The notes beneath the pieces are model-generated. The model was not told the origin of the DNA, did no database searches, and saw only the letters and a program-made list of their open reading frames with translations. A program made the position numbers and the translations under genes. Below, in pieces: positions 1-43,573 of a stretch of 43,573 bases of DNA; positions within the stretch are counted from its first letter, which is position 1; each line of letters begins with the position of its first letter. The stretch comes from Nitriliruptoraceae bacterium (GTDB taxonomy: Bacteria; Actinomycetota; Nitriliruptoria; Nitriliruptorales; Nitriliruptoraceae), in the NCBI GenBank assembly GCA_007120465.1, contig SKNO01000247.1:1-43573 (forward strand). Direction: 5' to 3'.

Positions 1-73
1 ACTCTGGCAACACGGCGCGGCACTACACGGATGTGTTTCCGCAGGTCAGCGGCATGTTCTGGCACTGGGCACC

Positions 74-139
74 ATGCCGCGCAACGGGCTTCGGCAGGAG
101 TACTACCTCTACGTCGAGGACTCCGAGAAGAGCTCCTGA
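74..139 (+). pseudogene. 3' end of a CDS running in from left of the window (tail MPRNGLRQEYYLYVEDSEKSS*); an apparent frame switch near 66-74
   Basis: Frame starting at 3 reads SGNTARHYTDVFPQVSGMFWHW with high GC3, then the coding-like frame shifts to MPRNGLRQEYYLYVEDSEKSS* (TGA 137-139). The tail recurs at 6524-6589. Confidence 0.35.
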
Positions 140-740
140 CCTGCGGGCACGTCCGCGAGATCGACCCGCCGGAAGCAGGTCCGGTCCGACGTCGGACGGT
201 CCGGGGCCCTGCGACGGTGCACGACATGAGGCCGCGGCCCGATGGGACCTGGCGGCCTCGTTGGCGACAACCAGCGCAGCACACGGGCTGGCGAAGCGGG
301 TCCGAGTGTGCGGTTCACGCGACACGTCGACGAGGTCGGCGAGGAGAGCGACGCTCGCCGCTCTCCTCGCTATCCCATCGGCCGGCGGTGCATGGGCAGA
401 CGCCGGCCATGGCGGAACCCCGTTCATCAGCCTCCGCCAGGGGAGGGATGGTGGGATCCCCAGATCCAGGACCCGATCGATCTGTCCGAGTGATGCGAGG
501 ATCGGGGCGTCGAGCACGATGTCCTGACGCTGCACGGCGAGGTACCGAGCGACAGCACCGGACAGGAAACCTGCCGCTGGCCCTACGGACCCCCGGTATC
601 ACCGATCAAGGCCTGCCCGGACCACGACATCGCTGCCAACACCGGCTGATGGAGGGCACACCGGGACGTCGGGCGGGTCAAGCCGGTGGCCGGACCAGCC
701 GATGGCGTGCAGCCACGCGTTCGACGAACGGCGGTTCCCA

Positions 741-1055
741 TCAGGACTCGTCGCAGCCCAGGGCGGTGGCGATGGCGTCACAGACGTCGTCGAGCGTGCC
801 GTCATCCAGGATCCCGAGCCGCTTGGTCAGCCTCCGCTGGGACACGGTGTGCAGACCGTCGCCGTTGACCACCGACGCCTGGTCGATCCCACTGTCCGTA
901 TCGATCGGGACCTCGACGGAGAGCCCACGCGCCTTGGTGGCGATCTCGACCACGGTGACGTTGGCCCGGACGTCGAGCACCTCATCCCGCGTCACGATCA
1001 CGACCGGGCGTGGCTTGTGGCCTACCTCGGCGAGCCAGACCTCCCCGCGCCTCAC
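741..1055 (-). CDS. MazF/PemK-like endoribonuclease toxin
   Basis: MRRGEVWLAEVGHKPRPVVIVTRDEVL...VTVVEIATKARGLSVEVPIDTDSGIDQASVVNGDGLHTVSQRRL matches MazF family layout (RGEVW, RPVVIV, SVVN...TV...RL). Confidence 0.85.
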   Translation of the reverse strand: MRRGEVWLAEVGHKPRPVVIVTRDEVLDVRANVTVVEIATKARGLSVEVPIDTDSGIDQASVVNGDGLHTVSQRRLTKRLGILDDGTLDDVCDAIATALGCDES

Positions 1056-1252
1056 GCCTCGCCCCAGGACTCGGCCTCGTCCCAGTCGTCGTCCTCGGTC
1101 TCGGGGTGGGCGAGGTAGGCCTCGCGATCTCGCTCTGCCCGACGGCGCCGGATGGCCTGACGGAGTCCTTCCCTGGCCGCTTCGGACACGTTGATACCGA
1201 GCTCGCGTGCTTCAGCCGCAAGCTCGTCGTCGAAGATCACGGAGGTTCGCAT
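1052..1252 (-). CDS. CcdA/MazE-like antitoxin partner
   Basis: 66 aa, N-terminal RHH-like MRTSVIFDDELAAEARELGINVSEAAREGL and acidic C-terminus; its stop overlaps the toxin start by 4 bp. Confidence 0.75.
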   Translation of the reverse strand: MRTSVIFDDELAAEARELGINVSEAAREGLRQAIRRRRAERDREAYLAHPETEDDDWDEAESWGEA

Positions 1253-1524
1253 ACGCTGAGGATACCACGATACGCATATTGGTCCGGTATGTGTTGTGGC
1301 ATCTCAGATGAGTGCTGGCGCCGGGCACACCTCGGAGAACGCGCTCCCCAAGCCGGTCTCGCAGCTGCCCCAGCACCATCGGCAAGGACGGGCTGTGCCA
1401 CCGCTCGGAAGCGCAACCTCGGGCGGCGACCTGGCAGAACCCGTGGCGCATGCGCGATCGGGCGTCCTTCCTGGGAAGGGCCGGACCGGGCCGGGGAACG
1501 CAGCGGAGGCGGGCGGTCGCCCGG

Positions 1525-1722
1525 CTGTCCACGGTCCTCGAGGCACCCGGGCTCGACCTCTGGGATGCTGTGGCACGGGAGCGGATCGAGCGGCTGCAGT
1601 GGAGTATCGCTCGACGCCTCCTGCGGGTCGGCGCCTCCGTGAGGGTCGCGTGGGCGAGCTGGACCCGCGCTGAGCGCGCCCGGATCGGCGACGACGGACG
1701 ACGTCTCGGCGCACTGGGACGG
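1525..1722 (+). pseudogene. internal fragment of an AAA-type predicted kinase
   Basis: STVLEAPGLDLWDAVARERIERLQWSIARRLLRVGASVRVAWASWTRAERARIGDDGRRLGA resembles the middle of AAA_33-type kinases (LDLWDE.AR.RIERLQW..A..LL..G.SVV...G.W.RAERD.LR...RALGA); no intact P-loop upstream and no continuation downstream. Confidence 0.5.
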
Positions 1723-1867
1723 CTTCTTCGTGAACGGTCCGATGAGGGCACCGAGCAGGACCACGAGCCGCCCGTCAGCGTGACGATGGGCGCTCCGCTG
1801 GGCGTGGCCTCCCGCGCACAGCCTCCTGCACCCAGTCATGTCCTGTCCTGCTTGGAGGTGGCGCACG

Positions 1868-2296
1868 GTGGCGCACGTCAGCCTGGTCACGTTGGGCGTG
1901 GACCACCTCGACTTCATGACGCGCTTCTACGAAGCGATGGGCTGGTGCCGCTCCACAGCCTCGATCCACGGCACCGTCACGTTCCTGACCGGCGGCGCGA
2001 TCGTGCTGAGCCTGTTCGGTCGTGAGGACCTGGCCGCAGATGCCGGCATCCCAGCGAGCTCGGGTGGCGGCACCTCGGTGGCGTTGGCCATGAACGTGAC
2101 GAGCGAGGGTGCGGTCGATCAGGCCCTCGCAGCCGCTGCAGCAGCGGGAGGAACGATCACCAAGGCGACGCGGCGCACCGAATGGGGCGGCTACTCGGGC
2201 TACTGCGCGGATCCCGACGGGCACCTCTGGGAGGTCGCATACAACCCCGGGTTCGTCCTGCAGGAGGGTGGTCGGGGCCAACCCCCCGACGAGTAG
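1868..2296 (+). CDS. VOC (glyoxalase/bleomycin-resistance/dioxygenase) family protein
   Basis: VAHVSLVTLGVDHLDFMTRFYEAMGW...GYSGYCADPDGHLWEVAYNPGF; GTG start inside the longer ORF 1838-2296. Confidence 0.85.
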   Translation: MAHVSLVTLGVDHLDFMTRFYEAMGWCRSTASIHGTVTFLTGGAIVLSLFGREDLAADAGIPASSGGGTSVALAMNVTSEGAVDQALAAAAAAGGTITKATRRTEWGGYSGYCADPDGHLWEVAYNPGFVLQEGGRGQPPDE

Positions 2297-2451
2297 CCAT
2301 CGAGACCCGGTTGCGGACGCCGTGACGATGCGTGGTTCGGACGGGGCCCCGCGCGAAGTCACCGCGGCGTTGAGCCTTGGGCCTGTCTGATCAGGTCGCG
2401 GGGGTTTTCAACGCGGTTGGAGGCCCCTTGCGTGCGACGCCGTGTGCCCGG

Positions 2452-2577
2452 GCCGAATGCCGGCCAGCGTGCCTCGGTAGCGAGGTCATCGGAGGTGACG
2501 ACCTGCGAGATGCCAGCAGCCATCAGGCCTGGACCTTCGCCGATCTCGTGCTGGAGCCGAGTGAGCTCGGGGTTCGA
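2452..2577 (-). pseudogene. GAF-domain fragment
   Basis: SNPELTRLQHEIGEGPGLMAAGISQVVTSDDLATEARWPAFGP matches the LQ...GEGPC..A......DL..E.RWP.F core seen in actinobacterial GAF-ANTAR proteins; no complete domain around it. Confidence 0.5.
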
Positions 2578-2633
2578 GCGCGGGCAGGTGCCCAGGGCCT
2601 CCGTGGACTGGTGATACTGAGCATCCGATCGCC

Positions 2634-3272
2634 TCACTGGCCGACGGGCGTACCGTCGTGATCGCGCAGGTAGTACAGCGCAGAGCGGTAGGAGCGGCAG
2701 CGTGGCCCCGCCGGGTCGTTGACGGCGAGCAGTAGCTCGGTGGCCGCATACCCCAGCGTGGTCCCGGATCGCATGCCGAGCGCGGCGGCCACGTCGCCCG
2801 GGAGCGGGAGGTGTGAGAGGACGAGCTCTCCGAGGATCGTCGTCAGCGATGTGGGCGGCTGGTCAGGTCCGTCGAGCTGCCACACGTCGGGGTTGTCGTC
2901 GCTGGTCAGCCACGCCTGCAGGGCGGCTTCGGCAACCGGCCGGCCAGTGCCGTCAGGAGCGCCCGCAGCGACCGACGATGCGACTCGGGGCGCGGGCGTC
3001 GTGGCGGCGCCTGTGCCGTGCAGCAGGTCGTGGATCAGCGACTCGAGTTCGGCGATCACGCCCGCGAGCCGCTTGTCGAGGTCGCGGGTCACACCGCCCC
3101 GGCTCCGGATCGCATGGGCACGGGTGACCAGGTACGACAGGTCCGTCAGGGACGCGGTGAGGTATGCCGGTGGTGCGGTCGCTGTGGGACGGCGCTCTGA
3201 CGTCGGTCGCGTGGGGTCCGACGAGGTGACGTGATGTGGCGGGGCGGCGGACGACATCGGCAACGGTGTCAC
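2634..3272 (-). CDS. hypothetical protein
   Basis: 212-aa ORF with coding-like composition; helical segment LTDLSYLVTRAHAIRSRGGVTRDLDKRLAGVIAELESLIHDLLHG. No family recognised. Confidence 0.5.
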   Translation of the reverse strand: MTPLPMSSAAPPHHVTSSDPTRPTSERRPTATAPPAYLTASLTDLSYLVTRAHAIRSRGGVTRDLDKRLAGVIAELESLIHDLLHGTGAATTPAPRVASSVAAGAPDGTGRPVAEAALQAWLTSDDNPDVWQLDGPDQPPTSLTTILGELVLSHLPLPGDVAAALGMRSGTTLGYAATELLLAVNDPAGPRCRSYRSALYYLRDHDGTPVGQ

Positions 3273-3630
3273 GGCGAACCCCTGTCACTGAGGCGAGGAA
3301 GAGGCCGCCGAGATCTAGAGCAGCGAGTAACGTGGTAGCACTCTGCTGCGGCAGCGGGAACCCGCAGCGGGACCTTTCCGCCCGGCTGGGCGCACAGCGC
3401 GCACGCCTGTCTGCTCCCAGCGTTCGCTTCGCCGTGGAGCGACGCGCGGCGGGGGGTGCGGCGCGCGCCGCGAGGTGGCGGTCGACGGACGTGGGTCGTG
3501 CCACTACCGTGTGTGCAGGTGTCGTTCGACGCTCGCCGTGCCCGAGATCCCGGCCTGGCATCCGCGCTCCGCCGGATCGGGCACTTGAGATGGCAAGGGC
3601 TCTGCTCGCAAGGTCTCGGTTGGTGCGGGC

Positions 3631-4380
3631 GTGCGTCCGCGGTGGTCTCCGTTGAACGACGACGATGGGCGCCGCGTCCCGGATCGTCGCGGGAGGCTCG
3701 ACGCGGTACTCGCCGTCATCATGGGGCAGCCCGCCGGACCGTTGCCGGACATGGTGTGCAGCGCCGCTGCGCGATGTCTTGGTGCCCCCGGGGTCGGCAT
3801 CATGGTCGCGGTGAGCGACCAGTTGCTCCAGAGCGCCTATGCCACGCGTCTGGGCCGCACCGGTGACGGGTTGCAGGGGGAGCTTGGCGAGGGGCCCGCC
3901 TACGCGGCGAACCTGGCCGGCCGTCCGGTCCTGGCAGCCAACCTCACGCAGGACGATCGCTGGCCAGCCTTCGTGCGCGCAGCGGATGAGGTCGGCATCG
4001 TCGCCAGCTTCGCGTTCCCGATCGGTAGCGGGGCGGTCCGGCTGGGAACCTTGAACCTCTACCGTCCGGCAGCGGGTCCTCTCGATGACGAGCAGCACGC
4101 TGACGCGCTGATCTTCGCCCGGTTGGCGCTCGACCTGCTCACCGCGCCGCCGAAGATCGGCGGGCAGTCGGAGATCTCCAGCGGGCACGCGTGGCCCGAA
4201 GCGGGCTTCCCCACCCCTCAGTTCCATCAGGCAACCGGGATGGTGTCCGCCCAGCTCGGGATCACCATGGCGGATGCGCTCGCCGCCCTACGTGCGCACG
4301 CCTATGCGACCGGCCGGCCCCTGTCCGACCTCGCCGCCGACGTGGTCGCCGGCGAGCTCCGCTTCCGCGACGGTCCATGA
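3631..4380 (+). CDS. GAF and ANTAR domain-containing regulator
   Basis: GAF core LGEGPAYAANLAGRPVLAANLTQDDRWPAFVRAADEVGIVASFAFPI; ANTAR-like end FHQATGMVSAQLGITMADALAALRAHAYATGRPLSDLAADVV. Confidence 0.8.
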   Translation: MRPRWSPLNDDDGRRVPDRRGRLDAVLAVIMGQPAGPLPDMVCSAAARCLGAPGVGIMVAVSDQLLQSAYATRLGRTGDGLQGELGEGPAYAANLAGRPVLAANLTQDDRWPAFVRAADEVGIVASFAFPIGSGAVRLGTLNLYRPAAGPLDDEQHADALIFARLALDLLTAPPKIGGQSEISSGHAWPEAGFPTPQFHQATGMVSAQLGITMADALAALRAHAYATGRPLSDLAADVVAGELRFRDGP

Positions 4381-4412
4381 CGAGCCGACCGTTGCGCGGG
4401 CCACGACCTACC

Positions 4413-4434
4413 CTCGTCTCCGACCGGAGGCGAG
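4413..4434 (+). promoter_or_regulatory. hairpin between the two GAF-ANTAR genes
   Basis: CTCGTCTCC-GACC-GGAGGCGAG: 9-bp stem (one G-U), 4-nt loop. Confidence 0.5.
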
Positions 4435-4462
4435 TCCGAGATGAGACCCGGCGAGGACACCA

Positions 4463-5200
4463 TTGAGTAGCCAACCTGAGATCGACGGCCGGGAGTTCCT
4501 CCAGACGTTCGTGACGCTCGCCGACACGCTGGTCGACGACTTCGACGTCATCGAGCTGCTGCATCTGCTCGTCTCGCGGGCCGTGGCCTTCACCGCCGCG
4601 GACGAGGTCGGGATCCTGGTGTCCGACGAGACCGGTGCGCTGCAGTGCCTGGCCGCCTCCACGGAACGCACCCGCCTGCTCGAGCTGTTCCAGGTCGAGA
4701 ACGCCGAGGGGCCATGCCGCGACTGCATCACGACGGGCAGACCGATCGAGGTCCAGGACCTGGCGTCCAGGCGTGACCGGTGGCCGCTGTTCGCTCCCGA
4801 GGCGCTCTCGGTCGGGTTCCGCTCGGTCCAAGCCCTGCCGCTTCGGCTGCGCGGCGAGGTGCTCGGTGCGATGAACCTGTTCAGCGTCCGGCCCGGGGGG
4901 ATCGGCCCAGGCGGACGGATGGTGGCCCAGGCGATGGCCGACGTCGCGACCATCGGCATCCTGCAACAGCGCGATCTGTTCCAGGCGCAGACCGTGGCAG
5001 ACCAGCTCCAGCAGGCCCTGCACAGCCGCGTGGCGATCGAACAGGCCAAGGGGGTCGTCGCCGAGCAGGGCAAGGTCGGGATGGACGACGCGTTCGAACT
5101 CCTGCGGCGCTACGCGCGCGACCACAACCTCACGCTCGGCGCAGTCGTCAGTCAGGTGGTGAACCACACGCTGACTGCGGACGACCTTACGAGACGGTGA
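4463..5200 (+). CDS. GAF and ANTAR domain-containing regulator (TTG start)
   Basis: GAF core VENAEGPCRDCITTGRPIEVQDLASRRDRWPLFAPEALSVGFRSVQALPLR; ANTAR SRVAIEQAKGVVAEQGKVGMDDAFELLRRYARDHNLTLGAVVSQVV. Confidence 0.9.
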   Translation: MSSQPEIDGREFLQTFVTLADTLVDDFDVIELLHLLVSRAVAFTAADEVGILVSDETGALQCLAASTERTRLLELFQVENAEGPCRDCITTGRPIEVQDLASRRDRWPLFAPEALSVGFRSVQALPLRLRGEVLGAMNLFSVRPGGIGPGGRMVAQAMADVATIGILQQRDLFQAQTVADQLQQALHSRVAIEQAKGVVAEQGKVGMDDAFELLRRYARDHNLTLGAVVSQVVNHTLTADDLTRR

Positions 5201-5269
5201 CCTGCTGCGTCGTCGACCGACGGTGCACACACAGACTGCACCTCGGGCCAGGGGTCAACGCACACCGGC

Positions 5270-6079
5270 TCATGCCTGCGAGCGTCGGTGTTCATCGAGG
5301 GCTTCGGCGGGTCTTCCATCCGAGGGTCCTGCGGTCGGGTGTTGAGCGCGGATGCGGCCTGGGTGCAACGGAACTGACCGCTCGTCGGACGATGAACCGC
5401 ACGCGCTGACCGGCCCCTCGAGCCGCGCATCCGTCAGCCGAGCCGGATCGCGACGAGGGCGCCCCGCAGCGTGTGCCCATGGTGCGACCCGCCCCGACGA
5501 AGGACCCGAGCCGTGAGCGGCCACGTGGGCGCACCCAGCGGTCGAGCACGGCCACCGCACCGTCGGCCACGTCATCGGCGACGCCGATGACCCAGGGTTC
5601 CGGCAACCACGGTTGGTGGAACACGTCCTCCGCCTCGATGACCTCACCGTCAGTGCTGATACCGAGACGCCGAACGGCGTTCTCCCAGAGGCGTACCCAT
5701 CCGTCGCGGCCAACCGGGCCAGGATCGCCGTCGCGCGAGCCGGTCGCGGCCGACAGGTCGAGGTCGCGCACGCCGCACCGAACGGGCACCTCGGGCAGGC
5801 GTGCGGCGAGCCAGCGCAGGGTGTCCGGGTCGCCGTCCTCGTCGGTGATGTCCGTGAGGGCGGCCGCGAGGTCGTCGTGGGGCGGAATCGTCCCAGCCCC
5901 TCGACCCACGTGCCGTACGCGTGGCTGGCGAGGTAGAGCGTGCGCCACGTGCGGTCGGGATCGTCGTAGCGGCCTTCCCACGTCTGATAGGCGAGCGGCA
6001 CGAGGTCGAGCGGGTCCGGGCCGCGACCGACACAGACGGCAGCAACGTCGACGCGCTGCCGAACGGCCGGCTGGATCAC
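5270..6079 (-). pseudogene. RES-domain (MbcT-like) toxin, apparently frameshifted at a C4 run
   Basis: WEGRYDDPDRTWRTLYLASHAYGTWVEGLGRFRP is RES-like. After CGATTCCGCCCC the coding-like frame moves to ORF 5292-5981 (HDDLAAALTDITDEDGDPDTLRWLAARLPEVP); one added C restores RFRPHDDLAAAL. True 3' limit unclear. Confidence 0.55.
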
Positions 6080-6468
6080 TGGACGACGAATCGGCGGGCC
6101 GAGGCCAACACCGTGGCCCGTTCGGCCTCGTCGGTGGCGTGGCGCAGGACCCAGGCGGGGGAGCGGTCGTCGAGCATCGGGTCCATGCCCTGCATCCAGG
6201 CCTGGGCGGTGCGGGCGTCGAAGGCCTCGGTGATCAGCCGGGTGACGTGGGCGGCAGCCCGCAGCCGCTGTTCGCGTTCGGTCGAGCCGACCTGGCGTTC
6301 GCCCTCAGCCCACTGGCGGGTCGCCCGGGTCTCGGTCACCCCGGCGATGAAGGCGACCAGCCGCGGGGTGAGCGTCTCGCGCAGGAAGGCGACCAGCGCC
6401 GGGGTCGGCGTGGTGGTGGCGAAGCGGTGGGCCCCGAGGTCTGCTTGACGGTGCTGGACGACAGCCAT
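6076..6468 (-). CDS. MbcA/ParS/Xre-type antitoxin for the RES toxin
   Basis: MAVVQHRQADLGAHRF...EAFDARTAQAWMQGMDPMLDDRSPAWVLRHATDEAERATVLASARRFVVQ resembles the MbcA/ParS toxin-binding domain; 4-bp overlap with the toxin start. Confidence 0.7.
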   Translation of the reverse strand: MAVVQHRQADLGAHRFATTTPTPALVAFLRETLTPRLVAFIAGVTETRATRQWAEGERQVGSTEREQRLRAAAHVTRLITEAFDARTAQAWMQGMDPMLDDRSPAWVLRHATDEAERATVLASARRFVVQ

Positions 6469-6523
6469 GACGACATCTTCGATCACATGCAAGATACCAA
6501 GCGAGGCACACACGCTGGCCGTC

Positions 6524-6589
6524 ATGCCGCGCCACGGGTTTCGGCGGGAGTACTTCCTCTCCGTCGAGCCCGACAAGACCTCCACCTGA
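6524..6589 (+). repeat. second copy of the 74-139 tail sequence (MPRHGFRREYFLSVEPDKTST*)
   Basis: 6524-6568 matches 74-118 at 40/45 nt; both run 22 codons from ATG to TGA. Confidence 0.7.
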
Positions 6590-6640
6590 CCGGGCGACGT
6601 CCAGCTCGAGACCTGACTCACCGCCCGGAGTGGCGGTCCC

Positions 6641-6682
6641 GGCACACCGCGATGAGGTGGCGCCACCCCATCGCGGTGCGCC
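6641..6682. terminator. long near-perfect palindrome at the 3' end of the hydrolase gene
   Basis: GGCA-CACCGCGATGAGGTGGCGCCACCCCATCGCGGTG-CGCC; the 34-bp core has one mismatched pair; no T-tract. Confidence 0.5.
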
Positions 6683-6690
6683 AAGGTCGG

Positions 6691-7530
6691 TCAGGCCGGC
6701 TGCGGGACCGAGTCGAAGAAAGAGATCAGTTCCTCGGCGATGAGTTCGGGTTCGAGCAGCGGCGCCCAGTGCCCGAGGCCCGGCAGCGGTTCGCGGACGT
6801 GCGGGTCCGCGACGTGCTGGGCGACGTACCGCTCCGTCTCGGCGTAGAAGGTGTTCAGCCGGGTCTCCTGGCCCCGCAGGAGCAGGACCGGCACGGTGAC
6901 CTTCGCGAGCACGTCGGGGGCTGCGGGCTGGGGCCCCTCGTACGCAGCGCCCTGCTGGACCGCCTGCAGCATCGCCGGGACGATCCCCGCGCAGCGCTCG
7001 AAGTACTCCGTGTCCAGGGCGGCCATCTCGTCGTCGGTGCCGAGCAGAGCGTGGAAGGCGCGTGCCGCATCGACGAGCCGGCCGTCGTCGACCGCTGCAC
7101 CCATCTCCTCCGCCGTGGCTCTCCGACGGGCGAGGACGTCGCCTCGCATCAGCGCACCCACGGTGGGCTCGTAGATGGCCACGGCGGCCACCGAGCCAGT
7201 GTGGGCGGCCGCGCCGAGCGCCCACGGACCACCGGCCGACCAGCTCGCCAGCAAGACCGTGTCGTGGATGCTGTCGACGTACGCGTCGAGGTCCTCTTGG
7301 AGGCGCGGAGGCGAGTGGTCCGGGTTGTCGGCGGACAGGCCTCGGCCCCGGATGCTGGGCAGGTAGCAGGTGAACCGGTCGGTGAGGTGGGGCAGCATCG
7401 GCTCCCAGGCGAGGTCGCCGTCGTGCGGTCCGCCGTGGACCAGCACGAGGGGCGGCCCGTGTCCGTGTACCCGTCCGGCGATCTCGGTGCCGTCTGCGGA
7501 CACGGCTCGATGGAGCCGGTCGTTGGTCAT
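6691..7530 (-). CDS. alpha/beta hydrolase (paralogue 1)
   Basis: MTNDRLHRAVSADGTEIAGRVHGHGPPLVLVHGG...SWSAGG...VPVLLLRGQET...LPGLGHWAPLLEP. Confidence 0.9.
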   Translation of the reverse strand: MTNDRLHRAVSADGTEIAGRVHGHGPPLVLVHGGPHDGDLAWEPMLPHLTDRFTCYLPSIRGRGLSADNPDHSPPRLQEDLDAYVDSIHDTVLLASWSAGGPWALGAAAHTGSVAAVAIYEPTVGALMRGDVLARRRATAEEMGAAVDDGRLVDAARAFHALLGTDDEMAALDTEYFERCAGIVPAMLQAVQQGAAYEGPQPAAPDVLAKVTVPVLLLRGQETRLNTFYAETERYVAQHVADPHVREPLPGLGHWAPLLEPELIAEELISFFDSVPQPA

Positions 7531-7576
7531 GGTGGTCGCTCCTGATCGATCGTCTCGGTGCCGCAACCGTGGCGGA

Positions 7577-8440
7577 TCACTCACTGTCGGGGTCTGCGAA
7601 GCCGGGCGATGCCGGTCGCCGGACGGACTCGAAGAAGGCGATGAGCTCCTTGGCGAGGGGCTCGGGTGCGACCACCGGGGCGAAGTGCCCGATGTCCGGT
7701 AGTTCGCGGACGTGGGCGTCGGTGACGTGCTTGGCGATGTGTTCCGCCGAGTCGGCGAAGAAGGTGCCGAGCGCGCCCTCAAGGCTTCGCAGGACCAGGA
7801 CCGGAGCGGTGATCCGTGCGAGCATCTCGGGATCGGTGGGGTCGGGCCCTTCGTAGGATGCCTCCTGCCGGAGCTCCTCCATCAGCACCGGGACGTTGGC
7901 CTGGAACCACTCGAGGTAGTCCGCCTCCAGGGCGGCGAACTCAACCTCGGTGCAGACGAACCGGTGGAAAGTGAGGGCCGCGTCGCCGAGTCGACCGTCT
8001 GCGGCTTCGGTCGTCCACTGTTCGATCGTGGCGCCGAAAGCCGCGAGGTCGTCCTCTCGCAGCAACGGGTACACCGAAGGCTCGAAGGCGGCCACGGCGG
8101 CCACGGCGTCGCTGTGGATGGCGGCCCCGAACATCGCGCCGGAGTCCGACCAGCCGACCAGACACACTGGCTCGCCGATGCTGTCGACGAACGCGATGAT
8201 GTCCTCCTGGAGGCGTCGGGGCGAGTGGTCCGGGTGGTCGCTCGACAGTCCGCGGCCGCGGAGGCTCGGCAGGTAGCAGGTGAACCGGTCGGCGAGGTGG
8301 GGAACCAGAGCCGCCCAGGCGATGTCCCCGTCGAGCACGTTGGGGTGGGCGAGGACCAGCGGTGGTCCCTGCCCCTGCACTCGTCCGGCGATCTCGGTGC
8401 CGTCGGCGGAGGCGGCCCGGTGGATCCGGTCCTCGGTCAT
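7577..8440 (-). CDS. alpha/beta hydrolase (paralogue 2)
   Basis: MTEDRIHRAASADGTEIAGRVQGQGPPLVLAHPNVLDGDIAW...VGWSDSG...LPDIGHFAPVVAPEPLAKELIAFFESV; collinear with paralogue 1. Confidence 0.9.
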   Translation of the reverse strand: MTEDRIHRAASADGTEIAGRVQGQGPPLVLAHPNVLDGDIAWAALVPHLADRFTCYLPSLRGRGLSSDHPDHSPRRLQEDIIAFVDSIGEPVCLVGWSDSGAMFGAAIHSDAVAAVAAFEPSVYPLLREDDLAAFGATIEQWTTEAADGRLGDAALTFHRFVCTEVEFAALEADYLEWFQANVPVLMEELRQEASYEGPDPTDPEMLARITAPVLVLRSLEGALGTFFADSAEHIAKHVTDAHVRELPDIGHFAPVVAPEPLAKELIAFFESVRRPASPGFADPDSE

Positions 8441-8582
8441 GATGGTCGCTCCTGATCGATCGTCTCGGTACCCCGATCGTGGCGGATCACCCGAGCGAGA
8501 ACATCAGCCGGTCGGCTACTCCTCCCGACGCCGGGCGGCTACTTGGCCCCCTGCCGGCGACTTCGTCTACCGTCGTGGCGGG

Positions 8583-11453
8583 TCACAGGTCGCGGCGTGC
8601 GGCCTCGGCGACCAGCTCGGAACGGCCGCCGAGGCCGACCTTCGTGTAGACGTGGGACAGGTGCTTCTTGACGGTGTGGACGCTGACGAACAGGCGCTCG
8701 CCGATCTCGGCGTTGGTGTGCCCCGCCGCGACCAGCCGCACGATCTGACGCTCGGTGGGGGTCAGCGCCGCCCAGCCTACCTGCGGGCGTGCGCGTTCAC
8801 CCCGCCCGCGACGTGCGTAGGCGACCGCGTCGTCCAGGGTCAGCTGCACGCCCTCGGTCCAGCACGCCTCGGCGTCGGCCGGGTCGAGCTGGGTTCGGGC
8901 AGCGATGGTGTATCGCTCCACCCGCTCGGCCGGCAGCGGGAACCGGACGATGCCGGTGTCGTCGTGGAACCGCTCGGCGGCGGCCAGCAGTCGCAGCGCC
9001 CGGTCTCCCTCACCGCGTGCGGCGGCGAGGCCGGCGACCGCCTCCAACGCCGCGACCGCACCGAGCCGGTCCCCGAAGTCGGCCAGCACCTCGAGCCCCT
9101 CGTGGGCGTGCTCCCACGCCTGGTCGGGGTCGCCGTCGAGACCGGCGAGTCCGACCAGCGCCCGCCCGAGCGTGAACGGGTAGCGCGGGTCGGCCGACAG
9201 CTGCCGACACCGTTCGAGATGCTCCCGGGCGTCCTCGGGTCGCTGCTCTGACAGGGCGACCAGCCCAAGCAGCCACATCGCCGAGGCCTCGAACCACCGG
9301 ATGCCCCGTTCACGGGCGGTGCGACGCAACGCTTCGGCGGTTCGGCGGGCCTTGGCGGTCTCACCCGAGCGGTACGCCACGAGCGCGGTCCAGCGGCCCA
9401 CGTACAACTCGAACACGTTCGGCGACGGGCTGCGGGCGCGCAGCAGCGCCTCAGCGTCGGCAAGCTGCTCCGCCGCAGCGTCGAGGTTGCCCGCGAACAG
9501 GTCAGCGGTGGCCAGCTGCGCGACGGCGAAGGCTTCCCAGCTGGGTCGATCGATCCGCCGGGCCCAGGCGATGCCCTGCTGGGTGTGGTCGCGGGCGCGG
9601 TCGAGCTCGCCGGAGAGCAGCAGGTATGCACCCAGCTGGGTGTGGACGACCGGACGGGTGTAGCCGACCCCGGCGTCCTCGCAGACCCTCACGGTCTGCT
9701 CGAGCAGTTCCACGCCCTGCCCGATCGAGCGTCCATCGCAGGCGGTGAGGCCGGCGAAGCTCAGGACGATGGCACGGATGTCGTCGTCCTCGAGCCGTTC
9801 CACCAGGGCCACTGCCTCGTCGAGGTCGGCCGCGATCGCCTCGGTGCCCGCCAGCCCTGACCACAGGCCCTCCAAGGCGCGCAGAACGAGGCCCAGAGCA
9901 AGGGTGTCTTCGCGTTCGAGAGTGCGTGCGACCGGCACCGCTCGGTCGGCCAAGCCGTGCGCCATCGCGGCATGGCCATTGGCGCCGAGCACCAGGCTCG
10001 CGGTGACGAGCCCGCGGGCCCGGTCGGAGTCGGTGGCTCCTGGCGCATCCACCGCTGCCCGCAACCAACGCTCCATCTCCGAGTATCGGCTCCGGTCGAA
10101 CCAGAACCGCCGGGTCGGTTCGGCGATGTCCAGCACCGCCACCGGACGACCCGAGTCGACCGCCCACGTCATCGCGGCGCGCAGGTCGGCCAGGTCGGTC
10201 GCCAGCCGTGCGTTCCACGCCGCGGCATCCGGGCCGCCAAGCCCGGTCCCCGCCCGGCCGGCCAGCCCGATGAAGTAGTCCAGGTGGCGGTGGCGCACCC
10301 GGGCTGGGTCGTCGAGCTCGGCCAGGCGTTGCTGTGCGAACACCCGGATCGTCTCCAGCAGCCGGTAGCGCGCCCGACCGTTGTGCTCGCCGACCTGCAG
10401 CAGCGACCGGTCGGCCAGCGTGGCGACCAGGTCGAGCACCTGCGTCTCGTCGATGTCCGGACCGGCCACCACCGCCTGCGCGGCCTCGAGATCGAAGGTG
10501 CCGACGAACACCGACAACCGTGCCAACGCCAACCGCTCGCCGTCGGCAAGCAGCCCGTAGCTCCACGCCACCGACGCCTCCAAGGTGCGCTGCCGCGACG
10601 GGACGCCACGAACCGTGCCGGTCAGCAGCCGGAACCGGTCCGACAGGCCCGCAGCGATCTGTGCCACGGACAGCACCCGCATCCTGGCGGCCGCGAGCTC
10701 CACCGCCAACGGGATCCCGTCCAGACGCCGACAGATCTGCGCCACGGCCGCAGCGTTGGCATCGGTGAGTGCGAAGTCGGGTCGGGCCTGACGCGCCCGC
10801 GTCTCGAACAGGGCCACCGCATCTGTCGCCGCGACCGCGTCGGCAGACCGCGCCTGCGGATCGGGCACCGGCAGCGGGGGGACCTCCCAGGTCGTCTCCC
10901 CGTCGAGCGCCAACGGCTCACGGCTGGTCGCCAACACGGTGAGGTGCCCACAGGACCTCAGCAGCTCGGCCACCAGCGCCGCGCAGGCCCCGATCACGTG
11001 CTCGCAGTTGTCCAGGACCACCAGACCGTGCCGGACACGCAGCTCGTCGATCAGCGTGTCGAGCAGCGCCTGCCCCGGCTCCTCCCGCACGCCGACCGCA
11101 TCCGCGACCGCCTGGCCGACCCCATCGGGACCGTTCACCCCCGACAGCTCCACCCACCAGACCTCGTGCTGGAACCGTGGTGCCACGTCGTGCGCCACCT
11201 CTAGCGCCAGCCGGGTCTTCCCACAGCCCCCCGAGCCGGTCAGCGTGACCAGGCGCGTCTCCGCGACGAGTTGGGTGACCTCGACCCGCTCCTGCGCCCG
11301 ACCCACCAGGGACGAGACTGCCACGGGCAGCCCAGTCGGTCCGCGCACCCGGTGGATATCGTCCGGCCCGCCGGCCGCAGCCCCGGTGGCCGTATCGCCC
11401 ACGGCCGCGATCCATCGCGCGCCACGCATCGCATCCGCCCTCGTGTTCCCCAC
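8583..11453 (-). CDS. STAND-ATPase transcriptional regulator with C-terminal LuxR HTH
   Basis: Walker A LTGSGGCGKTRLALEV; LVVLDNCEHVIGACAALVAELL; DGIPLAVELAAARMRVLS; C-terminal LTPTERQIVRLVAAGHTNAEIGERLFVSVHTVKKHLSHVYTKVGL. Confidence 0.92.
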   Translation of the reverse strand: MGNTRADAMRGARWIAAVGDTATGAAAGGPDDIHRVRGPTGLPVAVSSLVGRAQERVEVTQLVAETRLVTLTGSGGCGKTRLALEVAHDVAPRFQHEVWWVELSGVNGPDGVGQAVADAVGVREEPGQALLDTLIDELRVRHGLVVLDNCEHVIGACAALVAELLRSCGHLTVLATSREPLALDGETTWEVPPLPVPDPQARSADAVAATDAVALFETRARQARPDFALTDANAAAVAQICRRLDGIPLAVELAAARMRVLSVAQIAAGLSDRFRLLTGTVRGVPSRQRTLEASVAWSYGLLADGERLALARLSVFVGTFDLEAAQAVVAGPDIDETQVLDLVATLADRSLLQVGEHNGRARYRLLETIRVFAQQRLAELDDPARVRHRHLDYFIGLAGRAGTGLGGPDAAAWNARLATDLADLRAAMTWAVDSGRPVAVLDIAEPTRRFWFDRSRYSEMERWLRAAVDAPGATDSDRARGLVTASLVLGANGHAAMAHGLADRAVPVARTLEREDTLALGLVLRALEGLWSGLAGTEAIAADLDEAVALVERLEDDDIRAIVLSFAGLTACDGRSIGQGVELLEQTVRVCEDAGVGYTRPVVHTQLGAYLLLSGELDRARDHTQQGIAWARRIDRPSWEAFAVAQLATADLFAGNLDAAAEQLADAEALLRARSPSPNVFELYVGRWTALVAYRSGETAKARRTAEALRRTARERGIRWFEASAMWLLGLVALSEQRPEDAREHLERCRQLSADPRYPFTLGRALVGLAGLDGDPDQAWEHAHEGLEVLADFGDRLGAVAALEAVAGLAAARGEGDRALRLLAAAERFHDDTGIVRFPLPAERVERYTIAARTQLDPADAEACWTEGVQLTLDDAVAYARRGRGERARPQVGWAALTPTERQIVRLVAAGHTNAEIGERLFVSVHTVKKHLSHVYTKVGLGGRSELVAEAARRDL

Positions 11454-11461
11454 CAGCCATC

Positions 11462-11513
11462 TACGCCCGTTGCGGTGCCGCTGAGCCTATGCCCGTGGCG
11501 GTGCTGCTGAGCC
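11462..11513. repeat. 26-bp imperfect tandem repeat, two copies
   Basis: TACGCCCGTTGCGGTGCCGCTGAGCC followed by TATGCCCGTGGCGGTGCTGCTGAGCC, 23/26 identical, 9 nt upstream of the regulator start. Confidence 0.8.
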
Positions 11514-11664
11514 GTGGATGGTTCGGTGTGCGGGGAGGGCACGACGCGCCCGACCTTGCCATCCTGTCGCCGCGAGGGTTCCTGATCGGTCCAGGCTTCC
11601 TCGTGGTGTGGCTGGGCGCTTCCGCGGAAGCGCCGCCGGGCGAGGCGCCGTGAGCAGGCGTCGT

Positions 11665-12102
11665 TCAGCCGTGCTGCCGGCTCACGTGGCTCGGCTCGCG
11701 CGCCTGCGAGGCCAGGCCGGCGTAGACCAGCCCGAGGATCACGCCGAAGACCAGGTGCCCGACGAGGCTCATGAACTGGTCCTGTCCGAGTGCCGGGAAC
11801 GCTCCCATGCCGAGCAGGAGCGGCATCAGCAGCAAGGCGCCGAGGACCCACCACACGGCGCCGTAGACGAGCCCGAACCCCGCGTGGGTGCCGGCCCCGG
11901 ACCGGGCTGCACCGAGTGTGAGCGCGTAGCCCACCCCGATCGCGACGGAGATCACGAGGTGGACCACCCACCCGACCGCGGTGCTCTCCTGGTTCACCAG
12001 CGCCGCCACCATCGGCAGCATGCCCATCACCTGCATCATCATGCCGAAGACGAGGCCACCGGCCAGGCCGCCGGCCACGCCACCTGCCAACCGTCGGTTC
12101 AT
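11665..12102 (-). CDS. small integral membrane protein
   Basis: MNRRLAGGVAGGLAGGLVFGMMMQVMGMLPMVAALV...GWVVHLVISVAIGVGYALTL...GLVYGAVWWVLGALLLMPLLLG; several hydrophobic segments. Confidence 0.75.
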   Translation of the reverse strand: MNRRLAGGVAGGLAGGLVFGMMMQVMGMLPMVAALVNQESTAVGWVVHLVISVAIGVGYALTLGAARSGAGTHAGFGLVYGAVWWVLGALLLMPLLLGMGAFPALGQDQFMSLVGHLVFGVILGLVYAGLASQAREPSHVSRQHG

Positions 12103-12244
12103 CGCTCGTTGCTCCCCTCGTGGGTACGGGACACGACGGGAACCGGGGGGTCGGCGGTCCCATTCCATCCGGTCGGTCCGGCAGCGGACATCTGACGGAG
12201 GTCGTGATGGAGACTCCACGATCCGGTGGGTCGGCGGGTGACCG

Positions 12245-12907
12245 TCAGCTGTCCGGAACCAGCAACCGCATCACCAGCTCGGGGAGGTCGCTGGCCGTGA
12301 CGTCCGGCTGGCCGAAGACCGCGGGGTAGCGGTCCCCGTCGCGGTTCAGCCAACCGGTGACCAGCCCCGCCGCCTGGGCACCGAGCAGATCCCAGGGGTG
12401 CACCGCCACCATCGCCGCGCGGTGGGCGCCGACACCGTGACGATCGAGCACGAACCGGTAGGCGGCGGCAGCGGGTTTCCAGCGCCCGACCGGTGTGACG
12501 TCGTGGACCTCGGCGACCAGGTCGGTCAGGTCCGCACGTGCGAGGAAGGCGCGGGTGAGCTCCGCCGACCCGTTGGTGAGTGCGACCGTCGGGATGCCGG
12601 CGTCCCGTAGTGCGTGGAGGCCAGGGGCGACGTCGGGGTGTGGGTGCACCTGACCGAAGCCGTCGAGTACGTGCGCGATCGCCGTGTCCGGCTCGGGATG
12701 TCCGTCGAGCAGCATGGCGAGGTGGTGCCGCCCCAACTCGCCGAACGGCGCGAAGCGGTCAGCTGCTGCCGCGGCGATACCGTCACGCAGCACCCGTGCG
12801 AACCACACGTCCAGCTGCCCCGGCAGCCCGACCTCCGCCATCCGGTCCGCGACCGGATCCAGCGGGAACAGCGTCTCGTTGACGTCGAGGATGACCAGCT
12901 CGAGCAC
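12245..12907 (-). CDS. HAD-superfamily hydrolase, haloacid dehalogenase type II-like
   Basis: VLELVILDVNETLFPLDPVADRM...TVALTNGSAEL...VGRWKPAAAAYRF...MVAVHPWDLLGAQAAGL; GTG start at 12907. Confidence 0.85.
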   Translation of the reverse strand: MLELVILDVNETLFPLDPVADRMAEVGLPGQLDVWFARVLRDGIAAAAADRFAPFGELGRHHLAMLLDGHPEPDTAIAHVLDGFGQVHPHPDVAPGLHALRDAGIPTVALTNGSAELTRAFLARADLTDLVAEVHDVTPVGRWKPAAAAYRFVLDRHGVGAHRAAMVAVHPWDLLGAQAAGLVTGWLNRDGDRYPAVFGQPDVTASDLPELVMRLLVPDS

Positions 12908-13159
12908 GGTCCTGCGCCTTGTCGGGGGCGAGCAAGGAGTACAGCATGCCGGTTCACTCGACCCCGCATCCCGTTGGACCGGTCCATCCTTGCGCCGCCC
13001 GTCGCCGCACGCGGCGGCCGGCCCGTCGACCCGCCGACGATCGCAGGGAAGCCGGCGCCGGGTCAGTGGGTTCTCCGGCGTGGCGCCCCGTGCGGCTGAG
13101 CGTCGGTACCCGTGGCAGGTCCGCACGTTGATCACCAACCCCCGAACCGAGGAGTACCC

Positions 13160-13705
13160 GTGGCGAGGATCCCGATCCACACCGTCGACGACGCGCCGGC
13201 CGAGAGCCGACCACCGCTCGAGCGACAGTCCGCCCGTGTCGGCAAGACCATCAACATCATCGGTGCGATGGCGCACTCGCCGGCGCTGATCGGGCTGTAC
13301 GACGCCGCCGAGACGGCCCTTGGCGAACGCTCCAACCTGGACGGTGCGGTCCGGGAGGCGATCCACCTCACGGTCGCCAACGTCAACGCGTGCAACTACT
13401 GCCAGGCGGCGTACACCGGTTCGGCGAAGCGCCAGGGCTTCACCGCCGAGCAGACGATCGAGATCCGCCGCGGTGAGCTGGACGGAGACCCGAGACTGAG
13501 TGCGCTGCTGGCCTTCGTCCGAGAGCTCGCCGACTCCAGGGGACACGTCGCCGACGAGACCTGGCAGGCGGCGCTCGACGCCGGGTGGTCGGACGTGGAA
13601 CTGCTCGACGCCTACGCCGACGTGGTGCGCACGGTCCTGACCAACTGGTTCAACCACCTGGTGGGAACCGAGCTCGACCTGCCACCGGCACCCCCGCTCG
13701 ACTGA
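13160..13705 (+). CDS. carboxymuconolactone decarboxylase/AhpD-like protein
   Basis: REAIHLTVANVNACNYCQAAYTGSAKRQGF, with the CxxC of the CMD/AhpD family; GTG start. Confidence 0.88.
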   Translation: MARIPIHTVDDAPAESRPPLERQSARVGKTINIIGAMAHSPALIGLYDAAETALGERSNLDGAVREAIHLTVANVNACNYCQAAYTGSAKRQGFTAEQTIEIRRGELDGDPRLSALLAFVRELADSRGHVADETWQAALDAGWSDVELLDAYADVVRTVLTNWFNHLVGTELDLPPAPPLD

Positions 13706-13790
13706 TCCGTGCCCGACCGGGGCCGCCGAACCCGTGCCGTCGCAGCGCGCCGCGGTGGTGGCACGTTCCGACGGCTCGGCGGCGGCGCGG

Positions 13791-14540
13791 TCAGCGGTGT
13801 TCGGGGTTGGGGGCGTCGAAGCGGCAGCCGGCGTCCCACAGGGAGCGCTGGTTGCCGTGGGCGGGGAACCCGCCGGCGTCCTTGAGCCAGCGGGCGGTGT
13901 GCAGCAGGTTCCAGGTCATGAAGGTCGTGTTGCGGTGGGTGAAGTCGTTCTCCGGCCCGCCCGAGCCGTCGTCGGCGTAGGACGGGCCGGGTCCGGCCTC
14001 GCCGAGCCAGGCGGCGTCGGCCTGTGGGGGGATCACGTAGCCGAGGTGCTGGAGGCTGTAGAGCAGGGTCATCGCGCAGTGCTTCGCACCGTCCTCGTTG
14101 CCGGTGATGATCACCCCGCCGGTGCGGCCGTAGTAGGCGTACTGGCCGGCGTCGTTGAGTTGGCCGGAGTTGCCGTAGAGCCGTTCGATCACGCGGGTGG
14201 CGATCGAGGACCTCTCCCCGAGCCAGATCGGGGTGAGCAGCACGAGGATGTCTGCCGCCCTCACGCGCTCGAAGATGGCGGGCCAGTCGTCACGTTCGGC
14301 GCCGCGCTCGGTCATGTCGGGGTAGACGCCCGGGGCGAGGTGGTGGTCGACGGCGCGGATCACCTCCACCTCGACGCCCTTGGCGCGCATGATCGCGATG
14401 GAGCGGTCGGCCAGCGCCTGGGTGTGTGACGGTTCGGGGGAGGGCTTCAGGGTGCAGTTGATGTACAGCGCGCGGAGATCGTCGTAGGTCGCGGGGGCAT
14501 CGTCGCACAGCTGCTGATCCCGGTCGGACAGTTCGGTCAT
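13791..14540 (-). CDS. flavodoxin/NAD(P)H-dependent FMN reductase-like protein
   Basis: DDLRALYINCTLKPSPEPSHTQALADRSI...ILVLLTPIWLGERSSIATRVIERLYG...YYGRTGGVIITGNEDGAKHC. Confidence 0.85.
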   Translation of the reverse strand: MTELSDRDQQLCDDAPATYDDLRALYINCTLKPSPEPSHTQALADRSIAIMRAKGVEVEVIRAVDHHLAPGVYPDMTERGAERDDWPAIFERVRAADILVLLTPIWLGERSSIATRVIERLYGNSGQLNDAGQYAYYGRTGGVIITGNEDGAKHCAMTLLYSLQHLGYVIPPQADAAWLGEAGPGPSYADDGSGGPENDFTHRNTTFMTWNLLHTARWLKDAGGFPAHGNQRSLWDAGCRFDAPNPEHR

Positions 14541-14758
14541 GGCTGTCTCCTGGTCGGAGGAGGGGAGGATCGGGTGTCGTTCAGGACGGATCGGTGTCGG
14601 AGTGCTGCTGCGGGTGCGCGAACACCTGCGGACCCGCGTGGCTTCCGACCGGGCGGTCCCGCTTCAACCCACCTGCAAGGGCGCTTCAACCGGTCTCCTG
14701 GAGGTTCGAGGATGCCAGTACGGGACCCGGCCACGTGTGTACAGCGAAAGGGAGCACG

Positions 14759-15580
14759 ATGACCAGCAGCGCCTCCGCGACCGACCTCGGGGCCGCGACC
14801 GACGCGCAGAGACGGACCTGGACCCGGGGCGACTTCCACGAGATCGCCCGGCACAACGTGGTGATGGCCGAGCGCCTGTGCCCGGCGGTCGGCCTCCATG
14901 CCGGTGAGCGGGTCCTCGACGTGGCGTGTGGCACCGGCACCGCGGCGCTCGTCGCTGCTCGGCACTACAGCGAGGTCACCGGCATCGACTTCGCCCCCTC
15001 CCTGATCGACCGTGCCCAGTTGCGGGCTGCAGCCGAGGGGTACGACGTCACGTTGCGGGTGGCCGACGCGCAGGAGCTCCCCTTCGAGGACGACAGCTTC
15101 GACGTGGTCCTGTCGATCTACGGCGTGCAGTTCGCGCCCGATCAACCGACGGCAGCCAGCGAACTGCTCCGGGTCTGCCGACCGGGTGGTCGGATCGGGC
15201 TCGCCAGTCCCATGCCGGAAGGATGGAGCGGCGATCTGTTCTCCACCCACGCTCGCTACGCCCCGCCTCCACCGGGGGTCGAGTCACCACTGCGGTGGGG
15301 CACCGAGGACGGCGTCCAGGCCCTGCTCGGCCACGGCGTCTCGTGGCTACGCAACGAGCCGCGGCCGGCGCTGCAGTACTACCGCTCGGTCGAGCACGCG
15401 GTGGACGTGTTCTCTACCTGGTTCGGCCCGACGCTCAGCGCCATGGAGCGGATCGAGCCGGACCGGCAGGGCGAGCTCCTCCGGGATCTCGCCGAGGTGT
15501 TCCGCCGCTACAACCGTGCCACCGACGGCACCGCCGTCGTCGAGAACACCTACCTGGAGACCGTCGCGGTCGTAGCGTGA
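14759..15580 (+). CDS. class I SAM-dependent methyltransferase
   Basis: GERVLDVACGTGTAALVAARHYSEVTGIDFAPSLIDRAQ...VADAQELPFEDDSFDVVLSIYGVQFAPD...LLRVCRPGGRIGLASP. Confidence 0.92.
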   Translation: MTSSASATDLGAATDAQRRTWTRGDFHEIARHNVVMAERLCPAVGLHAGERVLDVACGTGTAALVAARHYSEVTGIDFAPSLIDRAQLRAAAEGYDVTLRVADAQELPFEDDSFDVVLSIYGVQFAPDQPTAASELLRVCRPGGRIGLASPMPEGWSGDLFSTHARYAPPPPGVESPLRWGTEDGVQALLGHGVSWLRNEPRPALQYYRSVEHAVDVFSTWFGPTLSAMERIEPDRQGELLRDLAEVFRRYNRATDGTAVVENTYLETVAVVA

Positions 15581-15604
15581 GCGCGGCGTGGGCATCGGGG
15601 CGTG

Positions 15605-18589
15605 TCAGGCTGCGCCTTCCAGCAGGGCGTCGAGCTCGGCGAGCGCGGTGTCGACCACCTCGGTGGGTGCGAGCTGGCGGCCACGCGCGGCGGCCTCGGC
15701 GGCGTCATCTCGACCGAGGCGTCGTTCCAGCGTCCCCCAGGCGGCAGCGAGCCGCTGCTCCTCGGCTCCGAAGCTGGGTGTCGCGCCGACGGTGACCGCG
15801 CCGTGCAGCAGCGCGGCCGGCTCGTCGACGCGGAGGTGCACGAGCAGCTCCACGAGGTTGCGCAGGGTGGTGAGCTGCTGCGTGTGGGCGCCGAGGGGTC
15901 GCCAGTGGGCGACGGCCTCGCGGAACAACACCAGCGCCCGCTCGGACTGGCCGGTCCGCCCGCACAGCGAGGCGAGCGAGACGAGCGCGACGCCCTCGAT
16001 GAACCGACGGCCGACCAGGCGGGCGGCGTCGATCGCCTGCTCGAGCAGCGAGGCAGCCGCGTTGGGGTCGGTGTCGAGCAGCGCCTCGCCGTTGCTGTAC
16101 AGCGCCCACGCGCGGGCGCTGAGACTGCCGGCGGTCTCGGCATCCCGACGTGCGTCGGTCGCGGCTCGGACCGCGCCGTCGGAGTCGCCGCGGTACGCCA
16201 GCGCGAGCGCGCGACTGACGCCAGCCAGTGCCCGGTGGAGGTCCTGTCCGAGCGAGTCAGCGAGGGCGAGACGCCGCTCGGCGAGCACGAGGACCCGGTC
16301 GAGGTCGCCCTCGTAGAGCGCGATCGTCGTCAGCACGTACAGCGCGAGCAGTGCCGCGACGTCGTGATGCGCGGCCGCGGCCAGCGCCGTCTCCGCGAGC
16401 CGCTTGGCACGCCGGAGGTCGCCGCTGTTCATCGCTCCCCGGGCGGCCGTCGCCACCGCAGCCGGGTACGCCGGACGCTCCGGTGCCCCCGGCAGCTCCA
16501 GGGCGCGCTCGGCCCAGGTGAACACCTCGTCGCGCGGGCGGAACAGCAGATCGTCGTGCAGGGCCGCCGGGATGCGCAGCGCCCCGTCGGTCTCGCTGTG
16601 GTCGGTCAGCCAGGCGTGGGCGACACGGAGGTCGTCGATAGCCGCGTCGAGGCGGGCGAGGGCGATGCGTTCGTCTGGACCGCGTAGCTGTCGTGCGAGG
16701 TCCTCGGCGAGGCCGACGTGGTAGGTGGCGTGCGCCTGCCGTGTCCGGTCGGCAGCACCCGTCGCCTCGAGGCGCTGTGCACCGTAGGCACGCAGCGTGT
16801 CGAGCAGGCGGTAGCGCACCTGCCCGTCGTGGCGGTCGACGGCGACGAGTGACCGGTCGACGAGTTCGGCCAGCACCCCGGCGATCTCCCACGCGTTCAG
16901 TGGCTCGCCGGCGCAGACGCGCTCGGCGGCGGTCAGCGAGAAGGCGCCGGCGAAGACCGACAGGCGGTCGAAGAGGCGCGCCTCCGCCTGGCCGAGGAGC
17001 TCGTAGGACCAGTCCACCATGGCCTGGAGCGTGCGGTGGCGGCCCGCGTCGCGACGCCCCCCGGTCAACAGCTCGAACCGGTGGTCGAGCCGCGCGACCA
17101 GGTCCTCGGGCGTGAGCGCGCGGGTGCGCGCCGCCGCGAGCTCGATCGCGAGCGGGATCCCGTCCAGCTGGCGACAGAGCTGCGCGATCGCCGGGGCGTT
17201 CGCGTCGGTGAGCTCGAAGGAGGGGTCGACCGCTCGTGCCCGCGCACGCAGCAGTGCGACGGCCGGGTTCTCGCCGACCTCGACGGTGCCGGCGCCCGGA
17301 CGCGGGACGGGGAGCGGAGGCACCTCCCAGACCCGCTCGTGGGGCAGCCGCAGGTACTCGCGCGAGGTGATGAGCGTCACCACGTGTGGGCAGTCGCTCA
17401 GGACCCGGTCCACGATCGGGGCAACCGCCCCCAGGACATGTTCGCAGTTGTCGAGCACCAGCAGCAACCGACGCGAGCCCAGCGCCCGCAGCAGAAGCTC
17501 CTCCGGCGGCCCTGCCCCGTCCTGCTGGAGACCCAACGCATCGACCAGCGCCGCGGGAACGCTCGCCGGATCCCGCAGTGCCGCGAGCCCACACCACGCC
17601 ACCCCGTCGTCGAAGCGCGCCGCCGAGTCGGTCACCACCGCGTCAGCGAGACGGCTCTTGCCGACCCCTCCTGGCCCGGTCAGGGTCACCACCCGTGCGC
17701 TCGCGAGCAGGGACGAGACCGCCGCGACGTCCTCGTCCCGGCCGATCAGATCCTGCGCGGACGGCGGCGGGGACGGCTCACGGTCGGTCGGCGTGGCGGC
17801 CTGAGCGGTGGCGGCCGGCTCGGTGCGCGTCTCCATCGCGAGACCGGCATCCTGCTGCAGGATCCGCTGGTGCAACCGCTGTACCTCGGGCGACGGGTCG
17901 ACGCCCACCTCCTCGGCCAGGCGGTGCTGCAGCTGCCGGTACACCGATAGTGCGCCGGCCTGCTGACCGTCGAGGTAGAGCGCGTGCATCAGCTGCGCGT
18001 GTGGGCGCTCGGCCAGCGGGTCGGCGGCCACCGCGCTCTCCAGGTCCGCGATCACCGACTGGTGGTCCCCGAGCGACAGCCGCGCGTCGACGAGGTCGGC
18101 GATCGCGGCCGCGCGCAGCTGGTCCAGTCGGATCGCCTCCACGCGCAAGCGCTCGTGACGTGCGAGCTCCCCGAACGCTGGACCGCGCCAGAGTCCGAGG
18201 GCGTCCTCGAGGTGGCACGCCGCCTGCGCGGGGTCGGTGGTCAGCACCTGGTGTGCCTGCGTGACGAGGGTCTCGAAGCGATCGGCATCCAGACCGTGCA
18301 CGTCGGGCGCCACCCGGTAGCCATCGGACTCGGTCACCAGCACGTCCGCGTCACCGTCGGTCGCCGCTGCGAGGGTGCGGCGGAGCCGGGACACGTGACT
18401 GTGCAGCGACTTCCGTGCGCTCACCGGGGGGCTGTCACCCCACACCGCATCGATCAGCGCCTCTGCCGAGACGACCGCGCCCCGCCGCGCCAGCAGGATC
18501 GCGAGGATCAGACGCTGATGGGCGCTGCCGACCGTGAGCCGCCGCCCGTCGGCGACGAACTCGACCGGCCCGAGCACGCGGAACTCCAT
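15605..18589 (-). CDS. AfsR/SARP-type regulator: BTAD domain + STAND ATPase + TPR-like repeats
   Basis: MEFRVLGPVEFVADGRRLTVGSAHQRLILAILLARRGAVVSAEALIDAVWGDSPP...SLHSHVSRLRRTL; BTAD VDPSPEVQRLHQRIL; Walker A LTGPGGVGKSRLADAV; DNCEHVLGAVAPIVDRVL. Confidence 0.92.
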   Translation of the reverse strand: MEFRVLGPVEFVADGRRLTVGSAHQRLILAILLARRGAVVSAEALIDAVWGDSPPVSARKSLHSHVSRLRRTLAAATDGDADVLVTESDGYRVAPDVHGLDADRFETLVTQAHQVLTTDPAQAACHLEDALGLWRGPAFGELARHERLRVEAIRLDQLRAAAIADLVDARLSLGDHQSVIADLESAVAADPLAERPHAQLMHALYLDGQQAGALSVYRQLQHRLAEEVGVDPSPEVQRLHQRILQQDAGLAMETRTEPAATAQAATPTDREPSPPPSAQDLIGRDEDVAAVSSLLASARVVTLTGPGGVGKSRLADAVVTDSAARFDDGVAWCGLAALRDPASVPAALVDALGLQQDGAGPPEELLLRALGSRRLLLVLDNCEHVLGAVAPIVDRVLSDCPHVVTLITSREYLRLPHERVWEVPPLPVPRPGAGTVEVGENPAVALLRARARAVDPSFELTDANAPAIAQLCRQLDGIPLAIELAAARTRALTPEDLVARLDHRFELLTGGRRDAGRHRTLQAMVDWSYELLGQAEARLFDRLSVFAGAFSLTAAERVCAGEPLNAWEIAGVLAELVDRSLVAVDRHDGQVRYRLLDTLRAYGAQRLEATGAADRTRQAHATYHVGLAEDLARQLRGPDERIALARLDAAIDDLRVAHAWLTDHSETDGALRIPAALHDDLLFRPRDEVFTWAERALELPGAPERPAYPAAVATAARGAMNSGDLRRAKRLAETALAAAAHHDVAALLALYVLTTIALYEGDLDRVLVLAERRLALADSLGQDLHRALAGVSRALALAYRGDSDGAVRAATDARRDAETAGSLSARAWALYSNGEALLDTDPNAAASLLEQAIDAARLVGRRFIEGVALVSLASLCGRTGQSERALVLFREAVAHWRPLGAHTQQLTTLRNLVELLVHLRVDEPAALLHGAVTVGATPSFGAEEQRLAAAWGTLERRLGRDDAAEAAARGRQLAPTEVVDTALAELDALLEGAA

Positions 18590-18638
18590 CGTTGCTGCGG
18601 GACCGTACAGGGTCCTACCCGACGAAGGCGGTCGACGA

Positions 18639-19403
18639 TCAGCCGCGACGGCCGTGCATCCGGCCCATGCCGTGGCCGCCGGGTGTCTGACCGAACCACT
18701 CCACGAGCCAGTCGCGCATCAGGTGGATCTCGGCGCGCTGCACGTCGCGGATGTTCTCGACGAAGGGGACGACGTCGTCGTGCTCGACGAGCCCGCTGCC
18801 GAGCAGCTCCTGGGACATCATCACCGCCATCATGTGGTGGGGGATCATGTCCTCGAGGAAGGCCTGGTCGAGCTCCTCACCGCGCAGGTCGGTCAGGTCG
18901 CGCATCATCGGTTCGTACGTCGAGGTGGTGTCCCGGTCGGGGTAGCGCTCGGCCAGCCAGGCCGCCATCTGCTCGACCTCCGCCGACTGGGTGACGATGA
19001 TCTCCCGGGCGAAGTCGTGCATCTCCGGTCGGTCGCTGTGCTCCAGGAGGAGTTCCGCGGTCTCGATCGCCTCGAGGTGGTGGGGGATCATCTCGACGAG
19101 GAAGTCGAACTCGCTCGAGACCTCGTGCATGCCATCGCTGTGGGCCGGGCCGTGGGACGCGCCCGACCCGCTCGACCCGCTGGGCCCTCCGTCGCCGCTC
19201 CGCTCGCGCACGTGCTGTTGCCTGGATGCCATGTCGGTGCTGTCGGCGACACCGACGCGATGCCCGGCGGACCACGTCGCGGCGAGCGCCCCGACCAGCC
19301 CCATGGTGAGGACGAACGTGGCCGCGACCGCGATCACCACCTGACGGTTCCGCCAGGGGCGCCGTGCACCGCCCTGGGCGGAGTCCTCGCTGCCCGGTTC
19401 CAC
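18639..19403 (-). CDS. DUF305 domain-containing membrane-anchored protein
   Basis: N-terminal TM VVIAVAATFVLTMGLVGALAA; paired EMIPHHLEAIETAELLL and DMIPHHMMAVMMSQELL motifs. Confidence 0.9.
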   Translation of the reverse strand: MEPGSEDSAQGGARRPWRNRQVVIAVAATFVLTMGLVGALAATWSAGHRVGVADSTDMASRQQHVRERSGDGGPSGSSGSGASHGPAHSDGMHEVSSEFDFLVEMIPHHLEAIETAELLLEHSDRPEMHDFAREIIVTQSAEVEQMAAWLAERYPDRDTTSTYEPMMRDLTDLRGEELDQAFLEDMIPHHMMAVMMSQELLGSGLVEHDDVVPFVENIRDVQRAEIHLMRDWLVEWFGQTPGGHGMGRMHGRRG

Positions 19404-19556
19404 GCGTACGCCTCCGCTCGCTCGACCGTCGATCGGCCAGTGGAGCGTTACGACATGCGGTCGATGTGGTGGTCGTGTGGAGGCGGTGTGGAGACCGGCG
19501 GGTCGGAGGTCCGGCCAGGCCGCGGGAGCACGTGGCGCATGGCGTCCCGCGGCAGG

Positions 19557-20282
19557 TCAGCGGACCCCGGCGAGGAAACGACCGAGCCAGGCGGTGACCG
19601 TCGCGTGATCGGTCGGCGCGGCGAGCGTGGCCTCACCGGCGGCGATCACCTCGGCGGGGATGCGGTCGCGACGCAGCGCCATCAGGGTCGTTGCGTACGC
19701 CGGGTCGAACTCCGGGTGCCCCTGGACCCCGAGCGCCGACCCCACCTCGAACGCCGCGACCGGCGCGTGCTGGCTGGTCGCGACCAGCTCCGCGTCGCCG
19801 GGGAGGGTCACCACCTGGTCCTGGTGGCTGACGATCAGGTCGAACCCGGCGGCGGGCGGCTGCATCCACGGCCGGTGCGCCACCACCTCGGCGTGGTGGA
19901 CGCCGACGCCCCAGCCCGCCGGGGCCCGCTCCACCCGGCCGCCGAGCTGCCACGCGAGCAGCTGGTGGCCGAAGCACACGCCGACCGTCGGTACCTCGGC
20001 GTCCACGGCGGCCTGGACGAACCCTCCCAGGGGCGCGATCCAGGGGAGGTCGTCGTCGACGCCGTGGCGCGACCCGGTGATGAGGTAGCCGTCGTGGTCA
20101 TCGACGGACGGCAGCGCACCGCCCCCCACCACGTCGATGGGTTCGAGGGTGACCCACGGTGCGTGGGCCGCGAACCGTGCCGCGAACATCGCCGCGTAGT
20201 CGTCGGCGACGTCGCGCAGCTCCACTGGGACGTGGTCGCACTCGAGCAGCCCGACCCGTACGCGCGGCGGGGGAGCGGCCAC
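19557..20282 (-). CDS. class I glutamine amidotransferase (GMP synthase-like)
   Basis: DGYLITGSRHGVDDDLPWI...PTVGVCFGHQLLAWQLGGRVERAPAGWGVGVH...ALGVQGHPEFDPAY; GTG start. Confidence 0.88.
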   Translation of the reverse strand: MAAPPPRVRVGLLECDHVPVELRDVADDYAAMFAARFAAHAPWVTLEPIDVVGGGALPSVDDHDGYLITGSRHGVDDDLPWIAPLGGFVQAAVDAEVPTVGVCFGHQLLAWQLGGRVERAPAGWGVGVHHAEVVAHRPWMQPPAAGFDLIVSHQDQVVTLPGDAELVATSQHAPVAAFEVGSALGVQGHPEFDPAYATTLMALRRDRIPAEVIAAGEATLAAPTDHATVTAWLGRFLAGVR

Positions 20283-20296
20283 CGGATCGGGCGCGG

Positions 20297-20866
20297 TCAG
20301 CTGCCGCGTCCCGGCTCGACGACCTCGTCGATGAGGCCGTACTCGAGCGCCTCCTGGGCGGTCATCCAGTAGTCCCGGTCGGTGTCCTGGCGGACCTGCT
20401 CGACCGGCCGGCCGGTGCGCTCGGCCAGGATCTCGTTGATGCGTTCGCGCATCCAGACGATGTTCTTGGCCTGGATCTCGATGTCCTTGGCCGTCCCGCG
20501 GGCGCCACCCAGCGGCTGGTGGATCATGATCCGGGAGTTCTCGGTGGCGGAGCGGGTGCCCGTCCCGGTGCCGAGCAGGAACGCGCCAGCCGACGCGGCA
20601 AGGCCGACGCAGCGGGTGTCGACGTTGCTCTTGAGCAGGTTCATCGTGTCGTACAGCGCGAACATGCCGGTGATGATCCCGCCCGGCGAGTTGACGTACA
20701 GCGTGATGTCCTCGTCGCTGTCCGCGTCGAGCGCCAGCATCTGGGCGACCAGCGAGTCGGTGGCCTCGTCGTCGAGCGGTCCCTTGAGGAAGAGGATGCG
20801 GGACTCGAACAGCTTGTCGAAGGCGCGGCGCGGCCCGCCGAACAGCTTCTCGATCTCGTCGGTCAC
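20297..20866 (-). CDS. clpP: ATP-dependent Clp protease proteolytic subunit
   Basis: RILFLKGPLDDEATDSLVAQMLALDADSDEDITLYVNSPGGIITGMFALYDTM...CVGLAASAGAFLL...NSRIMIHQPLGG...RDYWMTAQEALEYGLIDEVV. Confidence 0.92.
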   Translation of the reverse strand: MTDEIEKLFGGPRRAFDKLFESRILFLKGPLDDEATDSLVAQMLALDADSDEDITLYVNSPGGIITGMFALYDTMNLLKSNVDTRCVGLAASAGAFLLGTGTGTRSATENSRIMIHQPLGGARGTAKDIEIQAKNIVWMRERINEILAERTGRPVEQVRQDTDRDYWMTAQEALEYGLIDEVVEPGRGS

Positions 20867-21201
20867 TGGTCCTGCCTCTCGCTGCGCGCACCGACACGGT
20901 GCCGGTGGCTGCCGCGGGGGGGCCGCTGCCGGTCCTGGCAGGCCACGCACCGCGGGGCCGGGATGGTAGCGACGCGCCCGTCGCGCACCGGCAGGTTGAG
21001 CCACCCGCGCTGAGCCCCCGGAGGGCACGTCGAGGTGGCCGCAACCCCCGCTGTCCGGTGGACGCACGAGGGTTCCGCTTGACCGTGCGCGGGTCGCGCA
21101 GCACACTCCTACCTGCGAACGCAGCCTGTGGTGCGGGCGCCGGCGCGGTGCGCCGGCACGCATCGTCGATCCGGGCCCCGGGGGCTCGGGAAGGGAGCGA
21201 C

Positions 21202-21933
21202 GTGGCACGGGACGACGAAGGGGTCGGCAAGCGCTCCAGCGGCTCACGCACGCTGGCGCGGGGACTCGCGTTGCTCACCGCCCTCGGCGAGCACAACGAC
21301 GGAGCGACGGTCTCGGGGCTGGCGGATGCGACGGGGCTCGACCGCGCGGTGCTCTACCGGTTGCTCGACACCCTCACCGCCGAGGGGTTCGTGACCCGCG
21401 ATCCGGACACCCGCCGCTACCGGCTCGGCCTGTCGATGCTGGAGCTCGGGGTGCGGGCGGCCCAGGGCCTGGAGGTCCGCCGGCTCGCCGGACCGCCGCT
21501 CAAGGCCCTCTCGGAGGACACCAACGAGACCGCCTGCCTCGCCGTGCGTGATCGCGACGACCTGGTGGTCGTCGAGGTGATCGAGCCGGCCGACCGGTTC
21601 GTGCAGGTCAACTACCGGGTCGGCTTCCGACACGAGCTCGGGGTCGCCGCGCACGGCAAGGCCCTGCTGGCCTTCCTGCCCGAGGGCGCACGGATCGCCG
21701 AGCTGCAGTCCGTGCGGCAGCGAGGGGTCGCCTACACCCGCGACGAGCTCGAGCCAGGGGCGTCCGGGGTCGCCGCGCCGGTGTTCGACCACACCGGCCG
21801 GGCTGTGGCCGCCGTCGGGATCGTTGCGCCGACCGCCCGGCTCCCGGAGCCTGAGAGCATCGCCCTGCGGGTGCTGCGGGCGGCACGTGAGATCTCCGAA
21901 CGGCTCGGGTGGCGTCCGCGCCGCGCGACGTGA
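21202..21933 (+). CDS. IclR family transcriptional regulator
   Basis: RTLARGLALLTALGEHNDGATVSGLADATGLDRAVLYRLLDTLTAEGFVTRDPDTRRYRLGLSMLELG...HGKALLAFLPE. Confidence 0.92.
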   Translation: MARDDEGVGKRSSGSRTLARGLALLTALGEHNDGATVSGLADATGLDRAVLYRLLDTLTAEGFVTRDPDTRRYRLGLSMLELGVRAAQGLEVRRLAGPPLKALSEDTNETACLAVRDRDDLVVVEVIEPADRFVQVNYRVGFRHELGVAAHGKALLAFLPEGARIAELQSVRQRGVAYTRDELEPGASGVAAPVFDHTGRAVAAVGIVAPTARLPEPESIALRVLRAAREISERLGWRPRRAT

Positions 21934-21956
21934 GCGGCGGCGGGGTGGATCCACCC

Positions 21957-22640
21957 ATGGACGAGCACGCCCTCGCCACCGTGGAGCTCCTGGGGTCCCT
22001 CGCGTACGGGCAGCTGCGCTCCTTCGCTGCGACCGCCGGCACGATCGTCCTCGCGCCGGACGCCGCGATGGCGGACCGGCTGGTGGCCTGGGCCGAGGCG
22101 GAGCTGCACCGCTACCAGCAGCTGCGCGACCTGCTGGGCCAGCGGACCGAGCTGGCCACCGCCGTGATGGAGCGGCAGCGCGGGTACTTCGACGGGTACT
22201 TCGACCGTGCGCCCCTCGACGACTGGTTCGGGGCGTGCGTGTTCTTCGCGCTCGGGCTGCCGATGGCGTCCGACTTCATCCGGGCCGTCGCCCCCGCGAT
22301 CGACGACGAGGCGGCCCAGGTGATCCGTGCCTCGCTGGAGCGGCAGGACGTCGAGGTGGCGGCGTCGGAGCAGCTGCGCGCGCTGCTGACCGACGACGAC
22401 GCCCGGGAACGGGCCCGACAGCTGACGGCCGACCTCCTCGGGCGGGCCCTGACCGGGTTCCAGGGGGTGATGGCCAACACCGATGCGCTGAAGATCCTGC
22501 TGGCCGCTGACCTCGCCGACGGTGAGACGGGGGAGCAACGGGTCAAGCGGCTCGCCCTCGAGATCCTCGAAGGGCACCGTCGGCGGGTCGTGGAGCTCGG
22601 GCTCGAGGACATCGAGGACGTCACCGGCGACGTCACCTGA
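21957..22640 (+). CDS. ferritin-like fold-containing protein
   Basis: MDEHALATVELLGSLAYGQLRSFAATAGTIVLAPDAAMADRLVAWAEAELHRYQQLRDLL...; MiaE/ferritin-like helical pattern; all helical. Confidence 0.7.
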   Translation: MDEHALATVELLGSLAYGQLRSFAATAGTIVLAPDAAMADRLVAWAEAELHRYQQLRDLLGQRTELATAVMERQRGYFDGYFDRAPLDDWFGACVFFALGLPMASDFIRAVAPAIDDEAAQVIRASLERQDVEVAASEQLRALLTDDDARERARQLTADLLGRALTGFQGVMANTDALKILLAADLADGETGEQRVKRLALEILEGHRRRVVELGLEDIEDVTGDVT

Positions 22641-22658
22641 CCGTCGGAGCCGGAACCG

Positions 22659-22671
22659 CCCCGACGGGGCA
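22659..22671. terminator. small hairpin between converging genes
   Basis: GCCCC-GAC-GGGGC between stop codons at 22640 (+) and 22680 (-). Confidence 0.4.
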
Positions 22672-22679
22672 GGCACCGA

Positions 22680-23639
22680 TCAGGCCGACGCCTCCACGTC
22701 ACCGTCGTCGGTGCTCACCTCGAAGGGAGGGAGAGCACGACCCGACGCCGTGCGTTCGGTCAGGGTCCGCTGGACCGCGAGCGAGTTGGTGACCAGCTCC
22801 CCGAAGCCCTCCGGGTCGGCCAGCAGCCAGGCGTGGCCGGCGTCCTCGATGATGTCACCGGGAGCGCCTGCCGCATCGCACAGGGCGAGGAAGGTCGCCT
22901 CGGGGACGACGTTGTCCTCGGTGCCCCACAGGATCGCGACGGGCAGACCGCGCTCGGCGAGGGTCGCGAGTTCCTCACGCAGATCCGCGCGCCGCGCGAG
23001 GTCGGCCGCGCGCCACACCGCCCGCGGGTTGGCCATGGCGTTGCCGACCAGGTCCCGGACCACCACGGGCAGTACCCGGCGGTAGTCGCGACCGGAGAAC
23101 TCGCTGGGCAGCCGCAGCCCCCAGTCCCACAGCGGACGTTCCTCCAGGGTGCGGTCACCGCGGTGGTCCTCCGACTTCCACACCGACCCGCCGATCGAGT
23201 TGACCAGCACCAGCGAGCGCACCCGCTCCGGGTGGTGCCAGGCCGTCGCCGTTGCCACCGCACCACCGAAGGAGTGGCCCACGAACGCGGCGGGTTCGTC
23301 GATGCCGAGGTGGTCGAACAGTTCGTCCACCCACCGTGCCAGCTTCTCGAAGGTGTACGCCCCCTGCAGGGGAGCGCTCTTGCCGAACCCCGGCAGGGCT
23401 GGCGCGAGGACCCGCGCACCGGCGCGGGCGATCGCCGGGAGCGCGCGGGCGTAGGAGCGCGCGGTCAGGCCCCACCCGTGGAGGAACACGACCGGGTGGC
23501 CGTCGCCGGCATCCCCGTAGACGACGGGCCGGCCGTCGAGCGTCGTGCGGTGCCACCGCAACCGCACGTCATCGGAACGTGGCACGGAGGCCTTTCCCCT
23601 CAGGAGCACCCGCGAGGGTGCGACCGGTGTGGGCTCCAC
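22680..23639 (-). CDS. alpha/beta hydrolase (start may be GTG at 23585)
   Basis: GDGHPVVFLHGWGLTARSYARALPAIA...AFVGHSFGGAVATATAWHHPERV...VAILWGTEDNVVP...DAGHAWLLADPEGF. Confidence 0.9.
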   Translation of the reverse strand: MEPTPVAPSRVLLRGKASVPRSDDVRLRWHRTTLDGRPVVYGDAGDGHPVVFLHGWGLTARSYARALPAIARAGARVLAPALPGFGKSAPLQGAYTFEKLARWVDELFDHLGIDEPAAFVGHSFGGAVATATAWHHPERVRSLVLVNSIGGSVWKSEDHRGDRTLEERPLWDWGLRLPSEFSGRDYRRVLPVVVRDLVGNAMANPRAVWRAADLARRADLREELATLAERGLPVAILWGTEDNVVPEATFLALCDAAGAPGDIIEDAGHAWLLADPEGFGELVTNSLAVQRTLTERTASGRALPPFEVSTDDGDVEASA

Positions 23640-23714
23640 GACCGCTCCCGGTCGGGCGAGGAGCAGCCCACAGTCTACCGGTCGGGTGTACGGGACCGCC
23701 GTCGGTCGCCGCGG

Positions 23715-23963
23715 TCACGTGCTCGCGGGCACCCCGTACTTGCGGCGGAACGCCGCGTCGTCGAGCAGGTCCAGATCGTGCTCGAGCTCGGCCTCGAACT
23801 CGTCGGCCTGGCGCTCGTCGCTGAACGACCGCGACCACACCAGCGCTCCGGTTGCGGCGACCTGGAGCTGCACGTCGACGATCAGCCCGCCGTCGTAGGC
23901 GTTCCGGCGCCGGATCAGCACCCGGAAGTCCCGTCGTGGGGAGCGGTCCTCTGCCACTGCCAC
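23715..23963 (-). CDS. conserved small hypothetical protein
   Basis: 82-aa ORF, MAVAEDRSPRRDFRVLIRRRNAYDGGLIVDVQLQVAATGALVWSRSFSDERQADEFEAELEHDLDLLDDAAFRRKYGVPAST; coding-like composition. Confidence 0.65.
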   Translation of the reverse strand: MAVAEDRSPRRDFRVLIRRRNAYDGGLIVDVQLQVAATGALVWSRSFSDERQADEFEAELEHDLDLLDDAAFRRKYGVPAST

Positions 23964-24168
23964 CTCCGTCCGTCAGAGGGTCGCGTGGGCCCGTTGCACG
24001 GTGGTGGTCAGCCGACCAGGCGGGTCCCCCGAACCCCCGGCGCATCGCGCCGGGCGACGGGAACGTACCCGTTCTGGTGACGGCGAGGAAGCCCGGGCAG
24101 CGCCGGTAGGCTCGTCCGGTGATGGGCCGCGGGCCACCGCGGTGGTGGACGCGGAGGAGCGCGCCGGC

Positions 24169-24729
24169 ATGAAGGTCTACACCAAGCGGGGAGACGACGG
24201 CACCACCGGCCTGCTCTACGGCGGTCGCGTCGACAAGGACGACCTGCGAACCACCGCCTACGGCACCGTCGACGAGACCTGCAGCGCCCTCGGGCTGGCT
24301 CGTGCGGAGCTCGCCGACGACCCCGACCGCGCGCACCTGCACGAGCTGGTCCTGCGCATCCAGCGGGAGCTGTTCGTCGTCGGCGCGCAGCTGGCGACCC
24401 TGAGCGAGCACTGGGACCGGCTGGAGATCGGCCTGAGCCGGGTGGACGACGGGATGGTGGACGCCATCGACGGTCTGATCGACGCGTGCGTGGAGCGCCA
24501 CCCGCTCCCGCAGCACTTCGTGGTCCCGGGCGGCTCCCGTGCCGCTGCGGCGCTCGACCTCGCCCGCACGGTGTGCCGGCGGGCCGAGCGGCACGTCGTC
24601 GCACTGCGGCGCGGTGGCGGGCTGCCCGACGACGCGCCGTTGCGCTACCTCAACCGGTGTGCGGACCTGCTGTACGTCGTGGCTCGTGAGGTGGAGGGCA
24701 CCCACCTCGCATCGCGCGAGGACGCGTGA
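24169..24729 (+). CDS. PduO-type ATP:cob(I)alamin adenosyltransferase
   Basis: MKVYTKRGDDGTTGLLYGGRVDKDD...AYGTVDETCSALGLAR...FVVPGGSRAAAALDLARTVCRRAERHVV...YLNRCADLLYVVAR. Confidence 0.93.
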   Translation: MKVYTKRGDDGTTGLLYGGRVDKDDLRTTAYGTVDETCSALGLARAELADDPDRAHLHELVLRIQRELFVVGAQLATLSEHWDRLEIGLSRVDDGMVDAIDGLIDACVERHPLPQHFVVPGGSRAAAALDLARTVCRRAERHVVALRRGGGLPDDAPLRYLNRCADLLYVVAREVEGTHLASREDA

Positions 24730-25592
24730 CCCCGCCCCGCCCGGTCGTCGACGACCTCGGGACCACGGTGACGGTCCCGCACCGTCCGGCACGACTCGTG
24801 TCGCTCGTCCCGAACCTCTCCGAGGTGCTGTGGTGGTGGCACCTCGCCGACCGGCTGGTCGGCGTCACCGAGTACTGCGTCGCCCCGCCCCGGGCCTTCG
24901 ACCACGCCCACCGGGTACGCGGCACCAAGAACCCCGACGTGGGTGCGATCGTCGACCTCGCGCCCGACCTCGTCGTCGCCAACGAGGAGGAGAACCGCGA
25001 ACTCGACGTGCAGCGCCTGCGCGCGGCGGGCGTGGCCGTGTACGTCACGCGGGTGCGTGGCGTGCACGACGCGGCCGACAGCCTCGAGCGTCTCGGTGCG
25101 GCGCTCGGGCTGGGCACGGCGGGCGAGCGGTTGGCCGCCACGATCCGTCGCGCCGCGAACGGCGTCGGCGGACGCGGGCCCCGGCTGTCGGCGGTGTGCC
25201 CGATCTGGCGCGACGGTCCGGCGAAGGGTGACGACGAGACGTGGTGGGTGCTCGGTCGTGACACCTTCGCGGCGGACCTGCTCGCCACCTGCGGGTTCGA
25301 CGTGGTCCCGGCGCTCGCGGGTCCCGAGGAGGACCGCTACCCGCGCTACCCCCTCACGGCGCTGGCGGAGGCGGATCCCGGCGCGGTGCTGTTGCCCGAC
25401 GAGCCCTACGCCTTCACCGCGATGGACGCCGAGGTGTTCGCGCACTGGCGCGCTTCGGTGCGCCACCTCGACGGCACCGCGCTGGTGTGGTGGGGTCCCC
25501 GGACCCCCGCCGCACTCGGCGACCTCGACCGGCTCCGCCGGTCGATCGCGCGCCGCCTCCGCCGTCGGGGGAGCGTCCCGGGGGGTCAGTAG
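24726..25592 (+). CDS. BtuF-like helical-backbone metal/cobalamin receptor without an evident signal peptide
   Basis: RPARLVSLVPNLSEVLWWWHLADRLVGVTEYCVAPP...GTKNPDVGAIVDLAPDLVVANEEENRELDVQRLRAAGVAVYVT; GTGA overlap with the upstream gene. Confidence 0.85.
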   Translation: MTPPRPVVDDLGTTVTVPHRPARLVSLVPNLSEVLWWWHLADRLVGVTEYCVAPPRAFDHAHRVRGTKNPDVGAIVDLAPDLVVANEEENRELDVQRLRAAGVAVYVTRVRGVHDAADSLERLGAALGLGTAGERLAATIRRAANGVGGRGPRLSAVCPIWRDGPAKGDDETWWVLGRDTFAADLLATCGFDVVPALAGPEEDRYPRYPLTALAEADPGAVLLPDEPYAFTAMDAEVFAHWRASVRHLDGTALVWWGPRTPAALGDLDRLRRSIARRLRRRGSVPGGQ

Positions 25593-26419
25593 CTGTGTTC
25601 GGGTCCGGGGAAGTCGCCGTCGGCGACCTCGGCCTGGAAGGTCTTGACCGCGTCCAGCATCGCCGCGCGCAGGTCGACGTAGTGCTTGGCGAAGCGCGGC
25701 GTCGGGCGGGTGTTCAGCCCGAGCAGGTCGTGCAGGACCAGCACCTGGCCGTCGGTGTGGGGGCCGGCGCCGATCCCGATCGTCGGGATCGACAGCGCCT
25801 CGGTCACCCGCCGGGCGAGCTCGGCGGGCACCGCCTCGAGGACCACGGAGAGGGCGCCGGCCTCCTCGAGAGCGCGGGCGTCGGCGACGAGACGCTCCGC
25901 GGCCTGATCGTCCCGGCCCTGCACGCGGTAGCCGAGCTGGTTCACCGACTGCGGGGTCAGGCCGAGGTGGCCCATGAAGGGCATCCCCATCGCCACCGCG
26001 CGGCGTGCGAACTCGACCACCGGCCCGGCGCCTTCGGCCTTGATCGCGTTCGCGCCGCCCTCCTTCATCAGGCGGATGCCGGCGTGCAGGCCCTCGTCGA
26101 CGGACACCTGGTAGGTGCCGAAGGGAAGGTCGGCGACGACCACCGCGCGGGCCGCGCCCCGGACGACGGCGGCCGTGTGGTGGAGCATCTCGTCGAGGGT
26201 GACCGGCACGGTGGAGTCGTAGCCGAGGACGTTGTCCCCGACCGAGTCACCGACCAGCAGCATGGGGACGCCGGCGGCGTCGAGCACCGTGGCGGTGGGA
26301 TGGTCGTAGGCGGTGAGCATGACGAAGCGCTCCCCACGCTCCTTCATGCGCTTGAGATCCCGGATCGAGTGCGGTCGGCCCCCCGCGGAGGAGGCATCCG
26401 TGGCAGCGTCAGACGACAC
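25586..26419 (-). CDS. panB: 3-methyl-2-oxobutanoate hydroxymethyltransferase
   Basis: RFVMLTAYDHPTATVLDAAGVPMLLVGDSVGDNVLGYDSTVPVTLDEMLHHTAAVVRG...FGTYQVSVDEGL...MGHLGLTPQSVNQLGGYR-like...GIGAGPHTDGQVLVLHDLLGL. Confidence 0.95.
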   Translation of the reverse strand: MSSDAATDASSAGGRPHSIRDLKRMKERGERFVMLTAYDHPTATVLDAAGVPMLLVGDSVGDNVLGYDSTVPVTLDEMLHHTAAVVRGAARAVVVADLPFGTYQVSVDEGLHAGIRLMKEGGANAIKAEGAGPVVEFARRAVAMGMPFMGHLGLTPQSVNQLGYRVQGRDDQAAERLVADARALEEAGALSVVLEAVPAELARRVTEALSIPTIGIGAGPHTDGQVLVLHDLLGLNTRPTPRFAKHYVDLRAAMLDAVKTFQAEVADGDFPGPEHSY

Positions 26420-26582
26420 CGTGTGACCCTTCCTGCCGGCCCGCGTGGGGTCCAGCGGCTGTACGGACGGTGGTGGAGGAAGTGTGCCGGGTCGGCACGC
26501 TCGATGCACACCCGACGCTCGGTCTCGGCGCCGACGGCCGTGGCGCGACGCGCGGGTCAGGCCGACCGACGGGAGCAGCCAG

Positions 26583-27167
26583 GTGGGTGAGCGCTCCGGG
26601 TTCCCGGACCTGATCGCGGTGCACCGCGACGGCCGCAGCGCGCGCGAGACGATCGAGCGGCTCTCCCGCGCCGGGATCGATGGTGGGGCGATCGAACTGC
26701 TCGGTGCCCGGGAGGTGGTCACCGCCGGACGCTACGGCGACCGGCAGGTCGACCGCGGCAGCTCCCTCGTGCTGGGTGGGCGGGTGCTGCGCGGGATCGC
26801 CTGGGGCCTGCCTCCCGGCATGGTGTTCGGCGCGATCGTGCTGGCCGTCGCGGCCGAGCCGTCGGGGCCCGTCCTCCTGGCGGGTGCTGCGGGCGGGGCC
26901 GGGCTGGGCGCGATCCTCGGCATCCTGCTGGCGCTGCTCACCGTCCCGACGATGGCCAGCTCGTGGGAGCGGACCTTCGCACCGATGGTGCCGGGCGGCG
27001 TCGCCGTCGGTGTGCGCGTCGACGCCGCGCGGACGCGCCGTCGGGCCCTGCCGGTGCTGCGGCGCGCGGCGGTCCACAGCCTCCTCGAGATCGTCGACCT
27101 CGACCGGTTCGTCGACGACGGACCCGTCGCCGACGAGGGACCCGCCGGTGGCGGGGCAGATCCTTAG
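26583..27167 (+). CDS. hypothetical protein with two hydrophobic segments
   Basis: VGERSGFPDLIAVHRDGRSARETIERLSRAGIDGGAIELLGAREV...GIAWGLPPGMVFGAIVLAVAA...LLAGAAGGAGLGAILGILLALLTVP; GTG start. Confidence 0.7.
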   Translation: MGERSGFPDLIAVHRDGRSARETIERLSRAGIDGGAIELLGAREVVTAGRYGDRQVDRGSSLVLGGRVLRGIAWGLPPGMVFGAIVLAVAAEPSGPVLLAGAAGGAGLGAILGILLALLTVPTMASSWERTFAPMVPGGVAVGVRVDAARTRRRALPVLRRAAVHSLLEIVDLDRFVDDGPVADEGPAGGGADP

Positions 27168-28903
27168 CCCCGCCAGCCGCTGGTGATCGGGACCCGCCGG
27201 TCCCGGCCGAAGGCCCGCTCGGTGATCTTCGGGCCGGGCGCTGCCTGCCGGCGCTTGTACTCGGCCCGGTCCACCATCCGGAGCACCCGGCGCACGATGT
27301 CCCGGTCGTGACCGCGCGCGACGATCGCGTCGATGCCGAGGTCGAGCTCCACGTACGCGCGGACGATGTCGTCCAGGGCCTCGTAGGGCGGCAGCGAGTC
27401 CTCGTCGACCTGCCCGGGTCGCAGCTCCGCGGACGGTGGCTTCTCGATCGTCGAGACCGGGATCACCTCGGCGCCGCGGTTCCGCCAGCGGGCGAGCTCG
27501 TAGACGAGCAGCTTCGGGACGTCCTTGAGCGGCGCGAAGCCCCCGGCCATGTCGCCGTACAGGGTCGCGTACCCGACGGCGTACTCGGACTTGTTCCCCG
27601 CGGTCAGCACGATCGAGCCGTGCTCGTTCGACAGCGCCATGAGCAGCAGGCCGCGGAGCCGCGACTGGAGGTTCTCGTACGCCACCCCTGGCTGGACGCC
27701 GTCGGGGTGCGCCCTGTCGAACCCGGTGACGACCAGGTCGCCGAGCACGTCGCTGGCAGCCGCCAGCGGGGCACCGATCGGAAGCTCGAGCAACCGGCAG
27801 CCCAGGTTGGTCGCGAGGGCGGCGGCGTCGGAGACCGAGTGCGTCGAGGAGTACGGCGAGGGCATGGCGACCGCGGTGACGTGGGGCGGTCCGAGCGCGT
27901 CCGCGGCGAGGGTGGTGACCACCGCGCTGTCGATCCCGCCGGACAGCCCCAGCACGGCGTCCTCGAAGCCGTTGTGGTGGCAGTAGTCGCGGGTGGCGCG
28001 GACCAGGGCCGCCCACACCTCACCGACCGGGTCGAGGGTCGCGGGCGGCGCACGCTCGGGCAGCGGGGCGCGCCCCGTCCCAGCACCTGGCAGCTGCGGG
28101 ACGTCCGGTGGCGGTGCGGAGGCGGCCACCTCGAGGTCGTGGATCACGAGGTCGTCGGCGAACTGCGCGCCCCGCGCGACGACGGTCCCGTCGGGGGCGG
28201 CCAGCATGGAGTCGCCGTCGAACACCACCTCGTCCTGTCCGCCGACGACGTTGGCGTAGGCGATCCAGGCGTCCCCCTGGGTCGCGTGGTGGCGGACCCA
28301 CCGTTCCCGGTCGCCGCGCTTTCCCCGGTGGTAGGGGGAGGCGTTGAGGCTGAGGACCACACGGGCGCCGGCGGCGACGCTCGCGCGCACCGGGCCCGCT
28401 TCCACCCACAGGTCCTCGCAGATCGTGACGCCCACCGGGATCCCCGCGATCGACACGACGCACGGCCGATCGCGGGGGGTGAAGTAGCGCGCCTCGTCGA
28501 ACACGCCGTAGTTGGGCAGGCGCAGCTTGTCGTAGGTGGCCACCACCTCGCCGTCGGCGAGCACCGCGGCCGAGTTGGTCAGGTCGCGCGTCGCCAGCGC
28601 GACGTCCCAGTGGTCGCGGTCGGTGGCGTCCCCCTCGCCGGCGCCGACGAACCCGACGACCGCGACGGTGCCACGGGGTCCTTCGGCGGCCAGCCGGTCG
28701 AGCGCGCGCAGGTTCGCGTCGACGAACTCGCGCTTGAGGAGCAGGTCCTCGGGTGGGTACCCGGTGATCGTCAGCTCGGTGAACACCACCACGTCGACCC
28801 CCTGCGCCGCTGCCCGCCGCCAGGCGTCCAGGATCCGGGCGACGTTGCCGTCGATGTCGCCGACCCGCGCGGGGATCTGGCCGAGAGCGAGCCGGAGCAC
28901 CAC
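27164..28903 (-). CDS. nadE: glutamine-dependent NAD+ synthetase
   Basis: Nitrilase-type N-domain (LALGQIPARVGDIDGNVARI...FTELTITGYPPEDLLLK...GVTICEDLW) and synthetase domain (AVLGLSGGIDSAVVTTLAADALG...TAGNKSEYAVGYATLYGDMAGGFAPLKDVPK). GTG 28903 or 28900 preceded by GGAGG; the track ORF extends to 28930. Confidence 0.95.
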   Translation of the reverse strand: MVLRLALGQIPARVGDIDGNVARILDAWRRAAAQGVDVVVFTELTITGYPPEDLLLKREFVDANLRALDRLAAEGPRGTVAVVGFVGAGEGDATDRDHWDVALATRDLTNSAAVLADGEVVATYDKLRLPNYGVFDEARYFTPRDRPCVVSIAGIPVGVTICEDLWVEAGPVRASVAAGARVVLSLNASPYHRGKRGDRERWVRHHATQGDAWIAYANVVGGQDEVVFDGDSMLAAPDGTVVARGAQFADDLVIHDLEVAASAPPPDVPQLPGAGTGRAPLPERAPPATLDPVGEVWAALVRATRDYCHHNGFEDAVLGLSGGIDSAVVTTLAADALGPPHVTAVAMPSPYSSTHSVSDAAALATNLGCRLLELPIGAPLAAASDVLGDLVVTGFDRAHPDGVQPGVAYENLQSRLRGLLLMALSNEHGSIVLTAGNKSEYAVGYATLYGDMAGGFAPLKDVPKLLVYELARWRNRGAEVIPVSTIEKPPSAELRPGQVDEDSLPPYEALDDIVRAYVELDLGIDAIVARGHDRDIVRRVLRMVDRAEYKRRQAAPGPKITERAFGRDRRVPITSGWRG

Positions 28904-28923
28904 CGTCAGACGCCTCCTGACAC

Positions 28924-28961
28924 GAAACACGACCGAAACGTGGGTTCAACGGCGAGGTAAC
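28924..28961. promoter_or_regulatory. four-unit, 11-bp-phased GlnR-box-like array
   Basis: GAAAC-acgacc-GAAAC-gtgggt-TCAAC-ggcgag-GTAAC at 28924, 28935, 28946, 28957. Confidence 0.55.
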
Positions 28962-29064
28962 CACCCCTCCGTAGCGTCCGGGACCGTACCGGCCAGGCCC
29001 GGCCGGGCGGCACCAGCGTCGCCGTGGGGCGGGCCGCCAACGAGCTGACACTGGAGGCCCTGCC

Positions 29065-30396
29065 GTGAAGCGACTGCTGAAGCTGGGGGTGGTGACGTCC
29101 GTGCTGCTGGTGGGGGCGGCCACTCCCGCCTACGCCCAGGACGCCCTCACCATCGAGGATCTCGCTCTGGGCGCCACCGTGCTGTACCTGATGGTCGCCA
29201 CGGTGCTGGTGTTCATCATGCACGCCGGGTTCGCGATGCTGGAGGCGGGGCTGACCCGGACGAAGAACGCCGCGAACATCATCGGCAAGAACCTGATGAC
29301 GATCTCGGTGGGGATCCTCGTCTACTACGCGATCGGTTGGGGTCTGATGTACGGCGAGCAGGTCGCCGGGCTGTTCGGCACCGACAACTTCCTGCTGCTC
29401 GGGGACGGCTACGCGCCCGACGCGACCCTGGAGATCGACTTCGCCTTCCAGGCGATGTTCGCGGCGACCGCCGCGACGATCGTGTCCGGTGCCGTCGCCG
29501 AACGGATGCGGTTCGGGGCCTACATCGCGGTCGCTGCGGTCATGACGGGCCTGATCTACCCGCTGGTCGGCGCGTGGACCTGGGGCGGCGGGTGGATCGA
29601 CGCGCTCGGCTTCGCGGACTTCGCCGGCTCCACGATCGTGCACATGACCGGTGGCGTGGCGGCACTGGTCGGTGCGGCGGTCCTCGGACCACGGATCGGG
29701 AAGTACGACCGGGACACCGGTGCGCCGCGGGCGATCCCCGGGCACTCGATGCCGCTGGTGGCGCTCGGCACCCTGCTGCTGTTCTTCGGCTGGTTCGGCT
29801 TCAACGGCGGCTCGGTGCTCGAACTCGACGGGGTCCTGATCGGCAAGGTGGTCGTCACCACCGCGCTCGCCGGGGCCGCCGGCGGGGTGATGGCCGGTGT
29901 CGTCACCCGGCTGCGCAACGGGCGCTGGGACGTGGCGATGACCGCCAACGGCATCCTCGCCGGGCTGGTCGGCATCACCGCAGGCGCCGACGCGGTGAGC
30001 AACGGCATGGCGGTGCTCGTCGGCCTGCTCGCCGGGGTGATCGTGGTGTTCTCAGTGGTGAGCTTCGACCGGTTGCGGATCGACGACCCGGTCGGTGCGA
30101 TCAGCGTCCACGGCACCTGCGGGGTGCTCGGGACCCTGTGGGTGGGGCTCGCGGCCACGGACGGCGGACTGTTCTTCGGTGGCGGCCTGTCGCTCCTGAC
30201 GGCACAGGTTCTCGGCATCCTGGGGGTCGCCGCGTGGGTCGGGCTGAGCTCCGCGCTCCTGTTCGGGTCGCTGGCGGCCGCCGGGCGGCTGCGGGTGTCC
30301 GAGGAGGAGGAGATCGAGGGTCTCGACGTGCACGAGCATGGCTTCCCCGGCTACCCGGAGCTCGCAGGGGGAACCAGCTACTCGTCCAACACCTGA
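29065..30396 (+). CDS. amt: ammonium transporter
   Basis: Signal-like N-terminus, then FIMHAGFAMLEAGLTRTKNAANIIGKNLMTISVGILVYYAIGWGLMYG...FAGSTIVHMTGGVAALVGAAVLGPRIGKYD...FFGWFGFNGGS. Confidence 0.95.
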   Translation: MKRLLKLGVVTSVLLVGAATPAYAQDALTIEDLALGATVLYLMVATVLVFIMHAGFAMLEAGLTRTKNAANIIGKNLMTISVGILVYYAIGWGLMYGEQVAGLFGTDNFLLLGDGYAPDATLEIDFAFQAMFAATAATIVSGAVAERMRFGAYIAVAAVMTGLIYPLVGAWTWGGGWIDALGFADFAGSTIVHMTGGVAALVGAAVLGPRIGKYDRDTGAPRAIPGHSMPLVALGTLLLFFGWFGFNGGSVLELDGVLIGKVVVTTALAGAAGGVMAGVVTRLRNGRWDVAMTANGILAGLVGITAGADAVSNGMAVLVGLLAGVIVVFSVVSFDRLRIDDPVGAISVHGTCGVLGTLWVGLAATDGGLFFGGGLSLLTAQVLGILGVAAWVGLSSALLFGSLAAAGRLRVSEEEEIEGLDVHEHGFPGYPELAGGTSYSSNT

Positions 30397-30403
30397 TCCC
30401 GCG

Positions 30404-30424
30404 ACCGTCGGCGATCCCGACGGT
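30404..30424 (+). promoter_or_regulatory. hairpin 1 in the amt-glnA intergenic region
   Basis: ACCGTCGG-CGATC-CCGACGGT, perfect 8-bp stem. Confidence 0.6.
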
Positions 30425-30427
30425 GGA

Positions 30428-30468
30428 CGCGGGTGGGGCGGCGCCGGGACGGCGCCGCCCCACCCGCG
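30428..30468 (+). terminator. hairpin 2 in the amt-glnA intergenic region
   Basis: CGCGGGTGGGGCGGCGCC-GGGAC-GGCGCCGCCCCACCCGCG, perfect 18-bp stem, 5-nt loop; no T-tract. Confidence 0.7.
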
Positions 30469-30546
30469 CGGGCGCCCCGCCCACCGCTCACTACGATGCC
30501 GGTCGCGCCGGTGACGCCGCGCGCCCGACTTCCCGAGGAGCGTCAC

Positions 30547-31893
30547 GTGGACAAGCAGCAGGAGTACGTCCTGCGGACCGTCGAGGAACGCGACGTCCGG
30601 TTCATCCGGCTGTGGTTCACCGACGTCCTCGGGTTCCTCAAGAGCGTGGCCATCACCGCCGCCGAGCTCGAGAACGCCTTCGAGGAGGGCATCGGCTTCG
30701 ACGGCTCGTCGATCGACGGCTTCGCGCGGGTGCAGGAGGCCGACATGCTGGTCGTGCCCGACGCGTCGACCTTCCAGGTGCTGCCGTGGCGTCCCGAGTC
30801 CCAGGGCGTCGCCCGGATGTTCTGCGACATCCTCACCCCGGACGGTCAACCCTTCGCCGCCGACCCGCGCCAGGTCCTCAAGCGCACCCTCGCCCGCGCC
30901 GCCGAGATGGGGTTCACCTTCTACGTCCACCCGGAGATGGAGTTCTTCCTGTTCGAGGACGTCGACAAGCCGGTGCCGCTTGACACCGGGTCGTACTTCG
31001 ACATGACGCCGCTCGATGTCCAACAGGACTTCCGGCGGCAGGCGATCAACATGCTCGAACGCATGGGCATCTCCGTCGAGTACTCCCACCACGAGGTGGC
31101 GCCTTCGCAGCACGAGATCGACCTGCGTTTCGCCGACGCACTGACGATGGCCGACAACATCATGACCTTCCGGCTGGTCGTCAAGGAGACCGCGCTGCAG
31201 CGGGGCATCTACGCATCGTTCATGCCGAAGCCGCTCGAGCACGAGTGGGGCAGCGCGATGCACCTGCACCTGTCGCTGTTCGAGGGGGACACCAACGCCT
31301 TCCACGACCCGTCGGACCCGTTCAAGCTGTCGCCGACGGCCCGGGCGTTCACCGCGGGGCTGCTGCGCCACGCCCGCGAGATCTCCGCGATCACCAACCA
31401 GTGGGTCAACTCGTACAAGCGGCTCAACGCCCGCCTGCACGGGCCGCTGCCCTCCGGTGAGGCGCCGGTGTTCGTCACCTGGGGCCGCTCGAACAACAGC
31501 GCGCTGGTCCGGATCCCGATGTACAAGCCCCGCAAGGGTGCGTCGACGCGGATCGAGTACCGCGCCCCGGACCCGGCCTGCAACCCCTACCTCGCCTTCG
31601 CCCTGATCCTCGCCGCGGGGCTCAAGGGCATCGAGGAGGGCGACGTCCTACCCGACGAGTCGGAGGAGAACACCTTCGAGCTCACTCCGGCCGAACGGGC
31701 GGCCGCCGGGATCGACCGGCTGCCGGGCAGCCTCGGCGAGGCACTCGCCCTGATGGAGTCCTCCGAACTGGTCGCCGAGACCCTCGGGGAGCACCTGTTC
31801 GCCTTCTTCCTCGCGAACAAGCGCCGGGAGTGGGACGACTACTCCGCGCACGTCACGGCGTTCGAGCTCGAGCGCTTCCTCCCCGTGCTCTAG
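30547..31893 (+). CDS. glnA: type I glutamine synthetase (alpha/GlnA2-like, no adenylylation tyrosine)
   Basis: VDKQQEYVLRTVEERDVRFIRLWFTDVLGFLKSVAI...GIGFDGSSIDGFARVQEADM...PEMEFFLF...ITNQWVNSYKRL; NTFELTPAER at the position of NLYDLPPEE. Confidence 0.93.
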   Translation: MDKQQEYVLRTVEERDVRFIRLWFTDVLGFLKSVAITAAELENAFEEGIGFDGSSIDGFARVQEADMLVVPDASTFQVLPWRPESQGVARMFCDILTPDGQPFAADPRQVLKRTLARAAEMGFTFYVHPEMEFFLFEDVDKPVPLDTGSYFDMTPLDVQQDFRRQAINMLERMGISVEYSHHEVAPSQHEIDLRFADALTMADNIMTFRLVVKETALQRGIYASFMPKPLEHEWGSAMHLHLSLFEGDTNAFHDPSDPFKLSPTARAFTAGLLRHAREISAITNQWVNSYKRLNARLHGPLPSGEAPVFVTWGRSNNSALVRIPMYKPRKGASTRIEYRAPDPACNPYLAFALILAAGLKGIEEGDVLPDESEENTFELTPAERAAAGIDRLPGSLGEALALMESSELVAETLGEHLFAFFLANKRREWDDYSAHVTAFELERFLPVL

Positions 31894-34800
31894 ATGGTCT
31901 CCCGGCGCGTCTCGCTGCAGGCGCGGTTGGCTGCGGCCGGCCTCGACGCCGGCCGGGCGACGCAGGACCTCACCGCGGCCGAGCTGGTCGACGAGGACGG
32001 TGAGGTCCGGCACGGGCTCCTGCCGCTGCTGTCCGAGGCGGCCGACCCGCAGGACGCCGTGCGGTGCGTCACGGCCCTGGCCCGGGAGCACCCGGCGCTG
32101 TTCGGCCGGGTCGCGGACGAGCCGTCGTGGCTCGAGCGCCTGGTGGCCGTGGCCGGCGCATCGCGACCGCTCGGTGAGCTGCTGGCCCGGCACCCCGACG
32201 CCGTCGCAGCGATCCGCACCGAGGACGGCGTCGACGTGGACGCGGTCGCGGCGAAGGTCGCCGAGGTGGTCGCCGGCTCGGAGGACCCGCAGGCGCAGGC
32301 GGCCGGGATCGCCGCGATCCGGCGCGTCAACACCGCGGACGTCGCGGCACGGGACCTGACGGGTGCCGCGGACGTCGAGGTGGTCGGCACCGAGCTGGCC
32401 GGTCTCGCCCAGGGGGTGCTGCGCGGCACCCTGACCGCGGTCCACACCCAGGTCGCCGACGACGCCCCGGCGGCGCGCATCGCCGTGATCGGGATGGGCA
32501 AGCTCGGGGGGCTCGAGCTCAACTACATCTCCGACGTCGACGTGGTGTTCGTCCACGCGCCGGTGGACGGTGCCGACGACGACGAGGCCAGCCGCGAGGC
32601 CACCCGGGTGATCACCGCCCTGATGGAGCTGCTCAACGCGTCGACGACGATGGGCCGGGCCTACGAGATCGACCCGACGCTGCGGCCCGAGGGGCGCAGC
32701 GGTGCCCTGTCCCGCACGGTCGCCTCCTACGCGGCGTACTGGGAGCGGTGGGCGAAGACCTGGGAGTTCCAGGCCCTGCTGAAGGCCCGTCCGGTCGCGG
32801 GCGACCCCGCGCTGGGTGCCGAGTGGCTGCGCCGCGCGGAACCCTTCATGTGGCCCGAGCGCCTCGACGCCGACGTCGTCGCCGAGATCCGGGGTATGAA
32901 GGCGCGCATCGAGGCCAAGCCCGAGGTGCGGCGTCACGGTGAACGGCAGCTCAAGCTCGGCCCGGGCGGGATCCGTGACATCGAGTTCGCGGTCCAGCTG
33001 CTCCAGCTCGTGCACGGGCGTGGAGACACCTCGCTGCGGCACACCGGCACGCTGCCGACCCTGCGTGCCCTGGTCGCCAACGGCTACGTCGACGACGAGG
33101 ACGCCACCCCCTTCGCGGTGGCCTACCGGCAGCTGCGCACGATCGAGCACCGGCTGCAGCTCGCCCACGAACGTCGCACCCACACGGTCCCCGACGACCC
33201 CGGCAAACAGGAGTGGCTGGCGCGGTCCCTCGGCTACCGCGCCGACGGTGACCGGCCGGCACGGGAGGGGTTCCTCCGCGACCTGTCCCGGGTGCAGGGC
33301 GAGGTGCGGGAGCTGCACGCCAAGCTGTTCTACCGTCCCCTGCTGGAGGCGTACGCGCGGGTGCCCACCACCACGACCGGGGTGAGCGTGCCCGGCGAGG
33401 TGACCGCGATCGGCCCGGAGGCGGCTCGCGAGCGGCTTGAGGCGCTCGGGTTCGTCGACGGGGAGGCGGCGCTCAAGCATCTCGGCGCGATGACGTCGGG
33501 GGTATCCCGCCGGGCCCGCACCGTGCGGGCGGTGCTGCCGGCCGTGCTGGAGGTGCTGCAGGACACGCCCGACCCCGACCGCGGGCTGGCGGCCTTCCGG
33601 GACCTGGTCGAGGGGCAGGGCGAACGAGCGGAGCTGCTGTCCCACCTGCGTGACCACCCGCCGGCGTCGGCGCTGCTGGCCACGGTCCTCGGCACCAGCC
33701 CCGTGGCCGGCGAACTGCTGCGTGACCACCCGCAGGGCATCGAGTGGCTCCGCGACGACGAGGCCCTGCGTGCGCAGCCCCGCACCCGCGACGAGCTCAC
33801 CCGCATGGCGCTGGCCCGTCAGCACTGGCAGGACACCGAGGCGGCGCTGCGCCGCTTCAAGCGGCTGGAGCTGCTGCGGATCGTCCTGCGTGACCTGTCC
33901 GGTGCCACCACCGTCGGTGGTGTGGGGGTGGAGCTGACCGCACTGGCGGAGGCCTGCCTCGTCGCGGCGCTCCACGCCGAGCTGGAGGCGCGGGCCCGCG
34001 ACCTCGACCTCGAGGATCCCGAGGACCTGCCGGTGCGCATCACCATCATCGGCATGGGCAAGCTCGGCGGGCGGGAGCTGCACTACGTCAGCGACCTCGA
34101 CGTGCTGTTCGTCCACGAGGTCGCCGACGGGGTCGAGGACACCGCGGAGGCGACGAGGCTCGCGCTCGACATCGTCGGCAACGTGATGCGTTCGCTGTCG
34201 ACGATCACCGCCGAGGGGTCGGCCTTCGAGGTGGACGCCGCCCTGCGGCCCGAGGGGCGCAACGGTCCGCTGTCCCGCTCCCTCGACTCCTACCGCAGCT
34301 ACTGGGAGCGCTGGGCCGAACCGTGGGAGCACCAGGCGCTGTTGCGCGCCCGCCGGGTCGCCGGGGACGTCGAGCTCGGCCGCCGGTTCGTCGCCGCCGC
34401 GGAGGAGGTCGCCTACCCGCGGGAGGACCCCGACGCGGTGGTGGCACCGATGCGGCGGATGAAGGCGCGGCTCGAGAAGGAGCGGATCCCGCCGCGGGTC
34501 GATGCCGAACGGCACCTGAAGCTCGGTCCCGGCGGGCTCTCCGACGTCGAGTGGACGGTGCAGCTGCTCCTGCAGTGTCACGGTGGTGCGCAGCCGACGA
34601 TCCGGACCACCTCCACGATGGAGGCCCTGGACCTGCTCGAGGACAGCGATCTCGCTGCCCATCGCGACGCGGCCTGGCTGCGGGACGGGTACCGGTTCCT
34701 GTGCGAGGTCCGCAACCGCCTGTACCTGCTGCGCCACCGGGACGTGGACGTCCTCCCGCACCCGCGGGACCAGGTGGAGAAGCTCGCCCGGTCGTTGGGG

Positions 34801-34923
34801 TATGGCCGGGGCGGCTGGCAGCAGCTCGAGCAGGACCGCCGCAAGCACGCCCGACGGATCCGGCAGGTGTGCGAGCGCGTGTTCTACGGCATCGAGCCCG
34901 ACCCGAGCCGCGGGGCCTGGTGA
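31894..34923 (+). CDS. glnE: bifunctional glutamine synthetase adenylyltransferase/adenylyl-removing enzyme
   Basis: Two nucleotidyltransferase halves: VIGMGKLGGLELNYISDVDVVFVH and IIGMGKLGGRELHYVSDLDVLFVHE, each followed by D..LRPEGR.G.LSR and LKLGPGG..D.E..VQLL. Confidence 0.96.
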   Translation: MVSRRVSLQARLAAAGLDAGRATQDLTAAELVDEDGEVRHGLLPLLSEAADPQDAVRCVTALAREHPALFGRVADEPSWLERLVAVAGASRPLGELLARHPDAVAAIRTEDGVDVDAVAAKVAEVVAGSEDPQAQAAGIAAIRRVNTADVAARDLTGAADVEVVGTELAGLAQGVLRGTLTAVHTQVADDAPAARIAVIGMGKLGGLELNYISDVDVVFVHAPVDGADDDEASREATRVITALMELLNASTTMGRAYEIDPTLRPEGRSGALSRTVASYAAYWERWAKTWEFQALLKARPVAGDPALGAEWLRRAEPFMWPERLDADVVAEIRGMKARIEAKPEVRRHGERQLKLGPGGIRDIEFAVQLLQLVHGRGDTSLRHTGTLPTLRALVANGYVDDEDATPFAVAYRQLRTIEHRLQLAHERRTHTVPDDPGKQEWLARSLGYRADGDRPAREGFLRDLSRVQGEVRELHAKLFYRPLLEAYARVPTTTTGVSVPGEVTAIGPEAARERLEALGFVDGEAALKHLGAMTSGVSRRARTVRAVLPAVLEVLQDTPDPDRGLAAFRDLVEGQGERAELLSHLRDHPPASALLATVLGTSPVAGELLRDHPQGIEWLRDDEALRAQPRTRDELTRMALARQHWQDTEAALRRFKRLELLRIVLRDLSGATTVGGVGVELTALAEACLVAALHAELEARARDLDLEDPEDLPVRITIIGMGKLGGRELHYVSDLDVLFVHEVADGVEDTAEATRLALDIVGNVMRSLSTITAEGSAFEVDAALRPEGRNGPLSRSLDSYRSYWERWAEPWEHQALLRARRVAGDVELGRRFVAAAEEVAYPREDPDAVVAPMRRMKARLEKERIPPRVDAERHLKLGPGGLSDVEWTVQLLLQCHGGAQPTIRTTSTMEALDLLEDSDLAAHRDAAWLRDGYRFLCEVRNRLYLLRHRDVDVLPHPRDQVEKLARSLGYGRGGWQQLEQDRRKHARRIRQVCERVFYGIEPDPSRGAW

Positions 34924-34938
34924 TCGACGGCGGCACCG

Positions 34939-36642
34939 TCAGGTGCGACCCAGCACCCGTTCGCCGAGGTGGTCGAGGCCGACGGGACCCGACCCGAGCA
35001 CGTCGGCGTGGAAGGCCCGCAGGTCGAAGGCGTCCCCGTCGCGGGCGCGCCGGGCCGCGCGCAGCCGGAGGATCTCGCGCTGCCCGACGGCGTAGCTGAT
35101 CGCCTGCCCGGGCCAGCCGAGGTAGCGGGTCACCTCGCTGTCGGCGTAGGTGCGGTCGACGCCGGCCATCTCGGTGAGCGCGGCGACGGCCCGGTCGAAG
35201 GACCACGGTGTGCCCGGCTCGACGCTGCTCCAGGCCGGGACGGGCGCGTCGGCGGGGATCGGGCGTTCGAGGTGCAGCCCGATGTCGACCACGACCCGCA
35301 GGATGCGCAGCAACGACGAGGTCAGGTACCCCAGCTCGTACGCCGGTTCCTCGAGGTAGGCGAGCTCGTCCATCAGCGTCTCGGCGTACAGGGCCCATCC
35401 TTCGCCGTACCCAGGGTTCCAGATCAGCATGCGGTGGGCGCGGGACAGCCGCTCGCCCAGGGTGACCTGCACGCCGGTCTGCAGGTGATGGCCGGGGAAG
35501 CCCTCGTGGTAGGCGGTGGACACCTCCTCGTACAACGGGATCACCTGACGGTCGCCGAGGGCCCACCAGATCGACCCGGGGCGGGACAGGTCCTCGCTGG
35601 GACCGACGTAGTAGGCCCCCAGCGCCCCGCCCGGCGGCGCGAGCCGGACGTCGACCCGCCGGATCTCCTCGGGCACGTCGAAGTGCGCTCCGGCGAGCTT
35701 GTCGAGGGCCAGCTCCTGCCGCTCCTGCATCAGCGCGCGGAACGCCTCGGGCGACGGGGCGGCGTACGCGGGGTCGTGACGCAGACGGTCGAGCACGGCC
35801 CGCATCCCGGCGTCCGGGTCGATCCGCGCCGCGACCTGCTCGGCGCGTGCCAGCAGCACCCCGAGCTGCTCCCACGCCCAGGCCGTGGTCTCGTCGACAT
35901 CCAGGTCGGTCCCGAGGTGGCCGTGCAGGGCGCGGTGGTAGCGCTCCGGACCGACGCCGTCGCGCTCCGGGGCGACGGGCAGGTAGGACGCCTCGAGCCA
36001 CCTGGCGGTGTCCTCCGCCGCCGCCCGCACGCGGCCGAGGTGGCGCTCCACCTCGCCGGCCAGGCCCGGGTCGGCATCGACCAGCCGCGTGGCCGCCTGC
36101 GTGATGCCCCCGCCATCGGCGACCGCGTCGCGGAGCTGGCGCACCACGCTCTCGGCCTGACGTCGCGCCACGAGCACCTGACGCGCCACCGCCAGCTCCA
36201 TCCGTCGCCGCCACCCGGCGAGGGCCTCCGGGAGGGACCTGAGCCGGGCCAGCAGGGAGCTGCGCCCGAGCTCGGTCTCCGGATCGTGCAGCCCCAGCAC
36301 CTCCGGCAGCAGGGTGATCGTGGAGCCGAGGTGGGCCAGGTCGCGGAGCGGGTCGTCGTGGTCGTGCTCCGCGATCAGCGGATCGAGGTGATCGGCCAGG
36401 GCCCGGACGGCCAGCGCCGTGTCCTCATCGGTGGGTGGGGGCATCCGGTCCAGCTCGGCGCGGGTGTCGCGCAGCAGCCCGTCCATCGCCACGATCCCGT
36501 CGGGGGAGAGGTCACCCCAACGGTCGTCGTGACCGTCGATCCCGGCGAAGGTCGCCTCCATCGGTGCGGTGGCTGCGAAGGCGTCGACGAAGCGGTCGGC
36601 GAGGTCGAACACCGGGTGGCGCGACGACCGTGTTGTGGACAC
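34939..36642 (-). CDS. DUF885 domain-containing protein
   Basis: HPVFDLADRFVDAFAATAPMEATFAGIDGHDDRWGDLSPDG...STAYHEGFPGHHLQTGVQ...WNPGYGEGWALYAETLMDELAYLEEPAYELGYL; HExxH-like HEGFPGHH segment. Confidence 0.88.
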   Translation of the reverse strand: MSTTRSSRHPVFDLADRFVDAFAATAPMEATFAGIDGHDDRWGDLSPDGIVAMDGLLRDTRAELDRMPPPTDEDTALAVRALADHLDPLIAEHDHDDPLRDLAHLGSTITLLPEVLGLHDPETELGRSSLLARLRSLPEALAGWRRRMELAVARQVLVARRQAESVVRQLRDAVADGGGITQAATRLVDADPGLAGEVERHLGRVRAAAEDTARWLEASYLPVAPERDGVGPERYHRALHGHLGTDLDVDETTAWAWEQLGVLLARAEQVAARIDPDAGMRAVLDRLRHDPAYAAPSPEAFRALMQERQELALDKLAGAHFDVPEEIRRVDVRLAPPGGALGAYYVGPSEDLSRPGSIWWALGDRQVIPLYEEVSTAYHEGFPGHHLQTGVQVTLGERLSRAHRMLIWNPGYGEGWALYAETLMDELAYLEEPAYELGYLTSSLLRILRVVVDIGLHLERPIPADAPVPAWSSVEPGTPWSFDRAVAALTEMAGVDRTYADSEVTRYLGWPGQAISYAVGQREILRLRAARRARDGDAFDLRAFHADVLGSGPVGLDHLGERVLGRT

Positions 36643-36762
36643 GAAGACCTCGTTCTTCGATGGTGCTGTGAGCCGGGAGGCCGACCCAGCCTACTGCTGC
36701 ACCCGGGCCCGTCGGTGGGGCTGCCGGCGACCACGTACGCTCGTCGGGTCAGGAGGTGCACC

Positions 36763-37719
36763 GTGTGGCGTGAGGGCTACGTCTCGGGCGGGAAGACCCG
36801 CTTCTTCGTCCGCGCGCTCGGGTCGCCCTCCTTCGGCCTCGACGAGGGGGAGACCCCCACCGAGGATCTGATCCTCCTGCTGCACGGCTGGCCCCAGGAC
36901 TCGTCGTCGTGGCGTCTGGTGGCGCCACGCCTGGTCGAGGCGGGCTACCGGGTCGCCTGCCCGGACCTGAAGGGGTTCGGCCGCTCCGACGCCCCGCGCA
37001 AGGGGTACGACCCGGAGACCCTCGGCGACGAGATCGCCCAGCTGATCCGCAACCTGCACGCCCGCCGTGCGATCGTCGTCGGGCACGACTGGGGTGGCGC
37101 GGTGGCGCTGGCGACGGCCTTCCGCCACCCGGGACGGGTCCGGGCGCTGGCCACCGCGTCCTCGCCGTTCCGTCAGATCGACCTGCTCGCGGCATGGCAC
37201 ATCCCGTTGCTGAACCTGCCGATCGTGCCGGAGATCGCGTTCCGGGTGGCTGGCCGACCGCTGACCCGTGGGGTGATCCGGTACGCGGCGGTGGACGACG
37301 ACGTGTTCCCGCGGGAGGTCATGGACGGCTACGCCGCCGCGGTCCGTGCTGCGCCGAAGGGCTGGCTGGCGTACTACCGCACGCTGTCCCGGCGGGCGCT
37401 GCTGGACCTGGCGATCCGCCGGGTCCGCCACCGCACCTCCTTCCTCAGCGCGCCGGAGGGTCCGCACCGTCTGCGCGTACCGACGACGGTGATCTGGGGC
37501 GAGGAGGACCCGGCCACCCCCTTCCACCTCGCCTCCCAGGTGGCCCGTGATCTCGACGCGACCCTGATCGGGATCCCCGGGGTGGGGCACTTCGTCCACG
37601 AGGAGGCCCCCGACGCGGTGGCCACCGCGATCCTCGACCTCGCCCGGTGGGTGGAGCGTGCGGAACGCGAGCGAGCCCGGTCCCAGCACCACCACCACGG
37701 CCACGAGCAGGCCGTATGA
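36763..37719 (+). CDS. alpha/beta hydrolase (epoxide hydrolase-like)
   Basis: LILLLHGWPQDSSSWRLVAPRLVEAGYRVACPDLKGFGRSDAP...AIVVGHDWGGAVALATAFRHPGRV...VIWGEEDPATP...GVGHFVHEEAPDAV. Confidence 0.92.
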   Translation: MWREGYVSGGKTRFFVRALGSPSFGLDEGETPTEDLILLLHGWPQDSSSWRLVAPRLVEAGYRVACPDLKGFGRSDAPRKGYDPETLGDEIAQLIRNLHARRAIVVGHDWGGAVALATAFRHPGRVRALATASSPFRQIDLLAAWHIPLLNLPIVPEIAFRVAGRPLTRGVIRYAAVDDDVFPREVMDGYAAAVRAAPKGWLAYYRTLSRRALLDLAIRRVRHRTSFLSAPEGPHRLRVPTTVIWGEEDPATPFHLASQVARDLDATLIGIPGVGHFVHEEAPDAVATAILDLARWVERAERERARSQHHHHGHEQAV

Positions 37720-38429
37720 GGGGCGCGGACGCCGGCCTGCGGGAGCACCGAGCGGGCCCGCTCCCGACCGCCGTCGTGTTCGACTGCGACGGCACGATCG
37801 CCGACACCGAGTCGATCTCCGACCGCGCCTGGAGCGAGACCCTCGCCGAGCATGGCTACACCGCCACCGCCGAGGACTTCCGGGCGGTGATCGGCTACCC
37901 CTTCCCGCAGAACTGGGCGTACTTCTCCGCGCGGGCGGACCTCGGGGAGCGGGACGCCTTCCGCGCACGGCTGCGGGCCCGGTTCCTCGACCTGTTCGAC
38001 CGTGAACTCGAGGTGCACGACGACGCGGTGTCGACGATCGTCGCACTGGGCGCGGCGGGGGTCCCGATCGGCGTCGCCTCGTCGTCGAGCCACCAGCACG
38101 TGGAGCGGGTCCTGGCCCGTGCCGGCGTGACCGACCTGGTCGGCGCGATCGTCGGGGCCGATGACGTGGAGGCGCACAAGCCCGCGCCCGAGCCCTACCT
38201 CGCCGCGGCCGCCGGACTGGGCGTCGATCCGCTGGTGTGCTCGGCGGTCGAGGACACGCCCGTGGGGCTCGCCGCCGCCCTGGCGGCCGGCATGTTCACC
38301 GTCGGGGTCGTCCGGACGCACGCCACCGCCGACGACCTCGCCGATGCGCACCGCGTCGTGGACCACCTGTCGTTGGCGGCGCTGGTGCCCGACCCGGTGC
38401 GGGTGCAGGAGGGCGATCCGTGGAGCTGA
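37716..38429 (+). CDS. HAD family phosphatase (beta-phosphoglucomutase-like)
   Basis: TAVVFDCDGTIADTESISDRAWSETLAEHGY...IGVASSSSHQHVERVLARAGVTDLV...HKPAPEPYLAAAAGLGVDPLVCSAVEDTPVGLAAALAAGM; ATGA overlap with the upstream gene. Confidence 0.92.
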   Translation: MRGADAGLREHRAGPLPTAVVFDCDGTIADTESISDRAWSETLAEHGYTATAEDFRAVIGYPFPQNWAYFSARADLGERDAFRARLRARFLDLFDRELEVHDDAVSTIVALGAAGVPIGVASSSSHQHVERVLARAGVTDLVGAIVGADDVEAHKPAPEPYLAAAAGLGVDPLVCSAVEDTPVGLAAALAAGMFTVGVVRTHATADDLADAHRVVDHLSLAALVPDPVRVQEGDPWS

Positions 38430-38935
38430 CCGGCCCCGCCGCCGACCTCGGCCTGCTCGTGCTGCGGGTGCTGGTCGGGGTGACCTTCTCCCTGCACGGG
38501 TTCCAGAAGCTGTTCGGCTGGTTCGGTGGGGGCGGGCTCACGGGCACCGCGAGGTGGTTCGCCTCGCTCGGGTTCGGTGACGGACGGGTCGCGGCGGTGA
38601 TGGCCGGGCTCAGCGAGGTCGGTGGCGGCCTCGGGCTGGCCCTCGGGTTGCTCACGCCTTTCGCCGCCGCGGCCATGATCGGGACGATGACCACGGCCGC
38701 GCTCGTCAACCGTGCGTCGAAGGGGTTCTGGTCGGCCGACAACGGTTGGGAGCTCAACGGCTACCTGATCGTGGTCGCCGCCACGGTGGCCCTCGCTGGT
38801 CCTGGCGCTTACTCCCTCGATGCGCTGCTCGGGCTGGAGGCACTGTCCGGTCCGTTGCCGGGCCTCGCGGCGATCGTGGTCGGCATCGGGCTCGGGACGC
38901 TGCGCTGGCGGACCCGGGATACCTCGGCGTCCTGA
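38420..38935 (+). CDS. DoxX family membrane protein
   Basis: LGLLVLRVLVGVTFSLHGFQKLFGWFGGGGLTGTARWFASLGF...GLGLALGLLTPFAAAAMIGTMTTA; GTG start inside the end of the HAD gene. Confidence 0.9.
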   Translation: MELTGPAADLGLLVLRVLVGVTFSLHGFQKLFGWFGGGGLTGTARWFASLGFGDGRVAAVMAGLSEVGGGLGLALGLLTPFAAAAMIGTMTTAALVNRASKGFWSADNGWELNGYLIVVAATVALAGPGAYSLDALLGLEALSGPLPGLAAIVVGIGLGTLRWRTRDTSAS

Positions 38936-38977
38936 TCCGTGGACCGGTCGCCGCGCCGTCGGGCGGTCGTGGGGACC

Positions 38978-39019
38978 TAGGATGGGCGGTACGCACGTGG
39001 GGCCTGCGGGAGCGGCCCC
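38978..39019 (+). promoter_or_regulatory. possible -10 (TAGGAT) followed by a leader hairpin before the ThDP enzyme gene
   Basis: TAGGAT 38978-38983; GGGGCC(T)GC-GGGA-GCGGCCCC 38999-39019; start codon at 39050. Confidence 0.35.
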
Positions 39020-39049
39020 GGGTGGACCGCTGCCGAGCAGGGAGGGCGC

Positions 39050-40816
39050 ATGGCTCGCAAGCTGTCCGGTGGAGGCATCATCGCCCGGATGCTCGCCGCC
39101 GAGGACGTCGACACGGTGTTCGGCATCATCGACGGCACCTACTACGGCCTGTACGCGAGCCTGCCCGACGTGGCGATCCGGCTGATCTCGCCGCGCCACG
39201 AGACGTCCGCGGCCCACATGGCCGGCAGCTACGCCCGGGTCACCGGCCGGCTCGGGGTCTGTATCGCGAGCAACGGGCCGGGGGTCGCCAACGTGCTTCC
39301 CGGCGTCGCTGCCGAGCAGGCTGAGGGCAACCGGGTGCTGCTGATCACCTCGTCCCGCCGCCACGGCATCACCTACCCGGACCGTGGCGGGACCTACCAG
39401 TACTTCGACCAGGTCGCGGTCACCCGCCCGATGACCCGGTGGGCCGGACACGCGGCGACGCGTGACCGGATCCCGGAGCTCCTGCGCCGCGCCCTGCGGG
39501 CGGCCTACGACGGGCGGCCCGGGGTGGTCCACCTCGACGTCCCCGAGGACGTCATCAACGGCGTCGCGGAGGTGGACCTCGATCTCGGCGCGCCTGCGAC
39601 CTACCGCCGGACCGGCCCGCTCCCACCCGACCCGGGCGCGATCGAGGAGCTGGCGGGCCGGCTGGCCGCAGCGGACCGGCCGCTGATCCACGCCGGCTCC
39701 GGCGTGCTGCACGCCGGTGCGGAGGCGGAGCTCGAAGCCGTTGCCGAGCAGCTCCACGCGGCGGTCACGACCTCCTGGGGCGGACGCGGTGTGCTGCGGG
39801 AGACCTCATCCCACGCGGTGCCGATGGTCCACGTCGACCTGGTCGACCGGGTGCGCAACGAGGCGGACGTCGCCCTGGTGCTCGGCTCGCGGCTCGGCGA
39901 GACCGACTGGTGGGGCCGGCCACCGAACTGGGCGCCCGCCGACCGGTTGCCGACCGTCCAGGTGGACCTCGACGCGCAGGTGCTCGGGGCGAACCGTCCG
40001 GTGGTGCAGGCGATCCAGGCCGACGTCGGCAGCACGCTGCGGGCGCTGCGCACCGCGCTCGCGGCGATCGACGACGGGCGCCGCACCGCGGCGCGACGGG
40101 CGTGGCTGACCGAGCTGGTGGAGGCCCGACGCAGGGACCGCGCACGGTTGGACGAGGCCCGGCGCGGCACCGGCGAGGGGGTGCACCCGGCGGTGGTGCC
40201 GGCCACCGCCCAGGAGGTGCTCCCGGACGACACGCTGTGGGTGCTCGACGGGGGGAACACCGCCGTGTGGTCCCACTTCCACCTCGAGCTCCGCCAGCCC
40301 CGGTCGATCCTCACCACCTTCAAGTTCGGGATGCTCGGCGCGGGGATGGCCCAGGCGATCGGGGCGCAGGTCGCCGCGCCGGACCGCCCGGTGTGCTGCC
40401 TGACCGGCGACGGGGCTTTCGGCATGCACCCCCAGGAGGTCGAGACCGCCGTCCGTCACCAGCTACCGGTGATCTACGTGGTGTTCGCCGACCGGCAGTG
40501 GGGGATGGTCAAGATGAGCCAGGCGATCGCGTCCCGCCCGGTGCGCACGGTGGCGCGCAAGCTGGTGGGCGACCGGCCACCGCCGGACGGCAGCACGATC
40601 TACGCCGACCTCGCCCCCATCGACCACGCCGCGCTCGCCCGTTCGATGGGTGCGCACGGCGAACGGGTCGGGTCCGCCGACGAGCTGGCGCCGGCGCTGC
40701 GCCGCTGCCTCGACGCCGGTCGCCCGTCCGTGGTGCACGTCGAGGTGGACGCCGGCGCACACCTGTGGGCGCCCGGGCTCCGCGCCTTCAAGAAGATGCA
40801 CGAGGAACCCTCGTGA
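39050..40816 (+). CDS. thiamine diphosphate-dependent enzyme (acetolactate synthase-like fold)
   Basis: RHETSAAHMAGSYARVTGRLGVCIASNGPGVANVLPGVA (catalytic Glu region), ThDP motif GDGAFGMHPQEVETAVRHQLPVIYVVFADRQWGMVK; 588 aa. Confidence 0.9.
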   Translation: MARKLSGGGIIARMLAAEDVDTVFGIIDGTYYGLYASLPDVAIRLISPRHETSAAHMAGSYARVTGRLGVCIASNGPGVANVLPGVAAEQAEGNRVLLITSSRRHGITYPDRGGTYQYFDQVAVTRPMTRWAGHAATRDRIPELLRRALRAAYDGRPGVVHLDVPEDVINGVAEVDLDLGAPATYRRTGPLPPDPGAIEELAGRLAAADRPLIHAGSGVLHAGAEAELEAVAEQLHAAVTTSWGGRGVLRETSSHAVPMVHVDLVDRVRNEADVALVLGSRLGETDWWGRPPNWAPADRLPTVQVDLDAQVLGANRPVVQAIQADVGSTLRALRTALAAIDDGRRTAARRAWLTELVEARRRDRARLDEARRGTGEGVHPAVVPATAQEVLPDDTLWVLDGGNTAVWSHFHLELRQPRSILTTFKFGMLGAGMAQAIGAQVAAPDRPVCCLTGDGAFGMHPQEVETAVRHQLPVIYVVFADRQWGMVKMSQAIASRPVRTVARKLVGDRPPPDGSTIYADLAPIDHAALARSMGAHGERVGSADELAPALRRCLDAGRPSVVHVEVDAGAHLWAPGLRAFKKMHEEPS

Positions 40817-41784
40817 TCGCGGCGGCGTCCTCGGAGGCGGCGCTGGTCCTCGCCCAGGCCGTCGACGAGGTGCAGCTGAACTTCGATCGGTCCAGCCTGC
40901 TGCTCCTGAACGTGATCCTCGGGTTGATCATGTTCGGGATCGCCCTCGACATCCGGCTGGCCGACCTGCGCGACGTGCTGCGCCGGCCGCGTGCCCCGCT
41001 CGTCGGCCTGGTCGCACAGTTCGTCCTGCTGCCGGCGGGGACCTTCGCGCTGACGCGGCTGCTCGACGTCCAACCGTCGATCGCGCTCGGGATGATCCTG
41101 GTGGGCTGCTGTCCCGGCGGCAACATCTCCAACATCATCACCCACCTGGCACGCGGGAACACCGGACTGTCGATCGGGATGACGGGGGTCTCCACGCTGG
41201 CGGCTGCGGTGATGACCCCGCTGAACTTCGCGTTCTGGGGGTCGCGGCACCCCGACACCGCCGCGGTGCTCCGGTCCGTCGCGCTGGACCCGGTCGAGCT
41301 GGCCGTCACGATCGGACTGCTGCTGGCGGTGCCGGTCGCGGCCGGCGTCCTCGTCCAGCGGCGCTGGCCTGCGGTGGCACGCCGCGTCTACCGGCCGATC
41401 CGCACCGTGTCGATCGGGTTCTTCCTGCTGTTCATCGTCATCGCGTTCGTCAGCAACGCCGAGCACTTCGGTGCGCTGCTGGAGATCATCGCGCTGGCGG
41501 TGTTCCTCCACAACGCGCTGGCGCTCGTGCTCGGCTACGGGGCCGCGTGGGGCGTTGGGTTGCGCGAGCGCGACCGTCGCGCCGTCGGCATCGAGGTCGG
41601 CATCCAGAACTCCGCCCTCGCCCTGATCCTGATCTTCACCTTCTTCGGGGGCCTGGGCGGGATGGCGGTGGTCGCCGCCTGGTGGGGGATCTGGCATATC
41701 GTCGCCGGGCTGAGCCTGGCGCTGGTGTGGTCGCGGCGCCCGCCGGCGGTCGCACCCGCTGCCGCGACGACGGACCCGGTGTGA
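40813..41784 (+). CDS. bile acid:sodium symporter (BASS) family transporter
   Basis: LNVILGLIMFGIALDIRLADLRDVLRRPRAPLVGLVAQFVLLPAGTFAL...MILVGCCPGGNISNIITHLARGNTGLSIGMT...GIEVGIQNSALALIL; GTGA overlap upstream. Confidence 0.92.
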   Translation: MIAAASSEAALVLAQAVDEVQLNFDRSSLLLLNVILGLIMFGIALDIRLADLRDVLRRPRAPLVGLVAQFVLLPAGTFALTRLLDVQPSIALGMILVGCCPGGNISNIITHLARGNTGLSIGMTGVSTLAAAVMTPLNFAFWGSRHPDTAAVLRSVALDPVELAVTIGLLLAVPVAAGVLVQRRWPAVARRVYRPIRTVSIGFFLLFIVIAFVSNAEHFGALLEIIALAVFLHNALALVLGYGAAWGVGLRERDRRAVGIEVGIQNSALALILIFTFFGGLGGMAVVAAWWGIWHIVAGLSLALVWSRRPPAVAPAAATTDPV

Positions 41785-42734
41785 GGGTCCTGGTCACCGG
41801 TGGCAGCGGGTACCTCGGCAGCCTGACGGTCGCCGGCCTGGTCGACGCCGATGTCGCCGAGGTGGTGGCGCTCGACGTGCGAGCACCGCGGCGCCCCGTC
41901 GACGGGGTCGACCAGGTGACCGGCGACCTGCGGGAGGTCGATCTGGCGGTGCTGCTGCGCGAGCGGGCGATCGACCGTGTCGTGCACCTCGCCGCCGTGC
42001 TCGACCCGCCGCCGGGGATGAGCGCCGCCGAACTGCACGACATCGAGGTGGGCGGCACGCGCCGGGTCGTGGACGCGTGCCTGGCGGCCGGGGTCGACCA
42101 CCTCACCGTCGCCTCCTCGGGCGCGGCGTACGGCTACACGCCCGACAACCGCCGTCGGCCGCGGGTCGAGTCCGACCCGACCCCCGGCCACCCGCGCTTC
42201 GCCTACAGCCGCCACAAGGCCGAGGTGGAGGCGCTGCTGCGCACGGTCCGGCGCGAGCATCCGGAGCTCGGCCAGCTCGTGCTGCGCCCCGCCACGGTCC
42301 TGGGCGAGCGGACCGACAACCGGCTGACCCGACTGTTCACCGGCCGGGTGGTGCTGGGGCTCGCGGGCACCGAGGTGCCCTTCGTGTTCATCTGGGACCG
42401 TGACGTCGTCGAGGTGATCGTCCGGGGGGTGCGCGAGCGGGTCACGGGTGTGTTCAACCTCGCGGGGGACGAGGTGCTCACCCTGGCGGACATCGCCGCG
42501 ATCGAGGGACGGCGCCACCTCGCCGTCCCCCCGGTCCTGCTCACCGCCGGGTTGCGGGTCGCGTCGGCGGCGCGGCTGGTGCCGTACGGCCCCGAGGAGG
42601 TGGATTTCCTGCGCTACCGGCCGGTGCTCGACAACTCGGCGCTGAAGGCGGCCTTCCCCGGGCTGCCGCGGCTCACCACCCCGGAGGTGTACGCCCGGTT
42701 CCGGGCCGGACGTCGGGAGCGCGTGCGTGGCTGA
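41781..42734 (+). CDS. NAD-dependent epimerase/dehydratase
   Basis: VRVLVTGGSGYLGSLTVAGLVDADVAEVVALDVRAPRR...HLAAVLDPPPG...ASSGAAYGYTPDNRRRPRVESDPTPGHPRFAYSRHKAEVEALL. Confidence 0.92.
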   Translation: MRVLVTGGSGYLGSLTVAGLVDADVAEVVALDVRAPRRPVDGVDQVTGDLREVDLAVLLRERAIDRVVHLAAVLDPPPGMSAAELHDIEVGGTRRVVDACLAAGVDHLTVASSGAAYGYTPDNRRRPRVESDPTPGHPRFAYSRHKAEVEALLRTVRREHPELGQLVLRPATVLGERTDNRLTRLFTGRVVLGLAGTEVPFVFIWDRDVVEVIVRGVRERVTGVFNLAGDEVLTLADIAAIEGRRHLAVPPVLLTAGLRVASAARLVPYGPEEVDFLRYRPVLDNSALKAAFPGLPRLTTPEVYARFRAGRRERVRG

Positions 42735-43509
42735 GCCGACCGTGCCGACGCGCACGGCCCTGGTCACGGGGGCCGCGGGCCACATCGGGCGCGAGCTGCT
42801 CCGGCTGCTGACGGCGGCGGGGTTCACCGTGGTCGGGGTGGATCGGCCCGGTGTCGCGAGACCGCCGCACGCGGCCGGCTGGGTCACGCTGGACCTCGCC
42901 GCCCCGGACGTCGGCGACCGGCTGACGGCGAGGTTGCAGGAGCAGGCGCCAGCGCTGTGCGAGCGGCTGGACCTGGTGGTGCACGCGGCCGGGGTCACGG
43001 CGATCGGCCGGTTCGAGGTGGTGGACGACCGTGCCTTCACCGCGGTGATGGACGTCAACCACCACGCGGCGGTCCGGGTCACCCGCTCCACGCTGGCCCC
43101 GCTGCACGCCGCCGGTGGTCACGTCGTCGTGCTGAGCAGCCTGGCCGGCGTGATCCCCGCCGCGGGGCGGTCGGCGTATGTCGGTGCCAAGCACGCCGTG
43201 ACCGGAACCTTCCGCGCGCTGGCGACGGAGCTCGAACCGGTCGGCATCGGCGTGTCGGTCCTGCACCCCGCTTTCCTCCGCACCCCGGTGACCGAGGTCG
43301 GGCCGGGGGAGGAGCGGACCACCACCGGGCCGGCGCTCGAGGCCGTGGACGTGGCTCGGGCGGTCGCCCGCGAGGTGGCGCGGCGGGCTCGCCGCGGTCG
43401 AGGGAACGATCGGCTGGTGGTCGGCTGGGCGGCACGGGCGATCGACGGGCTGCACCGCGTCGCACCGCGCTGGACGGTGCGGGCTGGCGCCCGCCGCCTC
43501 GGCCGGTGA
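42727..43509 (+). CDS. short-chain dehydrogenase/reductase
   Basis: TRTALVTGAAGHIGRELLRLLTAAGFTVVGVDRPG...LVVHAAGVTAIGRFEVVDDRAFTAVMDVNHHAAVRVT...VVVLSSLAGVIPAAGRSAYVGAKHAVTGTFRALATEL. Confidence 0.92.
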   Translation: MAEPTVPTRTALVTGAAGHIGRELLRLLTAAGFTVVGVDRPGVARPPHAAGWVTLDLAAPDVGDRLTARLQEQAPALCERLDLVVHAAGVTAIGRFEVVDDRAFTAVMDVNHHAAVRVTRSTLAPLHAAGGHVVVLSSLAGVIPAAGRSAYVGAKHAVTGTFRALATELEPVGIGVSVLHPAFLRTPVTEVGPGEERTTTGPALEAVDVARAVAREVARRARRGRGNDRLVVGWAARAIDGLHRVAPRWTVRAGARRLGR

Positions 43510-43573
43510 CGTCACGACCTCGGACGGGCCAGTCACGGCGCGGGACGGTCCGGAGCTGGCCGCTCAGATGTCG

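Follow-up and report, generated by a model that had tools for sequence, protein, structure and literature searches.

A predicted GlnR operator between the divergent nadE and amt genes of a Nitriliruptoraceae bacterium and its relatives

The intergenic region between the divergently oriented nadE and amt genes of a Nitriliruptoraceae bacterium contains four phased pentamers that very probably form a GlnR operator, made up of two tandem boxes (a1-b1-a2-b2) and activating amt. Other families of the class likewise have the divergent gene pair with an array between the genes. The operator itself is of a known type; what remains of interest is the conserved nadE-amt arrangement, for which opposite regulation of the two genes is likelier than joint activation.

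Results

A phased array of four pentamers

The array, GAAAC-n6-GAAAC-n6-TCAAC-n6-GTAAC, occupies positions 28924-28961 on the plus strand of the window (the whole stretch of 43,573 nucleotides that was analyzed), with the pentamers exactly 11 bp apart (Table 1). This phasing, reported in a preliminary description of the same DNA, was confirmed and is unique: four 11-bp-phased units of the form xxAAC, or even xxxAC, are found nowhere else on either strand of the window, and no four phased xxAAC units appeared in 400 first-order Markov simulations of it. Under a weight matrix built from 26 homologous arrays, none of them from the genus of the window, the array scored 38.5 bits, compared with 5.7 bits for the runner-up site in the window and 21.0 bits for the best of 300 simulated windows. 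Short, degenerate, A-rich units in a GC-rich genome could in principle be arranged by chance, but both the score and the simulations speak against this, and retention of the array across genera and families rules it out, leaving the chance reading with a negligible probability.

Table 1. Positions of the operator half-sites, genes and putative signals in the nadE-amt region
Feature	Sequence	Positions	Strand	Remarks
nadE, glutamine-dependent NAD+ synthase, short start		27164..28903	-	NF010588 661.8 bits, cutoff 479
nadE ribosome binding site	AGGAGG	28913..28918	-	9 nt upstream of GTG 28903
Half-site a1	GAAAC	28924..28928	+	GTAAC or TTTAC in relatives / at other targets
Half-site b1	GAAAC	28935..28939	+	almost invariant
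Half-site a2	TCAAC	28946..28950	+	unit varying most
Half-site b2	GTAAC	28957..28961	+	GAAAC mostly in near relatives
Putative amt -10 hexamer	TAGCGT	28972..28977	+	10 nt after b2
Putative nadE -10 hexamer	TACGGT	28983..28988	-	faces amt -10, 5 bp between
amt, ammonium transporter		29065..30396	+	TIGR00836 405 bits, cutoff 343; GTG start 29065

The size of the units and the 6-nt spacers agree with the gTnAC/GaAAc pattern of GlnR boxes, as had been noted. The A in the fourth position, which is reported to be irreplaceable in GlnR half-sites (PMC10704036), is present in all four units; a1 and b2 deviate from the strict gTnAC/GaAAc consensus. The location previously given holds on the nadE side, where the array ends about 20-21 nt from the gene start (21 nt had been stated), and needs a small correction on the other, the gap to the amt start codon being 103 rather than 104 nt.

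Conservation and register of the half-sites

The array was present in each of the 24 amt upstream regions of a first set, invariably on the strand that encodes amt and 60-150 nt ahead of the amt match. A second set comprised 28 regions, three from the order of the window itself and the remaining 25 from other families within the class; the array was detected in 27 of them, at 9.9 to 33.4 bits (genome G046 being the exception), and nadE is divergent from amt in 21; given that the relatives share ancestry, these and the other counts across genomes are not independent. The frequency of the top base across 21 core genomes is 0.92 in the pentamers vs 0.67 in the spacers, and this contrast is greatest at the observed phase. 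Thus, the pentamers are kept more strictly than the spacers, and the lack of conservation that the preliminary description had named as evidence against an operator did not materialize.

That description had also remarked that the order of the units differs from the GlnR pattern. Elsewhere in the class, in the other families, the predominant form of the array is TTTAC-GAAAC-GCAAC with a G-rich variant as the fourth unit, and the arrays preceding the PII and glnA genes mostly read GTAAC-GAAAC-GACAC-GnnAC. In view of this classical register in the homologues and at the other targets, the difference is only apparent: to judge from these sequences, the array is in the a1-b1-a2-b2 register, with a1 having drifted from GTAAC or TTTAC to GAAAC in the lineage of the window.

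In four genomes (G009, G011, G012 and G016; loci L036, L038, L035 and L037, respectively), an extra GAAAC-n6-TTCAC pair precedes the array by about 37 nt; it may represent a third GlnR box, such as Streptomyces amtB has. In another genome (G015:C5:187217-189979; L042 and L195), two amt genes are arranged in tandem, each preceded by a GlnR-like array, and the first is divergent from nadE.

The predicted GlnR regulon and its regulator

A scan of the organism's own genome assembly, allowing up to two mismatches to a pattern shaped partly on the nadE-amt site itself, produced nine matches vs one when the pattern was reversed as a control. The sole exact match, ranking first, is the nadE-amt site; of the three one-mismatch sites that come next, one lies before a PII gene and another before the gene of a type I glutamine synthetase. 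In 36 genomes of the order, searched with at most one mismatch, there were 82 matches vs six for the reversed pattern, of which 69 precede nitrogen genes (amt, 30; PII, 24; type I glutamine synthetase, 15), 12 lie elsewhere and one is a probable glutamine synthetase site at a contig end. Recovery of the PII and glutamine synthetase sites provides independent support, despite the partial shaping of the pattern on the site under study. These sites delineate a concrete putative GlnR regulon for the class, consisting of amt, PII and glutamine synthetase; no such regulon, and no report of GlnR in Nitriliruptor, was found in the literature searched.

The amt gene of the window is followed by a glnA gene, and the DNA between them (30397-30549) contains a strong GC-rich inverted repeat and then TACGAT; there is no GlnR array in this interval, whereas a second glutamine synthetase gene elsewhere in the genome (G000:C259) has one. 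At locus L033 (G026:C27), an amt gene with an array but no adjoining nadE is followed by a PII gene. A search of plasmid DNA yielded distant amt genes only.

The assembly (3.26 Mb in 294 contigs, about 80% complete, with the window as contig C262) has 14 Trans_reg_C matches. The absence of a GlnR-type regulator would have weighed against the operator, but an orthologue is encoded on contig C1 (Pfam GlnR_1st 99.8 bits, cutoff 27), and its top match in the PDB is 8hih, with 228.8 bits vs 98.2 for MtrA. We take this entry, labelled "Transcriptional regulatory protein", to be the Mycobacterium GlnR complex; the recognition-helix segments of the two proteins differ by two conservative changes (SRTVDVHIRRLRAKLGPE in the C1 protein against TRTVDVHVRRLRAKLGPE). 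The C1 glnR gene adjoins an MshD-like gene (130 bits, under the 163-bit cutoff), a neighborhood known from Mycobacterium. At E <= 1e-40, 49 of 66 genomes from the class encode GlnR; among the 33 near-complete ones, 30 do. Within the window itself, a Trans_reg_C domain is encoded at 18314-18523 on the minus strand, inside an open frame of 1037 amino acids that is probably a large SARP/BTAD-type regulator.

The array shares with PHO boxes, the sites of PhoP/PhoB-type regulators, the 11-bp direct repeats, the initial GTT on one strand and a regulator of the OmpR family; furthermore, PhoP and GlnR compete for amtB in Streptomyces (PMC10704036), and a gene for a PhoB-like regulator adjoins phoU on contig C240 of the present assembly. 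Nevertheless, the conserved letters of the array are GTTTC, not GTTCACC, and the nadE-amt site does not match GTTCACC-n4-GTTCACC even with two mismatches, so we rejected this identification. The only exact instance of that sequence in the assembly lies on the phoU contig (G000:C240:4158-4175), and the other conserved sites of the motif under study are those of PII and glnA. A PHO box is accordingly a very improbable reading, and the array very likely belongs with the GlnR operators.

The putative amt promoter

The array, on the coding strand of amt, precedes a conserved TANNNT hexamer by 10 nt, and the two together resemble a promoter with an activator site. A TANNNT at this offset is present in 39 of the 47 nadE-amt regions and at all 16 glnA sites; it is found at none of the 23 PII sites, where the hexamers differ. 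The distance from the -10 hexamer to the transcription start is usually 7 nt, which places the predicted start of amt near 28984 and the center of the array near -41, where class II activators bind. Under this model, when nitrogen is scarce, GlnR dimers would occupy the phased half-sites on a single face of the DNA and, bound near -41, would aid RNA polymerase at the amt -10 hexamer. For amt, the array is very probably a genuine and ordinary GlnR operator.

The nadE start and a putative promoter on the opposite strand

The shorter form of nadE, starting with the GTG at 28903, had been favored in the preliminary description and is supported both by the AGGAGG upstream of this codon and by the homologues, whose alignments begin at residues 1-5 of the short form and in most cases at residues 1-3. 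There is no space for a promoter between this start and the array, so nadE transcription has to begin within or beyond the operator. A nadE promoter with both its -35 and its -10 element inside the array was considered and rejected, given that neither TTTCGT nor GTAAA makes a good -10 element and that the transcript would start within or past the ribosome binding site.

Beyond the array, a minus-strand TANNNT hexamer is present at a near-fixed offset in 28 of the 47 nadE-amt regions, in two of the eight amt-only regions and in none of the 39 glnA and PII operators (Fisher p ~7e-5 vs glnA plus amt-only, kinship ignored); in other genomes it takes the forms TACGAT, TACAGT, TACCGT and TATGGT. No evident -35 element accompanies this putative -10 hexamer. 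If genuine, the hexamer would place the nadE transcription start near 28976 and the operator inside the nadE leader. At six loci (L168, L169, L178, L182, L184 and L185), no gap separates half-site a1 from the nadE ribosome binding site (AAGG), so that the predicted GlnR binding site and the nadE leader overlap.

Joint, opposite or separate control of nadE and amt

The preliminary description proposed that a single element co-regulates the two genes, GlnR activating both. The conservation of the divergent arrangement with the intervening array bears out part of this proposal, and SCO0888, whose known GlnR box is on the non-coding strand (PMC10704036), lends it some support. The geometry does not: the array lies directly upstream of the nadE ribosome binding site and downstream of the predicted start, which is not an activator-like position, and joint activation is accordingly improbable. 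With the array facing amt and a conserved -10 hexamer on the minus strand, an increase of amt accompanied by a decrease of nadE is the likelier outcome.

Opposite regulation could work as follows. The nadE promoter probably lies on the same DNA as that of amt, in the opposite direction, such that the two polymerases would melt the same bases. If there is room for only one polymerase at a time on the shared region, activation of amt by GlnR should reduce the transcription of nadE. Work in Escherichia coli shows that polymerase can move past a bound regulator, so the operator in the nadE leader would not be repressive by itself. We tentatively suggest that GlnR-driven amt transcription lowers nadE transcription in this manner, short of considering it probable.

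The simpler possibility, that GlnR controls only amt, with nadE being a neighbor that has a GlnR-insensitive promoter and the conserved ACCGTACCGG block being part of the amt start region, is a serious contender, if not one that we would call probable. Every array reads on the amt strand at a fixed spacing to the amt -10 hexamer, the minus-strand hexamer is missing in 19 of the 47 nadE-amt regions (including those of G009, G011, G012 and G016), and nadE is nowhere named as a GlnR target in the literature searched. Against this possibility, the divergence of nadE and amt persists in the other families, nadE transcription must cross the array or start in it given the 21 nt that separate the two, and the glnA and PII operators have no minus-strand hexamer. 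A search for nadE among genome contigs, which returned mostly distant relatives, identified amt facing away from nadE at two of 80 loci, both apparently on contigs of the same class as the window.

Discussion

If transcription of nadE and amt is opposed as suggested above, the melted region, controlled by GlnR and preserved from family to family in a deep actinobacterial class, could be a nitrogen-state switch, a proposal that we put forward with slightly greater reserve still. A polymerase moving one way would yield the ammonium transporter and a polymerase moving the other way the glutamine-consuming NAD synthase, with GlnR tipping the balance. Such a switch would tie NAD synthesis to nitrogen status at the level of transcription, in a specific and testable way.

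A putative GlnR operator of two boxes, set at a constant distance from the -10 hexamer, is now described in the class, and its closest known counterparts are the GlnR operators of Streptomyces amtB and glnA, which consist of a-b-a-b boxes of the form gTnAC-n6-GaAAc (PMC10704036, PMC5826061). The likeness extends to the unit size, the 6-nt spacers, the two tandem boxes and the location on the amt coding strand, as well as to the presence of glnA and PII targets and of a GlnR orthologue in the genome. Unlike in the Streptomyces operator, a1 is GAAAC rather than GTnAC, and b2 is GTAAC; there are two boxes where Streptomyces amtB has three; PII forms a target of its own, whereas Streptomyces has an amtB-glnK-glnD operon; and nadE is divergent from amt, which is not the case for Streptomyces amtB.

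The predicted arrangement of the starts has parallels among the bidirectional promoters of E. coli, where distances of 10, 18 and 23 bp between starts are common and an activator tends to depress transcription in the other direction, mostly via competition between polymerases (PMC12825309). As in acrA/acrR and soxS/soxR (PMC12825309), the divergent starts, here predicted, would be close together (about 8 bp apart), with an activator site on one side; in contrast to the single shared hexamer of those E. coli promoters, there are two facing -10 hexamers 5 bp apart.

A connection between NadE and nitrogen status is also known from Azospirillum, where PII relieves the feedback inhibition of NadE2 upon ammonium shock, so that NadE is favored when ammonium is plentiful (PMC7646526). 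Control in Azospirillum is exerted through protein-protein interaction, whereas the control proposed here is transcriptional; a lower level of nadE under nitrogen starvation would agree with the direction of the PII-NadE2 control.
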